A DNA stretch of 64,000 nucleotides, from IMG/VR virus record IMGVR_UViG_3300037108_000012, positions 1 through 64,000 of that record; one strand, written 5' to 3'. How positions within the stretch are numbered: position 1 is the stretch's first letter; each line of letters starts with the position of its first letter. The notes below the pieces were generated by a model. That model had not been told where the DNA came from. It did not search any database and saw only the letters and a list, made by a program, of their open reading frames with translations. Both the position numbers and the translations under genes were made by a program. This DNA comes from a virus. Positions 1 through 64,000 of the stretch are shown here, in pieces.

Positions 1-176
1 CCGCGCCACGACAGATGAGTTCCCCCACGCCTCGACAGATGAGTTCCCCCACGCCTCGACAGATGAGTTCTCCCGCGCCACGACAGATGAGTTCCCCCGC
101 GCCTCGACAGATGAGTTCCCCCACGCCACGACAGATGAGTTCTCCCACGCCACGACAGATGAGTTCTCCCGCGAGA
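1..176. repeat. 24-bp tandem repeat array, about 7 copies
   Basis: A 24-bp unit (plus strand ATGAGTTCCCCCACGCCTCG plus 4 nt) repeats at 15, 39, 63, 87, 111, 135 and 159. Units differ at only a few fixed sites. It encodes the octapeptide repeats of the leftward gene. Confidence 0.9.
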
Positions 177-288
177 TTTTCACCACGAGTTTACTCGTGG
201 TGTTTTTGATGAGAATTCGAGTATACTCATCAAAACTGTTTGGTAGAGCGTCAAACTCAATTTGAGTTGAAATGATGATTTCTTTCAT
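1..288 (-). CDS. Octapeptide tandem-repeat protein (3' end outside window)
   Basis: The reading frame starts at 288 (MKEIIISTQIEF) and stays open to the window edge, so the C-terminus is missing. After about 40 unique residues it enters seven copies of an 8-residue repeat, NSSV(V/E)A(W/R)(E/G), which suggests a beta-solenoid. The start codon overlaps the stop of the upstream gene (TGATG), so the two are probably translationally coupled. The opposite strand is also open through the repeat, but it has no ribosome site and reads through a hairpin, so the leftward frame is preferred. Function is unknown. Confidence 0.7.
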   Translation of the reverse strand, partial: MKEIIISTQIEFDALPNSFDEYTRILIKNTTSKLVVKISRENSSVVAWENSSVVAWGNSSVEARGNSSVVARENSSVEAWGNSSVEAWGNSSVVAR

Positions 289-665
289 CAGAATGTACCC
301 CAAACTTTCTTGGCTGGAAGCCAGTGTTGCCACGCAGAATCAAATTCGCAGTTATCAGGACTGTTCGCAAACATCGGAGCGATCTCGGAGTCGTGAAATC
401 CTGCGAGTCCACATCCTATTCGCGTTACCTGAAAAGTTATATCATGATGGTTATTCGCATAGGAGATAAAACGGTCTACGCTGTCCCAAACTTCTTCGAG
501 AGAGCGTGATTGGATATTTCTATCCTTTGTTGGAATAGCGTAGCATTGGCCTGTTGGTCCTTCTCCTACGCCCCACTCTGCGTCGAGAGACTTGTAGGCA
601 TAGGCGGCTGCTCCTGCGCCATGTCGCCCCGCAGAATTCGATCCGAAAACAAAGCATTTTTCCAT
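288..665 (-). CDS. Phage non-structural protein, A1S_2505/macro-like
   Basis: A 125-residue protein opening with MEKCFVFGSNSAGRHGAGAA, followed by GQCYAIPTKD near residues 39-48 and an IGCGLAGF motif near 83-90. These glycine-rich motifs are typical of the phage A1S_2505-type family and resemble macro-domain ADP-ribose-binding loops. The family link is from memory and no activity is established. An AAAGGAAC site precedes the ATG. It lies 6 bp downstream of the 672-845 gene and overlaps the start of the octapeptide-repeat gene. Confidence 0.7.
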   Translation of the reverse strand: MEKCFVFGSNSAGRHGAGAAAYAYKSLDAEWGVGEGPTGQCYAIPTKDRNIQSRSLEEVWDSVDRFISYANNHHDITFQVTRIGCGLAGFHDSEIAPMFANSPDNCEFDSAWQHWLPAKKVWGTF

Positions 666-671
666 GTTCCT

Positions 672-845
672 TTACCGTCCTTCTGCTATCGCGCTAGGAT
701 GCAAAGAAGCATTGCGGATGAATCCATACTCTTCTCCTGCTCCGCTTTTGTCTGTGTGATCTTCCTTGAGGATGACGCGTTCTACGGTTAAAGGTTTCGG
801 GTTGGTCATGGGTTGAATGTTGAGGTTCTGGAAGTCGATCTTCAT
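672..845 (-). CDS. Small protein of unknown function (57 aa)
   Basis: Begins MKIDFQNLNIQPMTNPKP and ends SAIAEGR. A strong ribosome site (CTAGGAG, 7 nt before ATG) and tight fit between neighbours support it. No domain is recognised. It may be a single-strand-rich, charged accessory protein, but nothing in the sequence shows this. Confidence 0.65.
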   Translation of the reverse strand: MKIDFQNLNIQPMTNPKPLTVERVILKEDHTDKSGAGEEYGFIRNASLHPSAIAEGR

Positions 846-865
846 GGTTTTTTCTCCTAGTGAAA

Positions 866-881
866 TTGGTTTTCTATCAAA
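866..881 (-). promoter_or_regulatory. Left-arm intergenic element, copy 1
   Basis: Reads TTTGATAGAAAACCAA on the transcribed strand, between the 885-1550 gene and the 672-845 gene. It is one of nine close copies in gaps of the leftward operon; the consensus is TTTGATAGGNAACCAA. It sits just upstream of a Shine-Dalgarno site. Its role (promoter, operator, RNA processing or other) is unknown. Confidence 0.6.
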
Positions 882-884
882 CGG

Positions 885-1550
885 TTAGGCAACGTCACAG
901 TATTCCATTGCCAGTCGTAAAACTTCGTCGTAATTAGATGCCGCGAAAGCTTTTTCCGTAAAATCCTTCTCACTCAAAGGCATTCCAGCTTTACGGAGCG
1001 CTTTTGTTACGCGCCCAATGATGCTGAACACGTTTCCATCCTGTCCGGTCAGTTGGACGAATGGCTTAATCGTCTTTTCTGATAACGGTTTTCCAGTGGT
1101 TGATAGACCCTCAGTAATACGGTCACTCTCTCGGCATCCTATCAAAGAGTCTATTTCCGGTAGAGGAATTCCCTGCTCTTTCGCGGCGGCTAGGATGATC
1201 CGGTTGATTGCATCCTCAACGCGGTTGATGTTCTCTTGAGTCCACCATGATTCATCAAAGCCTTCATCTTCATCTTCTTCATCTTCTTCCCAACGGCTTC
1301 CTGTGTGTTCGCGGTAAGGACCATAGAATCCGAACACCTTTTCAAAGTCCTTAGCGCGGTTGCACAGCCCATTGTTGTACAAATCGTAGTAGCAGTTGGA
1401 TGCTACGCGGAAGGATTCGAGAGCCGGATTCCTGTCGGCGTTAGGAATTTCGCCTTCATCGGGAATCAACTTATCGAGAGCGTCCTGAATTTCAGGATAC
1501 TTACCTTTATGGCTCCAGTAGGTATTTTTGTAGAGCTTTGGATCTGTCAT
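885..1550 (-). CDS. Conserved phage protein of unknown function (221 aa)
   Basis: Starts MTDPKLYKNTYW with GGAGAAGAGAAA before the ATG. An acidic stretch (EEDEEDEDE) lies near residues 89-97. The C-terminal third contains DGNVFSIIGRVTKALRKAG, a segment seen in many phage hypothetical proteins. The start overlaps the previous gene's stop (ATGA), indicating coupling. No catalytic motif is evident. Confidence 0.75.
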   Translation of the reverse strand: MTDPKLYKNTYWSHKGKYPEIQDALDKLIPDEGEIPNADRNPALESFRVASNCYYDLYNNGLCNRAKDFEKVFGFYGPYREHTGSRWEEDEEDEDEGFDESWWTQENINRVEDAINRIILAAAKEQGIPLPEIDSLIGCRESDRITEGLSTTGKPLSEKTIKPFVQLTGQDGNVFSIIGRVTKALRKAGMPLSEKDFTEKAFAASNYDEVLRLAMEYCDVA

Positions 1551-1720
1551 TTTCTCTTCTCCTTTTTGACTGGGTATCGGCGTTCAAAAAACTCAGGAAT
1601 ATCCCATCCTTTAGATCGAAAGACAGCAACAACCTTTGCAGCGGCCTCATCGTATCCCAAGTGCTGCTCTGTGCGAACAGTGCGTATTGCTTCAATCAAA
1701 CCGTACTTTGGGATGGACAT
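1547..1720 (-). CDS. Small basic protein of unknown function (57 aa)
   Basis: MSIPKYGLIEAIRTVRTEQH..., ending in a Lys/Arg-rich tail (KKEKRK). A GGAGAG site lies just before the ATG. Its stop overlaps the ATG of the next gene. No domain is recognised. Confidence 0.65.
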   Translation of the reverse strand: MSIPKYGLIEAIRTVRTEQHLGYDEAAAKVVAVFRSKGWDIPEFFERRYPVKKEKRK

Positions 1721-1734
1721 TTTCTCTCCTTCGG

Positions 1735-2112
1735 TTAAATCAAATTCAAAAGTCTTCTTGTCTTTTGCAAAGAAGTGATATATTGGTCAAAATCAGCAAG
1801 CACGGTTTTAACGGCAATCCTCGGATCGATATTCCGCTCAATAAATTGAGGAGTTACGTTTAGGTATGCGGTAAAACATCTTTCACCGCTAGGAGTTACA
1901 TTACACGGACCTTTGGACGCACCCCAAAACCAACCAAGATTTTCGAGAACGTATGGTTTCCATCCCTTGCCTAGCTTTTTTGCCAGAGCCTTTGATTTCT
2001 TTACGGCAAGATCGTACTTTGATTTGTCACAGATTCCTTTACCGCCACCGCAAGCGGGAGAACAGTAAACACCGTCTTTGAGTATTGGAGTCCAGTCGCG
2101 TTTCGTTTCCAT
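1735..2112 (-). CDS. Hypothetical phage protein with Cys residues (125 aa)
   Basis: Starts METKRDWTPILKDGVYCSPACGGG. The N-terminal CSPACGGGKGIC could bind a metal. An upstream ATG at 2118 adds only MK and would leave AGGAG a single base from the codon, so 2112 is preferred (7-nt spacing). A copy of the left-arm intergenic element precedes it. Confidence 0.65.
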   Translation of the reverse strand: METKRDWTPILKDGVYCSPACGGGKGICDKSKYDLAVKKSKALAKKLGKGWKPYVLENLGWFWGASKGPCNVTPSGERCFTAYLNVTPQFIERNIDPRIAVKTVLADFDQYITSLQKTRRLLNLI

Positions 2113-2134
2113 TTTCATTCTCCTGTTAAACTGT

Positions 2135-2150
2135 TTGGTTTCCTATCAAT
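2135..2150 (-). promoter_or_regulatory. Left-arm intergenic element, copy 2
   Basis: ATTGATAGGAAACCAA on the transcribed strand. The TGA inside it is the stop of the upstream methyltransferase. It lies about 22 nt before the start of the 1735-2112 gene. Confidence 0.6.
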
Positions 2151-2892
2151 TGTTGATAGTTACGATAACGGTGTTGACGTTGGTTCCTGATTCCGCAAAG
2201 GAATTGTCAGGCAGTGGTTCGATTGATCCTCCAGCCTCTACAGCGGCCCGTACCATCTTATTGAGCCTGTCTGTGCGGAAGGTGACGCTTGACGGCATGA
2301 CGGCCACAAGACGGCCTCCAGACTTGAGAAACGTCATAGCTTTTAGAAGATGAGAGGGCGCGGAATTGTGACCGAAAGGTGGATTCATGATAACGCGGTC
2401 AAACTTCTTCAAATGGTCACACGTAAGAAAATCGCCCAGCGTTAAATCCATCCCTCCGGTGATCTCACATTGCCGAAGCAGGACCGAGAAATTGTTTGGG
2501 TCGATCTCAACAGCGTGGACGTGTGCTCCAGCGTCAATCAACTCTCGTACAATGTTTCCCGTCCCGGCGCTAGGCTCCAAGACTTCCATTCCCAGTTCGA
2601 TCTCTGCCAGTTCCAAGAGCCGTTTTACTACGGCGATAGGAGTAGGAAAATATCCAAGTTCCTGTTTCTTATTAACGATTTTACCAGTGAGAATGATCTG
2701 GTCCATGATCTCGGCAGCATCACTCTCAAAGATGTGTGCCTGTGCTTTCTTATTCCACTTTCCTCCTGCGGTCTCAAGGACTTTGTTGGTTGCGACGTAG
2801 AGCGGTCGAGCAAGCTGTCCATTCAGTTTGAGGGAGTTTCCCTCTACTGTTGCGTTGCTTAACACGTCAAGAACTGCGTTGTCGATGTTCAC
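2146..2892 (-). CDS. SAM-dependent DNA/RNA N6-adenine-type methyltransferase
   Basis: A 248-residue class I methyltransferase. YFPTP is at residues 81-85, the SAM-binding loop EPSAGTGN at 106-113, an acidic end of strand 2 (EID) near 129-131, and the catalytic NPPF at 170-173, typical of N6-adenine or exocyclic amino methylation. The N-terminal 75 residues look like an accessory domain seen in phage versions. It starts with GTG behind TAGGAG. The target (host or phage DNA, possibly RNA) cannot be told. It is one of three methyltransferases in the window. Confidence 0.85.
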   Translation of the reverse strand: MNIDNAVLDVLSNATVEGNSLKLNGQLARPLYVATNKVLETAGGKWNKKAQAHIFESDAAEIMDQIILTGKIVNKKQELGYFPTPIAVVKRLLELAEIELGMEVLEPSAGTGNIVRELIDAGAHVHAVEIDPNNFSVLLRQCEITGGMDLTLGDFLTCDHLKKFDRVIMNPPFGHNSAPSHLLKAMTFLKSGGRLVAVMPSSVTFRTDRLNKMVRAAVEAGGSIEPLPDNSFAESGTNVNTVIVTINN

Positions 2893-3065
2893 GATTGATC
2901 TCCTATCAATTTAGGATTGTCGAATGATTCAGGATAGAAAGGCTCTGCGTAGTGTTGAGGATCGGGAGCAGGACCGTCATTACCACAGCGGTAACGGCGG
3001 GTTTCGATGTGAACCCAATCAAAACCACTCTTCTTGATTTCTTTACTGCAGTGTCGGCAATTCAT
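2889..3065 (-). CDS. Small zinc-ribbon-like protein (58 aa)
   Basis: MNCRHCSKEIKKSGFDWVHI... has one CxxC pair at the N-terminus and a single later Cys (RYRCGNDG). I use the ATG at 3065, 7 nt behind ATAGGA. A TTG at 3080 would overlap the intergenic element. Its 3' end overlaps the GTG of the methyltransferase, so the two are probably co-translated. Confidence 0.65.
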   Translation of the reverse strand: MNCRHCSKEIKKSGFDWVHIETRRYRCGNDGPAPDPQHYAEPFYPESFDNPKLIGDQS

Positions 3066-3081
3066 TTGGTATCCTATCAAG
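3066..3081 (-). promoter_or_regulatory. Left-arm intergenic element, copy 3
   Basis: CTTGATAGGATACCAA on the transcribed strand, overlapping the stop of the 3077-4081 gene and abutting the ATG at 3065. Here it also supplies the ribosome site (ATAGGA). Confidence 0.55.
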
Positions 3082-4081
3082 CGGCTATTGCCAGTTCTTC
3101 GTCTTCCTGTGGAGTCAAGGCGCGAATGTCGGCCCTGACGTTCTTTAAGTGTTCTGCCATGCGTTTGAGACGTGCGGAGTTGGTTTCCTCGTCTTCGTCA
3201 TCCCTATAGCGCAAGGAATCAGAGACGGTGTAAACCTGATCCTTTGGCCGTTTGGCAATCCAGTTTTCTTGCCAGTAGCCACCGTTTTCGAGTGAGTTCC
3301 ATTGCCGCCAGATTGGAGGATAAAGACTCTTGAATTGCTTTTCGAGTGTTCCGATCTGGTAGACGATGGAGGCATACCGTACAGCATTTTTCTGTGAGCG
3401 TAGGACTGTCTTCTGTCCGGTCATAACGCGGCGACGGCGAGCATAAGGACTGATACGCGGCTTTTCTTCGTACTCACGCTTCACCGTAACCAGTTTGGCT
3501 TTCTCCTCTTCCAACTTCTTGAGTTGCCAGCGAATAACAGAGCCGCGTTTCCTATTCGCTCTCTGGTTTTCAAAGGCCGCATAGGAATCAAGAACGTCTT
3601 GCCGTGCCTCAGCATCTACAGGAATCAGGACAGGGACAGCGTGCGATCTGGCATCGGCTAGGATAGCCTTCTCATCTTTTTGGGCTGCTATCAATTCAGC
3701 AACCCCGGCCTTCTCAGCGGCCTTGAGTTTGAGTGCGCGTTGCTCTTGCGCCGATAGGACACCCATCATGGCGACCTTGACGCGCTTGCGACGTTCCTTC
3801 TCTGACCAGTCGCTTAGCTCTCTCTGTGCATCCTCTTGCCGCATGGAAAGCAATTTACATGAAGTGTGAACATTACCATCACGCCCGGTAATCTTGAGAT
3901 AACGACTACCGGCGTGACCCAAACTCCCGATAATCACTTCTACGGTGTCAATGGTGACGCCTTTTAGGACACCGCATAGGAGTTTCCGGTTAAAGCACAG
4001 CGGCCTATGGTCCTTGACAGGGACCGCGACTATCGGAGCCGATGCACGCAGCGCCGCACGGATGGAATTTAGGTGATCCAT
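3077..4081 (-). CDS. Large phage protein of unknown function, charged coiled-coil (334 aa)
   Basis: Starts MDHLNSIRAALRASAPIVAV at the ATG of 4081; a TTG three codons earlier is less likely. Residues 1-85 look like a compact domain (VTIDTVEVIIGSLGHAGSRY). The middle is Lys/Glu/Arg-rich helix with RKRVKVAMMGV and several KLKAAEK-type stretches. The end is acidic. No enzymatic motif is visible. Confidence 0.7.
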   Translation of the reverse strand: MDHLNSIRAALRASAPIVAVPVKDHRPLCFNRKLLCGVLKGVTIDTVEVIIGSLGHAGSRYLKITGRDGNVHTSCKLLSMRQEDAQRELSDWSEKERRKRVKVAMMGVLSAQEQRALKLKAAEKAGVAELIAAQKDEKAILADARSHAVPVLIPVDAEARQDVLDSYAAFENQRANRKRGSVIRWQLKKLEEEKAKLVTVKREYEEKPRISPYARRRRVMTGQKTVLRSQKNAVRYASIVYQIGTLEKQFKSLYPPIWRQWNSLENGGYWQENWIAKRPKDQVYTVSDSLRYRDDEDEETNSARLKRMAEHLKNVRADIRALTPQEDEELAIAA

Positions 4082-4090
4082 GACTATCAA

Positions 4091-4681
4091 TCAACGATAA
4101 ATCGTTGCTCCTCTGCGGGCTTTGATTTTCAGGTTTGGGTTGCAACCGCTGGCATAGACGTAATTAGCCGCATCAGCCTTCAACTCAGTGAGAGCCGTGC
4201 AACCGCTGGCATCGACGGTCGTAGCCGCATCAGCCTTCAACTCAGTGAGAGCCGTGCAACCGCTGGCATAGACGTAATTAGCCGCATCAGCCTTCAACTC
4301 AGTGAGAGCCGTGCAACCGCTGGCATAGACGGTCGTAGCCGCATCAGCCTTCAACTCAGTGAGAGCCGTGCAACCGCTGGCATAGACGGTTTTGAATCCG
4401 GCCTTGAATCGGCGAAGTAAAGCTGCGCGTGTACGCTTTTCTATCTCTTCCGCGTCGAACCATTTTGGAAGTTCATCTTGATCCACAACAAACTTCCACG
4501 CCTTGAGACTAGGCCACTTCTTGATTTTGTCGGTTGGGGTAATCTCAACCTTAACCACGTTAGGCCCAAGTGATCCCCATTCATGGAGATTGTTTTGATT
4601 GATAATATCGCTGTGAGAGTCTCCGGTTTCAGACCAAAACTCACGATCTTTTGTCAGCACAAAACTAGCGAATTTGCACAT
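4091..4681 (-). CDS. Solenoid repeat protein with CTALTEL repeats (196 aa)
   Basis: An N-terminal unique domain of about 95 residues (MCKFASFVLTKDREFW ... FVVDQDELPKWFDAEEIEKR) is followed by four near-identical 19-residue repeats of the form TVYASGCTALTELKADAA and a degenerate last one. Leu, Ala and Cys spacing fits a leucine-rich-type solenoid. This N-domain plus repeat combination is found in phage and bacterial proteins. The function is probably protein binding but unproven. AGAGG precedes the ATG. Confidence 0.75.
   Translation of the reverse strand: MCKFASFVLTKDREFWSETGDSHSDIINQNNLHEWGSLGPNVVKVEITPTDKIKKWPSLKAWKFVVDQDELPKWFDAEEIEKRTRAALLRRFKAGFKTVYASGCTALTELKADAATTVYASGCTALTELKADAANYVYASGCTALTELKADAATTVDASGCTALTELKADAANYVYASGCNPNLKIKARRGATIYR
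4142..4391. repeat. 57-bp tandem repeat array, four units plus a partial
   Basis: Repeat units begin at 4142, 4199, 4256, 4313 and 4370, exactly 57 bp apart. Alternating units differ at the same two or three codons (TT/NY, Y/D). Confidence 0.9.
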
Positions 4682-4735
4682 GGTAAAACCTCTTTTCAGA
4701 AGAAACAGATACGAAACTAGGATGTGAAAGCTGTT

Positions 4736-5734
4736 TTAGAATGCAGCGGGTGAGGTTCCGGCGTTAACCGGCCCACTATTAGTGAGCCGGTCAACGTAAT
4801 GGGATAAAACAAGGAGTTTCTCTGCGGACACTGAAACCTTCTCCACATCGGGATTGATAAGGTCGGCAATGTCCACTCCCTCCAAGAGTTCACTAAAGAG
4901 TTTTACAAACCCCTTTATCTGACTCTCTGTTTCTTTATCCTTGCGCTTGCCGGAAACCGGGGGCGCGATAGGAGTCTTCTCGTATTCAATCGTTACTGGA
5001 GTGTCCAGTACAGGATCAAACGATTCGCCTTCAGGCGGTGCGGCCTCTACGGTATGGACGGCAGGTGCCGGTTGAGACTTGGGTTTGACAACATCCTTGA
5101 CCTTGATTTTTCCAGGCTTGGCTACTACTTCCCGCTGCTGATCTTTGGTCATCTTGGCAAGGCCCACGGCGGCGGTGATTTCAGCGCGGCCTTCCCGGAC
5201 GGCCTCAATTGCTTCGGGGGCGAGTTCCTTCAGCGCAAGACGCTGCTTGACGTAGCGGAGAGCTTCGGCGAGTTCCGATTCCGTCACGGCCTCTGGAAAA
5301 TAGACCTTGGCAATGTCTTCGTGATTGTAGGAGAACTTGTTTTCCAGTGTTCTCATATTGGCGCAATCGTCAATAGGGGAAACATCTTTGCGGCAACGGT
5401 TTTCCCGAATCGCCATCTGGAAGGCTTCGGCGTCGGACGTGGCACTGGTATACGTGCATTTGATGTAACGCCGCTCTGCCGGATAGCGTTCATTGAGAAG
5501 CGTGATTGCACGCCAGCGCCGATGACCGTAAATCAAGAGCGGCAGACCTTGATCGTTCTTGCGGATACCGACAGGCTGAATTTGACCATTTGCCCGAATG
5601 TCGGCTGCAAGACCTTCAATGTCGGTATGCTCATGCCGTCCATTCAATTCTGGCATGATGGTAATGTTTTCAGGCCAATCGCGGTACTCTGCTCCAGCCC
5701 GCTTGGTTGTGTCATTTGCAAATTCAACTGCCAT
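4736..5734 (-). CDS. ParB/Srx-fold protein
   Basis: A 332-residue protein with a ParB N-terminal domain. LAADIRANGQIQPVGIRKN at 42-60 is the Box I-like segment and GHRRWRA at 70-76 matches the CTP-binding G(E/H)RRxRA motif. ENRCRKDVSP at 111-120 corresponds to ENxxRxDLSP. A helix-rich middle (to about 215) could be the HTH. The C-terminal part is Pro/Lys-rich. Phage ParB-like proteins act in DNA binding, partition or as nucleases. No parA is nearby, so partition is not implied. GGGAG lies before the ATG. Confidence 0.85.
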   Translation of the reverse strand: MAVEFANDTTKRAGAEYRDWPENITIMPELNGRHEHTDIEGLAADIRANGQIQPVGIRKNDQGLPLLIYGHRRWRAITLLNERYPAERRYIKCTYTSATSDAEAFQMAIRENRCRKDVSPIDDCANMRTLENKFSYNHEDIAKVYFPEAVTESELAEALRYVKQRLALKELAPEAIEAVREGRAEITAAVGLAKMTKDQQREVVAKPGKIKVKDVVKPKSQPAPAVHTVEAAPPEGESFDPVLDTPVTIEYEKTPIAPPVSGKRKDKETESQIKGFVKLFSELLEGVDIADLINPDVEKVSVSAEKLLVLSHYVDRLTNSGPVNAGTSPAAF

Positions 5735-5788
5735 GATGATTCCCCTCTCCCAAGTGGATTCAAATTTGAGTTTTTTCTTGGCTTCCGT

Positions 5789-6043
5789 TTAGGAAGGTTC
5801 CCGGTTAGGCCAGAATTTTGTTTCCGTGAGATTGAAAGTGGAGCCGTGCAGCCTCAATAAAAGCCTGCTGGCGATCTTGAGACCATTCGCGTAGGATGTT
5901 TCAGGTTCAAAAGCAACAGGAGTCAAAGCGATTCCCTGCTGCTTGTCAGTGAGTGAGCGAATGGCGAGAACTTCATTGCGGGTTGCATCGTCAACGACAA
6001 TGCTAAAACCTTCCTCATACTGCTTGCTAATGCTTACGTTCAT
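5789..6043 (-). CDS. Hypothetical protein (84 aa)
   Basis: MNVSISKQYEEGFSIVVDD..., with AAAGGGAAAC before the ATG. It is the first gene behind the leftward promoter at 6252-6281, with an unusually long leader of about 200 nt. No domain is recognised. Confidence 0.65.
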   Translation of the reverse strand: MNVSISKQYEEGFSIVVDDATRNEVLAIRSLTDKQQGIALTPVAFEPETSYANGLKIASRLLLRLHGSTFNLTETKFWPNREPS

Positions 6044-6302
6044 TTTGTTTCCCTTTGGATGCTTGTTACCATTCGTGCCGGTCTGAAGAGGAGTTGCGTA
6101 CCCAGTTCATTAGCTGGCAACCCGGCTTTCAATTCTCTGAAAACCTTGCTAGGCCCGTTCCCCGGCTCTCGAATGGTTTACTTGCATCCTCCCTTCCCTG
6201 AATTTTGTTTCCTTGCGTCATGCTTGCTTCGTGCTTGCTTCCACTCTCTAAACTGTATTCGATCTCACATACGCTTGTCAAGTTGAAAGTGAAAAGAGTT
6301 TA
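6044..6302 (-). other. Leader region between operon segments
   Basis: No convincing gene. It contains a sigma70-like leftward promoter and a roughly 200-nt transcribed leader with repeated GCAAGCA motifs. Tiny frames exist but have no support. Confidence 0.4.
6252..6281 (-). promoter_or_regulatory. Leftward sigma70-type promoter
   Basis: On the transcribed strand: -35 TTGACA (6281-6276), an 18-bp spacer, and -10 TACAGT (6257-6252). The -10 flank (ATCGAATACAGTTTAG) is identical at the second leftward promoter, 11670-11699. Confidence 0.6.
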
Positions 6303-6554
6303 CTATTTTGGTTCCACGTCGGAGTACATCGGGCGATCCTCTTGAAAGTCTTCAGGATGCAAACGCCGCCATACATCCCGCTTATGTTCATCGTGCCAGT
6401 TGCGCCGCGCCTTAGCTCGGCCTGTTGCGCTCGGCATTGCCATGAGCCTATTCCATGCGCCGCAGGAACACCGTGCCGTGTTTCTCGGTTCATGTTTTTC
6501 GTGCAACTCCGGAGCCATTAAACGATGGCCGTGAATGATGATTGATCCCGCCAT
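6303..6554 (-). CDS. Small phage protein with CSCG motif (83 aa)
   Basis: MAGSIIIHGHRLMAPELHEK... includes a short Cys motif (ARCSCGAWN) followed by ARRNWHDEHKRDV, a layout shared by many small phage proteins. AAAGGGAG precedes the ATG. Function is unknown. Confidence 0.65.
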   Translation of the reverse strand: MAGSIIIHGHRLMAPELHEKHEPRNTARCSCGAWNRLMAMPSATGRAKARRNWHDEHKRDVWRRLHPEDFQEDRPMYSDVEPK

Positions 6555-6590
6555 AAACGTATCTCCCTTTGGTTGAATTGGTTTGAAAAC

Positions 6591-6887
6591 CTAGACGCGA
6601 CTAGGAGCCTGATACTTGTACGGTGAAACAAGTTTAAGAACGTTTGTAGGCCAGTCTCCAGCCGGACTCTCAATGTTAATCGTGCGGCTGTACTCTTCGC
6701 GTAACACATCAAAAGCCATTACACAAAGGCGCAAAGCGTTCACATCGCGTTCGTGCGTTTCTCCGAATCCGGTAGTATTTGCCCAGTCTGTAAGGCAAGG
6801 AATAGCGGCGGTCACGGCGTCTATCAGAGCGCAATGCGTTCTCATATCGCCAGTGTGCTGATAAGGTGGATTCCCAAGTTCAAGCAT
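6591..6887 (-). CDS. Hypothetical protein (98 aa)
   Basis: I start at MLELGNPPYQHTGDMRTHCA, 8 nt behind GGGAGA. The frame extends further upstream but without a ribosome site. Mostly helical in appearance, with no recognised domain. Confidence 0.6.
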   Translation of the reverse strand: MLELGNPPYQHTGDMRTHCALIDAVTAAIPCLTDWANTTGFGETHERDVNALRLCVMAFDVLREEYSRTINIESPAGDWPTNVLKLVSPYKYQAPSRV

Positions 6888-6903
6888 GATTTCTCCCGTA
6901 AAT

Positions 6904-7281
6904 CTATTGTGAGGACTTCCCGGCTTTCCATGCGGCCTCAAGAGCGGCTTTGACGTTCCACACAGACAAGCTGTGAAAGTCGAGTGAGTCTGAGTTTTGA
7001 ATCTCCAGCGTCTTGATTCCGAGGTAACGCTGTGCGATCTGTGCCAGTAGTTCGTCGGGCGGTGTTGGCTTGTTAGAGCCTTCGCAGCCGTACTCTGCCG
7101 CGTAGCGTTCCACGTTGGCTAAGAGTTCGGCCCTCGTTGCGTAATTCACGCCAACACAGTGCATATTGTTTTTGTTGCCGTCTTGCGCGTCTGACAGGTC
7201 AACGAAGCGCCAGAATCCCGGCTCAACCATCGTGAAACCTATCTCAGAGAAACGAGTTTTGTAGAGTATTCCGTCGATCAT
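6904..7281 (-). CDS. DUF6900-type phage protein (125 aa)
   Basis: The C-terminal half (IAQRYLGIKTLEIQNSDSLD, then FHSLSVWNVKAALEAAW) matches the conserved core of DUF6900-type phage proteins as I remember it. The N-terminal half is not recognised. The start overlaps the stop of the upstream gene by ATGA, so the pair is likely coupled. Function is unknown in the family. Confidence 0.7.
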   Translation of the reverse strand: MIDGILYKTRFSEIGFTMVEPGFWRFVDLSDAQDGNKNNMHCVGVNYATRAELLANVERYAAEYGCEGSNKPTPPDELLAQIAQRYLGIKTLEIQNSDSLDFHSLSVWNVKAALEAAWKAGKSSQ

Positions 7282-7505
7282 TTTTCCTCTCCCTCTGACA
7301 CTTTTTCAAAGTCGAGATAATCAACCCCGCCTTCGGTTTGGCAATCAACTACAGACCATTGCTCATAGGAGCCAGGACGTGTTACCCACCATTGACCATG
7401 TTCAAAGTCTGTCCTGTAGCATCCCGGCCCAAGGATGAATTTAGCGGCGCGTATGATCCGCTTCGACATTTCCGGCGTATTGGTTTCGGTCATCAGCATT
7501 TTCAT
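7278..7505 (-). CDS. Hypothetical protein (75 aa or 73 aa)
   Basis: MKMLMTETNTPEMSKRIIRA... sits behind GGGAGAATGAAAATG. The first ATG is two bases from the ribosome site, so the second ATG (7499) may be the true start. The same GGAGAATGAAAATG layout recurs at 2112-2118. No domain is recognised. Confidence 0.6.
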   Translation of the reverse strand: MKMLMTETNTPEMSKRIIRAAKFILGPGCYRTDFEHGQWWVTRPGSYEQWSVVDCQTEGGVDYLDFEKVSEGEEK

Positions 7506-7521
7506 TCTCCCGGTAATCAGT

Positions 7522-7537
7522 TTGGTTGCCTATCAAA
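7522..7537 (-). promoter_or_regulatory. Left-arm intergenic element, copy 4
   Basis: TTTGATAGGCAACCAA on the transcribed strand, overlapping the stop of the 7533-7748 gene and about 16 nt before the start of the next gene. Confidence 0.6.
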
Positions 7538-7748
7538 GCAGGATGCGAACTAAATCAAGTGCATCCTTGCCCCATCTCCGCTCTACAGCTTGCGCCGTGC
7601 TTTCCCCGGCGCGTGGATAGACTAACTCTTCATCGAACTTCACAACGTCAAGGCGGAGCGGTCCAAGCCAAAACGGTGCTAGACGAACGCCGAATATCTC
7701 TCGGAACTGCTCTGCTTGACTTGCCAACACGCTAGAAGTCATTTTCAT
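7533..7748 (-). CDS. Hypothetical protein (71 aa)
   Basis: MKMTSSVLASQAEQFREIFG..., preceded by TTGGAG. Contains a WGKDALDLVRILL tail. The frame upstream of 7748 runs into the intergenic element and is not used. No family is recognised. Confidence 0.6.
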   Translation of the reverse strand: MKMTSSVLASQAEQFREIFGVRLAPFWLGPLRLDVVKFDEELVYPRAGESTAQAVERRWGKDALDLVRILL

Positions 7749-7757
7749 ATTCTCCAA

Positions 7758-7773
7758 TTGGTTGCCTATCAAA
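7758..7773 (-). promoter_or_regulatory. Left-arm intergenic element, copy 5
   Basis: TTTGATAGGCAACCAA on the transcribed strand, identical to copy 4. The TGA in it is the stop of the HTH gene at 7769-7894. Confidence 0.6.
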
Positions 7774-7894
7774 GTCCAAGGTCGTCAAGAATACCCTGTA
7801 CCATGCGTTCATTCATGCCGATCTCAGCCGCTATCTGGTGGGATGTGCGACCAGCAAGCCATAGCCGTTTGATCCTGCGCTCTGTCTGAGTCAC
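7769..7894 (-). CDS. Minimal helix-turn-helix protein (41 aa)
   Basis: GTG start; VTQTERRIKRLWLAGRTSHQ... then IAAEIGMNERMVQGILDDLG. The RLWLAGRTSHQIAAEIGM segment has the pattern of GcrA-like or sigma-factor HTH domains. It is flanked by two copies of the intergenic element. A DNA-binding regulator is likely, possibly of that element, but this is inference. Too short for more. Confidence 0.6.
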   Translation of the reverse strand: MTQTERRIKRLWLAGRTSHQIAAEIGMNERMVQGILDDLGL

Positions 7895-7936
7895 TTTCGA
7901 TCTCCTATCAAATGCTTGCACGTTGCTTGCCAATGC

Positions 7937-8074
7937 TTACAGAATTCCATGGGCGCGTAGGAACCAAAGGACCGCGCCGATAAGCAGCAGGTCAATGGCG
8001 GTGAGAGTTCCAAGACCCAAAAACGTTTTCCAGTTTGGCACTCCGTAGACGGTTTCTCCAGGAATATCTTTCAT
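7937..8074 (-). CDS. Single-pass membrane microprotein (45 aa)
   Basis: MKDIPGETVYGVPNWKTFLG followed by a hydrophobic helix (TAIDLLLIGAVLWFL) and a short RAHGIL tail. AGGAGAAAC precedes the ATG at 8074. An in-frame extension upstream crosses a regulatory-looking TCCTATCG sequence and is not used. Function is unknown. Confidence 0.6.
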   Translation of the reverse strand: MKDIPGETVYGVPNWKTFLGLGTLTAIDLLLIGAVLWFLRAHGIL

Positions 8075-8118
8075 AGATGTTTCTCCTATCGCACAAGGAA
8101 TCAAAAACAGGTTAACAG

Positions 8119-8457
8119 TTAATTCCACTTCTGGTGGTCGGACTCCATCGGTAGAATGACTTTGGTGATCTGGTACGGCGCATCATGCCTGATAGGTGCT
8201 TTGATGTGCCGTGACGGTTGAAGAGGATACGGTCGGTCGTCCAGCAGGTGTCCGGCCTCATGGAGAAATTCATCGGTCCATTGTGCGGCCAGGACTCCGG
8301 CAAATTCATCCAATTTTTCAGGAATCATTTTAGGTCGCGGCTTTTCGGCCTTGCGCTCGGCTTCATACTCCGCCCGTTCGTACCGGATGCGGATAGGAAG
8401 AAGAGCAAAAATGACAAGCAGTAAAACTGCGCCGATGATGTAATCAGGATGAACCAT
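8119..8457 (-). CDS. Membrane-anchored protein (112 aa)
   Basis: The N-terminal transmembrane helix IIGAVLLLVIFALLPI (about residues 7-22) is followed by a basic, then soluble region. WTDEFLHEAGHLLDD near 62-76 contains HEAGH, an HExxH-like metal site. This could be a small membrane-bound metallopeptidase-like protein, but one motif is weak evidence. GGAGAG lies before the ATG. Confidence 0.6.
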   Translation of the reverse strand: MVHPDYIIGAVLLLVIFALLPIRIRYERAEYEAERKAEKPRPKMIPEKLDEFAGVLAAQWTDEFLHEAGHLLDDRPYPLQPSRHIKAPIRHDAPYQITKVILPMESDHQKWN

Positions 8458-8479
8458 AAAGCACTCTCCAAGTGTTGAA

Positions 8480-8495
8480 TTGGTTTCCTATCAAA
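8480..8495 (-). promoter_or_regulatory. Left-arm intergenic element, copy 6
   Basis: TTTGATAGGAAACCAA on the transcribed strand, a perfect consensus copy, upstream of the membrane-anchored protein gene. Confidence 0.6.
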
Positions 8496-8524
8496 GCGTG
8501 CCGGATGCGTCAGGGGCGGTTAGG

Positions 8525-8809
8525 CTACAATCCCCAAAACTCTCTGCGCTCGTCGCTCATGCTGCCGTTGCGCCCGACCTCTTCGCCATACGCCTCGATG
8601 GTGAGTAGCGCTGCGGCTAAATCCTCGTCATCCTGCTGCGCGGGATCAAAATCATACGGCCACTGATTGATCTCCCAGTTGTCGGCTGGAATGCGAGTAT
8701 ATTCGGCCAAGGTCTGTTCGTCGGCGCGAAATGCGCTGCGCACTACATCGTTGCTATCCACTAACAGAATTGAGTCGTATCCTCCATTGTGGGTCATCAC
8801 GAGTGTCAT
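8525..8809 (-). CDS. Hypothetical acidic protein (94 aa)
   Basis: MTLVMTHNGGYDSILLVDSN... with a DPAQQDDEDLAAALL stretch. GGGAGGG precedes the ATG. No family is recognised. Confidence 0.65.
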   Translation of the reverse strand: MTLVMTHNGGYDSILLVDSNDVVRSAFRADEQTLAEYTRIPADNWEINQWPYDFDPAQQDDEDLAAALLTIEAYGEEVGRNGSMSDERREFWGL

Positions 8810-8845
8810 GTTGTTCCCTCCCAGGGCGTGTACCCTGCTTGCATT

Positions 8846-8863
8846 TTCCTATTCGCATAGGAA
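8846..8863. promoter_or_regulatory. TAGGAA inverted repeat (operator-like)
   Basis: TTCCTATTCGCATAGGAA, a 7-bp perfect inverted repeat around 4 nt, followed 11 bp on by copy 7 of the intergenic element. A similar TCCTATGCGCGTAGGA lies at about 10144-10158, also next to a copy of the element. Confidence 0.45.
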
Positions 8864-8874
8864 TTAAAAACGGT

Positions 8875-8890
8875 TTGGTTCCCTATCAAC
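8875..8890 (-). promoter_or_regulatory. Left-arm intergenic element, copy 7
   Basis: GTTGATAGGGAACCAA on the transcribed strand, between the 8901-9125 and 8525-8809 genes. Confidence 0.6.
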
Positions 8891-8900
8891 TGAGAACGTG

Positions 8901-9125
8901 TTAAAGGTTAACGACCTCTCGGATTGTGTACCATCCCCAGGGACCGCGCCGATGGATAACGAACCTATCGGGAGCCAAGCAGCCGGACTCTGGGCCATTG
9001 ACAAGGTAATTCTGTGCGATCTCGCGGGCTTCGTCGATGGAGTCCACTGGTCCGATAATCTGGTAGTGGTCCCAAACTCCGATTCCTTCTACATCGGCTT
9101 CGACTACTAGTATTCCGTATTCCAT
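8901..9125 (-). CDS. Hypothetical protein (74 aa)
   Basis: MEYGILVVEADVEGIGVWDH... with DSIDEAREIAQNYL, a pattern seen in small sensor-like alpha/beta proteins. AGGAG precedes the ATG by 9 nt. Function is unknown. Confidence 0.65.
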   Translation of the reverse strand: MEYGILVVEADVEGIGVWDHYQIIGPVDSIDEAREIAQNYLVNGPESGCLAPDRFVIHRRGPWGWYTIREVVNL

Positions 9126-9152
9126 AAAGCATTTCTCCTGAGAATTGAAAGG

Positions 9153-9521
9153 TTATGCCGCGTCAATTTGCAACTGCCATTTGATAGCGCGAACGCGGGA
9201 AATAATCGCGTTAATGCGTCCAGCTTCTCGCACTTCCCGCAAGTTGGAATAATCTTTCAGCATGGTAGGAACTTCGACAATAGCGGTGTTAGACCACTCA
9301 TCAAAATTCTTTTCAGTTCCCGGCTGCTCGTATTGAATTGCCTCTGCAATGGCCGCGCAAGGAACTGAGTTTCCCATCCTGAGAATGGCCGCGCAAATAG
9401 CTTGCACTTTGGATTCATTCTCTTCTGTGACCACTTTACAGGTCTTTGCGCGTCCGAGTAAACGAAATTCGGGCGGTGCAACCGTGCTGTACTCGTCGCC
9501 AGCCTTCGCAATAATAACCAT
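9153..9521 (-). CDS. Hypothetical protein (122 aa)
   Basis: MVIIAKAGDEYSTVAPPEFR... mixed alpha/beta, with a helical C-terminus. GGAGG precedes the ATG by 9 nt, and copy 8 of the intergenic element lies just upstream. No recognised domain. Confidence 0.65.
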   Translation of the reverse strand: MVIIAKAGDEYSTVAPPEFRLLGRAKTCKVVTEENESKVQAICAAILRMGNSVPCAAIAEAIQYEQPGTEKNFDEWSNTAIVEVPTMLKDYSNLREVREAGRINAIISRVRAIKWQLQIDAA

Positions 9522-9544
9522 AAAGCAATTCCTCCGTGTTCCGT

Positions 9545-9560
9545 TTGGTTCGCTATCAAA
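9545..9560 (-). promoter_or_regulatory. Left-arm intergenic element, copy 8
   Basis: TTTGATAGCGAACCAA on the transcribed strand, between the WNGL repeat gene and the 9153-9521 gene. Confidence 0.6.
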
Positions 9561-9563
9561 CGG

Positions 9564-10133
9564 TTATTCGAGTGATTCTTTGATTGACTCCAGTATTGAC
9601 TTTGGCAGGTCCATCAATTCTTCATCGTCCAAGCCGTTCCACCATGAGAGCCGCTGTGAATCGTCCAAGCCGTTCCACACTGAGAGCCGCTGTGAATCGT
9701 CCAAGCCGTTCCACACTGAGAGCCGCTGTGAATAGGTCAAGCCGTTCCACCATGAGAGCCGCTGTGAATCGTCCAAGCCGTTCCACACTGAGAGCCGCTG
9801 TGAATAGGTCAAGCCGTTCCACCATGAGAGCCGCTGTGAATCGTCCAAGCCGTTCCACCATGAGAGCCGCTGTGAATAGGTCAAGCCGTTCCACCATGAG
9901 AGCCGCTGTGAATCGTCCAAGCCGTTCCACCATGAGAGCCGCTGTGAATCGTCCAAGCCGTTCCACCATGAGAGCCGCTGTGAATCGTCCAAGCCGTTCC
10001 ACACTGAGAGCCGCTGTGAATAGGTCAAGCCGTTCCACACTGAGAGCCGCTGTGAATAGGTAAAGCCGTTCCACTTGCTTACTCGCTCGGCTAAGAGTGT
10101 TTTGATCTGTGCTACCAGTTCGCTTTTATTCAT
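9564..10133 (-). CDS. WNGL(DD/TY)SQRLS tandem-repeat protein (189 aa)
   Basis: Starts MNKSELVAQIKTLLAERVSK behind a strong AGGAGG, then 12 full copies of an 11-residue repeat WNGL(DD/TY)SQRLS(V/W), and ends DEELMDLPKSILESIKESLE. Variation is almost confined to two sites, each with two states. Regular Trp, Leu and Arg spacing suggests a helical solenoid. I know no function for this repeat. The plus strand is also open through the array, but it has neither a ribosome site nor unique ends. Confidence 0.75.
   Translation of the reverse strand: MNKSELVAQIKTLLAERVSKWNGFTYSQRLSVWNGLTYSQRLSVWNGLDDSQRLSWWNGLDDSQRLSWWNGLDDSQRLSWWNGLTYSQRLSWWNGLDDSQRLSWWNGLTYSQRLSVWNGLDDSQRLSWWNGLTYSQRLSVWNGLDDSQRLSVWNGLDDSQRLSWWNGLDDEELMDLPKSILESIKESLE
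9627..10077. repeat. 33-bp tandem repeat array, about 13 copies
   Basis: The plus-strand unit contains CCAAGCCGTTCCACCATGAG. Copies differ as GAC GAT versus ACC TAT and GTG versus TGG when read on the coding strand. Mosaic arrangement of these two variants suggests unequal recombination. Confidence 0.9.
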
Positions 10134-10165
10134 TGCTCGCGCCTCCTATGCGCGTAGGAATCAAT

Positions 10166-10181
10166 TTGGTTTTCTATCAAA
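10166..10181 (-). promoter_or_regulatory. Left-arm intergenic element, copy 9
   Basis: TTTGATAGAAAACCAA on the transcribed strand, followed by a TAGGAA inverted repeat and the AGGAGG of the WNGL repeat gene. Confidence 0.6.
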
Positions 10182-10183
10182 GG

Positions 10184-10351
10184 TTAGGCCGCTGCCGTTC
10201 TGCAAGGTTCGCAATAGTTCAGCATTCCCGGCCTATTTTCGGTTTCCTTGCCGCATCCAATACATATAACGGTAGGATGATCCTTCAGCGATTGCTTAAC
10301 GTAATCGTCCCATAACTGGAGTGGTTTAGTTGGTGGACGTGGAATTTTCAT
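10184..10351 (-). CDS. Zinc-ribbon microprotein (55 aa)
   Basis: MKIPRPPTKPLQLWDDYVKQ... with two Cys pairs, ICIGCGKE and YCEPCRTA, spaced 16 residues apart as in a zinc ribbon. GGGAGAG precedes the ATG. It is probably a small nucleic-acid or protein adaptor, but its partner is unknown. Confidence 0.65.
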   Translation of the reverse strand: MKIPRPPTKPLQLWDDYVKQSLKDHPTVICIGCGKETENRPGMLNYCEPCRTAAA

Positions 10352-10452
10352 TGCTTACGCTCTCCCATAGCGTTAGTAGATGATGCTTGCGTTATGCTTG
10401 CGTGATAGCCTTAGAACGAACTGGAAGGCCACTAGGAACGATTAACAGTGAC

Positions 10453-10474
10453 GGGCAAGGGATTACCCTGCCCG
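10453..10474. promoter_or_regulatory. GC-rich hairpin downstream of the VWA gene
   Basis: GGGCAAGGGATTACCCTGCC can fold on itself with one mismatch. It lies just beyond the stop of the 10483-11631 gene. There is no T-run, so this is not a classical terminator. It may limit read-through or protect the RNA. Confidence 0.35.
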
Positions 10475-10482
10475 CGTAGGAA

Positions 10483-11631
10483 TCAGCGATTCAAATAAAC
10501 CGTTTCGCCAAAGGGGGCGGTATTCTGTTCATCGGTTGAAAGCCATATTACCGGCACATTGCAATTCTCAGGGAACGGACCTTCAAGGTCAGTAATCATA
10601 ACGGCGCAGACCGCTGTACCTTCGTCTTCAATCGCCTTCAGTACCGGCCTAAAATCAGTTCCACCGAAGCCGGTAGGCTTCCACGTCAAAGTATCGCCTT
10701 TATCAAAGCGGTCAACACTGGACACTTCGGAATCAAAGTAATAGACGTTTACAGCAAGTGGCGAAAGTTCATCTATGATACTTTCCAGTGTTCCACGGGC
10801 AAAAGATAAAGACTCTGCCGATACGCTGCCGCTTGTATCAATGCCTATTGCAATCTCTCCGAGTTCCCTTGACTCAAGAGCGGGCAGGTACAATCCTTGC
10901 GCGATATACCGGGAGTTCGGCCTGCTCCAAGAGTAATCGGAATTGCAGCGTTCTGAAAAGAAGCGGAGTAACAGGGAACGAACGTCGATCTTAGCCTTGA
11001 GTGAATCCTTGACCGTTCTTGCGAGTCCACCGGGCAATTTGCCGCACATCTTAGCAGCGTTCATGGCTTGACTAGCCTTCTGTTTCCATTCCTGCTCAGT
11101 GGGAGCGGGTTCACCGTCACTGTCGGGACCAGTGGGAGCGTCCCTTACTTCTCCGAGCGGGTCCGGCTTGCTTTGCCCTTGCGCTGGATTATTGCCCTGC
11201 CCTTGACCGTTCCCATTGCCGTTAGGTTGCGGCTTGTCATTCTGTTGAACGCGGGCATAATGCCATTCCGCCGATTTTCCCGAAACACTAGGAAACAATG
11301 ATCCAGCGGGCAAAGTAAAGCCGGAATCACGTAATTCTGAATTTATGGAATAATCACAGGCGATATTCCAATTTTTAGAATCGCGAGCTTCTCTCCGCCA
11401 TGGGTGACCCATTGCACAGTGAAACACTTCATGCGCGACTAACGCGGTAATCCTATCATGCGGTAAGGAATCAATAAAAGCTGGATTGTAGCCTAGGGAC
11501 CGCCCGTCAGTCCATGCGGTCTCACAGCTTGTATCCTCTTTGAACTTCAAGGATAAGGCAAGGGAACCAAAAAAAGGTTGGTCTAAAACTAACGAAACGC
11601 GGGCAGCGGTCATTTTGCTTTGAGCGGTCAT
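10483..11631 (-). CDS. HExxH metallopeptidase-like and VWA-like protein (DUF2201-type)
   Basis: A 382-residue protein starting MTAQSKMTAARVSLVLDQ behind GGGAAGG. The N-terminal domain has AHEVFHCAMGH near residues 67-77 (HExxH plus a distal His), a zinc-peptidase signature. A Gly/Asn/Gln-Pro-rich linker follows. The C-terminal VWA-like domain carries the metal-site motif GIDTSGS near 268-274 and ends with strand-rich sequence. This is the layout of DUF2201 proteins, which are usually encoded beside a MoxR-type AAA ATPase, as here. The pair probably acts as a chaperone or remodelling machine; the client is unknown. Confidence 0.85.
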   Translation of the reverse strand: MTAQSKMTAARVSLVLDQPFFGSLALSLKFKEDTSCETAWTDGRSLGYNPAFIDSLPHDRITALVAHEVFHCAMGHPWRREARDSKNWNIACDYSINSELRDSGFTLPAGSLFPSVSGKSAEWHYARVQQNDKPQPNGNGNGQGQGNNPAQGQSKPDPLGEVRDAPTGPDSDGEPAPTEQEWKQKASQAMNAAKMCGKLPGGLARTVKDSLKAKIDVRSLLLRFFSERCNSDYSWSRPNSRYIAQGLYLPALESRELGEIAIGIDTSGSVSAESLSFARGTLESIIDELSPLAVNVYYFDSEVSSVDRFDKGDTLTWKPTGFGGTDFRPVLKAIEDEGTAVCAVMITDLEGPFPENCNVPVIWLSTDEQNTAPFGETVYLNR

Positions 11632-11669
11632 AGAATCCTTCCCGTAATGCTTGCGTCCATGCTTGCTAA

Positions 11670-11699
11670 ACTGTATTCGATACGGCAAACGATTGTCAA
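11670..11699 (-). promoter_or_regulatory. Leftward sigma70-type promoter
   Basis: -35 TTGACA (11699-11694), an 18-bp spacer, and -10 TACAGT (11675-11670). It lies between the 11738 stop and the 11631 start, so the VWA gene can be expressed apart from its upstream partners. Confidence 0.6.
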
Positions 11700-11737
11700 A
11701 TGTGCCCGCATAACGGAGCGGGCAGGCCGATAGGAAT

Positions 11738-12607
11738 TTAGAAGATATTCCCATACGTTGCATTCATTGAATCGAGGATTGACTGCGCTTGCTTTGCGGT
11801 ATCATGCCGTACATCGGCATTGTCGCGCAAGGTCTGAGGTTCCGTGGAAGCGAGGAGTTCCGTTTGACGGCGGAGCGCTTCAAGTTGTGGATCTTCGGTG
11901 ACGTTCAAACGTGTAAGCACATCACACAATTCCCGCGCATTCCCGATAAGCGTATCGCGGAAAATTGCATCAGGAGAAGAGCATTTTTCGACTATCGCGG
12001 AAACTACTTTCCGCAAGCGGTCTACTGCTCCATCTTTGCCAGTCATCGCAGCGGTGAATGCTTGCGATACGCGGGCTTCAGTGCGGGCTGCAATGGTATC
12101 AATCTCAGATTGTGCAAGGGTAACGCGGAAGTCAGTACCTTGCGGAACTGGAGCGTATTCCACGGTCCATTCGTAGCGGTCTCGGATATTTGTAGGATAA
12201 TCGGAGTCCTGAAACATTCCGTTTAGAACGCGCTGCGCCTCAAGCCGATAGGATGGATACTCTGAAATGAAGTCAGACAAGAGACTATCGGCAGTGTGAA
12301 AGCCTTGCCGAATGGTATCAGTGTATGCCTGATAATTTTTCACCGGGAGCATTCTCCAACCGTCATCGGACCATGGCAGAGTTTGCGCATAGTTGAGCAC
12401 GCGCAAGTTGGCAATGTGCGAGACCAGCGCTTTGTAAGCTGGCGCATCGCCAGGTAACAGGCATTTATTGTACCTGCCCGCATCGAGAGTGGTTCCGTGA
12501 GCGGTTGCGGTATCCTGAGACACTTTGCGGTCATACTTGCGGGCGGACCATGCGCTGATACGCAAGCTAACGAGCATTGCGCGTGTATGAAGATCATTCG
12601 TGGTCAT
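11738..12607 (-). CDS. Conserved partner protein between AAA ATPase and VWA genes (289 aa)
   Basis: MTTNDLHTRAMLVSLRISAW... then SARKYDRKVSQDTATAHG. The central part (LPWSDDGWRMLPVKNYQAY) and helix-rich C-terminus resemble a protein commonly placed between phage AAA and VWA genes, perhaps DUF3150-like; that label is uncertain. AGGAG precedes the ATG. No catalytic motif is seen. It is probably a structural or adaptor subunit of the AAA-VWA system. Confidence 0.7.
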   Translation of the reverse strand: MTTNDLHTRAMLVSLRISAWSARKYDRKVSQDTATAHGTTLDAGRYNKCLLPGDAPAYKALVSHIANLRVLNYAQTLPWSDDGWRMLPVKNYQAYTDTIRQGFHTADSLLSDFISEYPSYRLEAQRVLNGMFQDSDYPTNIRDRYEWTVEYAPVPQGTDFRVTLAQSEIDTIAARTEARVSQAFTAAMTGKDGAVDRLRKVVSAIVEKCSSPDAIFRDTLIGNARELCDVLTRLNVTEDPQLEALRRQTELLASTEPQTLRDNADVRHDTAKQAQSILDSMNATYGNIF

Positions 12608-12666
12608 TTTCGTATTCTCCTGATAATCGGTTATGGTACGTTTACAGCATGGCGGAAGGATAAAAA

Positions 12667-13701
12667 TTACTCTCTGCCGCTTATCAATTGCCCGATAGGA
12701 CCGCTATTCAAACGAACGAAAGAATCGGTGTACTGAATTTTTTCGTCACGGCGGATAGCGTCACGGATAAGCAAGACAGCGAATTCTCCATGCTGCGCTT
12801 CGGTGTAGAGGCGAGTGGCGTAGGTTGCGATACGGTTGAAGTTCATATCGTTTGCGCGGGCGGCGAGTCCTACCGATACAGCATACAATTCGCTAGGCTT
12901 GCTAGGAATTGCGGCAGTATCGGGAGCTAACAGAATCGCGTCAAGGTTGACAAGTGACCGATACATTGACCGAAAAGACAGGTACTCTAGCGCTGCGCCT
13001 TCTCCCACTGCGCCGGAAAATGCGGCAGACTCAATATCAGCGGGCAAGTTGAGCGCTTCGAGTTTGGCAACGTGCGACCACGTTCTTGGAACAGGCGAGT
13101 TTGTTAGGTCTGCCGTTGCTTGAAAGTTGCACAGAAGATCGGAGCGGAAGCGCAAAAATGCAATGAGCATAGGACTAACGCTATGAGCGTATGCCCATGT
13201 ACTCCAGTCATCGATATTGGCTTCAAGGTCAACGATACAGGCAAACCGGGATTTTACCGGCTCTAAAATCCCTGATACTCCAGCGCGGTCACTGCGCCGA
13301 TTCGTCGCGGCAACAAAGGTAATGCAATCCGGCAGAATGTGCCCGTTTACCCGTCGCGCAAGGATAAGTTGCATAAAGCTAGCTTGCACAGCAGGAGTTG
13401 CTTGACCTAGATCGTCAAGCAGCCAAACAGTAGGACGAACGGCATTTATTGCCGTTGCCAGTTCGCCAAACGGCAGGAAAGTGGCGGTGTTTCCATCGGC
13501 TTTCGGCCATGGGAGACCTTTAGCATCGGTAGGATCTGCTACGGCAGGATGTGAGATTAGAAGGTCTGCTCCCGCACTAGCAGCCGCTTGTGCGATAATG
13601 TCGGACTTTCCTACTCCCGGAGCACCTGTAATCAGTAAAGGCAAACGGGCAGGAATCATGGCTGCAAGTAACGCGGTCAATTGTTTTGGCGATACGCTCA
13701 T
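12667..13701 (-). CDS. MoxR-type AAA+ ATPase
   Basis: A 344-residue protein. Walker A is GAPGVGKS at about 26-33, Walker B VWLLDDLGQ near 92-100, sensor I FVAATNRRSD near 129-138, and an arginine-finger candidate (EPVKSRFA) lies near 147-154. These features define a MoxR/CobS-like AAA+ ATPase. Such proteins work with VWA-domain partners, and here the VWA protein lies two genes downstream. GAGGTGA precedes the ATG. Confidence 0.85.
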   Translation of the reverse strand: MSVSPKQLTALLAAMIPARLPLLITGAPGVGKSDIIAQAAASAGADLLISHPAVADPTDAKGLPWPKADGNTATFLPFGELATAINAVRPTVWLLDDLGQATPAVQASFMQLILARRVNGHILPDCITFVAATNRRSDRAGVSGILEPVKSRFACIVDLEANIDDWSTWAYAHSVSPMLIAFLRFRSDLLCNFQATADLTNSPVPRTWSHVAKLEALNLPADIESAAFSGAVGEGAALEYLSFRSMYRSLVNLDAILLAPDTAAIPSKPSELYAVSVGLAARANDMNFNRIATYATRLYTEAQHGEFAVLLIRDAIRRDEKIQYTDSFVRLNSGPIGQLISGRE

Positions 13702-13758
13702 AAAATCACCTCGAAATGAATTACCGATATGCGCTTCGGCGGACGGTTAAACAAAGGT

Positions 13759-13941
13759 CTAGTGAATTTCAGCATCAGGCGCAAAGCGCTCGCCAGCGTG
13801 AATGCGTCCAAAACAATGGCAAGATACCTTTGTTTGATCGTGACCGCAAGACTCATACAAGCCATTCACGACCCAAGCCTGATGCGTGTAATCAAAGCCG
13901 TTCACGTTCAAAGGGTACTGGTTTGGATTCTCAAGTTTCAT
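13759..13941 (-). CDS. Small His/Cys-containing protein (60 aa)
   Basis: MKLENPNQYPLNVNGFDYTH... then VNGLYESCGH and KVSCHCFGRIHAG. The Cys/His spacing (CGH...CHC...H) suggests metal binding. AGGAG precedes the ATG by 8 nt. It is the first gene of the leftward arm after the divergent region. Confidence 0.65.
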   Translation of the reverse strand: MKLENPNQYPLNVNGFDYTHQAWVVNGLYESCGHDQTKVSCHCFGRIHAGERFAPDAEIH

Positions 13942-14040
13942 CGGTTAATCTCCTGTACAACACTCTATACTTAGCAAGCAACGTGCCAAACTCTATAAAC
14001 GTGTATATAGTTGATTTTAATGAGAGACGATTAAAAGCAG

Positions 14041-14090
14041 AGTGGTATTTATTTACCACTTCCCCAAGAAAAGAGAAAACATTTACCACT
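14041..14090. repeat. ATTTACCACT repeats (operator or iteron candidate)
   Basis: ATTTACCACT occurs at 14051-14060 and 14081-14090, exactly 30 bp apart, and its inverse AGTGGTA is at 14041-14047. The first two form a 7-bp hairpin. The spacing (three helical turns) suits a regulator binding site. Confidence 0.45.
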
Positions 14091-14356
14091 ATTTAGGGAA
14101 GCATTTATTTATGTTGCGTAGAATCAACATCTTAGATTTTATAGGCGCGATAGGAATAAAGGGACACTGCCCGCGTGCATCTATATATAGGATAGCGGGA
14201 GCGGAACCCATAGGCCGATAGGAATTAAATACTACTTATCTGGTAGACACTATAAAGGGTAGACTATGGACGCGGTAGCGGCAGGGACCGCGCAGCGGTC
14301 TCGCACTCAGTCGCAAATAATCTTTATTCGAGCAGCCTGTATTTGTTCCATCGGAC

Positions 14357-14390
14357 GCCGATTATTATTTCATCGCGCCGATTATTATTT
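14357..14390. repeat. GCCGATTATTATTT direct repeat
   Basis: A 14-bp perfect direct repeat at 14357-14370 and 14377-14390, flanked by two copies of ATTTGTTCC. Short iteron-like repeats in the divergent region; role unknown. Confidence 0.5.
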
Positions 14391-14918
14391 GTTCCGCTCA
14401 ACTTTAATTAAATTACGTTTGTACACACTTAAACGCGGTATTTATTACAGGAGGAGTAACGCCTTTATTGCCACCAACGATCTTCGATTAAGCGCTATCA
14501 AGAAACAGGCGCAAGAAAACGCGGTCAAGGCGCATCGGCGAGCGCTGTGAGCCGGTACAGGCGCATCTATCGGCGCGGGAGCGCTCAACAGGCCGGTAAA
14601 GGCCATAAACAGGCTATTTAGGCGCATATTTAGGGATTATGGGTGCAATGGGATCGATACAGGGAGCGGAGCGGTAGAGCCGATTCTACCAAAAGAGGAT
14701 AAAAGTTACCTTTTGAGTACCATAATGGCAGTATTGTTACTATAATTGTCTTTATTGTGGCGTAAGAATTGCTAGTCGAGTTGTCCACCACCACGCCGAC
14801 CATCGAAGGCTACGACGCCTCAAGTCGTTGTAAGTAAACAACTTAGAAATCAAGAAGCGCAGAAAAATAATATAAAATTTATTGAGAATAGTGGCGCAGA
14901 AAAATAAAAAGAAAATAG

Positions 14919-14947
14919 TTGTAATAAGAATACAAGTGTGATAATAT
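14919..14947 (+). promoter_or_regulatory. Rightward sigma70-type promoter
   Basis: -35 TTGTAA (14919-14924), exactly 17 bp, -10 TAATAT (14942-14947), then an AT-rich start region and the ATG of the first rightward gene at 14969. It is well placed to drive the whole early rightward cluster. Confidence 0.7.
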
Positions 14948-14968
14948 AACAACAAGTGAGGTAAGAGT

Positions 14969-15121
14969 ATGAATTTGAAAGATTTGTTAGTAAAGTGTGG
15001 GCGGTGTGGTCATGAATGGCAAAAACGGATAGAGAAACCCGTTCACTGTCCGAAGTGTAAATCTCCGTATTGGAACAAGCCGAGGGTACGTGAAAAGAAA
15101 GTGGTGAGTGATGGGCGGTAG
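14969..15121 (+). CDS. Zinc-ribbon microprotein (50 aa)
   Basis: MNLKDLLVKCGRCGHEWQKR... with CGRC and CPKC pairs 15 residues apart, a rubredoxin-like zinc ribbon. GAGGTAAG precedes the ATG. It is the first gene after the rightward promoter and overlaps the HNH gene start by 11 bp. Confidence 0.7.
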   Translation: MNLKDLLVKCGRCGHEWQKRIEKPVHCPKCKSPYWNKPRVREKKVVSDGR

Positions 15122-15467
15122 AGATAAATTTGAATCAGTGTTTAGGATAGTTCGCAAACAGGTATTGGAGCGCGATGGAAACCGCTGCGTGAAGTGTGGT
15201 TTGGCGCTCGAACTTGAGGTTCATCATATTGACGGCTATACGCATAATGAAATGGGAGATTTGGTTACGCTTTGCTATCTTTGCCACGGAATAGCGCCGA
15301 TGGGCAAAGAGTTGTTCGATCAGTGGATGTTGATAGGAGAAGATGGAGTAGATGTGATTCGCAGACGGCTGGCGAAAAACGGGTTAAAAGGGATGAAGCG
15401 GGAACAGGTTATTATTTTCTGTTCTACGCTAGTTGAACTCAATTTTTATACGAAAAGGCGCAATTGA
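15111..15467 (+). CDS. HNH endonuclease
   Basis: MGGRDKFESVFRIVRKQVLE... with the motif CVKCG, EVHHIDGYTHNEMGDLVTLC and CYLCHG, i.e. two Cys pairs framing the beta-beta-alpha HNH core (HH...N...H). 118 residues. It could be a homing nuclease or a packaging-type HNH; its distance from the terminase favours a free-standing nuclease. Confidence 0.85.
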   Translation: MGGRDKFESVFRIVRKQVLERDGNRCVKCGLALELEVHHIDGYTHNEMGDLVTLCYLCHGIAPMGKELFDQWMLIGEDGVDVIRRRLAKNGLKGMKREQVIIFCSTLVELNFYTKRRN

Positions 15468-15469
15468 AA

Positions 15470-15841
15470 ATGGCAAGGGATCGTATAAAGGCTAATACGG
15501 GACGCTGTGAGGGGATAAAACCGTATGGCTCCAAGGAAGGCGAAGAATATGTTTTAGAGAAAATAAAGGAACTGTATTTAGATGGAAAAAACTCAAAACA
15601 AATTGCACAACAGATCAACGCTGAAAAAATTTTGTCTAGGTATGGAAAGGAATGGATAGCACAATCTATAACGAAGATTTTGGTGCGCGAAGGATTTATA
15701 AAACAAAAAAGGCAAGCTAGAAAGATTCGTTTACCTTTTCCGCAAGATTTACCGAGCCGTACCTATATCGAGACTGACAGGGGGAGGTGTGTGGGTTCCG
15801 GTAATGATGGGCGGCGTAGAGCAGCGCAAAATTCTTCTTGA
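15470..15841 (+). CDS. Recombinase-domain-like protein without catalytic domain (123 aa)
   Basis: MARDRIKANTGRCEGIKPYG... continues as EGEEYVLEKIKELYLDGKNS then KQIAQQINAEKIL. This matches the pattern of the DNA-binding Recombinase domain of large serine recombinases (GRxxGxKPYG, then an HTH). There is no serine catalytic domain upstream. It is probably a DNA-binding protein derived from, or convergent with, that domain. The C-terminal 25 residues look unstructured. Confidence 0.6.
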   Translation: MARDRIKANTGRCEGIKPYGSKEGEEYVLEKIKELYLDGKNSKQIAQQINAEKILSRYGKEWIAQSITKILVREGFIKQKRQARKIRLPFPQDLPSRTYIETDRGRCVGSGNDGRRRAAQNSS

Positions 15842-15894
15842 CAGTGAGCGCAGCACATGATACAAATGTAGCATAGAGATCAGGAGATGGATAT

Positions 15895-16098
15895 ATGGCG
15901 GTTTTGAGTTTGCGTGATGTTCCGGAAGAAATGATGCGGTCTTTGAGGGTGGATGCGGCGGCGTCAGGGAAGACGCTACGTGAGTTGTGCATGGAGCGTC
16001 TGGTGCCTGATGGGGGCAAGGCGTGGATTCCGGTGACGGTCAATGGAGAACCTATTGCAGAGACGGCAGCGCGTAAGGCGCGAGATATAGAAGTGTAA
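15895..16098 (+). CDS. Ribbon-helix-helix protein, FitA/Arc-like (67 aa)
   Basis: MAVLSLRDVPEEMMRSLRVD... then AAASGKTLRELCMERLV, the beta-strand plus two-helix layout of FitA-type antitoxins. AGGAG precedes the ATG by 7 nt. No PIN toxin follows, so it is more likely a phage regulator or orphan antitoxin. Confidence 0.75.
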   Translation: MAVLSLRDVPEEMMRSLRVDAAASGKTLRELCMERLVPDGGKAWIPVTVNGEPIAETAARKARDIEV

Positions 16099-16123
16099 GC
16101 GGTACGACTGGGAGGTATTAGGA

Positions 16124-16321
16124 ATGACTGAAACTGGCGGAGTTGGGGTTCTGGAGATTGAGGAGCCTGTGGTGAGGCATAAGGCTCAGGCGTCGTCAGG
16201 TAGGGTTGGCGGGAGTGGTGGCGGTAAAGTGGTGGCGACGGGTGAGGAGACGGATGGGGTAGAGGTAACAGGCGAGTCAATGAGCGAGAAGCGTCCGCAT
16301 AGGAAATGGGGAGAGAAATGA
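16124..16321 (+). CDS. Gly/Val-rich small protein (65 aa)
   Basis: MTETGGVGVLEIEEPVVRHK... low-complexity with GGSGGG, probably disordered. GGGAGG precedes the ATG. Overlaps the next gene's start. Unrecognised. Confidence 0.5.
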   Translation: MTETGGVGVLEIEEPVVRHKAQASSGRVGGSGGGKVVATGEETDGVEVTGESMSEKRPHRKWGEK

Positions 16322-16695
16322 AAATAAGAATTACCGGACTAATTTTGATTGTGATGTGTGGTTGCCACTCTATTCAAACTGCGGCACCCATATTGGACGC
16401 AAAAAAAGATACTTCGTCAACTGACATTATCCTAAAACAGGTGCGATGGAAAGTTGATTACGCGGATAAGTCTAGTATGTTTACTGAGCGTACATATCAA
16501 TGTATCTCTGAGATGTATTCTCTTGCTTATACCCCTGTAGATAACGGACCAGTGTGTCGAGAGTCATGTAAACTGTTCGCAGAGGTTAATTCTTTTGTGG
16601 ACAGTGCTCCAATTTACATAGAGAATCCACAACGATACAGTCTTAAAGGAAAAGGTGGTATATGTGAAAAGAAGTATAGAAAATGGAAACAATAA
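16318..16695 (+). CDS. Predicted lipoprotein (125 aa)
   Basis: I start at MKIRITGLILIVMCGCHSIQ, just behind GGGGAGAGAA; the ATG at 16306 lies inside that site. A short basic-hydrophobic leader ends in a Cys (LIVMC), lipobox-like. The rest has several Cys residues. It could be a superinfection-exclusion or spanin-like lipoprotein, but nothing proves that. Confidence 0.6.
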   Translation: MKIRITGLILIVMCGCHSIQTAAPILDAKKDTSSTDIILKQVRWKVDYADKSSMFTERTYQCISEMYSLAYTPVDNGPVCRESCKLFAEVNSFVDSAPIYIENPQRYSLKGKGGICEKKYRKWKQ

Positions 16696-16892
16696 AAGAT
16701 AGCGCCCATTGCCCACGATGCTTTCACCTTATTGGAGAACATCTGTATTGTAAGGATCACGGTGGCGACTTTGAAAACGAGAAGGTGAGCAAGTTGCCGA
16801 CCAGAAAAATTGATCCGTGCCCACCAGAAGCGGTATATGATTTTGACCACAGGTGGTGGGACTTTCTTGATTTTACTGGGAGTGTAAAGTGA
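16683..16892 (+). CDS. Cys/His small protein (69 aa)
   Basis: METIKDSAHCPRCFHLIGEH... with CPRC and CKDH, consistent with a treble-clef or ribbon zinc site. It overlaps the 3' end of the lipoprotein gene. Unrecognised. Confidence 0.6.
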   Translation: METIKDSAHCPRCFHLIGEHLYCKDHGGDFENEKVSKLPTRKIDPCPPEAVYDFDHRWWDFLDFTGSVK

Positions 16893-17038
16893 AACGCTTT
16901 TTGTGCTGGCTCAGGTTCGGTCACGTATGGAAAGAACTAGGAGACATGGACGTGCGGGGCAGGAAGTGTACAATGTGGCAATGCACTCACTGTGCGCTGA
17001 CTGAATTGTTTGATGTGTTGACGGGAGAGAGACGATGA
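16889..17038 (+). CDS. Zinc-binding microprotein (49 aa)
   Basis: GTG start overlapping the upstream stop (GTGA). VKRFLCWLRFGHVWKELGDM... with KCTMWQCTHC, a Cys cluster. Its stop overlaps the next ATG (ATGATG). Unrecognised. Confidence 0.55.
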   Translation: MKRFLCWLRFGHVWKELGDMDVRGRKCTMWQCTHCALTELFDVLTGERR

Positions 17039-17130
17039 TGGATAAGATGTTTTATGGTTTAGCTTATTCAGTTCTAGTGGTTTTAGGATTGATGGTTTTT
17101 GAGGCAATTTTGAAGGGGATGGATAAATGA
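17035..17130 (+). CDS. Single-pass membrane microprotein (31 aa)
   Basis: MMDKMFYGLAYSVLVVLGLM... is mostly one hydrophobic helix. It follows GGGAGAGAG and overlaps both neighbours by ATGA junctions. Probably real because of the tiling, but very short. Confidence 0.5.
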   Translation: MMDKMFYGLAYSVLVVLGLMVFEAILKGMDK

Positions 17131-17474
17131 CCGTATCCGATGAGCGTCTATACCAGTTGGCCTACGATCCGATGATGTGCAACATCTCAGAAGAGGTACA
17201 GGAGTGCTTGGCTGAATTAGTTGTGTATAGGAATGCCGGAAAACATGAATCGCTTAGGAAGACGAAAACACCAGAGTATAATCATGATACCGGAGAAGAA
17301 TTAGAAGAAGGATGCTATATGATGGTTAAATCAGAGGACGGTCTATGTGATCCGATTACCGGCTGTCCGGGATGCGCACAGGAAAGACGAAGACGTAATA
17401 AATCTCTACAGGATAACACAGTAGTTTGGAACAAAGGCTGTAAGGCAACAGAGAAAGGGTTGGTAAAGAAATGA
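17127..17474 (+). CDS. Hypothetical protein with Cys cluster (115 aa)
   Basis: MTVSDERLYQLAYDPMMCNI... ends with LCDPITGCPGCAQERRRR, a Cys-rich basic tail. ATGA overlap with both neighbours. Unrecognised. Confidence 0.65.
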   Translation: MTVSDERLYQLAYDPMMCNISEEVQECLAELVVYRNAGKHESLRKTKTPEYNHDTGEELEEGCYMMVKSEDGLCDPITGCPGCAQERRRRNKSLQDNTVVWNKGCKATEKGLVKK

Positions 17475-17605
17475 AGAACATTGTTGCAGGAGTTCTTATT
17501 GTAGTTGTTTTATTGCAATATGGAATTCTAATATACAAAGGTTTCACGGATGGATGGCCTAAATGGGGGAGAAAATTAGGGAATGCCAAAGATAGTAAAC
17601 AGTAG
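17471..17605 (+). CDS. Single-pass membrane microprotein (44 aa)
   Basis: MKNIVAGVLIVVVLLQYGIL... one N-terminal transmembrane helix followed by a basic WPKWGRKLGNAK tail. ATG overlaps the previous stop. Unrecognised. Confidence 0.55.
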   Translation: MKNIVAGVLIVVVLLQYGILIYKGFTDGWPKWGRKLGNAKDSKQ

Positions 17606-17705
17606 GTTTCTTGAGCGAGTGGACGATGTTTTGGGGATGGTTGAGTACAGGAAGACTTTGATGGCGTTGAAGTTTCTGCGGTGGGAGTTGGAGGGAAAAC
17701 GATGA
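17583..17705 (+). CDS. Small helical protein (40 aa)
   Basis: MPKIVNSRFLERVDDVLGMV... charged and helical. GGGGGAG lies upstream. It overlaps the previous gene by 23 bp and the next by ATGA. Unrecognised. Confidence 0.45.
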   Translation: MPKIVNSRFLERVDDVLGMVEYRKTLMALKFLRWELEGKR

Positions 17706-17932
17706 GCGACCGCGATTGGGTTAGACGACGTTTCCCCGAGGCAATTGAGTGCCATGCGTGGATTCAGTGGGATGGAGTTTACTACGCGATCATCGGAATA
17801 CCGGGGTTCAGGATAATTTCATACCTCGGTTTAGATGAGACATGGAAGGCCGCGCGGGTTTTTATTGAAACCGGAGTTCAGTGGGCGTGCGGAAGGAAGG
17901 TTAGCGATGAGCGACAAGATTCCTTCGATTAG
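17702..17932 (+). CDS. Hypothetical protein (76 aa)
   Basis: I start at MSDRDWVRRRFPEAIECHAW, where the ATG overlaps the upstream stop behind GGAGGG; the frame is open further upstream. Unrecognised compact protein. Confidence 0.6.
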   Translation: MSDRDWVRRRFPEAIECHAWIQWDGVYYAIIGIPGFRIISYLGLDETWKAARVFIETGVQWACGRKVSDERQDSFD

Positions 17933-18485
17933 CCTGGAAGATTTTACGAGGAGGAAATACGGGATGAGCGACAAGATTGTTGTACCAGAAGGGATGCTGA
18001 TGGCGGCAAAAGACGCCACTGCAACGATGCGTCTGAATATTGAACAATACCTGTTTGACACTCAGACCAAAATGGCCCTAGAAGCGGCTCTGCGCTGGCT
18101 GTCGGAGCACCCGATTCTTCCAACGAAAGAGCAAATAGAACATTTTAATCAGATACCATCTACTCAATACACAACGGATATAATCGTCGAATGGCAAAGG
18201 ATAGAATTCCTAGCGCCGGATACGGAAGTATGTCCTATTGAGAAAGCTTTACTTGACAGCGGTGTAACGGTTAATAACGATTGGCTTTGCCCTGAATGCG
18301 AGGGAGTACATCGGGCGATAATCCCAAAGCCGGAAGATATTCAATCCGAAAGAGAAATTATAGACCAATGGCTTCGTAAACACCAGCCGAACGGGAGTCG
18401 TGTTTCACTTGTAGGAGATAAGATGGCTCAAGAATTATTGAATGAACTCGAAGCCTACCGGCGCGGCCAGGAGTTAGGTAAGTAA
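17907..18485 (+). CDS. Hypothetical protein with duplicated start (192 or 173 aa)
   Basis: ATG at 17907 has GGAAGG upstream; an in-frame ATG at 17964 repeats the same MSDKI beginning and has a stronger GAGGAGG. Both are usable. The C-terminal half contains CPECEGVHRAIIPKPEDIQS. Unrecognised. Confidence 0.6.
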   Translation: MSDKIPSISLEDFTRRKYGMSDKIVVPEGMLMAAKDATATMRLNIEQYLFDTQTKMALEAALRWLSEHPILPTKEQIEHFNQIPSTQYTTDIIVEWQRIEFLAPDTEVCPIEKALLDSGVTVNNDWLCPECEGVHRAIIPKPEDIQSEREIIDQWLRKHQPNGSRVSLVGDKMAQELLNELEAYRRGQELGK

Positions 18486-18694
18486 TGGACGACCGGTGCG
18501 GAGAGTACGCGGCAAGTTTCATCCCTCGTTGGGGAGCGTACTTTTCGTGTGTGTTACAAAAAGGACACGATGGGGAGCATAGGGCTGGTGGAGAGTGTGT
18601 GAAGCACGGAAAGTACGTGATGGAGCATACAGGGCAAGTACCGCAGTGCCCCAAGTGGCCTGATTGCGTGAAAATAGGCGCAGAAAAACCTTGA
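18485..18694 (+). CDS. Cys/His-rich small protein (69 aa)
   Basis: MDDRCGEYAASFIPRWGAYF... then CVLQKGHDGEHRAGGECVKH, a C-x5-H-x3-H type pattern known from phage and actinobacterial small proteins that bind metal. TAATG overlap with the upstream gene. Confidence 0.6.
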   Translation: MDDRCGEYAASFIPRWGAYFSCVLQKGHDGEHRAGGECVKHGKYVMEHTGQVPQCPKWPDCVKIGAEKP

Positions 18695-18721
18695 CATTCT
18701 CCTGCGCTTATGAGAGAGTAT
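18691..18721 (+). promoter_or_regulatory. Possible promoter before the Dam-type methylase
   Basis: A perfect -35 TTGACA (18691-18696) but a poor -10 (GAGTAT, 19-bp spacing). The sequence TGCGCTT and GAGAGTATGG downstream resembles the region before the 58422 gene. Confidence 0.4.
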
Positions 18722-18756
18722 GGAAGTGAAACCTTACTACGAAATAAGGAGAATAA

Positions 18757-19668
18757 ATGAACGTTCCGCTTAAATCTCCATTTCCGTATTTTGGAGGTAA
18801 GTCGAGAGTATCTTCTATAGTATGGGATAGATTTGGGGATGTTGCGAATTATGTAGAACCATTTGCAGGTTCCCTTGCAGTGTTGTTAGGTCGGCCTACG
18901 GAGCCAAAGATAGAAACAGTAAACGATCTTGATTGTTTATTGGCAAATTTTTGGAGGTCTCTACAGAACGATCCTGATGCGGTAGCGGACGCGGCTGATA
19001 GACCAGTAAACGAGGCAGATCAACACGCAATTCATTTATGGTTGGTGACACGAGAAGAGTTTCGTGAGCGAATGAAAACAGACATTGACTACTATGATCC
19101 ATTGATAGCAGGAAGATGGGTATATGGTCAGTGTACATGGATTGGATCGGGATGGTGCGCGGCAAAGCTACCGCATCTTGGGAACGCGGGACGCGGGGTG
19201 AACAGGCAGCTACCGCACCTTGGGGACGCGGGTGGAGAAACACGAGAGTACTTATTGCAATACATGAATGAACTAGCGGAACGCTTACGCCGAGTGCGTG
19301 TATGTTGCGGAGATTGGTCAAGAGTAACTACTCCTTCTGTAACATTCAGGCATGGGACTACTGGTGTTTTTCTTGACCCTCCTTATGAAACAGGAAATTT
19401 ACAATATGCGGCAGGAGGAATTGGAGAAGGGATATGTAAAGATGTTAGAGAGTGGGCTATTGATAACGGAAATAATAAGGATATGAGAATAGCCTTATGT
19501 GGATATGAAGGAGAATATGAAATGCCGGAATCTTGGGATTGTTTCGCGTGGAAGGCGCAATCTGGTTATGCAGCGACTGGAGGCATAGCAGAGGAAAATT
19601 CTAAGCGCGAAAGGATTTGGTTTAGTCCACACTGTTTAAGCGGTAAACAAATGGGTTTGTTTAGTTGA
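18757..19668 (+). CDS. Dam-type (D12 class) DNA N6-adenine methyltransferase
   Basis: 303 residues. SPFPYFGGKSR near 7-17 is the D12 SAM-binding motif, FAGSLAVLL near 35-43 continues it, and catalytic DPPY lies near 211-214. An insert with a doubled LPHLG(N/D)AG segment sits in the middle, as in several phage versions. It probably methylates adenine in a short motif to protect phage DNA or mark it. AAGGAG precedes the ATG. Confidence 0.88.
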   Translation: MNVPLKSPFPYFGGKSRVSSIVWDRFGDVANYVEPFAGSLAVLLGRPTEPKIETVNDLDCLLANFWRSLQNDPDAVADAADRPVNEADQHAIHLWLVTREEFRERMKTDIDYYDPLIAGRWVYGQCTWIGSGWCAAKLPHLGNAGRGVNRQLPHLGDAGGETREYLLQYMNELAERLRRVRVCCGDWSRVTTPSVTFRHGTTGVFLDPPYETGNLQYAAGGIGEGICKDVREWAIDNGNNKDMRIALCGYEGEYEMPESWDCFAWKAQSGYAATGGIAEENSKRERIWFSPHCLSGKQMGLFS

Positions 19669-19692
19669 ATTTATATCGGGATAGGAAAGAAA

Positions 19693-19743
19693 ATGCACAC
19701 AAAACACACTACTTTGACGACGGAAGAGGATAGTTTTCTATGA
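19693..19743 (+). CDS. Possible leader peptide (16 aa)
   Basis: MHTKHTTLTTEEDSFL with a weak GGAAAG, ending in ATGA overlap with the next gene. It could be a coupling leader or chance. Confidence 0.25.
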   Translation: MHTKHTTLTTEEDSFL

Positions 19744-19970
19744 GACGATGGATCGAAAACGAGGATGACGATATAGTGGAGACTACTGCAAAGTGGTCTC
19801 CAGAGGCAAAGTGTTCCTGTCATAACAACGGAGAGCCTTACGATTTGCAAGGGATCATGGTAACGTCTTTGGACCCAAATTGCCGAGTTCATAAGAAGAC
19901 TCTCAGTACGTACCCTATCGCTGCGAGTGTGGAACGTGTAGTGGGAAACTGGAATGGAATAGAAAAGTAA
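19740..19970 (+). CDS. Hypothetical protein (76 aa)
   Basis: MRRWIENEDDDIVETTAKWS... contains CSCHNNGEP and a later single Cys, perhaps a metal site. Unrecognised. Confidence 0.55.
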   Translation: MRRWIENEDDDIVETTAKWSPEAKCSCHNNGEPYDLQGIMVTSLDPNCRVHKKTLSTYPIAASVERVVGNWNGIEK

Positions 19971-19972
19971 AC

Positions 19973-20266
19973 ATGGCGGCTATCTGCTCAGAGTGTCATA
20001 GATTCCGGTTAGATGGCAGGACGCTTTGCAAGTGCGGGGAGAGTAAACACACATACGCGATGATAACTTTGAATCTCAGATGTACATGGTGCTTCAAGTT
20101 ATTTACGTGGAAAGTTCGTGAAATGAATAGGATGCCAGAAGGTATCCGCAGATGTTGTTCAAACTCATGTGCTGCGAAGTTGAGGCACTGGGAAGAGGAG
20201 AGGAAAATTGAGCGAACTTCAGGAATGGTGCAAGGAAAACAATGTGAAGGTATCACCGCAAGTTAA
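19973..20266 (+). CDS. Multi-Cys zinc protein (97 aa)
   Basis: MAAICSECHRFRLDGRTLCK... with CSEC, CKCG, CTWC and CCSNSC clusters, so probably two zinc sites. Its 3' end overlaps the next gene by 59 bp. Unrecognised. Confidence 0.6.
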   Translation: MAAICSECHRFRLDGRTLCKCGESKHTYAMITLNLRCTWCFKLFTWKVREMNRMPEGIRRCCSNSCAAKLRHWEEERKIERTSGMVQGKQCEGITAS

Positions 20267-20603
20267 ACGTGCGGCTGATTTCCTTGAGAGCAAAGGATAC
20301 GATTTTCTAGTAGACTTCGGGTATGAGAACGCAGAGAAAATAGCGAGGGAAAAGTACAACTTCAATGCTGTAGAGCCGAGTCGCAAGACGTTGAACGGTA
20401 TGGTACTTCGGATCATGCACGGTAATAGATGGATGACTCCTTGGGCTATCCAGACTAAGATTATACAGGGCGGTCATTTTGTCTGTGATTCCTCTGTGAA
20501 GAGCCGTATTCGTGATCTTCGGTTGCCGGAGTACGGATGCCATTTGATTGATAAGCGCAAGATTGTGGACTCTAATGCCTATGAATATCGTTTGGTGAGG
20601 TAA
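20208..20603 (+). CDS. Winged-helix-like phage protein (131 aa)
   Basis: TTG start behind GAGGAGAGG. The C-terminal half (WMTPWAIQTKIIQGGHFVCD then SSVKSRIRDLR) looks like a winged-helix DNA-binding domain used by phage helix-turn-helix proteins. The N-terminal part is helical. Role unknown. Confidence 0.6.
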   Translation: MSELQEWCKENNVKVSPQVKRAADFLESKGYDFLVDFGYENAEKIAREKYNFNAVEPSRKTLNGMVLRIMHGNRWMTPWAIQTKIIQGGHFVCDSSVKSRIRDLRLPEYGCHLIDKRKIVDSNAYEYRLVR

Positions 20604-20606
20604 TAA

Positions 20607-20993
20607 ATGACCAATATTTCGACTGAAAACATATTTGATCTTGCGTCGTCTACAACTCGAACTGAAATAGAACGCCTATTATGCGGAACAGGACTACATA
20701 ACTGGATGAATGATTGGGATGAGGCTGCTGGTGATGTGAAATGTTTTGCGTGTGGTAAGAAGTCAGGTAGACCTTGGGTATACATACTATCTTTAGATGC
20801 AAGTGTAGCTATATGGAAAATCGTCATGAACATCTACCCGGAGATACGGAAAGAGAAGATAGAGCAAGAAAAGAAAGATGAGTCTGATTATAAAGAAAGA
20901 TTGGAAAGGCGAACTCTTGCAGATTTAGAGATTATGCTATCTTTGAATCAGACCATGAATGATTTTTATATTGCATCAATCAAATCTAGTTAA
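20607..20993 (+). CDS. Hypothetical protein (128 aa)
   Basis: MTNISTENIFDLASSTTRTE... with one CFACGKK motif near residue 47 and a charged coiled-coil C-terminus. GGTAATAA precedes the ATG. Unrecognised. Confidence 0.6.
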   Translation: MTNISTENIFDLASSTTRTEIERLLCGTGLHNWMNDWDEAAGDVKCFACGKKSGRPWVYILSLDASVAIWKIVMNIYPEIRKEKIEQEKKDESDYKERLERRTLADLEIMLSLNQTMNDFYIASIKSS

Positions 20994-21007
20994 CGGGAGA
21001 GGATCAA

Positions 21008-21631
21008 ATGACAGACGAAAAAGTTGTGATGTATGACAGCGACGAAGCAGCGACTCGTGTTGATATGCCGGGTTGGAAATCACGTCTTGGACACTTCTAT
21101 CCTGGTGACAATTCAAACAGTGAGCATGGGGCGCGGTGGTCTGGCTGTACGCATCAGAAGTGTTCTTGCGGAGCGATAATGTGGCGAGGAGAAACACGCT
21201 GCCGGTCGTGCCAATCGAAGATAGATAGCGAAAAGTATTATGCTTTGCCAATCGCCAATTGGGATGGTGTAACTCCTACTTGTGACGATAAGAAAGATAA
21301 GTATTATTGGAGCAAAGACGAACTATTAGACGATATGTACTGGCAACTCGAAGAGGCACAGAAGCGTGGCGAGGAACCAGAGATGCACGTAGTAATAGCA
21401 GAGCCTCATTATCTTCATGAATTAGATGGTAGTGAATGGGATGATGATCTTCCAGATAACGGAGACTATGATGGGATTCCTAGTGAAGTAGGAAAAGCGA
21501 TAGATGCGCTCAATGAGGTTATCAAGGCGCAAGGACCGTCCTGTTGGTATCCGGGTAAGCATAGGATCGACATGGAGCCATTGTGGGCGCAGTTGAAAGA
21601 GGAACTGGCAAAGGAAAAGAAAGATGCCTAA
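21008..21631 (+). CDS. Hypothetical phage protein with zinc ribbon (207 aa)
   Basis: MTDEKVVMYDSDEAATRVDM... has CTHQKCSCG and CRSCQSK (residues about 47-73), a zinc-ribbon pattern. The rest is acidic. GGGAGAGG precedes the ATG. Confidence 0.65.
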   Translation: MTDEKVVMYDSDEAATRVDMPGWKSRLGHFYPGDNSNSEHGARWSGCTHQKCSCGAIMWRGETRCRSCQSKIDSEKYYALPIANWDGVTPTCDDKKDKYYWSKDELLDDMYWQLEEAQKRGEEPEMHVVIAEPHYLHELDGSEWDDDLPDNGDYDGIPSEVGKAIDALNEVIKAQGPSCWYPGKHRIDMEPLWAQLKEELAKEKKDA

Positions 21632-21989
21632 AGCAAATAAACCAGTCAAAAAGTGGACCAATGCCTACCTAATGCAAGAGTTTCTAAGGTTGGACAAGAA
21701 GTTCTTTAGTGGTAAACTACCTATTCCTTTATCTTTAAGGTTTTGTCCGATAGACGGACTAGGGCATACGTTTAGGTATCGAACGGTAGGGAAACGGCGC
21801 AGCAATAATGATCGTTTTGGGATACAGATCAGTCCTAAACTACGGTTTTCAAAGAAATTATGGTATTCAACCCTTGTACACGAGATGGTACATCTTGAGC
21901 AACGTCTCAAGTATAGTTGCTATGGGAAGCGGTTCGATGATCGGATGAAAGAACTTGCGGCGGCAGGAATCTTCAAAGGAATCTGGTAG
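21624..21989 (+). CDS. SprT-like zinc metallopeptidase
   Basis: 121 residues. YFxLDKKFFSGKLP-type start (FLRLDKKFFSGKLPIPLSL) and HEMVHLEQ near 87-94, the HExxH of SprT/Spartan-like proteins, with a further His-poor tail. The family cleaves DNA-protein crosslinks or is of unknown role in phages. It overlaps the previous gene by 8 bp. Confidence 0.8.
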   Translation: MPKANKPVKKWTNAYLMQEFLRLDKKFFSGKLPIPLSLRFCPIDGLGHTFRYRTVGKRRSNNDRFGIQISPKLRFSKKLWYSTLVHEMVHLEQRLKYSCYGKRFDDRMKELAAAGIFKGIW

Positions 21990-21995
21990 TAGGGC

Positions 21996-22024
21996 TTGAC
22001 ATTTGCAAGCAGGGCGCATATAAA
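21996..22024 (+). promoter_or_regulatory. Rightward sigma70 promoter of the XRE gene
   Basis: TTGACA (21996-22001), 17-bp spacer, TATAAA (22019-22024), 18 bp before the ATG at 22042. One of the best promoters in the window. Confidence 0.75.
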
Positions 22025-22041
22025 CGATAAGAGAGGCAAGC

Positions 22042-22332
22042 ATGGGGCGGAACAAGAGAGTGATGGATACTGAAATAAAGGGAGAAATGCAGTCTATTTC
22101 GGCTCAATGGAAGCAGCTTAGATTGGATCATGCTCTTACGCAGAAGTTCTTATCGGAGATTGTTGGGGTGAGCCGTAGGACGATCCAAAGTATTGAAAGC
22201 GGAGGAATTATACCCCAAGAGGGAACAATTGCGAAGTTTGAGGAATTGCGGAAGAAGTACGAGAAAAACAGGAAAATAAGCCGCAAAAGCCTACGGAAAC
22301 CCAAAGACGAAGAGGACGAATACGAATTCTAA
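22042..22332 (+). CDS. XRE/Cro-type helix-turn-helix regulator (96 aa)
   Basis: The HTH lies at about residues 21-57: QWKQLRLDHALTQKFLSEIV then GVSRRTIQSIESGG. The C-terminal third is highly charged. It has its own promoter and AGAGG site, suggesting independent control, possibly autoregulated. A regulator of the switch to late genes is plausible. Confidence 0.8.
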   Translation: MGRNKRVMDTEIKGEMQSISAQWKQLRLDHALTQKFLSEIVGVSRRTIQSIESGGIIPQEGTIAKFEELRKKYEKNRKISRKSLRKPKDEEDEYEF

Positions 22333-22373
22333 CGGTATAATCACCAAACAGCAGGTTCAAAAAGGAGAAGTTC

Positions 22374-22850
22374 ATGGCAGAAGTAAACATTGAAGGTCTT
22401 TCTGGGACTGAAATTATCGAAGATGTTCTCGATCAAATTCGTCGTAAACTCAAGTATTCATGTAATTTGAGGGACACAGACAGTTACGGTCAAGGGTACT
22501 CAGGAACGGTTACAATCAACCTAAAAATGTATGCGATGGATACGACAGAAGACAATTTTACCGTCAATATCACTCCCAAGGGAGAGATTCCTTCGTCTAC
22601 AGAGTCAGTTATTGTTACTCCGTTCGATGTGGATGAGAAGCTGGAGATTCCGCAGGAGCTTGACCTTGAGGCTGTTCGAGAGCGTAGCAAGGTTCCTGAG
22701 CCACTGCCAGAGCCTAGCGAGGCTGATGGAGATTCCAGAATGCCAGCGCGACTCAAGAGAAAATACACGAGGCGCACAGGAGTCGCCTCGTTGGAGCAGA
22801 CCGTAATCGGTGGTGGGGCGGTCGATCTAGAGAACGAACCGAATTTCTGA
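22374..22850 (+). CDS. Hypothetical protein (158 aa)
   Basis: MAEVNIEGLSGTEIIEDVLD... compact N-terminal domain, then an acidic/Pro linker and basic RLKRKYTRR. AAAGGAG precedes the ATG. A TATAAT at 22336-22341 may serve as a promoter. Unrecognised. Confidence 0.6.
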   Translation: MAEVNIEGLSGTEIIEDVLDQIRRKLKYSCNLRDTDSYGQGYSGTVTINLKMYAMDTTEDNFTVNITPKGEIPSSTESVIVTPFDVDEKLEIPQELDLEAVRERSKVPEPLPEPSEADGDSRMPARLKRKYTRRTGVASLEQTVIGGGAVDLENEPNF

Positions 22851-22975
22851 TGTATCCGACCATCAGAGAAAATCCTGCGGCTCCTCGAAAGAGGGACAGA
22901 TGCTCCGCCCGTACACGAGGCGCTCACATCGCAGCTAACAGTCCGATAAACGGGCAGCCGCAGGAATTGAATTAA
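22850..22975 (+). CDS. Small basic protein (41 aa)
   Basis: MYPTIRENPAAPRKRDRCSA..., TGATG overlap with the upstream stop. No independent ribosome site, so coupling is required. Moderate support. Confidence 0.45.
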   Translation: MYPTIRENPAAPRKRDRCSARTRGAHIAANSPINGQPQELN

Positions 22976-22994
22976 TGGACCACCGGGAGAGATA

Positions 22995-23792
22995 ATGTCT
23001 GAAAGCGTAAGAGGATCGAACGGCGGGAACGCTCGTAAGGAAAAATTAACACCGGAGCAGCGTTCATCTATCGCCAAACTTGCTGCTCAAAAGCGGTGGG
23101 GGAAAACAAAAGAAGAGCCAGAAGATTTAGGATATTCTTATGTAAATTCAAAGACAGGAGAAACATCCGAACCATCTCCTACACCTATCGTAATCAATGA
23201 ATCTCCAAAACCTATTCCTTCTTCGTTTATCTACAAAGAAGATATAAAACCCATTACAGAGCATATTCCTGCGGCTCCACAGGCGCTACGTGTAACTCCT
23301 TCGGAAAAGGGAAGGAAACGTGCCTCAAAGGAAAACCAAACAGTATCTAAAGTCTATAGACAAGCTCTTTCTACAGCAGAAAAAGAGTACGAAGAAACAG
23401 CGGAAAAACTAGCGTATCATGATGAGATGGCTGCACGTCTAAAGGCTAGAATGCCAAGGCTGATTCAAACCGTAGAGGCGCTACGAGGAACAATTGATCC
23501 TCAAGTAGCGATGCAATCGTATCCGATGCAATCATTTAATACGCCGATGCAAGATTTTTCCGATCCGGCTAGGATGAATCAACCGTACCAACCAATGCCG
23601 ACAATAGAACAGAATCCTATTGATCCTGCTTTGTACATGACAAACTCTAATCCATTACCAGGGTTAGTACCTGCGGCTCAAAATGCTCCTATGGTTCCTA
23701 ATACGTCAGTAGGGGGAGCGATAGACTTGGATTATTCTCCAGTGGAAGATGAAGGACCAAAGTTGGCGAACATGGGCGGAGGATGGGTGTAA
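22995..23792 (+). CDS. Hypothetical protein with RGGKAR-like N-terminus (265 aa)
   Basis: The N-terminus (GGNARKEKLTPEQRSSIAKL then AAQKRWG) is a short motif shared by many phage and plasmid proteins. A Pro-rich linker, a coiled coil (about 115-160) and a Met/Gln/Pro-rich tail follow. Possibly DNA-associated or structural. GGGAGAG precedes the ATG. Confidence 0.6.
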   Translation: MSESVRGSNGGNARKEKLTPEQRSSIAKLAAQKRWGKTKEEPEDLGYSYVNSKTGETSEPSPTPIVINESPKPIPSSFIYKEDIKPITEHIPAAPQALRVTPSEKGRKRASKENQTVSKVYRQALSTAEKEYEETAEKLAYHDEMAARLKARMPRLIQTVEALRGTIDPQVAMQSYPMQSFNTPMQDFSDPARMNQPYQPMPTIEQNPIDPALYMTNSNPLPGLVPAAQNAPMVPNTSVGGAIDLDYSPVEDEGPKLANMGGGWV

Positions 23793-23793
23793 A

Positions 23794-23946
23794 ATGACCG
23801 AACAAGAGAAGAAAGCCGAATGTGAGCGTATTTGCGGAGAGTCTGGTAAGCGTGGGATGCACCAGATTGCTCCAGTGATGTGTCCTATTAAAGAGGACGA
23901 ATGGAAGCATCCTAAGCGCAAGAACGACTATCAGGGGGTAAATTGA
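23794..23946 (+). CDS. Small Cys-containing protein (50 aa)
   Basis: MTEQEKKAECERICGESGKR... with three Cys residues and basic tail. It abuts the previous gene and overlaps the next start. Unrecognised. Confidence 0.5.
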   Translation: MTEQEKKAECERICGESGKRGMHQIAPVMCPIKEDEWKHPKRKNDYQGVN

Positions 23947-24146
23947 AGACCAAACTTGAGACGATGATCGAGCTTGAGGATACTGTGCGTGCCGAGGTAA
24001 CGGCGCGTTATCCAGATATGGACGCTGATTGGGCCGTAAAGCACTACATGGATCGGTTCTACGACAATAACAAGAAATTATCTGGAATCATAGCGGCGAT
24101 GGTTCCTGAGATCATTAGGTCGCAGATGGAGCCAAAGGAGGCGTGA
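23943..24146 (+). CDS. Small helical protein (67 aa)
   Basis: TTG start overlapping the upstream stop; MKTKLETMIELEDTVRAEVT... helical. Its TGA overlaps the next ATG. Unrecognised. Confidence 0.5.
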   Translation: MKTKLETMIELEDTVRAEVTARYPDMDADWAVKHYMDRFYDNNKKLSGIIAAMVPEIIRSQMEPKEA

Positions 24147-24604
24147 TGAGTGGAAACGAAGAGCGTCTTGCGTATGCTTTTGAACGAATAGCTACAGCGT
24201 TGGAAGGGTTCAATGAAGAATTTAAGCAAGCAGGAACTCGATACTGGCCTAGACCAGGACAGCAAAAAGAAGCCGTCCTTAGCAGAGTCCCAACCGAAGA
24301 GGATAAAATCCGAGAGCGGCAAGGAACAGGAGATAATATCCCAATTGACGAATGGCTCACCGATATTGGAGACCCAGAGGGAGAAGCAGGAATCGTCGGA
24401 GAACGAAGCCGACAGTGGATTATCGACCATCACCCTGAAAAAGAAAAAGTCGTTGATGCCAGTCCCAAAGCTGTCAGCGTTGGAGAGCAGGACACTTCAA
24501 GCGTTGAAGAGGTTGAAGGTAAAGCCGGAAGCGTTGCAGTCATTACCACAGATAACCCCCATGTTGAAAAAAAGTCTCAAAGGCGGACTAAGAACCGCTC
24601 TTGA
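24146..24604 (+). CDS. Helical protein overlapping the next gene (152 aa)
   Basis: MSGNEERLAYAFERIATALE... behind AAAGGAGG. The N-terminal helix resembles NEERIAxALERIAxAL segments in phage proteins. The C-terminal 130 residues overlap a second frame for 392 bp. The pair may be true overlapping genes or one gene with a frameshift. Confidence 0.5.
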   Translation: MSGNEERLAYAFERIATALEGFNEEFKQAGTRYWPRPGQQKEAVLSRVPTEEDKIRERQGTGDNIPIDEWLTDIGDPEGEAGIVGERSRQWIIDHHPEKEKVVDASPKAVSVGEQDTSSVEEVEGKAGSVAVITTDNPHVEKKSQRRTKNRS

Positions 24605-25103
24605 GGCTATGCGTTTTGCAACGAACGATGAAGTGGTAGCGGATTTTCTGAGGGTTTACGATAAGATTCCTATTGGCGATAGGGACAGATTGCCATGGGA
24701 AGCTATAATGATAAAAGCCAAAGTGAATCCGATATACTTACTTGGTGCTATTCAGATGGCGGTGCAGACCTACAGTTGGAATAAGAGTAGGTTTCTAGCG
24801 GTATCGAGTCATCCTGAGATCACAAAGAATAGAATCAAGTTCGCAAAGATGGCTGGAGGCGTAAAGGACAGAGAGGCGTTGGATATAGTCAACGGATTTT
24901 TGCAATCGCCGAAAGGACCAACGTTTATTGGCAAGCAGGTTGCAGTATTTGGCGGTAATGGTGGTGGTCAGAGTAACAATGGTGGCGGTAATGTAGTGGA
25001 CGCGGAAGTAGATAATGATGATGGGTTTGAGAATCTGTTTCCTAGTCCGAATGAGATTCAGGACAAACTTGTGCCAATCAGACAACGGTTGCTGGAGGGG
25101 TGA
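24213..25103 (+). CDS. Candidate small terminase subunit or packaging-associated protein (296 aa)
   Basis: MKNLSKQELDTGLDQDSKKK... a charged, low-complexity first 100 residues and a more ordered C-terminal domain (LEAMRFATNDEVVADFLRVY ... WEAIMIKAKVNPIYLLGAIQ), with a Gly/Asn-rich stretch and acidic tail. GGAAGGG precedes the ATG. Position two small genes before TerL is typical of TerS, but there is no diagnostic motif, so this is only a candidate. Confidence 0.55.
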   Translation: MKNLSKQELDTGLDQDSKKKPSLAESQPKRIKSESGKEQEIISQLTNGSPILETQREKQESSENEADSGLSTITLKKKKSLMPVPKLSALESRTLQALKRLKVKPEALQSLPQITPMLKKSLKGGLRTALEAMRFATNDEVVADFLRVYDKIPIGDRDRLPWEAIMIKAKVNPIYLLGAIQMAVQTYSWNKSRFLAVSSHPEITKNRIKFAKMAGGVKDREALDIVNGFLQSPKGPTFIGKQVAVFGGNGGGQSNNGGGNVVDAEVDNDDGFENLFPSPNEIQDKLVPIRQRLLEG

Positions 25104-25351
25104 TGGCTAATAGATCATTTGATGAGGATACTTCGTGGAGTAGGTCGGGTAAGAGTAAATTTGGTACTCATACTACGTATTACTCTAGGGCGGTAATCGT
25201 AGAGAATGGAAAGAAGTGTGGATTTTGCGCGTATGGAAATACCGTATTGGAAGCCAATGAACTCCTAAATTCTTTCCTGAGCGATAAATGTAATTGTTGG
25301 ACTCCCAAGACAAAAGAAATATGTCCAGTGCATAGAAAGGATAACGATTGA
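25103..25351 (+). CDS. Small Cys-rich protein (82 aa)
   Basis: MANRSFDEDTSWSRSGKSKF... with CGFC, CNCW and CPVH, likely one zinc site. ATG overlaps the previous stop. Unrecognised. Confidence 0.6.
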   Translation: MANRSFDEDTSWSRSGKSKFGTHTTYYSRAVIVENGKKCGFCAYGNTVLEANELLNSFLSDKCNCWTPKTKEICPVHRKDND

Positions 25352-25593
25352 TACGATTCATAGATTTAGGAAAACAGATAGCAACAGACCCGCATGATCT
25401 TGAATGGTCGCGGGAGTTTTGCTTTTATGACACGTTGGAAGCTCATTTTGTTTCTTTTGATAACCGGCAAATCTTTGATTCGGTTGATGATTTGAAAGAC
25501 TGTCTGGACGAAAATGAGGTTGCATACGGGAGACGGATACTAGGGTTGCTTCCGTCGTGGGTTCCCAAGAGCACTAGGAGTTTAGCGAGGTAG
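25348..25593 (+). CDS. Hypothetical protein (81 aa)
   Basis: TTG start (TTGATACGATTC) behind AAAGGATAA. MIRFIDLGKQIATDPHDLEW... with a DSVDDLKDCLDENE acidic helix. Common type of small phage protein near terL, but no name. Confidence 0.6.
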   Translation: MIRFIDLGKQIATDPHDLEWSREFCFYDTLEAHFVSFDNRQIFDSVDDLKDCLDENEVAYGRRILGLLPSWVPKSTRSLAR

Positions 25594-25596
25594 ATT

Positions 25597-28500
25597 TTGT
25601 ATAGCGAAAAGATTATCGAAGCCAATCTTGACCTTTTTGAATCGAAAGAAGGTTGGCGACCAGTGCGCCATACCTTAGATCAAGTAAACGAGTTTAAGTC
25701 ATACGTAGATTCTGTAGTGAAAATAGGAAGTAACAGCAAAGGTTCATGGATTGAATCTGTCGCACCTATGACAGAGAAAAGAAGAAAAGAAATATCCCAT
25801 TGGGTAGAAAACGAGCAGGTTCTTTGTGGCTTGGACAGCCTTTATTGGGAACTAAACTATGCGTATGTGTGTTGTCCAGCAGAAGCACCAATATGGATGT
25901 CTGACTTTTCTTTTAAGCCTATCGGTGAAATAATACCAGGAGATGAAATTATAGGTTTTGAAAGAAAACCTTTGAAGAACACGCCTAATGCCACGTTGAA
26001 TTCGCGTGGTCGTCAACGCACCACGAAATTAGAGCACATTGTAAGAACTAAAGTTACATCGGTTCATAAATGTATACGTCCAATAATTAAAGTAACGATG
26101 GAATCGGGAGATGTTATAAGATGCACACCAGATCATTTATGGTCTAGTGGAGAACATGACCGAAGTTTATATCCTTGGATAAAAGCTAGGATAGGTAAAA
26201 CACTCAGAAAAATAGTTGATGTTTATCCAAACGATCCGCCTGATCCATGGACCGCTGCGTGGTTGGGAGGTATGTACGACGGAGAAGGATCACGAGGAAT
26301 GATTTCGCAGTATAAGAGTCATAACCCAGAAGTTCACGCTAAACTCGTTGAATCAATGAAGATGTTCGACTTCAAACAAAAATTTAAGAGCGGTAAAAGT
26401 CACATCGTACAAGAGTATGTAGGGTGGAACGATTACTGTGTTCGCATCAATGGTGAATTAACAGGTAAAGCTAAATTCTTGTGCTGGTGCAAACCTGTAA
26501 GAGCATGGTCGATGGAGAAGCTAATATTTAAGTCAATGAGAGCTTTTGGAGATAAGGTTGTGAATATAGAACCAGATGGAGAAGGTGAAGTTTTTGCACT
26601 TACAACAGAAACAGGAAATTATATAGTATACGGATATGCAAGTCGAAATTGTGACGAAAAAGGGCAGATTTATAAATTTGCACCACGTATGTCTCAAAGG
26701 ATATATAATTCCGTCATTGCGGATTTTGATGAGAAACAAGTGTCTATTGAACTCCTTATACTTAAAGGAAGGCAATTAGGGATCACTACCCAAACTGCTT
26801 TGAAGTTTCTTCACAGAATGCTTTTCCTTCCACATACTCAGGCTATTATGGCCTCAGTTAAAGCGGAAGCATCGCAACTTATCTCAAGGATTATTGATAC
26901 AGCGTATGAAAGGTGTCCATTTTGGTTAGTTCCGTACAGAACCCCAAAAAAGGGATTCTCTAATGGTTCGATTCTTTCTGTACAGTCAGGTATGCAAGCT
27001 ACGGGACTAGCTCAAGGATGGACACCAAGTTGTTTAACACCAGATTCACTTATTCGTGTTGCTGATGGGTTTGTTAAGCCAATCTCCAGCATCACCGAAG
27101 ATGATACTGTAATTACGCACACAGGGAAACTTGTGAAAGTAAAGGCAGCATTCAAAACGAAGCGTGAACCAGATGTGGCACGGTCAATTAAATTATGGGG
27201 ACATCACAGTAGTCTAAAATGTACACCTGAACACCTAATTAAAACTCCTGATGGGTGGGTAGAGGCCGCAGAGATAAGCGTTGGAGATTACGTTGTTCAC
27301 CCGTTACGAAAAATTACAGACGAAATAAAATCGTTTGAAACCTACCTTTATAGAAGAGGTAAAATACGAGAAGATAAGAAAATACGTTTTAACGTCAACC
27401 TTACATCAGGGTTAGGGTATCTGTGTGGTTTTTACCTAGCTGAAGGTACGTGCCACGGAACGACCACCGTGAATAAGAAGTATCTGTCAGAGGTCGTGTT
27501 TAGTATTCATGCAAACGAAATGGAAGACAGAGAAAGGTGTCTACGTAAGTATTTTGGAGAAAAACAAAATATCAATTCCAAAAAGAAGAATAAAGGAAAC
27601 GGGGCAAGCATTACCGTAAGCTGTGCATGGTTCGCTAGATGGATAGCGGAAAACTTCGGCAGGACAGATAAGAAGACAATCCCTGATTGGGTATGGAATG
27701 CCGGGAGAGAGTTTTGCCTTGGATTAGTGAATGGATATTTAGAAGGAGATGGATCAACCTGCGAAGATCGTAATATAGTTATTGCTCCTTCTATTTGTCA
27801 GCAGTTGATTCTTCAAATGCGAGATATGGTAGCGTCTCTTGGTATAGGATGGTCTTCAGTATACTTTAATCCGAAGGAGAAATCTAAGCACGATAAATCT
27901 GTTCGTAAGGACGTATGGAGATTAGCTCTTACTGGACCTACTGCTTATCACTATCGTTCAATGTTTGGATACTTTACTCAACCGCTAAAAAACGGAGAAG
28001 CACGTCATTGGCGCTATGGTGCAGATGGAGAAAGTGTAGAGATTATGGTTGAGTCGGCATTAAATGATTATGCCGATGAGTATTGGGATATAGAAGTAGA
28101 AGACGAGGATCACTCATTCACCACAGATCAATGTGCAGTACATAACTGCGTTCACCTTTCTGAGATAGCGGACATCCCAGACCCTATAAAAACAATCGAA
28201 GAGGGATTATTCCGAGCCGCTCACTCATCCAAGAACCTATTCATGGCTCTTGAGGGAACAGGAGGAGGGAGTACAGGGTGGCTTGCTGACACATGGAGAG
28301 CAGCTAAAGAAGATTGGCCTAAAGGACAATCAAGACTGTTCCCGATGTTTATTCCTTGGCCTATGTGTCCAGAGATTTATCCTCAAGAAGATTGGATTAG
28401 GAAATTTCCTTTAGAAAACAGTTGGAGACCAAGCGAAGTAACGCGAAGACATATTACACGCTGCGAGTCGTATATACGCAACACTCCGTACTTAGCGAGA

Positions 28501-29631
28501 GTGGCTGGTTACGATTATAGAATGCCGATTGAGCAGCAGTGGTTTTGGGAGTTCAATTATAATCAGGCTTGCAAGAATCATACGCAGAAGACATGGGCAT
28601 CGCAAATGCCAGCGGATGACCATGAATCTCTGACAGGAAAACACGATTCTATCTTTGAGCCGGAAGTTATTGGAGAAATAGAAGAAAATATATATGAAAT
28701 TAAAGGAGACGTTAAGAAAAGGATAAACCCTGTACTTGAATATGCTGTGATCGGTCATGACATTGACGAAATATTCTATCCAGACCCTTCAATGATAGAT
28801 AAACATCAACAAGTTATAAATGTAGAATGGAAATCTCACAGAGGTCAGAAGTACGAATGGGAAATGATACCACTTCTACCATTAGACGAGGAGGTGGAAC
28901 GTAATACTATGGACCGTATTCTTATTTATGAGGAGCCAATAAAAGGACAGTATTACTCATGTGGAATTGATACCGCTGATGGTTTAGGAAAAGAGGATGA
29001 GGATAGGACTATCTTATCTGTGGCGAATAACAGGTTTCACGGAGAAGCAGATAAGCAGGTCTGTGAGTTTACTTCTAATAAAGTGAACGCAGCCCAAGTT
29101 GTAGCTTTTGCGGCTTGTTTAGGTGCGCTATATGGACCGTGCTGCCCTGATAGTAGGGGTATGAAGTATGTTATTGAGCAGATCGGAAGGCCGGGAGAAA
29201 CTTGCCAGCATCAGTTAAAGATGATGGGTTTTATGAACCATCACAAGCCAAGGAGATATGATTCAAAGAAAATCAAGCAAGATATGGGAAGTCACGAAGG
29301 ATGGTGGTCTAGTTCGTGGAGTGTTCCTATTCTCATGACACGATTTGTAGAAGCCGTAAACGGTGGATGGTATATTCCGTCGTCTAGGTGGTTGATAGAG
29401 GAACTGAAGACATTAGAGCGTCACGCTACGAGTGGTAAATCGAAGATGGAGCATAGGTCTGGACAACATGACGACAGAGTTAGGGCGGCTGCACAGTCAT
29501 ATTTTACTGCTCATGATATGGATATTTTGACTGAACGCGCTAAGAAGAGGTATGATGTTCCTATTAAGAAGAAGTCGGACCCAAACAAGGGTAGGTGCAT
29601 GAGCAACGCGTTTTCAGTGGGAGAATGGTGA
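25597..29631 (+). CDS. terL: Terminase large subunit, interrupted by two inteins
   Basis: 1344 residues before splicing. Exteins: 1-91, 352-478, 851-1344, giving about 712 residues. Walker A-like LKGRQLGITT is at 389-398, Walker B VHLSEIA at 852-858 directly after intein 2, and the nuclease acidic motif GIDTAD follows near 1126. The C-terminal GQHDDRV is also typical. It powers DNA packaging and cuts concatemers. TTG start. The inteins lie at conserved ATPase sites, so packaging needs splicing. Confidence 0.92.
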   Translation: MYSEKIIEANLDLFESKEGWRPVRHTLDQVNEFKSYVDSVVKIGSNSKGSWIESVAPMTEKRRKEISHWVENEQVLCGLDSLYWELNYAYVCCPAEAPIWMSDFSFKPIGEIIPGDEIIGFERKPLKNTPNATLNSRGRQRTTKLEHIVRTKVTSVHKCIRPIIKVTMESGDVIRCTPDHLWSSGEHDRSLYPWIKARIGKTLRKIVDVYPNDPPDPWTAAWLGGMYDGEGSRGMISQYKSHNPEVHAKLVESMKMFDFKQKFKSGKSHIVQEYVGWNDYCVRINGELTGKAKFLCWCKPVRAWSMEKLIFKSMRAFGDKVVNIEPDGEGEVFALTTETGNYIVYGYASRNCDEKGQIYKFAPRMSQRIYNSVIADFDEKQVSIELLILKGRQLGITTQTALKFLHRMLFLPHTQAIMASVKAEASQLISRIIDTAYERCPFWLVPYRTPKKGFSNGSILSVQSGMQATGLAQGWTPSCLTPDSLIRVADGFVKPISSITEDDTVITHTGKLVKVKAAFKTKREPDVARSIKLWGHHSSLKCTPEHLIKTPDGWVEAAEISVGDYVVHPLRKITDEIKSFETYLYRRGKIREDKKIRFNVNLTSGLGYLCGFYLAEGTCHGTTTVNKKYLSEVVFSIHANEMEDRERCLRKYFGEKQNINSKKKNKGNGASITVSCAWFARWIAENFGRTDKKTIPDWVWNAGREFCLGLVNGYLEGDGSTCEDRNIVIAPSICQQLILQMRDMVASLGIGWSSVYFNPKEKSKHDKSVRKDVWRLALTGPTAYHYRSMFGYFTQPLKNGEARHWRYGADGESVEIMVESALNDYADEYWDIEVEDEDHSFTTDQCAVHNCVHLSEIADIPDPIKTIEEGLFRAAHSSKNLFMALEGTGGGSTGWLADTWRAAKEDWPKGQSRLFPMFIPWPMCPEIYPQEDWIRKFPLENSWRPSEVTRRHITRCESYIRNTPYLARVAGYDYRMPIEQQWFWEFNYNQACKNHTQKTWASQMPADDHESLTGKHDSIFEPEVIGEIEENIYEIKGDVKKRINPVLEYAVIGHDIDEIFYPDPSMIDKHQQVINVEWKSHRGQKYEWEMIPLLPLDEEVERNTMDRILIYEEPIKGQYYSCGIDTADGLGKEDEDRTILSVANNRFHGEADKQVCEFTSNKVNAAQVVAFAACLGALYGPCCPDSRGMKYVIEQIGRPGETCQHQLKMMGFMNHHKPRRYDSKKIKQDMGSHEGWWSSSWSVPILMTRFVEAVNGGWYIPSSRWLIEELKTLERHATSGKSKMEHRSGQHDDRVRAAAQSYFTAHDMDILTERAKKRYDVPIKKKSDPNKGRCMSNAFSVGEW
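25870..26649 (+). mobile_element. Intein 1 in TerL (about 260 aa, LAGLIDADG-type)
   Basis: From Cys92 (or Cys93) to Asn351, followed by Cys352. Block A reads CCPAEAPIWM, block B TPDH with His180, and the end is GYASRN|C. The expected penultimate His is Arg350, which is atypical. One LAGLIDADG-like motif, WLGGMYDGEGS at 222-232, is present. It is placed just before the CDEKGQIYKF extein segment. Confidence 0.88.
27031..28146 (+). mobile_element. Intein 2 in TerL (372 aa, two LAGLIDADG motifs)
   Basis: From Cys479 to Asn850, followed by Cys851. Block A CLTPDSLIRV, block B TPEH with His546, block F YWDIEVEDEDHSF, block G VHN|C. LAGLIDADG motifs LGYLCGFYLAEGT (606-618) and LGLVNGYLEGDGS (708-720) indicate an active-looking homing endonuclease. 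It splits GWTPS|CVHLSEIA, right at the Walker B. Confidence 0.92.
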
Positions 29632-29948
29632 TGGATACAGCCACAGAGATAGAACAATGGCTCCGCAAAGAAGCGCATGAGAAGACGAAGTACGCTGAAT
29701 CTCGCAAGAGTTATACACAAGCGCCTTCTTCCGACGCAGATCGTAAATCGGCTCATCAACTGGCACAGCAAATGATGGGACGGAAGTTCCCGATGCAGAG
29801 CAGGGTAGAGGAAGAAAAAAGCAATCGTATTCAGATACGGATCGCAGCAAAGCTAGAGCAAGAGGCGGCAATGCTTTTGCGGTTTGCAGATTTTGTAGCG
29901 GGGAGGAACAATGGGAATCATCCAGTGGTGGAACGACAGGAAGCGTAG
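29631..29948 (+). CDS. Hypothetical helical protein (105 aa)
   Basis: MDTATEIEQWLRKEAHEKTK..., TGATG overlap with terL. Largely charged helix. Unrecognised. Confidence 0.6.
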   Translation: MDTATEIEQWLRKEAHEKTKYAESRKSYTQAPSSDADRKSAHQLAQQMMGRKFPMQSRVEEEKSNRIQIRIAAKLEQEAAMLLRFADFVAGRNNGNHPVVERQEA

Positions 29949-30183
29949 TGACGAGCCTGTAGAGATAGCGGCTAAACCATCTGAGATAGTGCAGGAACAG
30001 ACTACACAGAGCGATTACGACCGTGTATCCAAGTACGGAGCAGACGGAGGACACATCGTAGATTTGACCAATAAGCCAAGGAAAGAAAACGATGGTTTTG
30101 CTCCAGACCACGAACTATTGACTTCGTACAATCGAGCGCATCAAGGAACGCGAGACGGAATCAACTCGCTGATGAGGAGATAA
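29911..30183 (+). CDS. Hypothetical protein (90 aa)
   Basis: MGIIQWWNDRKRSDEPVEIA..., overlapping the previous gene by 38 bp; GGGGAGG precedes the ATG. Disordered middle, basic end. Unrecognised. Confidence 0.55.
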   Translation: MGIIQWWNDRKRSDEPVEIAAKPSEIVQEQTTQSDYDRVSKYGADGGHIVDLTNKPRKENDGFAPDHELLTSYNRAHQGTRDGINSLMRR

Positions 30184-30184
30184 T

Positions 30185-30415
30185 ATGATCGAAAATAAGA
30201 TTGAACATGGAATACCAATCCCTCCAATAAAAATAACACCTCTTGAGGAGAGATTCCCTCAATTTCTATCTCTTGAGATTAACGACTCATTTGTGATCCT
30301 AGATAAAGAGTTTCCAATGCACTTCGTAATTGGAGAATGGGGTCGTAATAACAATCGTAGACATGAAGTCAGGAAACTAGATAACGGAGATTATAGAGTG
30401 TGGAGAGTGAAATGA
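30185..30415 (+). CDS. Hypothetical protein (76 aa)
   Basis: MIENKIEHGIPIPPIKITPL... with GEWGRNNNRRHEVRKLDNGD. GAGGAG precedes the ATG. Compact beta-rich look. Unrecognised. Confidence 0.55.
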   Translation: MIENKIEHGIPIPPIKITPLEERFPQFLSLEINDSFVILDKEFPMHFVIGEWGRNNNRRHEVRKLDNGDYRVWRVK

Positions 30416-31089
30416 AGTATTTTAAACTCACTAAGCGTCTTAATGAACACGAGAACTGTTTCATCCTCTGGACACAGTGGACAACGTTAGTGTGGGACCG
30501 TGGTTCTATTCAATGCAGAGGAACGGACGAGTTTGAACTGGTAATCAAATATAAGGCTTGGGGTCCATTATTCTATTGGGGTAATAGAGATATTGAAAAA
30601 CTAGGAGAGCGGTCAAAGTTTGATAAACTCCAGTGGACTAGGATTCAACCTCGTTATGCGGAGCTTCGTAAGCGTAAGATAGACGAACGGGACTTCTACG
30701 AACATCGTGAGCAACAGGTAAGGCAGGGGAGAAAGAAAAATCCTGCGGATATGACTTATCCAGAGCGTCATGCGGCGACACTTGAGTCCATTAAGAAAAT
30801 GAAGTTTAGTGATAACTTTATGCACTTGATGACCACGCCGTATGGTAAACTTGCACTGGAACGTGGAGAAAAGTGCAGAGACGATGTAACAGGAGAACTT
30901 CTAACAGAAGAAATGTTCCAGCGCGACAAGGAAAAGTACAAGCGTATAGCTCCGCCGAACATAGGTATTCTAGGATTTAAGAGGGCGGAGAGCGGTGAAG
31001 GGTACGATGCAATAAAGGTCAAGGGATTTGAAAAAGTGCAGATTGAGAGTAGCGTAGGACAGAAACTACAGTTGGAGGATGGACGATGA
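30412..31089 (+). CDS. Hypothetical protein (225 aa)
   Basis: MKYFKLTKRLNEHENCFILW..., a basic middle helix (about 80-110) and a helix-loop C-terminus. ATGA overlap with the upstream gene. No family recognised; located in the packaging/head region. Confidence 0.6.
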   Translation: MKYFKLTKRLNEHENCFILWTQWTTLVWDRGSIQCRGTDEFELVIKYKAWGPLFYWGNRDIEKLGERSKFDKLQWTRIQPRYAELRKRKIDERDFYEHREQQVRQGRKKNPADMTYPERHAATLESIKKMKFSDNFMHLMTTPYGKLALERGEKCRDDVTGELLTEEMFQRDKEKYKRIAPPNIGILGFKRAESGEGYDAIKVKGFEKVQIESSVGQKLQLEDGR

Positions 31090-31394
31090 GATGGCTAAGA
31101 ACTAATCTAAGAGAAAACGTCTTTTATGTAGACACCAGAGACGATGCGCCTGAAGAAGGGAATGAGGGTGACTTTATGTCATTTCTCACCGCAATTCGAG
31201 ATGATGGGCAGATGTTTGTATCCTTTGCTCCTACAGGGTGTGAGGATGCAAAGCCGAAGAATCTGAGAAAGTTTCTAGATTCCATGCTAAACGACCCTGC
31301 AAAAAGTGAAGTAGTGAGGGCTGATAGAAAATCAAGGGAACGTATGGCTGGTAGCAATAAGGGGCAACCCGGATGGATAGAGGAGGCATCATGA
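31086..31394 (+). CDS. Hypothetical protein (102 aa)
   Basis: MRWLRTNLRENVFYVDTRDD... ends GSNKGQPGWIEEAS. ATGAGATG junction with upstream gene. Unrecognised. Confidence 0.55.
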   Translation: MRWLRTNLRENVFYVDTRDDAPEEGNEGDFMSFLTAIRDDGQMFVSFAPTGCEDAKPKNLRKFLDSMLNDPAKSEVVRADRKSRERMAGSNKGQPGWIEEAS

Positions 31395-31828
31395 ACCGCA
31401 GATCATTTTTCAAGTTCTTAGGTATTGGAGCGGCCACGGCAGTGGTTGCGCCAAAGTTGTTGAACAATATGGTGCCGGAATACTATCCAGAATCCAATAG
31501 TCCAATCGCACTGGAAAAAATTCAAAAGGTTTATAATGAGCAAAAATTTACTTCTGGTGGTAGTTACAAGTATGTTCGCGTAGCCCCGACAACTGTTCCT
31601 TTTCGTACAGGCGATCTAGTACGCTACAAGATCGAAAAGAGAGGCGGTACAATCGCGTATAGAGTACCAAAATCACCTAAATGGACAAAAGAAGAATATT
31701 ATGGAATAGCGATAAACAATGCTTTACCGGGAAACTACACATTTATTCAAGTAAACTCTGATGCAATAACACCTTACAAGAACTGCACGCCTCATGCGTT
31801 CGCATGGATGAAAGGAACAAATGCCTAG
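31391..31828 (+). CDS. Protein with a twin-arginine (Tat) signal (145 aa)
   Basis: MNRRSFFKFLGIGAATAVVA matches the Tat pattern (RRxFFK then a moderately hydrophobic segment ending AVVAP). The rest is a small soluble domain with no recognised motif. Start chosen at the ATG behind GAGGAGG; it overlaps the upstream gene by 4 nt. Export of a phage protein by Tat would be unusual. Confidence 0.65.
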   Translation: MNRRSFFKFLGIGAATAVVAPKLLNNMVPEYYPESNSPIALEKIQKVYNEQKFTSGGSYKYVRVAPTTVPFRTGDLVRYKIEKRGGTIAYRVPKSPKWTKEEYYGIAINNALPGNYTFIQVNSDAITPYKNCTPHAFAWMKGTNA

Positions 31829-32627
31829 AGCACAAGGAATCATAGAACTACGGGCGTTGAAACTCAAGGCGGAACTGGAAGATCTAAAGCAAGAGCGCAA
31901 GGAACAGGCGCGTGCTTTGAAGGCGTCTAAGGTTTGGGTGAGTGTCAAGAAACGTGTACCCGCGCAGGATTCTCAAAAAGTAATTGTTTGGCATGAAGGT
32001 AGGATGGAGTGTTGCTGGTTTCAGAACGGGAAGTGGTTTGTATACAACGGAACGTATTTCCTAGAGAACAAGGACGTAATCGAAGATGTGAGTCACTGGT
32101 GCGGTATAGATTGGATGACTTCAAGAGATTATCCTATGCGCGGACCAGGATTCAAAAACGCTATCCTCTATATATGGATGAGGATTTCCAATCGAGCGTC
32201 GGATATGGCGTATGATCTGAGGCCGAAGTCTTGGAGTCGAGGGGCGGCGCAACTGGGTAGGAAACCTGTTTTTTATCGTGACTCTTCTGGAAAAGTAATG
32301 AGCGGGATGCCTGAGAATTGTCCTGCGCCGAGAGGATACGAGAAAATCGTTTGCAATAATGTTCACGAGGCTGAGAGGTACTCGGAACTTCAGAGGCGTC
32401 AGGAGAGGGTCGATCATAATCGTCAACAGGCCGAGCGTGGTGCGATTGAAAATGAGTTTGCAAGCGAGATCAGATCAGAGATGAGGACGAAATACGCAAA
32501 CGCTAGGAACAATACAAATCGGGAGTTCATGAGACGCGCATTGGAACGTAACGCAAACAGGACAGACCCAACAGCTTTTGAGCGGGAATCGTACCTTCAC
32601 GCCGAGGCTTTTGAACAAGTCCGGTAG
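31821..32627 (+). CDS. DUF551-like protein (268 aa)
   Basis: Residues about 37-92 (WVSVKKRVPAQDSQKVIVWH ... VIEDVSHWCG) match the DUF551 pattern common in phage proteins. Basic coiled regions flank it. Function unknown. Confidence 0.6.
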   Translation: MPRAQGIIELRALKLKAELEDLKQERKEQARALKASKVWVSVKKRVPAQDSQKVIVWHEGRMECCWFQNGKWFVYNGTYFLENKDVIEDVSHWCGIDWMTSRDYPMRGPGFKNAILYIWMRISNRASDMAYDLRPKSWSRGAAQLGRKPVFYRDSSGKVMSGMPENCPAPRGYEKIVCNNVHEAERYSELQRRQERVDHNRQQAERGAIENEFASEIRSEMRTKYANARNNTNREFMRRALERNANRTDPTAFERESYLHAEAFEQVR

Positions 32628-32639
32628 ACGGGAGAGAAA

Positions 32640-32903
32640 ATGCAACCAATAGATTTGGGACCGATGCAAGAACTGAAACCGTGGGAACCTCCAACATTTG
32701 AGGAGTACGCTTCTACGTACTCAGGGGCAACTTTAGATGACTATAATAAAGCGTGGCCTCAGACTGAAGGATGGAAAGAGGAAGTTGACGATCTGGCGAA
32801 GTTTCTGTTTGAAAACAAGAATGAGATTCTGAGATTGAGTCCAGAAGACGCAAACAAATGGGTATACGAGAACTACCACGGGATATACAAAAGAAAACAG
32901 TAG
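32640..32903 (+). CDS. Hypothetical protein (87 aa)
   Basis: MQPIDLGPMQELKPWEPPTF... acidic and helical; GGGAGAG precedes the ATG. It is the last gene before the portal. Unrecognised. Confidence 0.6.
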   Translation: MQPIDLGPMQELKPWEPPTFEEYASTYSGATLDDYNKAWPQTEGWKEEVDDLAKFLFENKNEILRLSPEDANKWVYENYHGIYKRKQ

Positions 32904-32995
32904 ACAGTAGACAAAATTTAGTATATCATGCGTTTAGTCATGTTTCGGCTTGGGAACCGGAACTCAACAGTGTACCGGGAGGATTGTGAGATTAT

Positions 32996-35089
32996 GTGGC
33001 GAACGATGTAGAGACAGTTTCGTGGCAATGCCCGCCATGGGAAGCTCCCGCGAGCGTAAAAATAGCATGGGTAGAAGAATGTATTTCGGAGGGTGAGGGT
33101 TATTTATCTGGCTCCTCAGCCTATAGGAATCTGAATAGAAATCTGCGTGTGTTTGATGGAGTTTTTAACGATAAAACAAAAAGTACGCTAGTCACAAATC
33201 AGTTAAAATACAACATTCGGAAATTCTGCGAAACCCTTGCGGAAGTACGTGAAATTGCGGGGTTTAGCTCAGACGTACCTGCCTATAAAGCAATGGCAGA
33301 GATGCTTACAAAGGTAAGCAAATGTGTTTATTTAGAGTCAGATTTTCCCTACCAAATCCTAAAAGTTTTGCAGTACGCAACAGTTTGCGGCATTGGATAT
33401 TTATGGCCTAAAGTTCGTCCGACAGAGTACGGATTTGGACCAAGAGAAATGACATTTGATGCGCTAGGGCTATTAGATGTAGTTCCAGTCCAGATACCTG
33501 GGTCAAACGATATTCAAGATTGTTATGCTTGCACGGTTTATGATTATATGCCCATTGCAGAGGCGAGTGCGAAATTTCCTCTATTCCAAGGCCAACTTCA
33601 AACAGTTGGAAGAAATAATTACAAAACTTTAATTCAGGCACAGCGGCAGGATTTTGCTGCTACGTTTCGTTATGGAATGGTTGGGGATGTACAGAGCCGG
33701 AGTTTTGGAAACCTGTACACAGAGATAAGATACACATTTATTAGAGACATACGGATCAACACTACGGGAAAAGAGATGCAGATGGGTGATCCGGGAACGT
33801 CCTGGTTCTATAAAGTCCCGTCTATGGGACAGCCTATTTTTGGAGGGATGAGGGATGGAAAACCATACAGTCGTCCAGCGATGCCTGAAGATTGTAGAAT
33901 CTACCCTAACCTACGGCTCATCATTACGTCTTCAGGACTGGACAGGCCGATGTATGACGGTACTTCCTTCGATTGGGACTCCAAAATACCAGTCATTCAG
34001 TATACAGTGGATGATTGGGCATGGGAACCGCTAGGACGGTCATTAGTAGGGGATGTAGCGTCAATTGAGAACACGATTAGGAAGCATGAAAGGCTGATGG
34101 ATCAGGTTCTTACGGCAGGGATGAATCCTCCAATGGGGTACGATTTGGATACAAACGGAGGATCGGAGATTGAGCATTTTGATATATTTGAGCCTGATGT
34201 AAGACTAGGATTAGCGGGTGGAGAGCCGACAAAGACATTCCAATCGCTACTCCCAGATTCAGTGAGAGTGACTGGAATTAACGAAACGTACCTTAAATAC
34301 TTAGGAGATAAAGAGTTAGCGCAGCTTGGGTTGAATGATGTTGGGAACCTTGCCAACTTAAAAATCAACATGAACGGGGATTCTGCGGACAAACAATTAG
34401 AGGCAATCGGTCCTATCGCCAAGGGGATTGCGATGAGGATTGAAAAAGCCAATAAGCGCATAGGAGAGAGGATGAAGAGCCTCATTCCTCAATGGATGGA
34501 TGCTGCGCGTCTTATCGAATATGTAGGACCAGACCATATTGCTAAGGAAATGTTTGATTATAATCCAGACGATATGGTTCCTAGTCACTTGCCAGACGAA
34601 TTGTTTAGTGGACAATTCCCTACTACTCCATCCATGTACGACCGTCTGACCAGAGCGAAGTTCTTTGTAAAGAAGCTCCGACTTGTTTCTGTTCCTAGCA
34701 CACTTCTTAAAATCACACAGGCGCAAGAGCAATTGAAGTTTCTTCAACTGAAACGCACTCCCGGATGCCCGATCAGTTGGCTAACTGTCTTTAAAAAGTT
34801 AGACATAGCCAACCCTGAGCAGGAAATTGAGAAGAGTTTCAAAGAGCAAGCCCAACTTAAAAAGATGGAAATTATGAGCCAGATTGAGGTAATGAAAGCC
34901 CTTAAAGCGGCAGGAATCGATCCTTCTATTTTGATGGGTGGAGGACAAGAGGGTGGTCATGGAGGTAGTGGAGGAAAGAGCGGTGGACAGCATGGTGGTG
35001 GTCGTCCTCCATCGGGACAACGCCAACCTCGCATATCCCAAAAAGGAGCAGCGGGTGGAGTTCCACGTCAGGTCGTAAAAGAGAGCTAA
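32996..35089 (+). CDS. Portal-like protein (697 aa)
   Basis: GTG start. Size, position after terL and before the scaffold and capsid, and the C-terminal helical region (SRxLKITQAQEQLKFLQL and NPEQEIEKSFKEQAQLKKME) fit a portal. The extreme C-terminus is Gly/His-rich (GGGQEGGHGGSGG). No portal motif is unmistakable by eye, so the call rests mainly on context and size. The nearest Shine-Dalgarno (GGGAGG) is 13 nt away. Confidence 0.7.
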   Translation: MANDVETVSWQCPPWEAPASVKIAWVEECISEGEGYLSGSSAYRNLNRNLRVFDGVFNDKTKSTLVTNQLKYNIRKFCETLAEVREIAGFSSDVPAYKAMAEMLTKVSKCVYLESDFPYQILKVLQYATVCGIGYLWPKVRPTEYGFGPREMTFDALGLLDVVPVQIPGSNDIQDCYACTVYDYMPIAEASAKFPLFQGQLQTVGRNNYKTLIQAQRQDFAATFRYGMVGDVQSRSFGNLYTEIRYTFIRDIRINTTGKEMQMGDPGTSWFYKVPSMGQPIFGGMRDGKPYSRPAMPEDCRIYPNLRLIITSSGLDRPMYDGTSFDWDSKIPVIQYTVDDWAWEPLGRSLVGDVASIENTIRKHERLMDQVLTAGMNPPMGYDLDTNGGSEIEHFDIFEPDVRLGLAGGEPTKTFQSLLPDSVRVTGINETYLKYLGDKELAQLGLNDVGNLANLKINMNGDSADKQLEAIGPIAKGIAMRIEKANKRIGERMKSLIPQWMDAARLIEYVGPDHIAKEMFDYNPDDMVPSHLPDELFSGQFPTTPSMYDRLTRAKFFVKKLRLVSVPSTLLKITQAQEQLKFLQLKRTPGCPISWLTVFKKLDIANPEQEIEKSFKEQAQLKKMEIMSQIEVMKALKAAGIDPSILMGGGQEGGHGGSGGKSGGQHGGGRPPSGQRQPRISQKGAAGGVPRQVVKES

Positions 35090-35120
35090 GTAGTACAAAC
35101 CAAACACATTAGGAGAGAAA

Positions 35121-35354
35121 ATGGCAATCAAAGTTAAGATACAAAAAGATTACCTTCTTACCGAGTTTTCCGTAGAAGGTAGCGTTTCAGAGATAGATGA
35201 TGTTTTAAAGTCGATCAAAGCCAATGGTAAGTCAGTAACCTTGTACAATAACGGATCAATCCAAGGCATAAACGTAGAGCAAAGGACAAAGCTGACAACA
35301 GATCAATCCACTGAAATACGTAAAATGATAGGAGTGGGAGACAAGGAACTGTAG
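35121..35354 (+). CDS. Small hypothetical protein (77 aa)
   Basis: MAIKVKIQKDYLLTEFSVEG... a beta-alpha type small domain. AGGAGAG precedes the ATG. It ends 2 bp before the 3' end of the opposing methyltransferase gene. Confidence 0.6.
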   Translation: MAIKVKIQKDYLLTEFSVEGSVSEIDDVLKSIKANGKSVTLYNNGSIQGINVEQRTKLTTDQSTEIRKMIGVGDKEL

Positions 35355-35355
35355 G

Positions 35356-36023
35356 CTATCCGAAGTCGAACACTTCTTGAGAAAGACGTTTAGCGGCGAG
35401 TTCGGCATAATCTTCGCGGATTTCGATACCGATTGCTTTTCGTCCTAGTTTCTTGGCTGCTACCAGTGTCGTACCACTTCCACAAAACGGATCAATGATT
35501 GTTTGCCCCTCTCCGCTTGCAACTGATACTAGCCGTAGCATAACGGAGAGGGGTTTTACTGTCGGGTGTCCCATCCATCCGTTTTGCTCTGCTGGACAAA
35601 TAATATATCTGCTACGTGATTCGTATCCTCCAAAGAGGCAGGATGAATCCTCGAAGGAATGGACGATATACTCTGTGTCTGGAAGGTAGTTCGCATTGAC
35701 CAAAGGCGTAGGATTCGGTTTATTCCAAGTCAAGAGCATCCATCTTCTTTGAGAGGCAAGGGAAAGCATTTCTTGAAGTTGCTGTTTAGCGCAGAAGACC
35801 ATCCAATTCTTGAATGGCATTAGAATACTTGTATCGAACCCGTCGTCAAGCTCACCATCTATAGAGGCAAGGTACTCTCGTTTAGCTCCTATGCCCCCCC
35901 GGAGGCGACCAGTTTGTACGGTGGGTCTGTCAGAAGCAGGTCGCACTTGGGTAGTGTTGGAATGACTTCTTTGCAATTTCCGAGGTAAATTTCGATTCCA
36001 GCATGAGAATAATACGGTTTCAT
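35356..36023 (-). CDS. DNA methyltransferase, split by a -1 frameshift at a G7 run
   Basis: The first 42 codons from ATG 36023 (behind GGAGAG) encode MKPYYSHAGIEIYLGN ... LLLTDPPYKLVASG and stop at once after a run of seven G. One more G, or a -1 slip, joins it to a 200-residue frame with IIDPFCGSGTTLVAAKKLG near its end. TDPPY before DPFCGSGT is the order of beta-type N4/N6 amino-methyltransferases. So either a broken gene, a sequencing error, phase variation or programmed slippage. It is transcribed against the late operon. Confidence 0.75.
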
Positions 36024-36053
36024 TTTCTCTCCAATTCGATTATAATCCTGCGC

Positions 36054-36506
36054 CTACAGGCCGTCAAATAGAGACGGCTGGTTTGGTATCGGAGGTTTTG
36101 GTTTCAGTATGGACTTTACTGGAAGTATATCGCCAATTCCGTCAGATTTTGCCATATTTGCAGCCATAGAGATCACCCGAACATTTCCTGACAAATACCC
36201 TACAGATGGAATTATCCTGTCGATACTAGCCCAGCAACGACGTTCTCCTTTTCCGTCGTAAATCAATTTTATTCCCAATATAGGGCAAAACTCAGGTAGT
36301 GGTAATATATCTTCCTTCGTAAATCCGAATGGAATATCCTCATTTTTAGAGCGTAGTTTGCATCTCGAAACAGCAGTTGTCGCCCAATACTTCACCCTAG
36401 ACGATTTCTTTGAAGAAATTCTTCTTTCAGGGTGACGCTTCCTAAAACTCCTAGAATTTATCCTATTTCTTACATCTGGTACAAATCTTATGGTGGAGTT
36501 CAGCAT
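36054..36506 (-). CDS. HNH-like homing endonuclease (about 150 aa)
   Basis: EFCPILGIKLIYDGKGERRC then WASIDRIIPSVGYLSGNVRV is the pattern of free-standing phage HNH proteins (SIDRI...GY..GNV..IS..AN..K). Start is uncertain: ATG 36506 (or TTG 36518) overlaps the upstream gene. The N-terminal part before about 36430 may be a remnant. Confidence 0.65.
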   Translation of the reverse strand: MLNSTIRFVPDVRNRINSRSFRKRHPERRISSKKSSRVKYWATTAVSRCKLRSKNEDIPFGFTKEDILPLPEFCPILGIKLIYDGKGERRCWASIDRIIPSVGYLSGNVRVISMAANMAKSDGIGDILPVKSILKPKPPIPNQPSLFDGL

Positions 36507-36672
36507 CGTTATCTTCAAGTATTTCTCTTATTGAAGGCAAAGATTCCCGATTGTCATCATCAATAAAATCTTCGTCTAATTCAAAACCATCAGAATCAAA
36601 CGAAAAATTAACAATGGACCATTCTGGAAGAATAGGATTTTCGGCGTATAATGGAACAGATAGGGGTGTCAT
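36463..36672 (-). CDS. Acidic protein ending in a CxxC motif (69 aa)
   Basis: MTPLSVPLYAENPILPEWSI... acidic, ending HHKICTRCKK. AAAGGAGG precedes the ATG. KICTRCKK is what phage HNH proteins usually start with, followed by more sequence; here a stop follows directly. It may be a separate gene or the front of a frameshifted HNH gene. Confidence 0.5.
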   Translation of the reverse strand: MTPLSVPLYAENPILPEWSIVNFSFDSDGFELDEDFIDDDNRESLPSIREILEDNDAELHHKICTRCKK

Positions 36673-36727
36673 GGTCGTCCTCCTTTGACGGCTTAGGCTT
36701 TGCCGGGGCAGCAACCCCGACACCTCT

Positions 36728-36736
36728 ATTATACCA
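36728..36736 (-). promoter_or_regulatory. Leftward extended -10 promoter
   Basis: TGGTATAAT on the leftward strand, an exact extended -10 (TGnTATAAT). It would drive the 36672-35356 methyltransferase/HNH island, with a leader that can form a GGGG/CCCC hairpin. Confidence 0.6.
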
Positions 36737-36804
36737 AACTTTAGAGAAAAAGTGACGAAGTAAAATTATTTTGAAGAAAAGTTCACTAAACACGTAAAAA
36801 AGAC

Positions 36805-36833
36805 TTGACAAACGTCTCGATATGCTCTACTTT
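36805..36833 (+). promoter_or_regulatory. Rightward promoter for the capsid genes
   Basis: TTGACA (36805-36810), 17-bp spacer, TACTTT (36828-36833). It reads into the terminator at 36904 and the genes from 36980. Confidence 0.45.
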
Positions 36834-36903
36834 TTATAAAGACGCAAGAAGTTAAGGCGTCGAGACATTAGCACGCGGCCCCCTCCTTATAAAGGGAACA
36901 ACT

Positions 36904-36937
36904 GGCGACTAGGCGAATTTGGCCTAGCCGCCTTTTT
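36904..36937 (+). terminator. Intrinsic terminator
   Basis: GGCGACTAGGC and GCCTAGCCGCC pair with a bulge around GAATTTG, followed by TTTTT. It lies between the leftward island and the basic microprotein gene at 36980, so it can separate transcription units or attenuate. Confidence 0.65.
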
Positions 36938-36979
36938 CGTTTGTTCCAAACAATCCAACCAGTTTCAAAGGAGAACATC

Positions 36980-37084
36980 ATGGCAAAGCGTCACGTAGGT
37001 GGAAAGAAAGCACACGTTAAGAAGGCTGCACACAAGGGCCGTGGCCGCAAGCGCACCAGCAAGAAGCTCGCAATCAAGGCGTAG
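36980..37084 (+). CDS. Highly basic microprotein (34 aa)
   Basis: MAKRHVGGKKAHVKKAAHKG then RGRKRTSKKLAIKA. Almost half Lys/Arg/His. AAAGGAG precedes the ATG by 7 nt. It resembles a DNA-condensing peptide packed with the genome, but this is inference. Confidence 0.6.
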   Translation: MAKRHVGGKKAHVKKAAHKGRGRKRTSKKLAIKA

Positions 37085-37108
37085 TCTAACCATCTAACGG
37101 AGAGATTC

Positions 37109-37411
37109 ATGGCTACGAATTCTATGCCAGTTACGGATCAACAGGGCGGCGCTCCTCCTCAAGGAGCGGGTGCTGCCCCTCCTCCCCCACCTCCTGATGG
37201 TGGGGGTCAGCAAGGCCCACCGTCTCAGGGTCCAGCAAATCAAATCCAAATGCTTTTAGGTAAATGGAGCCAAGTAGCGCAAGAGATCGCGCAAGCCTAT
37301 CCACAGATCGCTGCCGAATTGAACAAAATCGTGCAGGCGATAGGTGAGGCGCAGACGAAGATGGTAGCACCGCCACAGCCAACGCCTACAAGCCAACAGC
37401 CACCATATTAA
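37109..37411 (+). CDS. Pro/Gly/Gln-rich protein (100 aa)
   Basis: MATNSMPVTDQQGGAPPQGA... with a run of seven Pro, then a helix (IQMLLGKWSQVAQEIAQAYP) and Pro-rich tail. Probably structural or head-assembly related. Unrecognised. Confidence 0.6.
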   Translation: MATNSMPVTDQQGGAPPQGAGAAPPPPPPDGGGQQGPPSQGPANQIQMLLGKWSQVAQEIAQAYPQIAAELNKIVQAIGEAQTKMVAPPQPTPTSQQPPY

Positions 37412-37443
37412 GGCAACAAGGAAATCCGGGAGAATAGTGAACC

Positions 37444-38427
37444 ATGACAATCGCAGAAGTGTTGAAGCAATCCGGTTGGAGCCAAGAGCAAATTGATGCT
37501 CTTGACGCGAAAGCTCTAAATGGGCTTAACGGTTATGTAACGGGTGTACAAACAGAAGCGGAACAAAAGCATAAAGCGGCGGTAGAAGCGGCAGCGAAGG
37601 CCGAGGCGGATAGGAAAGCACAAGAGGAATTAACGACCGCAGCGAAGGCCGCACAGGATGCCGCAGAGCTTAACGTAAGGAACTACCAAGATTTTTGGAA
37701 TAATGTTTATCCTGCGGCTAACGCAGAATCGGAAGCAGAGAAAGTAAGATTGGCGAAAGAAGCATCGGACGCAAAAGCTGAGGCTGCTTACTATAAAGCT
37801 CAAAGAGAAAGTTACCTTGGGACGCTGGGAATAGAACCATCCAACGCTCCAGTGTTTACCCCTCCCTCCTCTCCAGTAGTAGACCCAGTAAAGACTCCCG
37901 GAACTCCTACATTCTCAGAAGATGCTTTTATGAAGCGTGTGGATAAAGGTGTGTTTACCATTCAGGATATTGGCTGGAAGTATCAGCAACTTTATGGAAC
38001 TCCGATTCCTATTTCTCCTAGCGACTTAGTGGCGAAGGCTGATGCGATTAAACTTAGCCCGATGGAGTATGCGGCTAGGACGTATCGTTTTGCGGAGAAG
38101 GAAGCTGAGCATCGTGCGGCGGAAGCAAAGAAGCATGATGACGAGATTGCAGCCGCAGCTAAGAGTGCTTCGGATGCTGACTGGAAGGCGAAGTTGGATG
38201 CTCGTGAGGCTGAGTTTGCAGCGAAAGATCGTCAAAGAGCCGAGCAAATGAGCAGCAATCCTGATACAAAGTTGCCTCCTGGGTCGGCAAAGTTTACAGA
38301 GTTGAAGCGGGCAGTAGCTCAGGGTGAGCGTCCTGATCCAACGAAGATGAGCGCAAATGAGCGCAGACAGTTGACCTTGAATAACATCCACAAGGCAATT
38401 GAAGAGCGCGAATCAGTTGTAGCGTAG
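37444..38427 (+). CDS. Scaffold-like protein (327 aa)
   Basis: Ala/Glu/Lys-rich with long helices (AAAKAEADRKAQEELTTAAK) and a Pro-rich hinge near 130-150. Placement directly before the capsid gene (apart from a homing gene) and composition fit a scaffold. No protease motif. Confidence 0.7.
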   Translation: MTIAEVLKQSGWSQEQIDALDAKALNGLNGYVTGVQTEAEQKHKAAVEAAAKAEADRKAQEELTTAAKAAQDAAELNVRNYQDFWNNVYPAANAESEAEKVRLAKEASDAKAEAAYYKAQRESYLGTLGIEPSNAPVFTPPSSPVVDPVKTPGTPTFSEDAFMKRVDKGVFTIQDIGWKYQQLYGTPIPISPSDLVAKADAIKLSPMEYAARTYRFAEKEAEHRAAEAKKHDDEIAAAAKSASDADWKAKLDAREAEFAAKDRQRAEQMSSNPDTKLPPGSAKFTELKRAVAQGERPDPTKMSANERRQLTLNNIHKAIEERESVVA

Positions 38428-38429
38428 TA

Positions 38430-38458
38430 CCTAAGTTGCTAGTATAATAGGACTTAGG
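38430..38458 (+). promoter_or_regulatory. Inverted repeat with TATAAT before the homing gene
   Basis: CCTAAGT (38430-38436) and ACTTAGG (38452-38458) pair around TATAAT at 38443-38448. No good -35. It could serve as promoter or attenuator for the homing gene at 38471. Confidence 0.4.
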
Positions 38459-38470
38459 AGGAAACAAAGA

Positions 38471-39115
38471 ATGAAGCGTGACTACAAAATCGTAAAGAAG
38501 GACCGTGAAGGTCTTGATGCCGTCAGACGGCCTACAGCTATTGAAGTTGCGTGGGCCGCAGGTATCTACGAGGGCGAAGGAAGTTGCGTAACGAATCACA
38601 ACGGAAAAGGCAGTATGTCATTTTCTGTTACGGTTGCACAGAAAGACCCGGAATTGCTTTACCGAATGCGCGATTTATTCGGTGGAACAATAAGTCACTA
38701 CGAGAGAATTTTTAATAAGAAAGTCTGTCCGATTTTTCATTGGAAGATTTGCGGTGACAGAGCAAGAACCTTTATTGGTGTCATCTACCCATTTCTAACT
38801 GCGAGAAGGAAACAGCAAGTAGAAGCGACACCGGCAGGACATTTTATCGAACTTGCCCAAGATTTAATTCAATTTGATTTAACTCTTGGTAAGTCTCAAG
38901 TTTACGAAAGCCTTTGGAATAAGATTGACGAGTACGATGCACAACAACGTGTAAAAGCGCACGAACACAAAAATCAATACCAGAAAGAATACTGGGCTAA
39001 GCAATCTGCCGATCCAGAATACAGGGAACGGAAACGCCTCGCACAACAAGAACGCAGAAAAATCAAAAAGGAACAGTTACAAGCAGGAGTTATTAAGTTA
39101 GTAGCTGCTGCTTAA
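38471..39115 (+). CDS. LAGLIDADG-type homing endonuclease (214 aa)
   Basis: EVAWAAGIYEGEGS near 27-40 is the single LAGLIDADG motif. The C-terminal 60 residues are a basic helix (QYQKEYWAKQSADPEYRERK), probably DNA-binding. It sits between scaffold and capsid genes without an intron, so it is a free-standing homing gene. Confidence 0.8.
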   Translation: MKRDYKIVKKDREGLDAVRRPTAIEVAWAAGIYEGEGSCVTNHNGKGSMSFSVTVAQKDPELLYRMRDLFGGTISHYERIFNKKVCPIFHWKICGDRARTFIGVIYPFLTARRKQQVEATPAGHFIELAQDLIQFDLTLGKSQVYESLWNKIDEYDAQQRVKAHEHKNQYQKEYWAKQSADPEYRERKRLAQQERRKIKKEQLQAGVIKLVAAA

Positions 39116-39132
39116 CTGAAAGGAACCCCATC

Positions 39133-40404
39133 ATGGCATTCACCCCGCAAGATCCACTGTTTAATGAGATCGATTCTACCAACCTGGAGAGCGTTCGGAA
39201 AGAATGTGTCTGGAATAATTTCTTTGTTGGAACTCCATTTCTCGAAGAGTTGCGCCGTTCCGGTGTAGCTGACCCGTATCTTGGTGGCGCAGGCATGACG
39301 GAAGTCTTCCTGTATGGTCGTCCACAGGGTGCTGGTGTTAACCCAGGCCAGACGATCACAGTGACTCGTCAGCAGATCACTGACAAGCTGAAGTTCTACG
39401 AGAAGGGATATGCTTCTTGGTTCCCGATGGATGATTGGGAAATGGACGATGGGTCCAAGCAGGGTGGTGTTATTAACTCTGGTCCTGCGCGGATTGCTGA
39501 TCTGTACGCTATCTTTATGGAAGCGTTGGTCATGCAGATCAACACCATGCTCGAAATGGATAGTTTCCGTCACGGACAGGTATCGTCTTCGACAGTTTCC
39601 GATAACCGTTATAAGGTAAGTAATGGTTTGGACGAAGCATTGAATAACGGTATTGATACGTCAGTGTATGGAAACCGTTATACGTCCTACGGCTCTCAGG
39701 CCCGCAACGGTGCGGTTGGTGCTTCGATCAACGTGACTCCGCTGTATCTTGGACAGCAGGTAACGACTGGTACGACGGCGGCTCCTGCAACGAGTGGACC
39801 AGGACAGATTAATTTTGGCGCATTGATGCAGCTTTGGTCTCAGTGCAAGATCACTGGTGGCAAGCCTAAGTTAGGAATCACAAACGTATTTGGATTCAAG
39901 GCAATTGCTGTGGCTTTGGATGCTTATCGAAGAGACATTTCCAATATCAAGCATGACATCACTTGGGATGCTCTGGACTTTAACGGTACGCAGATTTATT
40001 CCGATCCTCTTTCTCCATCTGCACAGGCACAGTATTACATTCCTCTCGCATCAGGTGGAGCGTCTGGCAACACGAGCTTGGTTGACGGCGTAGGATCGAA
40101 CACGGCAACGGTTGCTTACCAGACTCCTCAGTTCTTGAATGCGGCTGGTGGAAACTCTCTGTTGTCTCCAACGAACTCTGGATTGCCATCGAACGCGATC
40201 ATTCAGCCTTCAGAAGTTATTTACTTCTTGACTCCTGAGACGTTCAAGTTGCGGACGACTGACAAGCCCGGATGGAACTTTGGAGTGCGCAGAACTAGCC
40301 AATGGAATAACGTGAGCGTGGATACAATCTTCATGCGCTTGGCAACGAACCTATATTGCGCCCAGCCAAGGCAAAACGCACTAGGATTCGGATTCACCGC
40401 CTAA
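39133..40404 (+). CDS. Major capsid protein candidate (423 aa)
   Basis: MAFTPQDPLFNEIDSTNLES... Position after the scaffold, size, an N-terminal helix, and Gly/Asn-rich loops fit an HK97-fold coat protein, perhaps P22-like. The downstream hairpin at 40412-40443 often follows coat genes. No unique motif, but the context is strong. Confidence 0.8.
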   Translation: MAFTPQDPLFNEIDSTNLESVRKECVWNNFFVGTPFLEELRRSGVADPYLGGAGMTEVFLYGRPQGAGVNPGQTITVTRQQITDKLKFYEKGYASWFPMDDWEMDDGSKQGGVINSGPARIADLYAIFMEALVMQINTMLEMDSFRHGQVSSSTVSDNRYKVSNGLDEALNNGIDTSVYGNRYTSYGSQARNGAVGASINVTPLYLGQQVTTGTTAAPATSGPGQINFGALMQLWSQCKITGGKPKLGITNVFGFKAIAVALDAYRRDISNIKHDITWDALDFNGTQIYSDPLSPSAQAQYYIPLASGGASGNTSLVDGVGSNTATVAYQTPQFLNAAGGNSLLSPTNSGLPSNAIIQPSEVIYFLTPETFKLRTTDKPGWNFGVRRTSQWNNVSVDTIFMRLATNLYCAQPRQNALGFGFTA

Positions 40405-40411
40405 GATTAAC

Positions 40412-40443
40412 GCCTGACTGTTTGAGTAATTAGGCAGTCAGGC
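40412..40443 (+). terminator. Hairpin after the capsid gene
   Basis: GCCTGACTG and CAGTCAGGC pair around 14 nt, followed by no long T-run. Probably an attenuator or mRNA-stabilising hairpin that keeps the coat protein high. Confidence 0.45.
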
Positions 40444-40487
40444 TGACAACAAGTTTGATTTCGAGAATGTAGTCAAGGAGATTTACG

Positions 40488-41333
40488 ATGCCACTTCAAC
40501 AAGCATTGCCAACATTTGGTCCTCTTAACAACGTGAATAGCGTGTCGCAGTCAGGCGTGAGCGATCCGATCACTGGCCTCCAGTATGCGGGTGGTGGATT
40601 GAATCTTGGTGACTACTTCGATCTGACAGAGCAGGAAGCTAATCAACTGTCCTATCCGACAAATGGACTGTTGCACGCTGGTCGGTATCGTTATGTGTAT
40701 GTAGCATCGAACGCTACCGCTGCTAACGTCAAGGCTGGTACGGTTGGCTATATTCAACCAGGTCAGTTTGTCCAGAACATTGTGCAGCTTGTAGCTGGTT
40801 CCGGTATGACAGTAGGAACCTCTGTTACAGGAACCACATCAGGCGGTGGTGCTACGACTCAGGCAACATACCAAGTTGTTGTGCTGACTGCAACGACTGT
40901 AGCAATCACATTGTTGACTCCGGGTGTTGGATTTACCTCACTCCCAACTGCAACGATTACTGGAACTGGCGGAACTCCTCCTACTCTTAATGTTCAGATG
41001 GGGTACGCAGTCAATCAAGTTACCAGCGCAGATATTGCGTCTTCAAATGGTGTGCTAGTTCGCCCTGTGGTGTTCTTGAACTCAATTACACCGGGCAACT
41101 ATGGATTTGTGCAGGAACTTGGAATTGCTACTGTGTTGGATGCTGCGACAGTACTTCAAACCGCAGGTACATTTGCTATCGCGGCTTCATCATCCCCAAT
41201 TGGATTGATGACAACTTCGAGCACTACTTTCACCCAATACGCAATTGGATACGTCCTTGACGGAGTGGCCGTTACAAATACGGCAATCACGCCATTCAAG
41301 GTTCTTCTTAACGGTCCAACGGTCCAAGACTAA
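40488..41333 (+). CDS. Head decoration/structural protein candidate (281 aa)
   Basis: MPLQQALPTFGPLNNVNSVS... beta-rich, with a PGVGFTSLPTATITGTGGTP module shared with two other nearby proteins. Probably a capsid-surface or head protein. Function unconfirmed. Confidence 0.6.
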   Translation: MPLQQALPTFGPLNNVNSVSQSGVSDPITGLQYAGGGLNLGDYFDLTEQEANQLSYPTNGLLHAGRYRYVYVASNATAANVKAGTVGYIQPGQFVQNIVQLVAGSGMTVGTSVTGTTSGGGATTQATYQVVVLTATTVAITLLTPGVGFTSLPTATITGTGGTPPTLNVQMGYAVNQVTSADIASSNGVLVRPVVFLNSITPGNYGFVQELGIATVLDAATVLQTAGTFAIAASSSPIGLMTTSSTTFTQYAIGYVLDGVAVTNTAITPFKVLLNGPTVQD

Positions 41334-41345
41334 TCATTAATGGAT

Positions 41346-41366
41346 GGGGCGGTGAAATACCGCCCC
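41346..41366 (+). terminator. GC-rich hairpin
   Basis: GGGGCGGTGAAATACCGCCC with one more C; an 8-bp perfect stem and 5-nt loop, 10 nt after the stop of the 281-aa gene. Only a weak T-stretch (GTTTTG) follows, so an attenuator is more likely than a full terminator. Confidence 0.5.
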
Positions 41367-41391
41367 GCAAGTTTTGCAGTAAGGAGAAATC

Positions 41392-41946
41392 ATGCTGATA
41401 ACACTAATTCCTGGTTACCCAGATTTGATTGGTCGGAGATTCGCGTGGGTAGGGTACGGTAACGGACCTGCGTCTTATGTTTTAGGAGGCGATCCATCGC
41501 AACTCTCGCCTTCTCACACATACATTGATACGATTACGTCTGATGTGTTATCTCTTAGCGGAAACTACGCTGTTGTTCCTGCACAAAGTTCACCTGGAGT
41601 ACGACCAACTTGGAAACTTAAGTGGGTCTATGCGGGTAATCAACTTGGCGTGGATGGTGTTAGTTCTTCGGGCGGTTCTGGAATGACTGCTGGAACTTAT
41701 GCGCTCACGTTCTCTACTGGAAACGCGACAGGTACTATCACGGTTTCGACTTCTGCTGTGACTGCTATTAATATAACATCGTCTGGTTCAGGGTATTTGT
41801 CTGTTCCCACAGTGAGCGCTGCCACTGGTGGAACTCCTCCAACGCTTACCGCAACGATTGGCATAGTAAACGGTATTGAAGTTCCAGCAGGAACCAACCT
41901 ATCGGCTGAAACTATACAGCTTGCAGGTTTTGGTGGTGAATACTAA
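41392..41946 (+). CDS. Structural protein candidate (184 aa)
   Basis: MLITLIPGYPDLIGRRFAWV... Ser/Thr/Gly-rich beta protein with SGSGYLSVPTVSAATGGTPP, the same module as in the previous gene. Likely virion component. Confidence 0.55.
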   Translation: MLITLIPGYPDLIGRRFAWVGYGNGPASYVLGGDPSQLSPSHTYIDTITSDVLSLSGNYAVVPAQSSPGVRPTWKLKWVYAGNQLGVDGVSSSGGSGMTAGTYALTFSTGNATGTITVSTSAVTAINITSSGSGYLSVPTVSAATGGTPPTLTATIGIVNGIEVPAGTNLSAETIQLAGFGGEY

Positions 41947-42085
41947 GTTTTAACACAAGGTCTGATTCTATCCTCTCCCGGTGGACAGACACTTACGCCC
42001 TCTGTGGTCCCGGAAGGGTAATCGCAGGGGGCGTTTTCGGTAAGACAAGGATTTTGAGAAGTACCAAACGAAAAGGAGAAACACA

Positions 42086-42256
42086 ATGCCCACGAAATCT
42101 AAGATTCACAAGACACCATCGCCAAGCCACGCAAAGCACACAGTGAAGGCCAACCACCATATCAAAGGTCATTCGACGATCCATGTTCACAAAGGAACAG
42201 GAAAAGTGAAGGTTGGTGGCAAGAAGGCTACGAGTAAGAATACGGTACTCAAGTAA
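42086..42256 (+). CDS. His/Lys-rich basic microprotein (56 aa)
   Basis: MPTKSKIHKTPSPSHAKHTV... about a third Lys/His. AAAAGGAG precedes the ATG. One of five such proteins in the late region; probably DNA- or RNA-condensing. Confidence 0.6.
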   Translation: MPTKSKIHKTPSPSHAKHTVKANHHIKGHSTIHVHKGTGKVKVGGKKATSKNTVLK

Positions 42257-42265
42257 CTAGGAGCA

Positions 42266-42448
42266 ATGATGGCGACCAAGAGCACCTACAACACGTATGG
42301 CGGAGGTTCTGCTGCGAAAATTACGACGACAAATTATGTCGTTGGCGGAACCAAAGCATCAGGCGAAATTGATCTCGCTAGGAAGACTAACGAGGAGTTC
42401 CCGAAGTATTACAGACAGGGAGTTCCAGCCAACGAAAAAGAAGATTAG
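42266..42448 (+). CDS. Small protein (60 aa)
   Basis: MMATKSTYNTYGGGSAAKIT... AGGAGCA precedes ATGATG. Unrecognised. Confidence 0.5.
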   Translation: MMATKSTYNTYGGGSAAKITTTNYVVGGTKASGEIDLARKTNEEFPKYYRQGVPANEKED

Positions 42449-42461
42449 GACGGAGGAAAAC

Positions 42462-42710
42462 ATGGCAACCAAAAAGAAAGCAACAAAGAGTAAGGCATGG
42501 ATGGATGATGGGGATGACGCGCATTTTCCTGATAATCCAGCGGTAGCTCATAAGGTTCACAACCGCAAGAAGAATGGGAAGAAACACGCCACGGTCAAGG
42601 GTGGTACAGAGGGTAGCAAGAAGATTGTTGGCGGATTGGCAAAGGTTGTGATTGCAGCGAAGAAACCAGCGAACCACAAGAAGACGCATAAACGCGTTGC
42701 AGGCAAGTAG
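42462..42710 (+). CDS. Basic microprotein ending KRVAGK (82 aa)
   Basis: MATKKKATKSKAWMDDGDDA... Lys-rich with one acidic patch, ending THKRVAGK. GGAGGAAAAC precedes the ATG. Shares the KRVAGK end with the 55424 and 55621 proteins. Confidence 0.6.
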   Translation: MATKKKATKSKAWMDDGDDAHFPDNPAVAHKVHNRKKNGKKHATVKGGTEGSKKIVGGLAKVVIAAKKPANHKKTHKRVAGK

Positions 42711-42723
42711 GGAGCAATGAGAC

Positions 42724-43194
42724 GTGGAGTTTGAGCATATTACACCTGCTGAATGGGCTTACTTCGCTGGCATTATAGATGGCGAGGGATGTATAAATAT
42801 CCACGCCCAAAAATCAAGAAAAGGAGAAAAAGTATTTGTATATTACACCCTTTTCTTGGTTGTGGGTAACACATCATACTCAATGCTTAAATGGTTGCAT
42901 GATAGATTTGGAGGAAGTTTCGTCCCAAGAGGAAATACTGTAACTCAAAAACAGATATGGCATTGGGGTGTGGCGTCTCAACAAGCAGAGAATCTGCTCA
43001 GGAATATATTGCCATATCTTGTTGCTAAAGTGGATCAAGCTGAATTGGCTCTTCAATTCCGCGACTCCTACAAAGGTCTAAAACCATGTGGGAGGAGACC
43101 ACTTCCGATAGAAATATCTGAATTTCGAGGAAAATGCAAAATTGAATTAAGCAGAATAAAGAATCCAAACGAATCGAAGGAGGATGTAGCGTGA
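42724..43194 (+). CDS. LAGLIDADG-type homing endonuclease (156 aa)
   Basis: GTG start behind GGGAGC. WAYFAGIIDGEGCINI near 11-26 is the motif. Free-standing, directly before the connector gene, with GTGA overlap at its end. Confidence 0.75.
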   Translation: MEFEHITPAEWAYFAGIIDGEGCINIHAQKSRKGEKVFVYYTLFLVVGNTSYSMLKWLHDRFGGSFVPRGNTVTQKQIWHWGVASQQAENLLRNILPYLVAKVDQAELALQFRDSYKGLKPCGRRPLPIEISEFRGKCKIELSRIKNPNESKEDVA

Positions 43195-44429
43195 GCTTCC
43201 AGACGATGATCCAAGATGTATTAGGAACATTCTCAGGCATGAACCGTGGGCTTGCCGCTACGCGGATCAATGAAGCGTACACGAAGATACAGATGGAGAA
43301 CGTCTGGTCGTTCCAAAACATCACAGGGGGTTGGTTAACGCCTTCGCTTCTTGGTGGACTAAACGCCGGAACGAATTTCTTGAGTCCGGGAACAATTACA
43401 GTAACCCCATTCACGAACACTATTACAGGTGATGCAGTAGCGACGGCGGCATGGACGCAAACTGTTCCTTTCCCTCCGCTGTTGACGCAGATGCAGATTC
43501 GTGTTCCTTCGTACTCGCTTTACAATATCATCGAGCTAGGAAACAACGGGACAGTGGCCTATGCGACAGTGTTGACTCCCGGTTCTGGACAGAACCCCGG
43601 TACATATACTGTGCCAGTCCTTGACCCTTCTGTGGGAACGGGAGGAACAGTTTTAATTACAGTCAATGCGAATGGGACTATAACTATTCCCCCTATTACC
43701 TTGACCGCAGGAACTGGTTATACAACTCCGTACATCACATTCTCTCAGGGTGGAACGCCTGCGACATTCTCTATCTCTTTGATTGCGACTTTAACGATTG
43801 ACAGATTGTGGACAGAACCTCCTCAGTGGAACGGACAATATTGCGTGTACCAGGCTTATTATCCTTGTCCTGTTGGATTCCGTAAATGGATGGATATTCG
43901 CGATACGCAAAATAATGAGCAGATGGACTGGTGGAGTTGGACGCAGATCGACCTCTCCGTAGAAGACGCCCAGCGCGAAATATTCGATCAGCCAACTGCC
44001 GTAGTTCCGTATGGAACTGATACGAGGCCAGGAAGCGCAACATATGGTCAGCTTTTGGTGGAATTATGGCCGCACCCAATTTCGATTTTAAGCTACACAT
44101 TCCAATGCCAATGCAACTTACCACCGCTAGTAAATCCGAACGACACGATTGCTTATCCTTTAAGTGAAGAATTGGTAAGACAAAGGACTTACGAAATGTG
44201 CTGTCTTTGGAAGGAAGGTTCCAAAGGCGACGATATGGAACGCGGGTCTGGCGCAAACTGGCAGTTTTTGGCAAAGGCCTATCACGAAGAGTATAAGGAT
44301 TTGTTGAGACAAGCACGTATCGCGGATAGAAATTTGATGGAACTTTACTTCACCAAGGCCCGCATGAACGCTCCGTGTGACGGGCAACCAGATTCATACA
44401 CAGGGAACCAAGCCAACGTAGGTTGGTAG
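43191..44429 (+). CDS. Head-tail connector/adaptor candidate (412 aa)
   Basis: MSFQTMIQDVLGTFSGMNRG... then RINEAYTKIQMENVWSFQ, a helical N-terminal module seen in connectors; a beta insert carries TAGTGYTTPYITFSQGG. The C-terminal helix-rich region binds neighbouring subunits, by analogy. GTG start. Confidence 0.6.
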   Translation: MSFQTMIQDVLGTFSGMNRGLAATRINEAYTKIQMENVWSFQNITGGWLTPSLLGGLNAGTNFLSPGTITVTPFTNTITGDAVATAAWTQTVPFPPLLTQMQIRVPSYSLYNIIELGNNGTVAYATVLTPGSGQNPGTYTVPVLDPSVGTGGTVLITVNANGTITIPPITLTAGTGYTTPYITFSQGGTPATFSISLIATLTIDRLWTEPPQWNGQYCVYQAYYPCPVGFRKWMDIRDTQNNEQMDWWSWTQIDLSVEDAQREIFDQPTAVVPYGTDTRPGSATYGQLLVELWPHPISILSYTFQCQCNLPPLVNPNDTIAYPLSEELVRQRTYEMCCLWKEGSKGDDMERGSGANWQFLAKAYHEEYKDLLRQARIADRNLMELYFTKARMNAPCDGQPDSYTGNQANVGW

Positions 44430-44440
44430 GAGGAAACAAA

Positions 44441-44827
44441 ATGGCACAATATTCAGGTCCAGGAACAGCGACGTTAATACGCCAAGGAGAACAGAAATAC
44501 TTATTCCTCAACGATACTGTATTTGTTGGGGAGTCTAGTTTGGCCTATATGATTGAGCGTAATCCGGGAATTTTCTATCCGTGGGGAATGTCGTTTGATA
44601 TGGCGTTTAGCGGAGCACCAGGGACGTTTGAGATTGATATTCAAACTGCGGATATAGACCAAGATTCTCACTATGTGACGCTCAACAGTTTGACGACGGG
44701 GAGTTTGAATACTTCGAATGTTGGAAGGGTTGAGTTGCCTAATTTCTGGGCGAAGTATGTTCGTGTAAAGGTAGTATCCTTTGCGAATTATGCAACGGTA
44801 AATTTGACAGTTTTGTTGACGAGGTAG
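44441..44827 (+). CDS. Small virion protein candidate (128 aa)
   Basis: MAQYSGPGTATLIRQGEQKY... beta-rich, behind GGAGGAAAC. Probably a neck or tail component by location. Unrecognised. Confidence 0.6.
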   Translation: MAQYSGPGTATLIRQGEQKYLFLNDTVFVGESSLAYMIERNPGIFYPWGMSFDMAFSGAPGTFEIDIQTADIDQDSHYVTLNSLTTGSLNTSNVGRVELPNFWAKYVRVKVVSFANYATVNLTVLLTR

Positions 44828-44831
44828 GACA

Positions 44832-46748
44832 ATGAAAAGGATTTTTGTTTTTCTTTCGACGATACTAATGTTTGGTGCTGCGTCTTTGGCATTAAACGGG
44901 CAGACTGTTGTCGGAAACTTTATAGCGACTTCTTTTTCATCTGGGAGTGTTCTTCCATCTACATGTTACGGAAGTTCTGTGTTTACGCTGACTACGACAT
45001 GGCTCCCGTATTATTGCAATGGTGGAGTTTATGTAGCGTTTGGGACTGGAGCACCAGCAACTACTGCTGCAAATTTAACTAATGGTTCTGTAGGAGCACA
45101 GCCCTATCAGACCGCAGCCAGCACAACAGCATTTGTCTATCCAGCTACCGATCTTCAGATGCTTACGCTGGACTTGAACCGCACAGATAGTTATACGGAA
45201 GATGGTACGATTGAGCGCCCATACAAAAACCTTCCTACTTTGGTTATACCAAGTACAGGGTTAGCTTCGATCTTTGCGAGTCCTAATGCCTCTTATTCCA
45301 CGTCAACAGCGACAACTCTTCCTGCTATCCCGCTCACGATTTACGGTAATAACTCTACGTGGACTTTCTCTGGTGGGCTGACAGTCAACTCTCTTCCGAC
45401 TACGATCTACGACCTTAATACTGTGGGAAATACGACTTACTCAACCTGCGGAAGCACAATTCGTAGCGAGCGACATGGGGGTAGTTATAGCGGTGGAAAC
45501 ATAACCCTAGGCGCGGGCTGCTACACGCATTTCTACGGCGTGAATCTGAGCGGGAACAGCTACAACCTTACAGCAAACGGGCTGCTTTACGGCGAAGCAC
45601 TAACCGGCAGTATGGGAATTAAGTCTGAAGGGTCAAGCGCAGTCCTTGCGCTTTATAACCCAAACATAACGAAGACAAGCGGCTACAACATTGACATGAC
45701 TTCAGGGGGGCAGCTACTTTTTAACGGTGGGATTCTGAATACAGTAGCGGGAACCGCAAACGTCTACCTACCAGTCGCCAATACCTCATCTACGGCACAC
45801 TTGATTTCAGGTTTGATTACCGGAACGGGAAATGGCGTAAACTGCGTCAACGGTACAACTACCTACGTTGTTTACGGGTTCAATCTCGCGCCGATTACGA
45901 ACTGCACTTTAGTTCCCGGCTATCAGGGATCGACTAATTTTCTTGGGCCAGTTACTGCAAACTCGGTTACGTCCTCTACGGCAACGCAACTCACTGTTCA
46001 GTCCGGGACGACCGGCGCGGCAACCTTCGATAGTGGCACAACTGGTGCGGTCAACATAGCAACAGGAGCAGGCTCAAAAGTCGCCACGCTTGGGAACTCG
46101 TCTAATAGCTCCACTCAGATTTTAGGGTCGTATGTGTACATAGGAAGTGGTCAGACGTCTGGTTCGATAAACATTGGAGGGAGCGCGGCTGCGACCGGAG
46201 GAGTTAACATTGCTCCTGGAACGGGGGCGCAAACTGTTTCTATCGCAACCACAGCGACAGGCGTAAAAACCGTAAATGTCGGCAATACGGTAAGTGGCTC
46301 AAAGGTCAACATAGCCGGTGAAATCGATGGTGTAGCGGCGGGAGCGGGGTACGTCGGGGAAGTTTTGTCATCCTGCATCGTGCGTGGCAGTGGCACGGCG
46401 CTGACTTCGGCATCCACCATCAACTTTCTTACGCTATCGTTAACGGCTGGCGATTGGGACGTGATGGGAAACGTGAATCTTGTTGGGGCGGCATTAACAG
46501 CATCCAATGGAAACTTTGCTAACAGCATCACCACTACGAGCGCAACAGTTAGCTCAGATGGTTCTGAGGTTCTTGCACCCACTTTGACCATGACGACGTG
46601 GACGGGATACAACTCAGTTGTGCTCCCCCGCAAGGTGGTCAACGTCTCGGCAACGACTTCCACTTATTTGGTAGTCAACTTTCAAGGCACCATCACATCT
46701 GGCACAGGCACGTTGTGGGGCTGCATGACGGCGCGTAGAGTTCACTAA
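44832..46748 (+). CDS. Fibre-like protein with Sec signal peptide (638 aa)
   Basis: MKRIFVFLSTILMFGAASLA then LNGQTV: a basic start, hydrophobic core and A/G-x-G-Q cleavage site. The body has Gly/Thr-rich repeats such as GTTGAVNIATGAGSKVATLG, a fibre-like beta-helix. The sequence GC rises along it. A virion fibre with an export signal is unexpected. Confidence 0.7.
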   Translation: MKRIFVFLSTILMFGAASLALNGQTVVGNFIATSFSSGSVLPSTCYGSSVFTLTTTWLPYYCNGGVYVAFGTGAPATTAANLTNGSVGAQPYQTAASTTAFVYPATDLQMLTLDLNRTDSYTEDGTIERPYKNLPTLVIPSTGLASIFASPNASYSTSTATTLPAIPLTIYGNNSTWTFSGGLTVNSLPTTIYDLNTVGNTTYSTCGSTIRSERHGGSYSGGNITLGAGCYTHFYGVNLSGNSYNLTANGLLYGEALTGSMGIKSEGSSAVLALYNPNITKTSGYNIDMTSGGQLLFNGGILNTVAGTANVYLPVANTSSTAHLISGLITGTGNGVNCVNGTTTYVVYGFNLAPITNCTLVPGYQGSTNFLGPVTANSVTSSTATQLTVQSGTTGAATFDSGTTGAVNIATGAGSKVATLGNSSNSSTQILGSYVYIGSGQTSGSINIGGSAAATGGVNIAPGTGAQTVSIATTATGVKTVNVGNTVSGSKVNIAGEIDGVAAGAGYVGEVLSSCIVRGSGTALTSASTINFLTLSLTAGDWDVMGNVNLVGAALTASNGNFANSITTTSATVSSDGSEVLAPTLTMTTWTGYNSVVLPRKVVNVSATTSTYLVVNFQGTITSGTGTLWGCMTARRVH

Positions 46749-46767
46749 GGACATAGGAGAGAACAGA

Positions 46768-49700
46768 ATGAAAAAGATTATCGCGCTAGGATTTTTATTT
46801 GTCGCGTCTTTGGCTTATAGCCAGACAGCGGTTCTACCTGTCTACGATTGCGTCCAGAATGGGGTTCAAGCAGTTACTAGCGGGTTGAAGTCTAGCAACT
46901 ACCAGCTTGGAGTAGTGCCATATTGCCAGGTTACCGTGTTTCTAACAGGAACGACCACGATAGCAACGACGAATCCTCAAACTCCATTACAAGCAAAATC
47001 TGATGGTTCTATTCCTCCGATCTATGCAACTACGGGAGTTGGATATGATGTAAAGTTTAGTGGAGGAATATATCCAAATGTTTATACGACGCCTGTCACG
47101 TTGACAGATGTACAGGTTGGGGGAAGTGGTCTTACTGCCCCAGTGCTCATTTCCCAAGGCGGCACGGGTCAGACCACGCTGCCAGCGGCGCAAGCGGCTC
47201 TCGGCATCATTGGGCCGACTTACAATGTGATGGACCCGAAATACGGAGCGTGCGGCAACTGGAATGGCTCGACCGGCTGCGATGATACCGCAGCAATCCA
47301 AGCGGCTTTTAATGATTGCTATAATAATGCAAACTCTCCACAAGGCGGCATAGTCGAGTTCCCTGGCCAGCATAATTACAAAATAACTTCGACCATCAAT
47401 GGACTAGACGGATGCCGCATTGAAGGGACCATTGGCAATATAAACGGCGGTTATGGTCCTCCTGAAATCGTTGAAGTGTTTCCATCGCAAGGTGTGACTG
47501 CCACGGTTACTGGTTTTACCGTCACCCGAAACTGCACCACGGGCGGCTCCGGTTGCACATACACGGCAGCTTTCCCGTCTGATCGGGGAGGCATTGGAGT
47601 TCAGAACAGACTCGCTCCGTATGTGGTTTCTTTCACCGGAACAAACTCATACACGGCAAATCAGTGGGTGGAAATAAGTGGTTGCTCGACAGCGGGAGGA
47701 CTCGGCCTGAATAGATCGGTGTTGCAAGTCGCCTCCTCTACGGGTACGGGTTTTGTGGCAGTCGCTCCCGAATCTGGAATATCGCTTGGAACTTTCGCTG
47801 ATAACTGCACAGTCACTTCGCGCAACGTGGTGCTTGCATTTGACGGGAGTGCCCGGTATGAGCAAGAAGTAAAAGACATTGAAGTCGCAACCTACGATGC
47901 GAATACCATTGGAATCCTCTTTGGTAGCCGCGTTGATACAGGGACACGAGTTTATAACACATGGGTTGCCGGAACATCGGAATACAGTTATTATTTCGCA
48001 CAGGGAGGAATCAACGTAGATTTTGACAAAGGGTGGCGTGCGGATAGAGCGCAACAAGGAGGGATTTACTGGCGTATTGGTGGCGGCGACGATTTATCTC
48101 TGCTCAATGGAACGGAGGATAATACAAGTACAGCATCCGCATCGGGGCCAATGATTGTTTTGGACGGGGAAGCCAGTTGTGGACTTATGCTTTTGCATGT
48201 GGAAAACGTCAAAATGGAGATCAATACCTCAATTCAACCAGGCGAGGGTGTTGTTACCATGTATGATTGCCCTCTTGGTGCTAATTATCCGCAATTTCGC
48301 ATCAGTTTTGATGAGGTGTTTCTTGCTCCATCCACAACGTCCACGGCAGGTTTTAACTTCACAACTCTGTCGATGATTCCTGCCAGTGGGAATAGTCTGA
48401 AGTTTACTGCTATAAATACCGATTTGCAGTCTGGTACGGGGGCCAACACGACACAGCCGTTCATCGGAATTCCGGAATTAACAGCGCACTCAATTGCAGG
48501 GAGTCATGGAAACACCCCTCTGCTGGCATACGGGAACTCGAATATATCGAGTGGTCAGTCCGTAATGGACGCTGCACCAAACGAATTATTCGGTGACACG
48601 AACATAGATCAGTTATGGCAATATGGCATCAATGCCTCTGATTTTCTGTACACTGACACAGCATTTACAGCATTGGCAACAGGCACCACTTTGTATAAGG
48701 GGCAGATTATTGCACCACCCACATACTGGGATGTGGCGTCTCCTACGCGCTATGCGTTACAAGTGGTTAAAGCCACAGGTACGACAGGCACCCCAAACAG
48801 CGGGTCTACAACCTGCTCCGCTCCAGGGTCAACAAATGTGCTGACATGCACAAGCGCTACAGACCTTACAGTGGGGCAGGTGCTTTCAGCCGGGACCTGC
48901 GGGAGCAGAACGATTAACCTGATAGATGCAACCAATCCAAGCTCGGTGAATATCTATGGTGCAGGCAACTGGAATGCCTGCACTGGGCAAACCCTTGGAT
49001 TTTTAGCGCCTACATTGGGTCCAGAGATACAACTGCTCACCAAGAGGTCAGCAGCGCCTACGACCGGCACATGGGTGGCAGGGGATGAGGTGCAGAACGA
49101 CGGCAGTATCACAAACGTATCTACGACGAGTGGCTGGCAATGCACGGTCAGTGGAACCCCTGGCACATGGATTGCGCAAGCGGCGGGTGGCGTGTCCTCA
49201 ATTACAGCCGCAGATGGCACGATGACCGTCACGCCTACGACGGGACCGGCCACTGTAGCTGTAAACCTGGCGGGCGCATTTACGTGGACTGGCAGTCAGG
49301 TATTGGGTAACACGAGCAGCCTGCTCATTGGTTCAGGCGCATCAGTCATCTCTAATGCTAATTTTGTGCTTCGTCCCTACACCCCAGCAATCAGCGGCAC
49401 AAACGTTAACGGGCCGAACTTGTCTTTTATCGCAGCCGGATACCCGACAGGCGGACCGAGTGCTTTTGCATCGATCAACTGCTCCGCAGTGATAACAAAC
49501 ACGGTGCAGACCCCAATTACCACGCTAAAATGTACAGGAACCAATAGCGGGAGTTTGGCTTCAACATTCGGCGCTGACTTTAGTTTATTGACAGCGGGAT
49601 TCGTTGTACCAAGCACGTTCTCTATGAGCGGGTGCGGTGCTAGCCAGTACGTGAAGGGGGATGGGACAGGATGCGGAACACCTAGTGGGGCCGGTACTGT

Positions 49701-50586
49701 GATTACGAGCGGCTCCCCGGCCAGCGGGAACATCGCAGTGTTCTCCAGCAGCACGGCGATTACCGCAGCCACGGCGGCGCAAGTGGGAGCGCTGCTCAAT
49801 TTGACCCAGTACGGCATTGTCTACAGCACGGGGTCGAGCGGCGCTCCGGGAACCATTCTGCCTAGCTCGTGGACAACAGGACACACGTTCGTCCCTGCAT
49901 GGCAGCCGAGCGGGTCCGCGCTGGCTCCGGTAGTCGTGGATATGACATACGCGGCGGCGCTCTCGTACACGCCAGCGAATCAGTCCACCACGATCAATGG
50001 TCACCCGCTGAGCAGCAATGTGACGGTGAGCGCATCGGACCTTACTACTGGCACGCTACCGCACGCGCAGTTGCCCACATTGCTCAGTGGAGACATTCCC
50101 AACAATGCAGCGAACACGAGCGGCACAGCGGCGAATCTGAGTGGCACCCCAGCGCTTCCGAATGGCGTTACAGCCACAACGCAGAGCGCTGGCGATAACA
50201 GCACGAAGCTGGCGACTACGGCCTATATCGATGGGACGTTTGGAGCAGGCCACAGACCATGGGCGTGCGATACCGGCGTCGGCGACGGATTAAATGCGAT
50301 CACGGCAGGAACCTATCTTCAGACCATGTGCCAAAACACAACTGGCGTTTCAGTGACGCTGACGGGACTCAGTTGCTACATCGACAGCGGCTCTAGTTCC
50401 ACCATGAATGCGGCAGGCAACACGTTGGGAGCGCTGTTGACAGGTGCGGTGACGTGCAGCACGTCGTTTTCGGCGGGAACACAAAGTGCAAACGTGACGC
50501 TCACGAACGGCGACTACATCAAATTCACCTTTGTGGCAGATGGCACAGCCAAACAGACAACCTGGGTTGTGAAAGGAACTTACTAA
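46768..50586 (+). CDS. Tail spike/fibre with pectate-lyase-like domain and signal peptide (1272 aa)
   Basis: Signal MKKIIALGFLFVASLAYSQT. Residues about 150-230 (YNVMDPKYGACGNW ... DDTAAIQAAFNDCYNN) match the pectate-lyase superfamily N-terminus, and a beta-helix follows. The C-terminus (GDNSTKLATTAYIDGTF) is a common phage fibre motif. It is the likely receptor-binding or polysaccharide-degrading spike. Confidence 0.78.
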   Translation: MKKIIALGFLFVASLAYSQTAVLPVYDCVQNGVQAVTSGLKSSNYQLGVVPYCQVTVFLTGTTTIATTNPQTPLQAKSDGSIPPIYATTGVGYDVKFSGGIYPNVYTTPVTLTDVQVGGSGLTAPVLISQGGTGQTTLPAAQAALGIIGPTYNVMDPKYGACGNWNGSTGCDDTAAIQAAFNDCYNNANSPQGGIVEFPGQHNYKITSTINGLDGCRIEGTIGNINGGYGPPEIVEVFPSQGVTATVTGFTVTRNCTTGGSGCTYTAAFPSDRGGIGVQNRLAPYVVSFTGTNSYTANQWVEISGCSTAGGLGLNRSVLQVASSTGTGFVAVAPESGISLGTFADNCTVTSRNVVLAFDGSARYEQEVKDIEVATYDANTIGILFGSRVDTGTRVYNTWVAGTSEYSYYFAQGGINVDFDKGWRADRAQQGGIYWRIGGGDDLSLLNGTEDNTSTASASGPMIVLDGEASCGLMLLHVENVKMEINTSIQPGEGVVTMYDCPLGANYPQFRISFDEVFLAPSTTSTAGFNFTTLSMIPASGNSLKFTAINTDLQSGTGANTTQPFIGIPELTAHSIAGSHGNTPLLAYGNSNISSGQSVMDAAPNELFGDTNIDQLWQYGINASDFLYTDTAFTALATGTTLYKGQIIAPPTYWDVASPTRYALQVVKATGTTGTPNSGSTTCSAPGSTNVLTCTSATDLTVGQVLSAGTCGSRTINLIDATNPSSVNIYGAGNWNACTGQTLGFLAPTLGPEIQLLTKRSAAPTTGTWVAGDEVQNDGSITNVSTTSGWQCTVSGTPGTWIAQAAGGVSSITAADGTMTVTPTTGPATVAVNLAGAFTWTGSQVLGNTSSLLIGSGASVISNANFVLRPYTPAISGTNVNGPNLSFIAAGYPTGGPSAFASINCSAVITNTVQTPITTLKCTGTNSGSLASTFGADFSLLTAGFVVPSTFSMSGCGASQYVKGDGTGCGTPSGAGTVITSGSPASGNIAVFSSSTAITAATAAQVGALLNLTQYGIVYSTGSSGAPGTILPSSWTTGHTFVPAWQPSGSALAPVVVDMTYAAALSYTPANQSTTINGHPLSSNVTVSASDLTTGTLPHAQLPTLLSGDIPNNAANTSGTAANLSGTPALPNGVTATTQSAGDNSTKLATTAYIDGTFGAGHRPWACDTGVGDGLNAITAGTYLQTMCQNTTGVSVTLTGLSCYIDSGSSSTMNAAGNTLGALLTGAVTCSTSFSAGTQSANVTLTNGDYIKFTFVADGTAKQTTWVVKGTY

Positions 50587-51374
50587 TGAAAAAGCTAACA
50601 TCTATCCTTCTTCTTTGGATGCTGCTCTTCGTGCAGCAGGCTGCGTTCGGTCAGCAGATTATTTCCGGGCGGCATCGGAAGATATTTACGGCCACCGGCA
50701 GCCCAACTTACGTCGGCTACACCTACTGCCCCAGAACATATAGCGGCTCAACGGCCACGTCCACGGCTACCTGTGGTGGCGGAGGTACTTTGACTGTTGC
50801 TGTTGGGGATGTAATTGTAATGGAGTGCGGAACTGACACTTATAGTGTAGGGCAGTCGGTTGTAAACCTATCGGACAGCAACGCCAATAGCTACACACTA
50901 GGAGGAGATACCAGCAGCGCGTCTTATTACAGGGAATATAGCCGAGGCGGGTGGGCGGTTGCTTCTACGGCAGGAGCTACAAACTTTATTTGTACGATGA
51001 CCAATGCGACAGGCGATGTCAACTTTGCGGTGGTTGTTTACAGAGGGCTTCTTGGCACCGTCGATACATCTTTGGCCAGCAATCTTTACCCTAATTCAGG
51101 GTCATTCTTGACATCATCTTTTACCACGACGGTCAAAGACCTTGTAATAGTTTGCGCTTCTTCGGGAGATGCAAACGCAGGTGGTATCTGGATGGCAGGA
51201 CTCATACAAGGGTCAACTGGTTCCGTTGTAGGCGTAAGTGGAGCAACACTAAGTACTAGCTCATTAACAGGATGCGAGGCCCGACTGAATAGTAGTTTTG
51301 GCAGCGGCACAGCAGCAATGACATACGGAGGGCGTGGAGATTATGGGTACCAAGTACTCGCCTTCAAGTATTAG
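50586..51374 (+). CDS. Exported-looking fibre/structural protein (262 aa)
   Basis: MKKLTSILLLWMLLFVQQAA then FGQQIISG, a signal peptide. Ser/Thr/Gly-rich with Cys pairs (CGGGGTLTV, MECGTDTYS). Overlaps the spike stop by 1 nt. Unrecognised. Confidence 0.65.
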   Translation: MKKLTSILLLWMLLFVQQAAFGQQIISGRHRKIFTATGSPTYVGYTYCPRTYSGSTATSTATCGGGGTLTVAVGDVIVMECGTDTYSVGQSVVNLSDSNANSYTLGGDTSSASYYREYSRGGWAVASTAGATNFICTMTNATGDVNFAVVVYRGLLGTVDTSLASNLYPNSGSFLTSSFTTTVKDLVIVCASSGDANAGGIWMAGLIQGSTGSVVGVSGATLSTSSLTGCEARLNSSFGSGTAAMTYGGRGDYGYQVLAFKY

Positions 51375-51552
51375 TTGACAGCGGGGCAAATTACAACGGC
51401 TTGCGGAACAGCGCTATAGGGCAAGCAGAGCATGGACGTGGGATGGGATATTCACACAGAGTGTCCCAACGCTCGGAACCACGGTAGTATTGGCAGGAAC
51501 AAACTTTGCCGCTGTTGGCGGCGTTTCTGTGCAGATGTTTGTGATTAAGTAG
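51375..51552 (+). pseudogene. Degraded remnant of a structural gene
   Basis: A frame ending in TAG at 51550 encodes AWTWDGIFTQSVPTLGTTVV then LAGTNFAAVGGVSVQMFVIK, resembling the C-terminal end of a fibre or the preceding gene, but no start or intact frame leads in. The two other frames have stops at 51417 and near 51490. Confidence 0.35.
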
Positions 51553-51598
51553 CACCCGTTAGAGTCCAGTTGGAGATTTTCAGGAATGGGGTAAGCGA

Positions 51599-51880
51599 AT
51601 GTCGGAAACGACGATAGCGGAATTGGCAAAAGAGGCGCGCGAAGACGACCGGGCATGGAAGCGTCAGATCGAAGGGACAATCGAGGGCGTGCGCAACACC
51701 ATCAATGAACACGGTCAGACACTTGCGGAAATCAAAGCCAATACATCACCGTTGCCAGATTTACACCGTCGCCTCCGAGACACCGAAAGCTCCACGAGTA
51801 ATTTGTGGACAGTGCTCAGAGTCACATGGGCTGTGATTGTGGCTCTTGTCGGCGCAACATGGCTTTGGACCAAGCATTAA
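51599..51880 (+). CDS. Coiled-coil and membrane protein, possible holin-like/XhlA-like (93 aa)
   Basis: A charged coiled-coil N-half (VRNTINEHGQTLAEIKANTS), LPDLHRRLRDTES, then one C-terminal TM helix (VIVALVGATWLWTKH). The layout is like hemolysin XhlA-type lysis proteins. First gene of the lysis region. Confidence 0.65.
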   Translation: MSETTIAELAKEAREDDRAWKRQIEGTIEGVRNTINEHGQTLAEIKANTSPLPDLHRRLRDTESSTSNLWTVLRVTWAVIVALVGATWLWTKH

Positions 51881-51892
51881 AGGAGACCCACT

Positions 51893-52171
51893 GTGACCGT
51901 AACCGTGACCGTGATGGAACCAGCTTGCAAGGCGGATGCAGTTGAGGCCCAACGCGCCTCCAGAATCATCAACGGACTCTACAACGCCTGCCACATCAAA
52001 GCCATGCGTGCCATCCTGAAAGAGATTGGTAGACCTGCCTGGATATGGGCCAGCCGGAACCAGTTATTCGCGGCAATCATCACCGCGCGGCAGGACGCTT
52101 CCATGTTGAACCCGAAGCGCGACGCGGAGCTGGCAGAAAACCTGAAAAAGGCTATTGACAGATGGGTGTGA
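51893..52171 (+). CDS. Hypothetical protein (92 aa)
   Basis: GTG start behind AAAGGAGAC; MTVTVTVMEPACKADAVEAQ... helical. The -35 of the next promoter lies inside its 3' end. Unrecognised. Confidence 0.6.
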   Translation: MTVTVTVMEPACKADAVEAQRASRIINGLYNACHIKAMRAILKEIGRPAWIWASRNQLFAAIITARQDASMLNPKRDAELAENLKKAIDRWV

Positions 52172-52184
52172 TTGTGCTTACAAT
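52155..52184 (+). promoter_or_regulatory. Strong promoter giving a leaderless mRNA
   Basis: TTGACA (52155-52160), 18-bp spacer, TACAAT (52179-52184). The ATG at 52192 is 8 bp after the -10, so transcription should begin at or next to the start codon. No Shine-Dalgarno precedes it. Confidence 0.65.
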
Positions 52185-52191
52185 TGCATAC

Positions 52192-52326
52192 ATGGCTGAC
52201 GATTGCATGGTGCGAGTGCCCCGGCACCTGTTCGAGGAGATCAGGCGATTGGCCCACCCTGCGACAGCGGCGGCGTATTTGCGCCATGTGATCGAGCAGC
52301 ATATCGAGCAAGCACGGAAGAAGTGA
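52192..52326 (+). CDS. Ribbon-helix-helix-like microprotein, leaderless (44 aa)
   Basis: MADDCMVRVPRHLFEEIRRL... a strand (MVRVPRHL) then two helices (AAYLRHVIEQHIEQARKK), the ribbon-helix-helix layout. Directly upstream of the solitary CRISPR-type repeat; it may be the regulator of that locus, like an Aca protein, but similarity is only in size and type. Confidence 0.6.
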   Translation: MADDCMVRVPRHLFEEIRRLAHPATAAAYLRHVIEQHIEQARKK

Positions 52327-52412
52327 GACGGTCACGCAAGACGGGCAAACTTTCCATAGTGCGCAGTTGCCGCTTCGCAGTAGAGTTTGTAGGCTTCAAC
52401 AGCGGTGGAACG

Positions 52413-52655
52413 ATGGCCCAAACGAAAACTTTGTCGCCCCCCACGCGGGGGGCGTGGATTGAAACAATCATCGGCAGGGCGGTGAAAGGCCGTCTGACAG
52501 CATGGAAAGACAGCAACTTGCGCGGGAGCGCCCGGACTCCGAACAGGACATCGGGATCGGAACTCACCAAATGCGGCCCGCGCAAAGAGATTGAGTCGCT
52601 GGCGTGGATGTGCTTGCAGGCTGCGGCGAAAGCCGGATACCGACCACGACGGTAG
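52413..52655 (+). CDS. Doubtful frame across the CRISPR-type repeat (80 aa)
   Basis: MAQTKTLSPPTRGAWIETII... A GGTGGAAC lies before the ATG. SPPTRGAWIET is the usual spurious translation of type I-C repeats, so the frame may be only the repeat plus open GC-rich flank. Confidence 0.2.
   Translation: MAQTKTLSPPTRGAWIETIIGRAVKGRLTAWKDSNLRGSARTPNRTSGSELTKCGPRKEIESLAWMCLQAAAKAGYRPRR
52433..52465 (+). CRISPR. Solitary type I-C-like CRISPR repeat (33 bp)
   Basis: Begins GTCGCCCCCC, loop ACGC, then GGGGGGCGTGG and ends ATTGAAAC. A 7-bp GC stem and the GTGGATTGAAAC end are the hallmarks of subtype I-C repeats. Only one copy is present, with no cas genes in the window. Confidence 0.8.
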
Positions 52656-52717
52656 CCTGGAAATTAAGCGGCGGTGAGCAGCGATGCAAGCCGCCGCAAA
52701 GCAAAGGAGCAAGCATC

Positions 52718-52939
52718 ATGAAGAACTGGAAAACAACTACGGCGGGGCTGCTAGTGGCATTAGCATACGGCCTGCAAAACTATAACGGAGCAAACACTTG
52801 GCAGGGATATGCTGTATGTTTCTTCCTTGCTGCCGGTGGATTCTTCTCCAAGGATTACAACACGCATTCAACGGAGGCCCAAGTGCAAACGGCCACGGAT
52901 GATGCCAAGGTTGCCACGCTGGCTGCTGTCAACAAGTGA
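52718..52939 (+). CDS. Holin-like protein (73 aa)
   Basis: MKNWKTTTAGLLVALAYGLQ... with hydrophobic segments at about 9-20 and 30-43, and a charged polar C-terminus. Small, two membrane segments, in the lysis region. AAAGGAGC precedes the ATG. Confidence 0.6.
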   Translation: MKNWKTTTAGLLVALAYGLQNYNGANTWQGYAVCFFLAAGGFFSKDYNTHSTEAQVQTATDDAKVATLAAVNK

Positions 52940-52946
52940 GGCCGCA

Positions 52947-53048
52947 ATGACCAGTACATCATCGTGCATTATCATCTACCCATGCACCGCAGCATTAGGG
53001 ATGCTTGCCCTTCTTAATGCTGGCTTCAAGCAACGGGGCAAGCAGTGA
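52947..53048 (+). CDS. Membrane microprotein (33 aa)
   Basis: MTSTSSCIIIYPCTAALGML... one hydrophobic helix and basic tail (KQRGKQ). Preceded by TGAGGCCGCA, the same leader as two following genes. Confidence 0.5.
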   Translation: MTSTSSCIIIYPCTAALGMLALLNAGFKQRGKQ

Positions 53049-53055
53049 GGCCGCG

Positions 53056-53199
53056 ATGAGACATATTCTCTCTATGGTCCTACAATTGCTTTGCTTTGCG
53101 ACTATCATGGGGCTTTGTGGGTTTTCGCTATGGCGCGATTTTTTGCGTTTCCGCAATATGTGGCGTGAAATTAAGGAATACCGAGATTCGGACCAGTAA
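53056..53199 (+). CDS. Membrane microprotein (47 aa)
   Basis: MRHILSMVLQLLCFATIMGL... one transmembrane helix, then a charged WREIKEYRDSDQ tail. TGAGGCCGCG precedes the ATG. Possible spanin or holin partner. Confidence 0.55.
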   Translation: MRHILSMVLQLLCFATIMGLCGFSLWRDFLRFRNMWREIKEYRDSDQ

Positions 53200-53225
53200 C
53201 CAGAAGCAAAGGAAGTGAGGCCGAG

Positions 53226-53324
53226 ATGAATCGCAAATCAGTCTACCTGCTTGTCGGCATCACGTATTGGCTCTGCGTCATTGTCGCATTTGCGAAGATG
53301 ATGCAGGGTATCGGAAACCAGTAA
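53226..53324 (+). CDS. Membrane microprotein (32 aa)
   Basis: MNRKSVYLLVGITYWLCVIV... one transmembrane helix. TGAGGCCGAG precedes the ATG. Third gene of the cassette. Confidence 0.5.
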   Translation: MNRKSVYLLVGITYWLCVIVAFAKMMQGIGNQ

Positions 53325-53350
53325 CGCAGCACAACCCGCAAAGGAGACCT

Positions 53351-53863
53351 ATGAAGCGAATCTCTGTATTTACCATCATCATGCTGGCAGCTTTCGCTAT
53401 GCACGCGCAGACCACCACCCCATCATTATCCGCGACTACTGACGCCGTGGGCATCCACGAAGCGGGCGCGTGGGCCGCTGCCACGCATATTACTGAGTCG
53501 CTGGACTTGGTTGATTTCGGCGCGAAGAAGACGAACCATTTCTATGTCGATGGTCATGAGATTTTGGCCGAAGCGTCCAACTTCACGCTCTATACTGGGG
53601 GAGGTTCCATTCAACCGGACTTGAGCGCCTTATGGAAAAAGACAAACATTTCCTCAGACAACATCAGCATTTTGTTTTCCGTTTCTGCCGGCGACAAGAT
53701 TCCGACCGGGATAGGATCGGCTCACATTGCTGGTTTGTTCAGCGGGTCTTTCCGCTATCGAGCATCCAGCACTTTGACGTGGAACACGCTGCAAGCCGGG
53801 GCGATCCTGAGCGCTGGCAAGGTAAGCCCGTTCGTTTCCACGGGCCTCGTCAAGTATTTTTAG
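53351..53863 (+). CDS. Exported protein of unknown function (170 aa)
   Basis: Signal MKRISVFTIIMLAAFAMHAQ then TTTPSLS. The rest is beta-rich (DAVGIHEAGAWAAATHITES ... SPFVSTGLVKYF), perhaps an outer-membrane-beta-barrel-like or surface protein; it ends in an aromatic residue as barrels do. AAGGAG precedes the ATG. Confidence 0.6.
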   Translation: MKRISVFTIIMLAAFAMHAQTTTPSLSATTDAVGIHEAGAWAAATHITESLDLVDFGAKKTNHFYVDGHEILAEASNFTLYTGGGSIQPDLSALWKKTNISSDNISILFSVSAGDKIPTGIGSAHIAGLFSGSFRYRASSTLTWNTLQAGAILSAGKVSPFVSTGLVKYF

Positions 53864-53871
53864 GAGGCACC

Positions 53872-54099
53872 ATGGCAATTCTCACAGAACTGGCTGGTTT
53901 GGTCACTGATGCCCGCGCTCTTGTTCAGGCGTGGACGCTAGTGGCTCCCAGCGTCAAAGCGGCTGCGGACGCGGCAACGACCGACATAATCAAACTCGGC
54001 ACGACCGAAGACACTATCACTGCGGAGATTCCTCAAGCCCAGGCCAGCGTGCAAGAGGTTGCGGACGCGGCGAAGAACTTCAAAATCAAGGTGCTTTGA
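53872..54099 (+). CDS. Helical Ala-rich protein (75 aa)
   Basis: MAILTELAGLVTDARALVQA... long amphipathic helices rich in Ala. AGGAGGC precedes the ATG. Could be a lysis or virion accessory. Unrecognised. Confidence 0.55.
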   Translation: MAILTELAGLVTDARALVQAWTLVAPSVKAAADAATTDIIKLGTTEDTITAEIPQAQASVQEVADAAKNFKIKVL

Positions 54100-54121
54100 T
54101 GGCACCCACAGAGGTCCCAAG

Positions 54122-54205
54122 ATGAAGTGGTGGCAGCGTATAGGATGGCTGATTACCTGGCCAATCGGCAAGCTGACAGGAATCAGCAGGATCAACAAAC
54201 CATAG
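54122..54205 (+). CDS. Trp-rich microprotein (27 aa)
   Basis: MKWWQRIGWLITWPIGKLTG... basic and Trp-rich, like a membrane-active peptide. AGAGG is 8 nt upstream. Very short, so uncertain. Confidence 0.35.
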   Translation: MKWWQRIGWLITWPIGKLTGISRINKP

Positions 54206-54259
54206 GGGCTGCTGCATGAGGCATGGGGCCCGGCCCCGAATAAGTTGCGCGGTTGATAT

Positions 54260-54344
54260 GGTGGGTTGCCAGAGAGGTTTAATGGCGTGACGTGCAAAGG
54301 TTAAATCCTGTCACGATTCGTTGGTCCGAATCCAACACCCACCA
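54260..54344 (+). tRNA. tRNA-Cys(GCA)-like gene with an 18-nt anticodon loop
   Basis: Acceptor GGTGGGT/ACCCACC (7 bp), D-arm CCA...TGG with loop GAGAGGTTTAA, anticodon stem GTGAC/GTCAC, variable loop GATTC and T-arm GTTGG TCCGAAT CCAAC are all perfect class I features. The anticodon loop begins GTGCAAA (T33, anticodon GCA) but continues 11 nt before the stem closes. No CCA is encoded. An 8-bp inverted repeat GCGCGGTT/AACCGCGC flanks it. Confidence 0.65.
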
Positions 54345-54364
54345 GAGAACCGCGCATTTTCACA

Positions 54365-54394
54365 GCCGCCTGTTCTCATGTGCAGGCGGCTTTT
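54365..54394 (+). terminator. Intrinsic terminator after the tRNA
   Basis: GCCGCCTG and CAGGCGGC form an 8-bp stem around 10 nt, followed by TTTTGTT. Rightward. It ends the lysis/tRNA transcript and abuts the leftward HNH gene. Confidence 0.75.
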
Positions 54395-54395
54395 G

Positions 54396-54866
54396 TTATT
54401 CAAAACAAGCAAATTCTCCAAACAACTCTTTGGCCTTCTCGCAATATCTGAGATGAGCCTCTAGCTCAGAAGAGAAAGTTCCGAGACTGATTGCTTTACC
54501 ATTATGAAAAATGGTTGACCAATATCTTTTACCTTGCCTGTATGCCCCTTTTAGTGATCCGTCGTTTCTCTTTCCTTTAGAGTTTCTGTTATTTTGTGAT
54601 ACTGTTGCAATACGAAGATTAAATCTCCTATTATCTAAGGTATTATGATTTATATGATCCCCTTTGAGGGGAGAATCTTTTTCTATCCCAAGGATTATTC
54701 TGTGCATACGAATAGATGGACTATACCCTCCGTTTCTTTTATCGTTTCTCACGGCATAAAATAAGCCCCTTCTTGAATGCGCGTACCATTTCCACTGCAT
54801 CAGCCAATCGTAATCAGCGGCATCAACAATGGCAACCTTTATAACAAGGAGATGAGATGAATTCAA
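54396..54866 (-). CDS. HNH/AP2-type homing endonuclease, 5'-truncated (156 aa)
   Basis: HRIILGIEKDSPLKGDHINH then NTLDNRRFNLRIATVSQNNR is a clear HNH core, and KGAYRQGKRYWSTIFHNGKA is an AP2-like DNA-binding domain. The usual opening (IPLTQG-K-VALVDxxDYEWL) is cut: only VAIVDAADYDWL remains, and the only start codon is TTG 54866 inside the lysozyme start region. Likely inactive or starting further inside. Confidence 0.75.
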   Translation of the reverse strand: MNSSHLLVIKVAIVDAADYDWLMQWKWYAHSRRGLFYAVRNDKRNGGYSPSIRMHRIILGIEKDSPLKGDHINHNTLDNRRFNLRIATVSQNNRNSKGKRNDGSLKGAYRQGKRYWSTIFHNGKAISLGTFSSELEAHLRYCEKAKELFGEFACFE

Positions 54867-55288
54867 GCCAAAACTGCCGGAATCAGATAATGCAATGGGA
54901 AGGCACCAAATTGTCTATCTATTCAGATGCAAATGGTTTTCCAACAGTGGGGATAGGCCACAAACTCACGCCCGCAGAGATTGCCACGCACGCCTATGCG
55001 AATGGCATCACAACCGGGCAGGCTGTGATTCTCTTCGACGATGACATTGCGAGCTTCGATGCGCAGATCAATTCGCTCTTCGACGATAGACATTTGACGC
55101 AGGGGCAGTTCGATGCTCTTGTAAGTTTCTGCTACAACAATGGGTTTGGGCGACTGCGCACGATGCTCTCGCATGGGCTGGCGAATGTGCCGAACGAGTT
55201 GCCGCGTTGGGTGTACGCCGGGACGGTAAAGCTCCCCGGCCTGGTCACGCGGCGTGCGCAAGAGGTTGCGTGGTGGAATCAGAAGTAA
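54857..55288 (+). CDS. GH24 (T4-type) lysozyme, endolysin
   Basis: 143 residues. The catalytic Glu sits in MQWEG, followed by SIYSDANGFPTVGIGHKLTP, with the Asp and Thr of the E-8-D-5-T triad. ALVSFCYNNGFG is typical too. It hydrolyses peptidoglycan for release. No signal peptide, so it needs a holin. AAGGAG precedes the ATG; this site overlaps the start of the opposed HNH gene. Confidence 0.92.
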   Translation: MNSSQNCRNQIMQWEGTKLSIYSDANGFPTVGIGHKLTPAEIATHAYANGITTGQAVILFDDDIASFDAQINSLFDDRHLTQGQFDALVSFCYNNGFGRLRTMLSHGLANVPNELPRWVYAGTVKLPGLVTRRAQEVAWWNQK

Positions 55289-55336
55289 AATCCAAAAAAG
55301 AGACATGGTGTAGCGCCATAGCAGCGGAATAAAAAC

Positions 55337-55366
55337 TTGCATTTTGATTGAAAGTTTGTGTTAAAC
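55337..55366 (+). promoter_or_regulatory. Possible promoter
   Basis: TTGCAT (55337-55342), 18-bp spacer, TTAAAC (55361-55366), 58 bp before the ATG at 55424. Moderate matches. Confidence 0.4.
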
Positions 55367-55423
55367 TGATTCCATCGGGAGAGGAGAGCGCGGGCTTGTC
55401 TCTATTTTTGTTTGGAGGTTGAG

Positions 55424-55624
55424 ATGCCATCAAGCGTTGTTATGGAAGAATTTCGGGAAGGAAAACTTCACTCTGGAAAGAAAGTGAAGGGGAAGAAACG
55501 TAAGTTAGTTCATAATAAAAAGCAAGCTAAGGCTATTCTTCTCTCGTATCTCCGTAAAGAGGGGAAAATAGTACCGCGCAAAGGAAATAACACAAATCAA
55601 AAGAAACGTGTGGCTGGAAAATGA
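55424..55624 (+). CDS. DUF6496-like basic protein (66 aa)
   Basis: MPSSVVMEEFREGKLHSGKK... EFxxGKLHSG and the NKKQAKAILLSYLRKEG helix fit DUF6496 as I recall it. Very basic and ends KKRVAGK. TGGAGG precedes the ATG. Common in phages; function unknown. Confidence 0.65.
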   Translation: MPSSVVMEEFREGKLHSGKKVKGKKRKLVHNKKQAKAILLSYLRKEGKIVPRKGNNTNQKKRVAGK

Positions 55625-55782
55625 GTGAAATCGAATCATGCACACTTGAGAGCGTAGGAAAAGGACGCAAGAGGGTTGCGGGGAAAATGAAGACGAGAAT
55701 GCCTTACGCGAAAAAAGGAAGTAAATTTGAGTTTGCAAAGAAAAGCGGAAAAGGTAAGCGTTTTTCTACGAAGAAAGGTTAA
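55621..55782 (+). CDS. Basic microprotein with KRVAGK (53 aa)
   Basis: MSEIESCTLESVGKGRKRVA then GKMKTRMPYAKKGSKFEFAK. Very basic. ATGA overlap with the previous gene. Shares RKRVAGK with its neighbours. Confidence 0.55.
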   Translation: MSEIESCTLESVGKGRKRVAGKMKTRMPYAKKGSKFEFAKKSGKGKRFSTKKG

Positions 55783-55784
55783 AG

Positions 55785-56654
55785 ATGAAGAGATTTTTGT
55801 TGATTTCTCTCCTTTTGGTATGCGGGTTAGTTGCACACGGACAAGCCTGCTCGCCTGTGAACGGAATGACTTGCACCCCGAACCTCAACTTGTACCTTCC
55901 TCCGCTCAACTATCAGAACTGGAACATCGCTCTCAATGCAAACTTCAACTTGCTCGATACCTCGTCGGCTAATTGGGTAAAGTTGAACGCCTTAAACACG
56001 TTTACCCAAATTCAGACTATGCCAGGTCTGGTTATTACTGGAGCGCCGTCAGGAACTTACGCCAAAGCGGATGGTACAGGCTACGGGACTCCTGCGGGAA
56101 ACACCCCATGTACTATAGGACAGTTAGCTTACTATGCATCTGGTGGAGCGGTACAAGCCTGCTTGAATCTAGGGACAGGATTAACTATCACAAGTGGAAC
56201 GCTCAATGCGGCAGGAGGTAGCGGGGGCATCACCCAACTGACAGGAGATGTTAACGCAACCGGACCTAACATTGCAACGGCAACATTGACGGCGAGTGGA
56301 GTGACAGCGGGAAGCTATACCGGGGCAACAATCACGGTAGACGCAAAGGGACGAGTGACGGCTGCGGCAACAGGGTTCACTTCGGGAAGTAATACTAACG
56401 GTTACTGGGAAAAAAGCCCGACAGGGCACATCCATCAATGGGGATTAACCACTGTTTCCAGCTCTACAACAACAATCACATTTCCGACACCGTTTACAAT
56501 TTTGGCCTCAATAATTCCTAGCGGTAGTCCATTAGGAACCACATCGCAACCATCAGCAGATAATCCTCCGTTGTTTTGGAATGTGGGGTTGAATGGTATG
56601 TCAATAAACACCAATAGCTCGACGGGGGCTAGTTGGACAGCCGACGGATATTAG
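55785..56654 (+). CDS. Fibre-like protein with signal peptide (289 aa)
   Basis: Signal MKRFLLISLLLVCGLVAHGQ, then ACSPVNGM and NYQNWNIALNANFNLLDTSS, a short motif common at the start of phage fibres. The middle (GDVNATGPNIATATLTASGV then TAGSYTGATITVDAKGRV) is a well-known fibre repeat. Virion fibre with export signal. Confidence 0.7.
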   Translation: MKRFLLISLLLVCGLVAHGQACSPVNGMTCTPNLNLYLPPLNYQNWNIALNANFNLLDTSSANWVKLNALNTFTQIQTMPGLVITGAPSGTYAKADGTGYGTPAGNTPCTIGQLAYYASGGAVQACLNLGTGLTITSGTLNAAGGSGGITQLTGDVNATGPNIATATLTASGVTAGSYTGATITVDAKGRVTAAATGFTSGSNTNGYWEKSPTGHIHQWGLTTVSSSTTTITFPTPFTILASIIPSGSPLGTTSQPSADNPPLFWNVGLNGMSINTNSSTGASWTADGY

Positions 56655-56661
56655 GAGAAAA

Positions 56662-58053
56662 ATGGCTGGATCATACACATGGCTTCGACTTTCTGATGCT
56701 ATTTCTCAGTTAGGACAGAGGCTTAATATAACACCATCCGCAACGTCCTTCTGGACGATAGATGAGTTGCAAGTGTACATTTCGACAGCATTACGCCAAT
56801 TCAACTCTTTAACGGGAATGTGGAGACAGGACTTTAATTTTCAATCCACACAGGTCTGGAATTCGTTGGGTTCTATTCTCGGAAGTCCTAGACAAAGAAC
56901 TCTGTTAGATACGTACTGCTACACAGAGATGGAGATGATGCTGTTGGAGCCTCCGACAGGACAAGTTTGGACTGGAACAAACCAATTCCAGATTTCCGAT
57001 CTTTCACAGGCATTACAGAGACGGCGTGATGAGATGATCCAGATAGGTAATCTCAATCAGCAGCTAATTCCAGAAATAGATTTAACTCCCAACGAGATTA
57101 GGACAGAACTTCCCGATAATGTGATAGACGTTGCTCGTGTCCGTTACATTCCGGGAGGCCAATTATCGGGGGGGTACGGTACGGGTGGATACGGACAGGG
57201 AGGTTATGGAGTAGGGAATTTTACGAACGGTCCTAGCCCTGTAACTCTTTATCGAGACGATACAGTAGCTAACGAATTTTTCAATGCACCTCTTTACCAA
57301 CTTTCATCAGGAACTCCACAAACATTTTCTTTGTCGTCAGAGCCTCCGTTATCTTTTCAGGTAGACATTCCCCCCGCACAACCAGGAACATACGAGGCGA
57401 TAGTTTTACAGTCAGGATCACCGTTTAATCCTCCTACTCCTACGCTACTGAACATCCCAGATGATATGGCGTGGGTATTGGAGTATGGCGCATTGGCAGA
57501 CCTTCTAGGACGCGAGAGCGAGGCTACTGATAGGGAGAGGGCCGCATACGCTCAGAAGCGTTACATGGACGGCTTACAGTTGATGCTCAAGACTCCGTGG
57601 ATCGAACTAGGACGAGTAAACGGAGTGGCGGTAAGCTGCGATTCTATAAAAGACACTGATTCGTATGATCCTGAGTGGGACTCAAATCCTACGGGCTTTG
57701 GTCCTGTGATTGTGACGGGAGGAATAGACTTCATAGGCGCTCCCTTGAACGCCAACATCGGTTTAACCTGTCTCGGCAATGCGCCCGTGCCAACTTTTGG
57801 AAAGGATTTTATCCAGATAAGCCGCTCGGATGCAGAAATCATGTTTAATTTAGCACAATCTAGGGCGCTTTTTAAGTGCGGAGGAGCAGAATTTAAGGCT
57901 TCGCTCGATCTAGAGAAGCAAGCAATACAGACATGTGCAGCAGAAAATTCACGTCTAAGAAGCTGTGGAGCTTACTCTGACGTGCTCGTGCAAAGAGGAC
58001 AGGCGCAGGAGCGTTCAATGAACAGGTACAATGTGAAGGGGGATAAGGGATAA
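56662..58053 (+). CDS. Virion/tail protein candidate (463 aa)
   Basis: MAGSYTWLRLSDAISQLGQR... helix-rich at both ends with a Gly/Tyr insert (GGYGTGGYGQGGYG) near 170-185. The late-region position suggests a tail or neck component. Unrecognised. AGGAG precedes the ATG. Confidence 0.55.
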   Translation: MAGSYTWLRLSDAISQLGQRLNITPSATSFWTIDELQVYISTALRQFNSLTGMWRQDFNFQSTQVWNSLGSILGSPRQRTLLDTYCYTEMEMMLLEPPTGQVWTGTNQFQISDLSQALQRRRDEMIQIGNLNQQLIPEIDLTPNEIRTELPDNVIDVARVRYIPGGQLSGGYGTGGYGQGGYGVGNFTNGPSPVTLYRDDTVANEFFNAPLYQLSSGTPQTFSLSSEPPLSFQVDIPPAQPGTYEAIVLQSGSPFNPPTPTLLNIPDDMAWVLEYGALADLLGRESEATDRERAAYAQKRYMDGLQLMLKTPWIELGRVNGVAVSCDSIKDTDSYDPEWDSNPTGFGPVIVTGGIDFIGAPLNANIGLTCLGNAPVPTFGKDFIQISRSDAEIMFNLAQSRALFKCGGAEFKASLDLEKQAIQTCAAENSRLRSCGAYSDVLVQRGQAQERSMNRYNVKGDKG

Positions 58054-58367
58054 TGGGAGCAAAGATACATCAGATGGACGCTAACCACTACGCTTTCAAT
58101 TGTCCCGGCTGCGAGGGCGGACACATGGTACGAGTGTCAGGAGATCACCCTTGTTGGGGATGGAATGGAAGCGTAGAGGCTCCTACGTTCACGCCTTCAA
58201 TCCTAGTCACATATCCTGCGAATCCTAATGCGCTAGATGAATTCAAGGAATGGAGAACAGAGAGAAAATGTCACAGTTTCGTCACTGACGGGAAAATACA
58301 GTTTTTGGGAGATTGTTTTCATAAACTGGCGAATTCGACGGTTGAACTACCAGATTGGGACGAGTGA
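58053..58367 (+). CDS. DUF6527-like protein (104 aa)
   Basis: FNCPGCEGGHMVRV then WGWNGSVEAPTFTPSILVTY and KCHSFVTDGKIQFLGDCFHK match the pattern of a common phage family (DUF6527-like). Conserved Cys/His suggest metal binding. Function unknown. TAATG overlap upstream. Confidence 0.7.
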   Translation: MGAKIHQMDANHYAFNCPGCEGGHMVRVSGDHPCWGWNGSVEAPTFTPSILVTYPANPNALDEFKEWRTERKCHSFVTDGKIQFLGDCFHKLANSTVELPDWDE

Positions 58368-58421
58368 ATAATGCTTGCATAATCATGCGCTTTGTGTGAG
58401 AATAGTGGTATCGGGGGGGAT

Positions 58422-59000
58422 ATGGGACAACGAATAGAAGAACTTGCTGCTCTATCTTTAGGCATGGAAGGATTAAGTTATTTGCATTCTCAACACAAAG
58501 ACGCAGGGCCGATCAAAGAATGCTCATGTGAGTATGCAAAAGCGTTTCGAGTAGTATCTGCACTGCGCTGCAAAGATTCATATGAGGAGTTAAAGGCTAA
58601 AATACGCCGTGAGGCAAGGAATCGTTGCTTAGATGAAATTGAGTCACTTGCGAATGGCGAATCAATCGAACATGGAATTGGGCTAGACGTAGAAAGAGTT
58701 TATTCTTTGTCTGTGTTAAAGACAAAACAAACCAATGGTGTGAAAATTAAAGACTTTATAGAATACGAAAAGGAACTCTACGGACACTGTACAAAATGTG
58801 GAGCGGACATTGCTCAGCCAGATATTCCGTATGCGCACAAGTCAGTGGCAGGAAACATTATGCCGGGACACACGGATACGGAAGTTCCAAAAGAGATCAA
58901 GGATTTGCTCTGGCATGACGATGAATATGAGAGTAAAGATAAACAGGTAAACAAAAGATTGATTGAAGCGTTCCGTCGCGGAAAGGACAGCACATTATGA
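58422..59000 (+). CDS. Hypothetical protein with zinc pair (192 aa)
   Basis: MGQRIEELAALSLGMEGLSY... with CTKCGADIAQ near 124-133 and mostly helix. Preceded by TTGCATAATCATGCGCTT, similar to the region at 18691. Unrecognised. Confidence 0.55.
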   Translation: MGQRIEELAALSLGMEGLSYLHSQHKDAGPIKECSCEYAKAFRVVSALRCKDSYEELKAKIRREARNRCLDEIESLANGESIEHGIGLDVERVYSLSVLKTKQTNGVKIKDFIEYEKELYGHCTKCGADIAQPDIPYAHKSVAGNIMPGHTDTEVPKEIKDLLWHDDEYESKDKQVNKRLIEAFRRGKDSTL

Positions 59001-59314
59001 CTCTTCTCTATGTACTAGACTGGATAACGTTTATACTTTTCATTGGCGCATTTGTTCTTGCAATGTATGTAGGATATTGCGTGATGTTTAGGAAGAGGAT
59101 ATGGATACTAGACGTTAAACCGAAGGCGATAATGGGATTCCGTGTAGCTTCTGGAATAAAAATGAGAAGCGATATGGTGGTTATTCCTTGCGACAAATGC
59201 GGAGATGATATGTGGATCACTCCAGAGGGGATGGACGTTAAAGAGAAGTTTTGCTCTGGCTGTGTATATAAAGCCGGTATTAGCATCGAGGAGATATTGA
59301 TTGGACAACTGTAG
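58997..59314 (+). CDS. Membrane-anchored zinc protein (105 aa)
   Basis: N-terminal transmembrane helix (ITFILFIGAFVLAMYVGYCV), then a soluble part with CDKCGDD and CSGCVYK. ATGA overlap with the previous gene. Unrecognised. Confidence 0.6.
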   Translation: MTLLYVLDWITFILFIGAFVLAMYVGYCVMFRKRIWILDVKPKAIMGFRVASGIKMRSDMVVIPCDKCGDDMWITPEGMDVKEKFCSGCVYKAGISIEEILIGQL

Positions 59315-59432
59315 AGTATGTCATAATCCGAGAGAATCCCATCATCAGGACAAAGATGGAGTATGGTGGTGCTGTGATAACATTTCTGTGAGGGCTTCTT
59401 TTAAGATCAAATCCTGCTTGTATCAAAAGTAG
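59301..59432 (+). CDS. Cys-rich microprotein (43 aa)
   Basis: TTG start behind GAGGAG; (M)DNCRVCHNPRESHHQDKD then WWCCDN: a Cys/His zinc pattern. It overlaps the previous gene by 14 bp. Other phages carry similar microproteins. Confidence 0.5.
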   Translation: MDNCRVCHNPRESHHQDKDGVWWCCDNISVRASFKIKSCLYQK

Positions 59433-59506
59433 GAGATATTGAGTAATTTGTAGTACAATGTTAGTATCCTACCGCAACGGGAGAGGCGTAGGATTTAAGG
59501 TGAACT

Positions 59507-62500
59507 ATGGCTCCCGGACCATTTGACCACAGAGGAATCGATTTAACTTCCGCCTTGAACCGTATCCGTTCAGGGTTTACCTCAGTTTCTGTCAATATAA
59601 GAAATTATACCAAGGGTGGCGTCACCTTCCGTAATCTCCTAACGGGAGCGATGTATACGTTATCAGCAGCAGTACACAGCTTAAAAAGGCTTAATGACAG
59701 CACGCCAAACGCACCCTCTAGCGGTTTCTCAATCATTAACGGTGCGGGAACTGTCCTATCCGCATGGAACTCGACAATAGGAGTAAAGAATGTAGCCACA
59801 GGACAGAGTGGGAATCCTGTTTCGATGGTTCCTTTTCGTCCTAACGCATCTGTCGAAGATTGGATGTACGTTGCAGATTCGGCTTCTCAAGGATCAACAA
59901 CCCTTCATACTCAGTATCTCGGTCTAAATAGTTTTGGACCTTCCGGTACGCCTGTAGATTTCGTTTCCAATGGAATGATGAAAGTTTCCTGTAATGAAGG
60001 ATATACGGGAACTCCTACGCCTACCGCAGTGTGCTGGAAAATGGGAATCAAGGAGCCGCAACTGGCACCTATTGTATCCACTTCTAATTCAACCGTACCT
60101 TTTGGTGGAGGAACAGGAAACCTTCTAGCCACGGCAATTCCATGGACTAACAATCCTACAGGAACAAATTCTAGTTTCAATTATGGAGAAACTGAGGGTC
60201 ATCCACACACTGATCCAACGACACCAAAAGACGGCACAATATGGTACAGCGTAAATGTTCTAAATGCTTCGTATGTAACGATTAGCAGTTTGGTGCCAAA
60301 TGGGACCGTAGTTATAAACGGAACAAGCATAACAACTCAGGCTGAACTTGAGGTTACTTCAACCACACGAGTTAGGGCAGACGTACCAGGGTATCCAGGA
60401 CAATTCCTGCAAACTTTAGGATCGCCAACTCCTCCAAGCGTAGCATCGTATGTGATAGGAGCATTTGTTGATTCATCCGGTGCTGTTATGGATAAGGGAG
60501 TTGCAATCCTTTACGTTCCTAGTGTAGTTGATATTGGAGCAAACATTGGAGTGGAAATTACAGTTCCTTATGGAGCGTCCTCTCTCCAAATTGGTATGAA
60601 TTCATTAGGAAATACATATTCCTCAAACTCTGGTTCTATCGGAGGAGGACAACTTACTATTTCTGGCACTGTCACAACAAACGCTCTTCCATCTGTAACT
60701 TCTATACTAGGAAATCTTACAGCTTATTACTGGGGAGATTCTCCTGCGGCTGCGGGTGCCAATGATGCCTCCTTTTATATATGGAAAAATCCTAGCGATC
60801 CAAGTGGAAGTGGACCAGTAAGAACCACATCTAATGCGGACGGGAGTACGACAGGAAATTCCTTTATATTTGATGCAACGATTGGACCAACTCCAGCAGG
60901 AATGCCTCAACTTCCAGGACTCGGACCTCCAGATAGTCCAGATAGTCAGACAGTCCCGATGATTTGGTATACTCTTAATCCAGAGAGCGTTATTACTGGA
61001 CAAAGCAGTGTATTTGCCGCGCCAATTACAACAACCTACAAGACAAATACGAGTTACAATAACTTCAACTTCTGTCTAACTGGAAACATTTATTTCCCGT
61101 CTGGTGGACCAGGAGTTTACTATACTCTTGTTTTAACCAGTAAGGATGATTGTATTTGGGGTATAGGAGGAGGGGTAAAATTAGTTTCCGGATCAGTGTC
61201 CATATCAGGAAATAATGAGGGAAGCTCAGCATCTATATCTGGATGGGGTCAGACCATCACAGTTGTAGGAGGATACTCGCTTCTTCCACGACAAAACTAT
61301 ACTCATGGGGATGATAATACTTATGCACTAACAACATTGCAAGTAAATCCTCCGGCAGCGGGAATCTATCCAATTGAAATAGATTATGACTATTGGTATC
61401 GCAATGAGCGTATCTTGTTACTGATGGCTTCTCCGACAGCGGGAGCTAGTCCAACTATTATACCTCCTCTTCAAAAAGATATTAGGCAAGATGTACAGTA
61501 CCGTTACTGCTATAGGAGTTCCGCAACAGGAGCGCAATCGAATCCATCTCCTGAGTCTACATCTGAATCTATTCCAGTAAAAGCAAATACAATCACATCT
61601 CTATGGTCGAATGATCCTCAAGTAGATGTGGTGGATTATTATCGGATAGATTCGACAACCTCAGAATTTACCTATGTGGCGACAGGACCGAATGATAATC
61701 TTGGGGGAAATGGATACAACACCGCAATCTCCGATTCATTAACCGACACAGAATTAGGGACTAAGACACTTGATTACGACAATTACGAGCCTTTCCCCTC
61801 TATAGATTTGCCTCAAAAGGGAGTATGCAATGTAATAGGCGGTGTGATTACTTGGGTTTCTGGTGGAGCGATAGGAGGATCAGGTTTAGGATTTAGTCCT
61901 AGATGGTTATCGGGAACGGAGATATTGATTGGTTCTCCTACGTCTTTGGCATACACGTTTATTTCTCGTCCTATAGCATCTTCATTTCAAACTAATTACC
62001 TGTATCCATTGAACTTCATGATTCTTGATCCTTCCAATCACTACCAGTTAGTGACTGTATCAGGAACATCCGGGGTCGTTGATCCAACATTTAACGATGC
62101 GGGTGGTACCACAGTCAGCGGAGGAGTAACTTTTACAGACAAAGGAATTTATATTCCTACGGGGTATGTTACTGAGATTGAGATTTCTGGAGTTCCAGAC
62201 GGATCGAGTGTAGCTTACCAAATACCAGAGCCTATTCTTGCAGCACAGCCGTTGCCGTATTTGTGGGGGCCAACGGACAATGTGAATTACTGCTTTGGTG
62301 TAGGAGACCCGCTAAGACCAGGAACGCTGTATTGGTGCAAAGGATCAAACTTAGACTCGTCTCCTGACACCAATCAGCAGGAAGTATGTGACCCAGGAGA
62401 ACCGCTAGTCAACGGAGCAATTGCTGGTGGTTTAGGTGTTCTATTCTCAATCAAGCGTGGATGGTTGATTATGCCTAACTTCAGTAGTGCTAAGGCTACG

Positions 62501-63364
62501 GCCGAAGGAACTACGGGTTCTACTTGGACATTGCAGGAATCATCTATTCCGAGAGGATTATATATTCCTCGATGCGTCTGTGTTTCTGGGGGAGGTAACA
62601 TATTCTTTCGTGTAGATGACGGTATTCACGTATCGCCTTACGGATCAGCGAGCCAGTCTATCACAGACCAAAATTTGTATCCTTTATTTTCTCACGAGAA
62701 CTCAGATAACACTGGTACTCAACCACAACCAATAACTAGGAACGGAATCACTATCTATCCTCCAGATGATTCACTTCCTAATCTGCAACGGTTTTCTTAT
62801 AATTCCGGTTATATGTACTGGGACTACCAAGGAACGGATGGATACCCCCACACGCTAGTATTTGATGAAAAAGCGGAGGGATGGATTTATGATCTATACA
62901 ACCCTGCTGCGACGATACACGCATCTAATGAAGGACAGAGCAAACAAGGAATATTGGTAGGATGCTCAGATGGAAGTGTCCGTCAATTAACCAGTGTGGG
63001 AACGGAAACCATTACTGGGACAATTGCAACACCGGCATTCGGTGGCAAAGGATATATGCACGTCGGTCAAGCTGTAGTTGAATACTCTTCAACATCTACG
63101 GTAACTCTTAGTTTCTATGTAGCGGACGAAGGAAATAATTCCTATGCTCCTCAGACAATTACGTTACCGAGTACAGGTGGAGTTTTGACAAAGTATTTCT
63201 TCCGTCCTAGCGCGGCTAAGTGGAAGTTGTTGGTTGCACAGTTCTCGTCGAGTGTCAATTTTGTTTTGAACCTTCAGGGGGCGATTTTCTATCTTAGAGT
63301 CTGGGGTTCATCTGGAGTCTATCAGCCAACACCTATATTTGGTGATGCAGGAGGAGAGGGATAA
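59507..63364 (+). CDS. Large tail/structural protein (1285 aa)
   Basis: MAPGPFDHRGIDLTSALNRI... beta-rich and Ser/Thr/Gly-rich throughout, with Gly-rich turns and no transmembrane or coiled-coil region. Late position and size suggest a tail hub, nozzle or baseplate-like protein. No signal peptide, unlike the fibres. GGTGA lies before the ATG. Confidence 0.65.
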   Translation: MAPGPFDHRGIDLTSALNRIRSGFTSVSVNIRNYTKGGVTFRNLLTGAMYTLSAAVHSLKRLNDSTPNAPSSGFSIINGAGTVLSAWNSTIGVKNVATGQSGNPVSMVPFRPNASVEDWMYVADSASQGSTTLHTQYLGLNSFGPSGTPVDFVSNGMMKVSCNEGYTGTPTPTAVCWKMGIKEPQLAPIVSTSNSTVPFGGGTGNLLATAIPWTNNPTGTNSSFNYGETEGHPHTDPTTPKDGTIWYSVNVLNASYVTISSLVPNGTVVINGTSITTQAELEVTSTTRVRADVPGYPGQFLQTLGSPTPPSVASYVIGAFVDSSGAVMDKGVAILYVPSVVDIGANIGVEITVPYGASSLQIGMNSLGNTYSSNSGSIGGGQLTISGTVTTNALPSVTSILGNLTAYYWGDSPAAAGANDASFYIWKNPSDPSGSGPVRTTSNADGSTTGNSFIFDATIGPTPAGMPQLPGLGPPDSPDSQTVPMIWYTLNPESVITGQSSVFAAPITTTYKTNTSYNNFNFCLTGNIYFPSGGPGVYYTLVLTSKDDCIWGIGGGVKLVSGSVSISGNNEGSSASISGWGQTITVVGGYSLLPRQNYTHGDDNTYALTTLQVNPPAAGIYPIEIDYDYWYRNERILLLMASPTAGASPTIIPPLQKDIRQDVQYRYCYRSSATGAQSNPSPESTSESIPVKANTITSLWSNDPQVDVVDYYRIDSTTSEFTYVATGPNDNLGGNGYNTAISDSLTDTELGTKTLDYDNYEPFPSIDLPQKGVCNVIGGVITWVSGGAIGGSGLGFSPRWLSGTEILIGSPTSLAYTFISRPIASSFQTNYLYPLNFMILDPSNHYQLVTVSGTSGVVDPTFNDAGGTTVSGGVTFTDKGIYIPTGYVTEIEISGVPDGSSVAYQIPEPILAAQPLPYLWGPTDNVNYCFGVGDPLRPGTLYWCKGSNLDSSPDTNQQEVCDPGEPLVNGAIAGGLGVLFSIKRGWLIMPNFSSAKATAEGTTGSTWTLQESSIPRGLYIPRCVCVSGGGNIFFRVDDGIHVSPYGSASQSITDQNLYPLFSHENSDNTGTQPQPITRNGITIYPPDDSLPNLQRFSYNSGYMYWDYQGTDGYPHTLVFDEKAEGWIYDLYNPAATIHASNEGQSKQGILVGCSDGSVRQLTSVGTETITGTIATPAFGGKGYMHVGQAVVEYSSTSTVTLSFYVADEGNNSYAPQTITLPSTGGVLTKYFFRPSAAKWKLLVAQFSSSVNFVLNLQGAIFYLRVWGSSGVYQPTPIFGDAGGEG

Positions 63365-63483
63365 TGAAGAACCCAGTCACACCAAGACGATGCACCCGAT
63401 GCGGGACGATAGCACATAATCCTCATCCGAATGGATTATGTACGTCATGCGATAAATGGCAAGCCAAACAGGAGAATAAGTAG
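63364..63483 (+). CDS. Zinc-ribbon microprotein (39 aa)
   Basis: MKNPVTPRRCTRCGTIAHNP... with CTRC and CTSC pairs 16 residues apart. TAATG overlap with the upstream gene. Unrecognised. Confidence 0.6.
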   Translation: MKNPVTPRRCTRCGTIAHNPHPNGLCTSCDKWQAKQENK

Positions 63484-64000
63484 ATGGCAACTTCAACAAA
63501 CTCTCGTTTTCCGTTTGAAAGCCATATCTCTGATATGGCTCCTCAACATCAGTATGTCATTAAAAATTTGTGGAACGCAATATCTGACGTACAAGAATCG
63601 GTTCCTATACTAAAGTCTCAGATAAACGATAATAAAAGCACTATTTCCACAGTGAGCAAAACTGTGAATAATAATATATCAACAGAGAACGTAACAACTT
63701 CATCATCAACTTCTTCTACAAGTGGATCTGTGAATAAACAAACAGGAGTCACGTCCTATTCGATATTGCCTTCTGATAATAGTTCGTTCCTAGTTTTTAA
63801 TGATGCTTCTCCTGTCGCGCTCACGCTGAATACAGGTCCGTCAATTCAGTTGCCGTACTATTTTTGGATTTATAACGAAAATACTGGTATAGTTACGGCT
63901 ACTCCAATGTCAGGTACGATCTCATTTCCGGGAAGCATTGGTGCATCAGCTATGACTATCCCTCAATTTTTCGGAGCAGTTATATTTTATGATGGTTCAA
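63484..64000 (+). CDS. Fibre/tail protein (3' end outside window)
   Basis: MATSTNSRFPFESHISDMAP..., then a coiled-coil-like stretch (KSQINDNKSTISTVSKTVNN), a Ser/Thr-rich linker and a beta-rich part. It stays open to the window edge. Probably a fibre. Confidence 0.6.
   Translation, partial: MATSTNSRFPFESHISDMAPQHQYVIKNLWNAISDVQESVPILKSQINDNKSTISTVSKTVNNNISTENVTTSSSTSSTSGSVNKQTGVTSYSILPSDNSSFLVFNDASPVALTLNTGPSIQLPYYFWIYNENTGIVTATPMSGTISFPGSIGASAMTIPQFFGAVIFYDGS

What the first reader, a model, noticed from the sequence alone, without database searches (positions are those of the whole stretch)
52433..52465. Solitary type I-C-like CRISPR repeat in a phage lysis region
The 33-bp sequence has the subtype I-C repeat structure (GTCGC start, 7-bp GC stem around ACGC, GTGGATTGAAAC end). 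It is a single copy with no array and no cas genes in the window. Established knowledge: some phages carry solitary repeat units transcribed as RNA anti-CRISPRs that sequester Cas proteins. Inference: this one could do so against a type I-C host system.
Basis: partly seen in the sequence, partly recalled or inferred. Interest (0 to 1): 0.85.

Follow-up and report, generated by a model that had tools for sequence, protein, structure and literature searches.

The report
Captured CRISPR repeat in Acidobacteria phage
A soil-bacterium virus carries one perfect copy of the repeat from its hosts' own CRISPR immune system, most likely picked up by recombination where that system attacked it; repeats like this are known to work as RNA decoys against the immune system, and the sequence around this one and many others hints at how viruses get them.

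Summary
One intact 33-nt type I-C repeat lies at 52433-52465 (+), alone in the 72.9-kb virus record. It is 33/33 identical to arrays in Acidobacteriaceae genomes, one beside a full I-C cas operon, and the phage's portal protein matches only Acidobacteriaceae phages and genomes. It is thus a solitary repeat unit (SRU), the class that includes RNA anti-CRISPRs (Racr; RacrIC1 is proven). Activity here is untested.

New point: the repeat abuts a 35-nt protospacer-like stretch with the I-C PAM (TTC, 52395-52397), inside a truncated HNH gene. Across 97 solitary I-C repeats in IMG/VR, TTC lies 33-36 nt (one spacer length) upstream 32 times against 6.8 expected (P about 1e-12). Ten repeats have flush direct duplications (0.8 expected), eight of them starting exactly after TTC, TTT or CTC. 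This fits capture of spacer-repeat-spacer from the host array by recombination at targeted protospacers. For this window the evidence is one-sided: no matching host spacer or empty site was found, and assembly chimerism is unlikely but not excluded.

The parts
52433..52465 (+). Solitary type I-C CRISPR repeat (SRU), 33 nt
   Evidence: Exact match to Acidobacteriaceae I-C arrays; single copy; hairpin fold
52395..52397 (+). TTC, the type I-C PAM, 35 nt upstream of the repeat
   Evidence: Sequence; chance for one locus at distance 33-36 is about 7%, but 32 hits against 6.8 expected over 97 SRUs
52398..52432 (+). 35-nt protospacer-like stretch 'S' flush with the repeat
   Evidence: Length within the I-C spacer range seen in arrays (32-37, mode 34); no matching spacer in 398 family genomes at up to 3 mismatches
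52335..52433 (-). C-terminal remnant of an HNH endonuclease (QSFRLGHRSTAVEAYKLYCEAATAHYGKFARLA), truncated at the repeat boundary
   Evidence: 40% identity over 30 aa to the window's own HNH protein, E 4e-6; weak tblastn hits (best E 1e-2) in 172 phage records, most of those listed annotated as HNH or homing endonucleases
52466..52499 (+). Sequence after the repeat handle (position of a crRNA spacer, 'X')
   Evidence: No PAM-flanked match near host cas genes, no match in 7 Acidobacteriaceae genomes, one 20-nt viral match that does not extend and lacks a PAM
52155..52184 (+). Predicted sigma-70-type promoter TTGACA-18-TACAAT (11/12)
   Evidence: Consensus scan; not evidence of function by itself
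52192..52326 (+). 44-aa ORF, possibly a ribbon-helix-helix-like regulator, just downstream of the predicted promoter
   Evidence: ORF; no HMM hit; the RHH reading is inference
52718..52939 (+). 73-aa small protein conserved in related phages, holin-like by position and composition
   Evidence: 53% and 51% identity in L032 and L031; no HMM hit; holin is inference
54857..55288 (+). Phage lysozyme (endolysin)
   Evidence: PF00959 E 2.8e-27

Best explanation
The 33-mer is a repeat of an Acidobacteriaceae type I-C CRISPR array that the phage acquired by recombination with that array. The phage protospacer S (52398-52432, PAM TTC, in an HNH gene) recombined with the same sequence present as a spacer in the host array; the adjoining repeat came in flush with S, and the rest of the HNH gene was lost at the right-hand junction. 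The repeat was kept intact in a non-coding stretch between a predicted promoter and the lysis genes. If transcribed, its hairpin would be bound and cut by the host Cas5d, and the product would occupy Cas5d/Cas7 without a useful guide: it would work as an RNA anti-CRISPR of the Racr type. Shown here: repeat identity, solitude, host family, hairpin, TTC at one spacer length, truncated HNH gene, class-wide PAM and duplication signatures. Inferred: the recombination event at this locus, transcription, Cas binding and immune inhibition.
For: Identity to host arrays with a full I-C cas operon. Host family from the portal protein: only Tunturiibacter phages among 50,697 phage records, and 2 of 300 family genomes. 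TTC at 33-36 nt upstream of 97 viral I-C SRUs: 32 against 6.75 expected, top of 64 trinucleotides, P 8e-13; leaving out the five loci that suggested the idea, 28 against 6.4, P 1.4e-10. The distances equal spacer lengths. The rest are enriched in TTT (19 against 6.0, P 1.4e-5), with no -10 box pattern. Flush direct duplications across the repeat in 10 of 97 against 0.8 expected, with TTC x4, TTT x3, CTC x1 before the left copy. A type I-F example, L236: CC + 32 nt + repeat + diverged second copy. HNH homology stops at the repeat boundary. The relatives compared (L031, L032, the G232 contig, the Tunturi_1 region) lack the repeat. Racr mechanism and proven RacrIC1: PMC10651486. Stems kept in 91 of 97 SRUs.
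Against: The TTC here has a 7% chance of being accidental and there is no duplication at this locus (P 0.31). No host spacer matching S was found. None of the isolate-derived or finished-sequence solitary repeats I checked (about 6) has the PAM signature; at the class rate this has about a 10% chance, so an assembly contribution is not excluded. No transcript data; the promoter is a consensus match about 250 nt away; no anti-CRISPR gene recognised nearby.
Confidence: 0.5

Rival explanations
1. Non-functional scar: the repeat was captured from the host array as above but has no anti-CRISPR role and has simply not yet decayed.
For: 33/33 identity suggests recent arrival; relatives lack it; the capture signature of the class needs no function.
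Against: SRUs as a class keep their stems, lie outside genes (inside a gene 16 of 97 against 67% of random positions) and near gene starts; nine tested Racr candidates inhibited immunity (PMC10651486).
Confidence: 0.3
2. Assembly chimera: host array and phage share the spacer/protospacer sequence, and the metagenome assembler joined the phage to an array repeat through it.
For: Would give the same PAM-S-R geometry; L083 and L026 have (near-)perfect duplications; the isolate-derived cases checked lack the signature.
Against: In most duplications the two copies differ (L012, L057, L068, L113, L129, L133; L236 in type I-F), which one locus read twice would not show. S lies in a gene in only 6 of 31 TTC cases against 69% of random positions. 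Some SRUs recur in contigs of different metagenomes. Here there is no duplication, so the simple graph loop does not apply.
Confidence: 0.1
3. Mini-CRISPR or regulatory guide: the repeat with the downstream 34 nt makes a crRNA that uses host Cascade against another virus or against the cas promoter.
For: The repeat is in crRNA orientation with a free downstream sequence; virus mini-arrays exist (PMC6858448, title and abstract only).
Against: No second repeat; the downstream sequence has no match in 50,697 phages, only a non-extending 20-nt viral match without PAM, and no PAM-flanked seed near host cas genes above shuffled controls.
Confidence: 0.05
4. Attachment site: the repeat is attP for integration into host CRISPR repeats.
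For: Integration into CRISPR arrays through repeat-like sequences is mentioned in PMC10651486; L242 shows an integrase gene beside a leader-repeat in Monoglobus.
Against: No tyrosine or serine recombinase in the record; position in the lysis region.
Confidence: 0.02
5. Part of a protein gene, or chance sequence.
For: Open frames run through it on both strands.
Against: None has a family hit; the readings are the usual translations of this repeat, also seen in the host array; chance about 1e-15.
Confidence: 0.01

Closest known systems
Racr / solitary repeat units, in particular RacrIC1 (Camara-Wilpert 2023, PMC10651486)
   Same: Single cas-less I-C repeat in a phage, non-coding, intact hairpin, subtype matches the host family, predicted promoter within about 250 nt
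   Different: No adjacent acr gene recognised; about 240 nt of transcript before the repeat; activity untested; a truncated HNH gene and a PAM-flanked protospacer-like stretch abut it
Virus mini-CRISPR arrays (PMC6858448)
   Same: Host-identical repeat in a virus
   Different: No spacer between two repeats and no identified target
Spacer-target recombination of staphylococcal phages with CRISPR loci (Varble 2019; from my own knowledge, not read here)
   Same: Recombination through spacer/protospacer identity
   Different: There it transferred CRISPR-adjacent genes; here a bare repeat would remain in the phage
Tunturiibacter phages Tunturi_1/2 (PP887698, PP885685)
   Same: 29.5% identical portal protein over 85%, similar order of structural, lysis and HNH genes
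   Different: The region of Tunturi_1 examined (1-40000) has no repeat

Membership tests
Solitary repeat unit (SRU) as defined in PMC10651486 | At least 90% identity and coverage to a known CRISPR repeat | tested here: met
   33/33 to Acidobacteriaceae arrays
Solitary repeat unit (SRU) as defined in PMC10651486 | No further full or partial repeat (>70%) within 100 bp | tested here: met
   Best 33-nt 48%, 20-nt 60%, 16-nt 69% within 150 nt
Solitary repeat unit (SRU) as defined in PMC10651486 | Intergenic | tested here: met
   No family-supported gene over it; Prodigal itself was not available
Racr (RNA anti-CRISPR), type I-C | Subtype matches a CRISPR-Cas system of the host | tested here: met
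   Family-level host assignment and an I-C cas operon beside the identical repeat; the actual host strain is unknown
Racr (RNA anti-CRISPR), type I-C | Promoter within 250 bp upstream | tested here: inconclusive
   TTGACA-18-TACAAT ends 249 nt upstream; prediction only
Racr (RNA anti-CRISPR), type I-C | Expressed as RNA and bound or processed by Cas proteins | not testable with these tools
   No transcript or binding data
Racr (RNA anti-CRISPR), type I-C | Inhibits CRISPR interference | not testable with these tools
   Needs an assay
Mini-CRISPR array | At least one spacer between two repeats | tested here: not met
Phage attachment site in CRISPR repeat | Site-specific recombinase in the element | tested here: not met
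   (record may be incomplete)

The most novel reading that the evidence does not exclude
Viral solitary CRISPR repeats, this one included, are born as 'spacer-repeat-spacer' fragments of the host array, captured by recombination at protospacers that the host system targets. The attack itself supplies the raw material for RNA anti-CRISPRs, which would explain why repeats, but not Cas proteins, were so widely recruited.
Probability: 0.55. Interest if true: 0.82.

Novelty: new member of a known kind. Interest (0 to 1): 0.62.

Why it matters
As an object it extends the known Racr/SRU class to phages of Acidobacteriaceae, abundant soil bacteria with few known phages. The larger point is the flank signature: a PAM one spacer length upstream, and PAM-anchored duplications across the repeat. 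A recent review calls it an enigma why pieces of CRISPR RNA were broadly recruited as inhibitors whereas Cas proteins were not (PMC11656645). If SRUs are products of spacer/protospacer recombination, the origin of Racrs can be tested in an ordinary laboratory phage experiment, and each SRU records which protospacer had been targeted.

Tried and rejected
Spacers of the Acidobacteriaceae arrays against this phage: no match. S in 398 family genomes: none. X in 7 genomes: none. X in viral contigs: one chance-like 20-nt match in a tape-measure-like gene, no PAM, no extension. Guide to the host cas promoter: no better than shuffled sequence. Duplication at this locus: not significant. Relatives by holin-like protein and endolysin: none seen with the repeat; a search with a tail-region protein found no relatives. 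Promoter explanation for the TTC at -34: no -10 box enrichment. Second CRISPR type (I-F): only 16 usable units, some of them array ends; one clear case (L236), so supportive but weak. Isolate phages and plasmids for an empty-site comparison: no suitable PAM-bearing case. Chance and protein-gene readings rejected.

Full report
What is there. The sequence GTCGCCCCCCACGCGGGGGGCGTGGATTGAAAC is at 52433-52465 (+) as reported. The window is part of a 72,887-bp IMG/VR virus record that holds no other copy, and the flanks hold no partial second repeat. As RNA it forms GU, an 8-bp stem, an ACGC loop and the 11-nt tail UGGAUUGAAAC, which is the anatomy of type I-C repeats, whose processing by Cas5d leaves an 11-nt 5' handle (established knowledge). 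No Rfam family matches.

Whose repeat it is. In 84,980 species genomes the exact 33-mer occurs in eight contigs: six from Acidobacteriaceae or Acidobacteria MAGs (five genomes), all with further copies in arrays, and two from Desulfurivibrio and Desulfatirhabdium. One of the MAG contigs (L177) carries 14 copies and a complete I-C operon, cas3, cas5d, cas8c, cas7, cas4, cas1, cas2, by order and translation, with Cas5d confirmed by TIGR01876 and PF09704. In a sample of 300 genomes of that family the repeat (up to one mismatch) is in five.

Whose phage it is. The portal protein (32996-35089) has only two matches among 50,697 phage records, both phages of Tunturiibacter (Acidobacteriaceae), and matches 2 of 300 genomes of the same family, one at 63% identity. 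Gene order resembles Tunturi_1. The host family therefore agrees with the family that owns the repeat.

Surroundings. The repeat lies in a 391-nt stretch without family-supported genes, between a 44-aa ORF (52192-52326) and a 73-aa small protein (52718-52939) conserved in related phages; a lysozyme follows at 54857. A near-consensus promoter TTGACA-18-TACAAT ends at 52184. On the minus strand, 52433-52335 reads as the C-terminus of an HNH endonuclease. The homology stops at the repeat; the part of the HNH gene that should continue to the right is missing. The related phages L031 and L032, the contig of G232 and the Tunturi_1 region lack the repeat.

A signature shared by viral I-C repeats. Scans of IMG/VR for I-C-like repeats gave more than 119 stretches, of which I kept 97 solitary units (at least one, L106, looks like an array end). 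While checking their flanks I saw in a few cases the I-C PAM TTC (established knowledge) one spacer length upstream. Tested on all 97, TTC lies 33-36 nt before the repeat 32 times (31 units) against 6.75 expected from neighbouring positions; it is the most enriched of 64 trinucleotides (P 8e-13; next is TTT), and the per-distance counts from 28 to 41 nt are 1,2,1,0,0,6,13,6,7,1,2,0,2,2. Without the five loci that suggested the idea it is 28 against 6.4. Spacers in the I-C arrays fetched here are mostly 32-37 nt, mode 34. The composition around the TTC is otherwise flat and there is no -10 box pattern, so it is not a promoter. The units without TTC are enriched in TTT at the same place (19 against 6.0). 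In this window TTC is at 52395-52397, 35 nt before the repeat; a single such hit has about a 7% chance.

The other side. Ten of 97 repeats are flanked by flush direct duplications, 4 to 35 nt long, where shuffled pairings give 0.8. The three bases before the left-hand copy are TTC (4), TTT (3), CTC (1), TTG (1) and ATT (1; L083, where TTC sits one base further). So in these cases the sequence following the repeat begins at a PAM-adjacent position of the phage, as a spacer would. Both sides together read as spacer-repeat-spacer, with both spacers taken from the same short phage region. A type I-F unit (L236) shows the same with its own PAM and length: CC, 32 nt, repeat, diverged second copy.

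Interpretation. The simplest account is recombination between a targeted phage protospacer and the matching spacer in the host array, which brings the neighbouring repeat into the phage and returns to the phage either in a second matching spacer or by another junction. When the two protospacers overlap, a duplication results; when they are apart, the interval is deleted, and only tolerable deletions survive, which would explain why SRUs lie outside genes (S inside a gene in 6 of 31 TTC cases against 69% of random positions). The window fits the deletion form: S in the HNH gene, the rest of that gene gone. This step is inference; the matching spacer was not found, nor an empty site.

Could it be an assembly chimera? 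A shared spacer could also mislead an assembler. Against this: most duplicated copies differ from each other, the positions avoid genes, and some units recur in contigs from different metagenomes. For it: none of about six isolate-derived or finished solitary repeats has the signature. I give it about 10% for this locus.

Function. PMC10651486 shows that SRUs act as RNA anti-CRISPRs, including RacrIC1 against type I-C, and lists 2,103 viral SRUs. The window unit meets the SRU criteria and the subtype-match criterion; promoter evidence is a prediction; expression and inhibition are untested. The stems of the 97 units are kept (91 with at least five contiguous pairs; inner pairs 382 of 473 against 289 with shuffled partners), though this may in part be inherited from host repeats. 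I put a Racr-like role at about one half, with a non-functional recent scar as the main rival. Guide-RNA and attachment-site readings found no support.

Novelty. The object is a new member of a known kind. The capture signature is, to my knowledge and by the papers I could search, not described; the Racr paper's main text does not contain the word stem 'recombin'. Absence from this library is not proof of absence elsewhere.

Noticed in passing
L035, L045, L051, L065, L066, L071, L073, L075, L076, L111, L118, L137 and others: The repeat is followed directly by AAAC in 14 of 97 solitary I-C units (0.4 expected), sometimes as (AAAC)n; no explanation.
   Followed up: partly
97 solitary I-C units in IMG/VR loci: Solitary repeats lie close upstream of gene starts on the same strand: 39 of 97 within 150 nt against 16% of random positions, often in the 5' leader; a cis-acting role through Cas5d cleavage of the mRNA is conceivable.
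   Followed up: partly
L041/L107, L045+L051, L067, L019+L132: Some viruses carry two or three solitary repeats, with different stems or with the same one.
   Followed up: no
window 52667-52720 and L032 4777-4830: Conserved GCGGCGG...CCGCCGC hairpin just before the small 73-aa gene in related phages.
   Followed up: no
L247-L249 (Streptococcus satellite phages Javan145, 89, 130): A solitary I-C-like repeat near the integrase gene, present in at least seven satellite phages; no PAM signature.
   Followed up: partly
L250 (Pseudomonas phage IME307): A I-F-like solitary repeat followed by a second partial repeat; a related phage (LESphi3) has an annotated anti-CRISPR gene at the matching place.
   Followed up: no
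L242 (Monoglobus, NZ_OY725741): CRISPR leader-like sequence and repeat directly before a tyrosine integrase gene, as if an element had integrated at the array.
   Followed up: no
window 10483-11763 and 12667-13701 (-): Paired DUF2201/VWA-like protein and AAA_5 ATPase (MoxR-VWA type), of unclear role in a phage.
   Followed up: no

What the first reader, a model, noticed from the sequence alone, without database searches (positions are those of the whole stretch)
54260..54344. tRNA-Cys-like gene with an 11-nt insertion in the anticodon loop
All other arms are perfect, including anticodon stem GTGAC/GTCAC and a 5-nt variable loop. The loop is 18 nt, GTGCAAA plus 11 more. A three-base mini stem (AGG/CCT) can form in the insert. 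It could be a tiny intron, a variant that resists anticodon nucleases, a tRNA mimic, or a dead gene.
Basis: partly seen in the sequence, partly recalled or inferred. Interest (0 to 1): 0.75.

Follow-up and report, generated by a model that had tools for sequence, protein, structure and literature searches.

The report
Odd tRNA-Cys-like element in a phage
Just before its lysozyme gene a soil phage carries an RNA that folds like a cysteine tRNA but has its anticodon inside an oversized 18-base loop and lacks the base that cysteine charging needs, so it is most likely a retired tRNA rather than a working decoder, although a tRNA-mimic role is not excluded.

Summary
Window 54260-54344 (+) folds as a full cloverleaf with every stem Watson-Crick. 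No match to that descriptor arose in 4,696 dinucleotide shuffles, and a tRNA-Cys covariance model scores it 44.8-47.3 bits (next best in 40-64 kb: about 9). It is tRNA-Cys derived: its nearest relative found is an ordinary phage tRNA-Cys(GCA) with a 7-nt loop.

The 'insertion in the anticodon loop' is not the only reading. The 85 nt also align without gaps to a class II (long variable arm) tRNA-Cys model (55.8 bits); that fold has an 8-nt loop and a weaker anticodon stem, about 4-5 kcal/mol less stable.

Either way it lacks U73 (A73 instead), has no encoded CCA, and has G32 and C55. It caps an older hairpin just before an intrinsic terminator. A relative with 94% identical flanks has 29 unrelated bases there instead.

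Best explanation: a tRNA-Cys gene acquired in a variable spot of the lysis region that no longer decodes, persisting as a structured non-coding RNA or recent relic. Decoy/mimic, functional class II tRNA and splicing remain open. No second copy of the element was found, so selection cannot be tested. Two Acinetobacter phage loci carry comparable tRNA-like elements before terminators.

The parts
54205..54237 (+). Conserved hairpin GGGGC...GCCCC upstream of the element
   Evidence: Shared by L002, L003, L004, L009 upstream of lysozyme
54246..54254 (+). 5' strand of the enclosing 9-bp stem (TGCGCGGTT)
   Evidence: Perfect complement of 54348-54356; 7 bp of it shared with L004
54260..54344 (+). tRNA-Cys-like element: acceptor, D, anticodon, variable, T; ends with A73, no CCA
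   Evidence: Descriptor 0 in 4,696 shuffles; CM R1 47.3 bits, R2 44.8 bits, R3 55.8 bits
54268..54286 (+). D arm GCCA-GAGAGGTTTAA-TGGC (11-nt loop)
   Evidence: Same 17-mer core in phage tRNA-Cys L231/L233
54287..54314 (+). Anticodon arm: GTGAC/GTCAC with 18-nt loop; GCA at 54294-54296; AGG/CCT mini-helix 54298-54300/54307-54309
   Evidence: Alternative class II pairing: TGAC 54288-54291/GTTA 54300-54303 with 8-nt loop, plus variable arm AATC 54304-54307/GATT 54315-54318
54320..54336 (+). T arm GTTGG-TCCGAAT-CCAAC (C55 in place of U55)
   Evidence: C55 in 6 of 338 reference tRNAs
54348..54356 (+). 3' strand of the enclosing stem (AACCGCGCA)
54364..54391 (+). Intrinsic terminator AGCCGCCTG...CAGGCGGCT + T run
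   Evidence: conserved in L004
54396..54866 (-). HNH endonuclease gene between terminator and lysozyme; absent at this place in L004
   Evidence: PF13392, PHROG 99
54857..55288 (+). Phage lysozyme/endolysin gene
   Evidence: PF00959 E 2.8e-27, PHROG 7

Best explanation
This is a tRNA-Cys-derived RNA that no longer decodes. Shown: a complete cloverleaf with tRNA-Cys sequence features sits on top of a pre-existing hairpin, immediately before an intrinsic terminator, in a variable spot between lysis-region genes; the closest syntenic relative has 29 unrelated nucleotides in its place. Inferred: a phage or cellular tRNA-Cys gene was captured at this spot, its anticodon arm was then remodelled (11-nt insertion into a class I tRNA, or re-pairing of a class II tRNA-Cys so that the 3' strand of the anticodon stem now comes from the former variable arm), and the discriminator changed to A. 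It is probably transcribed with the lysis-region operon and stays as a stable folded RNA. If it does anything, it acts through its shape (RNA stability, processing, terminator presentation) rather than by inserting cysteine.
For: tRNA-Cys origin: the D arm and GATTCGTnGGTnCGAATCC match L231, a normal phage tRNA-Cys. It scores 44.8 bits with a model that excludes L231, in the range of genuine class II tRNA-Cys (L271 44.5, L298 43.6, L257 40.9). Loss of decoding: A73, while U73 plus GCA are the major bacterial Cys determinants (PMC9976931) and 68 of 72 reference tRNA-Cys here have T73; no CCA; G32; C55 in 6 of 338; GCA lies in an 18-nt loop or a 6-nt bulge. Recent, local origin: flanks 94% identical in L004, which lacks the element; absent from L002, L003, L009 and from the other loci of related phages searched with the Cys model (27 loci); no exact copy of the loop and no close relative by the D-arm pattern elsewhere in IMG/VR.
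Against: Every stem pair is Watson-Crick, which is unusual for a decaying gene: only 126 of 338 reference tRNAs have a fully Watson-Crick acceptor plus T stem. That suggests either very recent loss or selection on the fold. A73 does occur in 2 of 72 viral tRNA-Cys (L250, L313). There is no expression data, and only one copy, so no covariation test.
Confidence: 0.5

Rival explanations
1. Selected tRNA mimic or decoy: the cloverleaf with an enlarged anticodon arm is kept because it titrates or resists tRNA-acting proteins (anticodon nucleases, RNase P, synthetases, modification enzymes) or protects or processes the lysis-region transcript, without decoding.
For: All stems intact with a non-decoding anticodon arm; fold z -4.9; placed before a terminator and inside a 9-bp stem. 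Acinetobacter phage loci L232 and L234 carry tRNA-like elements before a terminator with a D arm identical over 17 nt and an abnormal anticodon region. Phage tRNAs with altered anticodon loops proposed to evade nucleases are known (PMC10264068).
Against: Single copy, no conservation, no expression data. The basal stem predates the element (it is in L004), so it is not a feature of it. L232/L234 homology beyond the D arm is not shown.
Confidence: 0.2
2. Functional class II tRNA-Cys: the true fold has a 4-bp anticodon stem (TGAC/GTTA), an 8-nt loop and a 4-bp variable arm (AATC/GATT), and it decodes UGY or shifts frame.
For: Gapless end-to-end alignment to the class II tRNA-Cys model, 55.8 bits; D-loop length 11 and variable length 16 are the commonest pair among viral tRNA-Cys parsed; nearest class II relatives L298, L271, L257.
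Against: That fold is 4-5 kcal/mol weaker. In the model's 7-nt-loop register three of five anticodon pairs are broken. True class II tRNA-Cys gain about 28-33 bits from R3 over R2, L231 (class I) gains 8, this element 11. A73, G32, C55 and no CCA.
Confidence: 0.12
3. Tiny intron: the extra nucleotides are removed after transcription, leaving a standard 7-nt loop.
For: The extra bases lie next to the canonical 37/38 intron position.
Against: An 11-nt element is far too short for a group I intron (own knowledge). No bulge-helix-bulge. No RNA ligase, RtcB or splicing endonuclease found in the 72.9 kb record. The product would still have A73.
Confidence: 0.03
4. Assembly or sequencing error in a metagenome contig that turned a normal tRNA-Cys into this form.
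For: One record only, from a metagenome.
Against: The extra bases are not a homopolymer or a clean tandem repeat; the paired strand GTGAC/GTCAC and all other stems are intact; A73 and C55 would need separate errors.
Confidence: 0.1

Closest known systems
Phage tRNA-Cys(GCA), class I, in L231/L233 (IMG/VR 3300042554_001476, 3300043773_000923)
   Same: D arm and flanking bases identical over about 20 nt, GCA, variable loop GATTC, similar T arm
   Different: Normal 7-nt loop, U73, encoded CCA, lies in a 27-tRNA array
Viral class II tRNA-Cys(GCA) with long variable arm (L298, L257, L271 and about 50 others)
   Same: Length, 11-nt D loop, T stem GTTGG/CCAAC (L298, L257)
   Different: Anticodon stem of 4-5 pairs closing a 7-nt loop, U73 in nearly all
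Phage tRNAs with anticodon-loop mutations proposed to evade anticodon nucleases (PMC10264068)
   Same: Phage tRNA with altered anticodon loop
   Different: Those are described as anticodon-loop mutations in tRNAs proposed to keep translation going; here there is an enlarged loop and loss of the Cys discriminator
selC* tRNA-Cys and allo-tRNAs (PMC7609411)
   Same: Non-canonical bacterial tRNAs with a tRNA-Cys anticodon or long arms
   Different: Those have 8/4 or 9/3 acceptor branches; this has 7/5 and its anomaly is in the anticodon arm
Acinetobacter phage tRNA-like elements in L232 and L234
   Same: D arm identical over 17 nt, no CCA, A at position 73, abnormal anticodon region, directly before an intrinsic terminator
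   Different: About 104 nt, 17-nt variable region, different acceptor and T arm; sequence homology outside the D arm not shown

Membership tests
Canonical tRNA (Rfam RF00005) | Score at or above gathering (29 bits) | tested here: not met
   No match in the window or in the record at E<=10; Infernal filters may drop the long insert
Canonical tRNA (Rfam RF00005) | Four-stem cloverleaf | tested here: met
Canonical tRNA (Rfam RF00005) | 5-bp anticodon stem closing a 7-nt loop | tested here: not met
   18-nt loop, or 8-nt loop in the class II fold
tRNA-Cys | Sequence/structure similarity to tRNA-Cys | tested here: met
   R1 47.3, R2 44.8, R3 55.8 bits
tRNA-Cys | GCA anticodon 3' of U33 | tested here: met
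   U33-GCA-A37 present at 54293-54297, but inside an enlarged loop or bulge
tRNA-Cys | U73 discriminator | tested here: not met
   A at 54344
tRNA-Cys | Charged with cysteine | not testable with these tools
   Needs aminoacylation assay
Class II tRNA-Cys | 7-nt anticodon loop with a paired stem and separate variable-arm hairpin | tested here: not met
   Three of five anticodon pairs broken in register; a 4-bp stem with 8-nt loop is possible but weaker
Intron-containing tRNA (archaeal/eukaryotic type) | Bulge-helix-bulge at the exon-intron junctions | tested here: not met
   One 6-nt 5' bulge, 3-bp helix, 6-nt loop, no 3' bulge
Intron-containing tRNA (archaeal/eukaryotic type) | Splicing endonuclease/ligase available | tested here: inconclusive
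   None in the 72.9 kb record; record may be partial and the host is unknown
Prophage attachment-site tRNA fragment | Identity to the 3' part of a host tRNA gene | tested here: inconclusive
   Only generic T-arm matches to tRNA-Lys in 396 Acidobacteriota genomes; host not established; 5' half also present, which argues against

The most novel reading that the evidence does not exclude
Some phages turn captured tRNA genes into non-decoding tRNA mimics with enlarged anticodon arms, placed directly before a terminator in a late or lysis-region transcript, where they act as decoys for tRNA-targeting defences or as transcript-end structures. The window element and the Acinetobacter phage elements in L232/L234 would be independent examples. 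In L232/L234 one 7-bp stem pairs in both sequences although three pairs differ on both sides.
Probability: 0.12. Interest if true: 0.75.

Novelty: new variant of a known kind. Interest (0 to 1): 0.4.

Why it matters
If it is only a relic, it is a clear snapshot of how a phage tRNA is retired and reused as RNA structure, and a caution that an 'anticodon-loop insertion' can also be read as a re-paired class II tRNA. If it is selected, it would be a phage-encoded tRNA mimic, relevant to the open question of why phages carry tRNAs and to tRNA-targeting immunity.

Tried and rejected
Homologues of the element by BLAST in phages and plasmids: only chance or generic matches; the best phage hits examined (L043, L044) are an unrelated hairpin in lambdoid phages. 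Exact loop pattern in IMG/VR: none. Host tRNA copy or attachment site: not found in 396 Acidobacteriota genomes. My first idea that the body was tRNA-Tyr/Ser-like (from the D arm) was dropped after L231 showed the same D arm in a tRNA-Cys. Relaxed ARAGORN (-ps70) reports many false genes and was not used as evidence. ARAGORN intron calls in related tRNA arrays (L212, L215, L216, L218) were not cleanly cloverleaf or were not examined further.

Full report
WHAT IS THERE. The window is part of a 72,887-bp IMG/VR record with no end repeats, so the genome may be incomplete. No stem contains a mismatch or a G-U pair.

IS IT CHANCE? No. A cloverleaf descriptor (7+3+5+5 pairs, tRNA-like D and T loops, U33, loop 7-40 nt) finds only this element in the window and nothing in 4,696 dinucleotide shuffles, both strands. 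The enclosing 117 nt fold with z = -4.9, and none of 200 shuffles folds as well. A covariance model of nine tRNA-Cys gives 47.3 bits (next best in 40-64 kb 9.0). A model rebuilt without the closest relative gives 44.8 bits, in the range of three genuine viral class II tRNA-Cys under the same model (40.9-44.5). ARAGORN default and Rfam RF00005 miss it, presumably because of the long loop.

WHAT IT DESCENDS FROM. The D-arm 17-mer occurs in five other IMG/VR contigs. Two (L231, L233) hold an ordinary tRNA-Cys(GCA) with the same bases from U8 to C26, the same GATTC-G before the T stem, a 7-nt loop, U73 and CCA. Independent tRNA-Cys genes found by another pattern (L271, L298, L257) share close variants of the D arm. 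So tRNA-Cys ancestry is well supported.

HOW THE ANTICODON ARM SHOULD BE READ. Two folds compete. (b) A class II tRNA-Cys: 4-bp stem TGAC/GTTA, 8-nt loop GTGCAAAG, variable arm AATC-CTGTCAC-GATT; about -25.7 with those pairs enforced. The whole 85 nt align without a gap to a class II tRNA-Cys model (55.8 bits), and D-loop 11 / variable region 16 is the commonest length pair among the viral tRNA-Cys parsed. However, in that model's register three of five anticodon pairs are broken. True class II tRNA-Cys gain about 28-33 bits from the class II over the class I model, L231 gains 8, and this element 11. I favour fold (a) on energy and perfect pairing, but ancestry through a class II tRNA-Cys that re-paired its anticodon stem is as likely as a simple 11-nt insertion. 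The RNA ensemble also contains a shifted CGUG/CACG register (centroid).

WHY IT PROBABLY DOES NOT DECODE CYSTEINE. The discriminator is A73. U73 and GCA are the major bacterial Cys determinants (PMC9976931), and 68 of 72 reference tRNA-Cys here have T73; two (L250, L313) do have A73. There is no CCA (not decisive, since many genes lack it). Position 32 is G; position 55 is C (6 of 338 reference tRNAs). GCA is in an 18-nt loop or a bulge.

CONTEXT. The element sits on the tip of a 9-bp stem TGCGCGGTT/AACCGCGCA, downstream of a hairpin (54205-54237) conserved in four related contigs, and 20 nt upstream of an intrinsic terminator (54364-54391). Next come an HNH endonuclease gene on the other strand (54396-54866) and the lysozyme gene (54857-55288). 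In the nearest syntenic relative (L004/G300) the flanks are 94% identical, but the 97 nt from 54253 to 54349 are replaced by 29 unrelated nt, and the terminator runs straight into the lysozyme gene. L009 has neither stem nor terminator; L002 and L003 have other inserts. So this is a variable spot in the lysis region, and the basal stem is shared with a relative that lacks the tRNA-like element. The major head protein has at least 108 relatives in IMG/VR; several large ones (120-143 kb) carry about 30 tRNAs, so tRNA capture is common in this phage group. No regular tRNA was found in the 72.9 kb record.

MECHANISM. Shown: sequence, fold potential, position, absence in relatives, loss of a major Cys determinant. 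Inferred: co-transcription with the lysis-region operon and persistence as a folded RNA. Most likely a retired tRNA-Cys (0.5). A selected mimic or decoy (0.2), a functional class II tRNA (0.12), an assembly error (0.1) and an intron (0.03) remain. Splicing is disfavoured: no bulge-helix-bulge and no RNA ligase, RtcB or splicing endonuclease in the record, with the caveat that the record may be partial. Because only one copy exists, selection on the enlarged loop could not be tested.

POSSIBLE PARALLEL. Two Acinetobacter-phage-like loci (L232, L234) carry tRNA-like elements of about 104 nt with the same D-arm 17-mer, A73, no CCA, and a terminator directly after; one scores 30.3 bits for RF00005. 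Related Acinetobacter phages have ordinary tRNA-Arg and tRNA-Ile genes in the corresponding region. Between the two, a 7-bp stem (CATATAC/GTATATG versus TATTAAC/GTTAATA) is preserved through three double changes read from the alignment, although the predicted lowest-energy folds do not use it. This is a lead for the mimic reading, not proof.

VERDICT. A real, well-formed but non-canonical tRNA-Cys-like element; new variant of a known kind; interest 0.4.

Noticed in passing
L250-L369 (IMG/VR), e.g. L264, L284, L293, L298, L300: About 50 distinct viral tRNA-Cys(GCA) genes have long class II variable arms (12-22 nt), nearly all with U73 and a normal 7-nt anticodon loop. One full-text search (four papers, titles and abstract starts only) did not obviously describe this.
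   Followed up: partly
L232:6173-6281 and L234:684-793 (-): tRNA-like elements in Acinetobacter-phage-like contigs: normal D, T and acceptor arms, no CCA, abnormal 50-nt anticodon/variable region with two mutually exclusive hairpins that both keep pairing, directly before a terminator; related phages have tRNA-Arg/Ile genes nearby.
   Followed up: partly
54205-54237 and L002, L003, L004, L009: Conserved structured motif GGGGCTGCYGCRTGAGGCATRGGCYCGGCCCCGAA between lysis-region genes and the lysozyme gene; function unknown.
   Followed up: partly
25597-29631: Terminase large subunit appears to carry an intein with a LAGLIDADG domain.
   Followed up: no
L217 (1054-1469): Several tRNA-Leu genes of a related large phage are short (77-79 nt), i.e. 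appear to have lost the long variable arm typical of tRNA-Leu.
   Followed up: no
L239:2049-2136: Acinetobacter phage vB_AbaS_qsb1 gene annotated tRNA-Ile(TAT) is 88 nt, long for a class I tRNA.
   Followed up: no
L002 position 290-300: TTTGCGCGGT recurs about 150 nt downstream of the conserved hairpin in L002, resembling the 5' strand of the window's basal stem, without a matching 3' strand seen.
   Followed up: no
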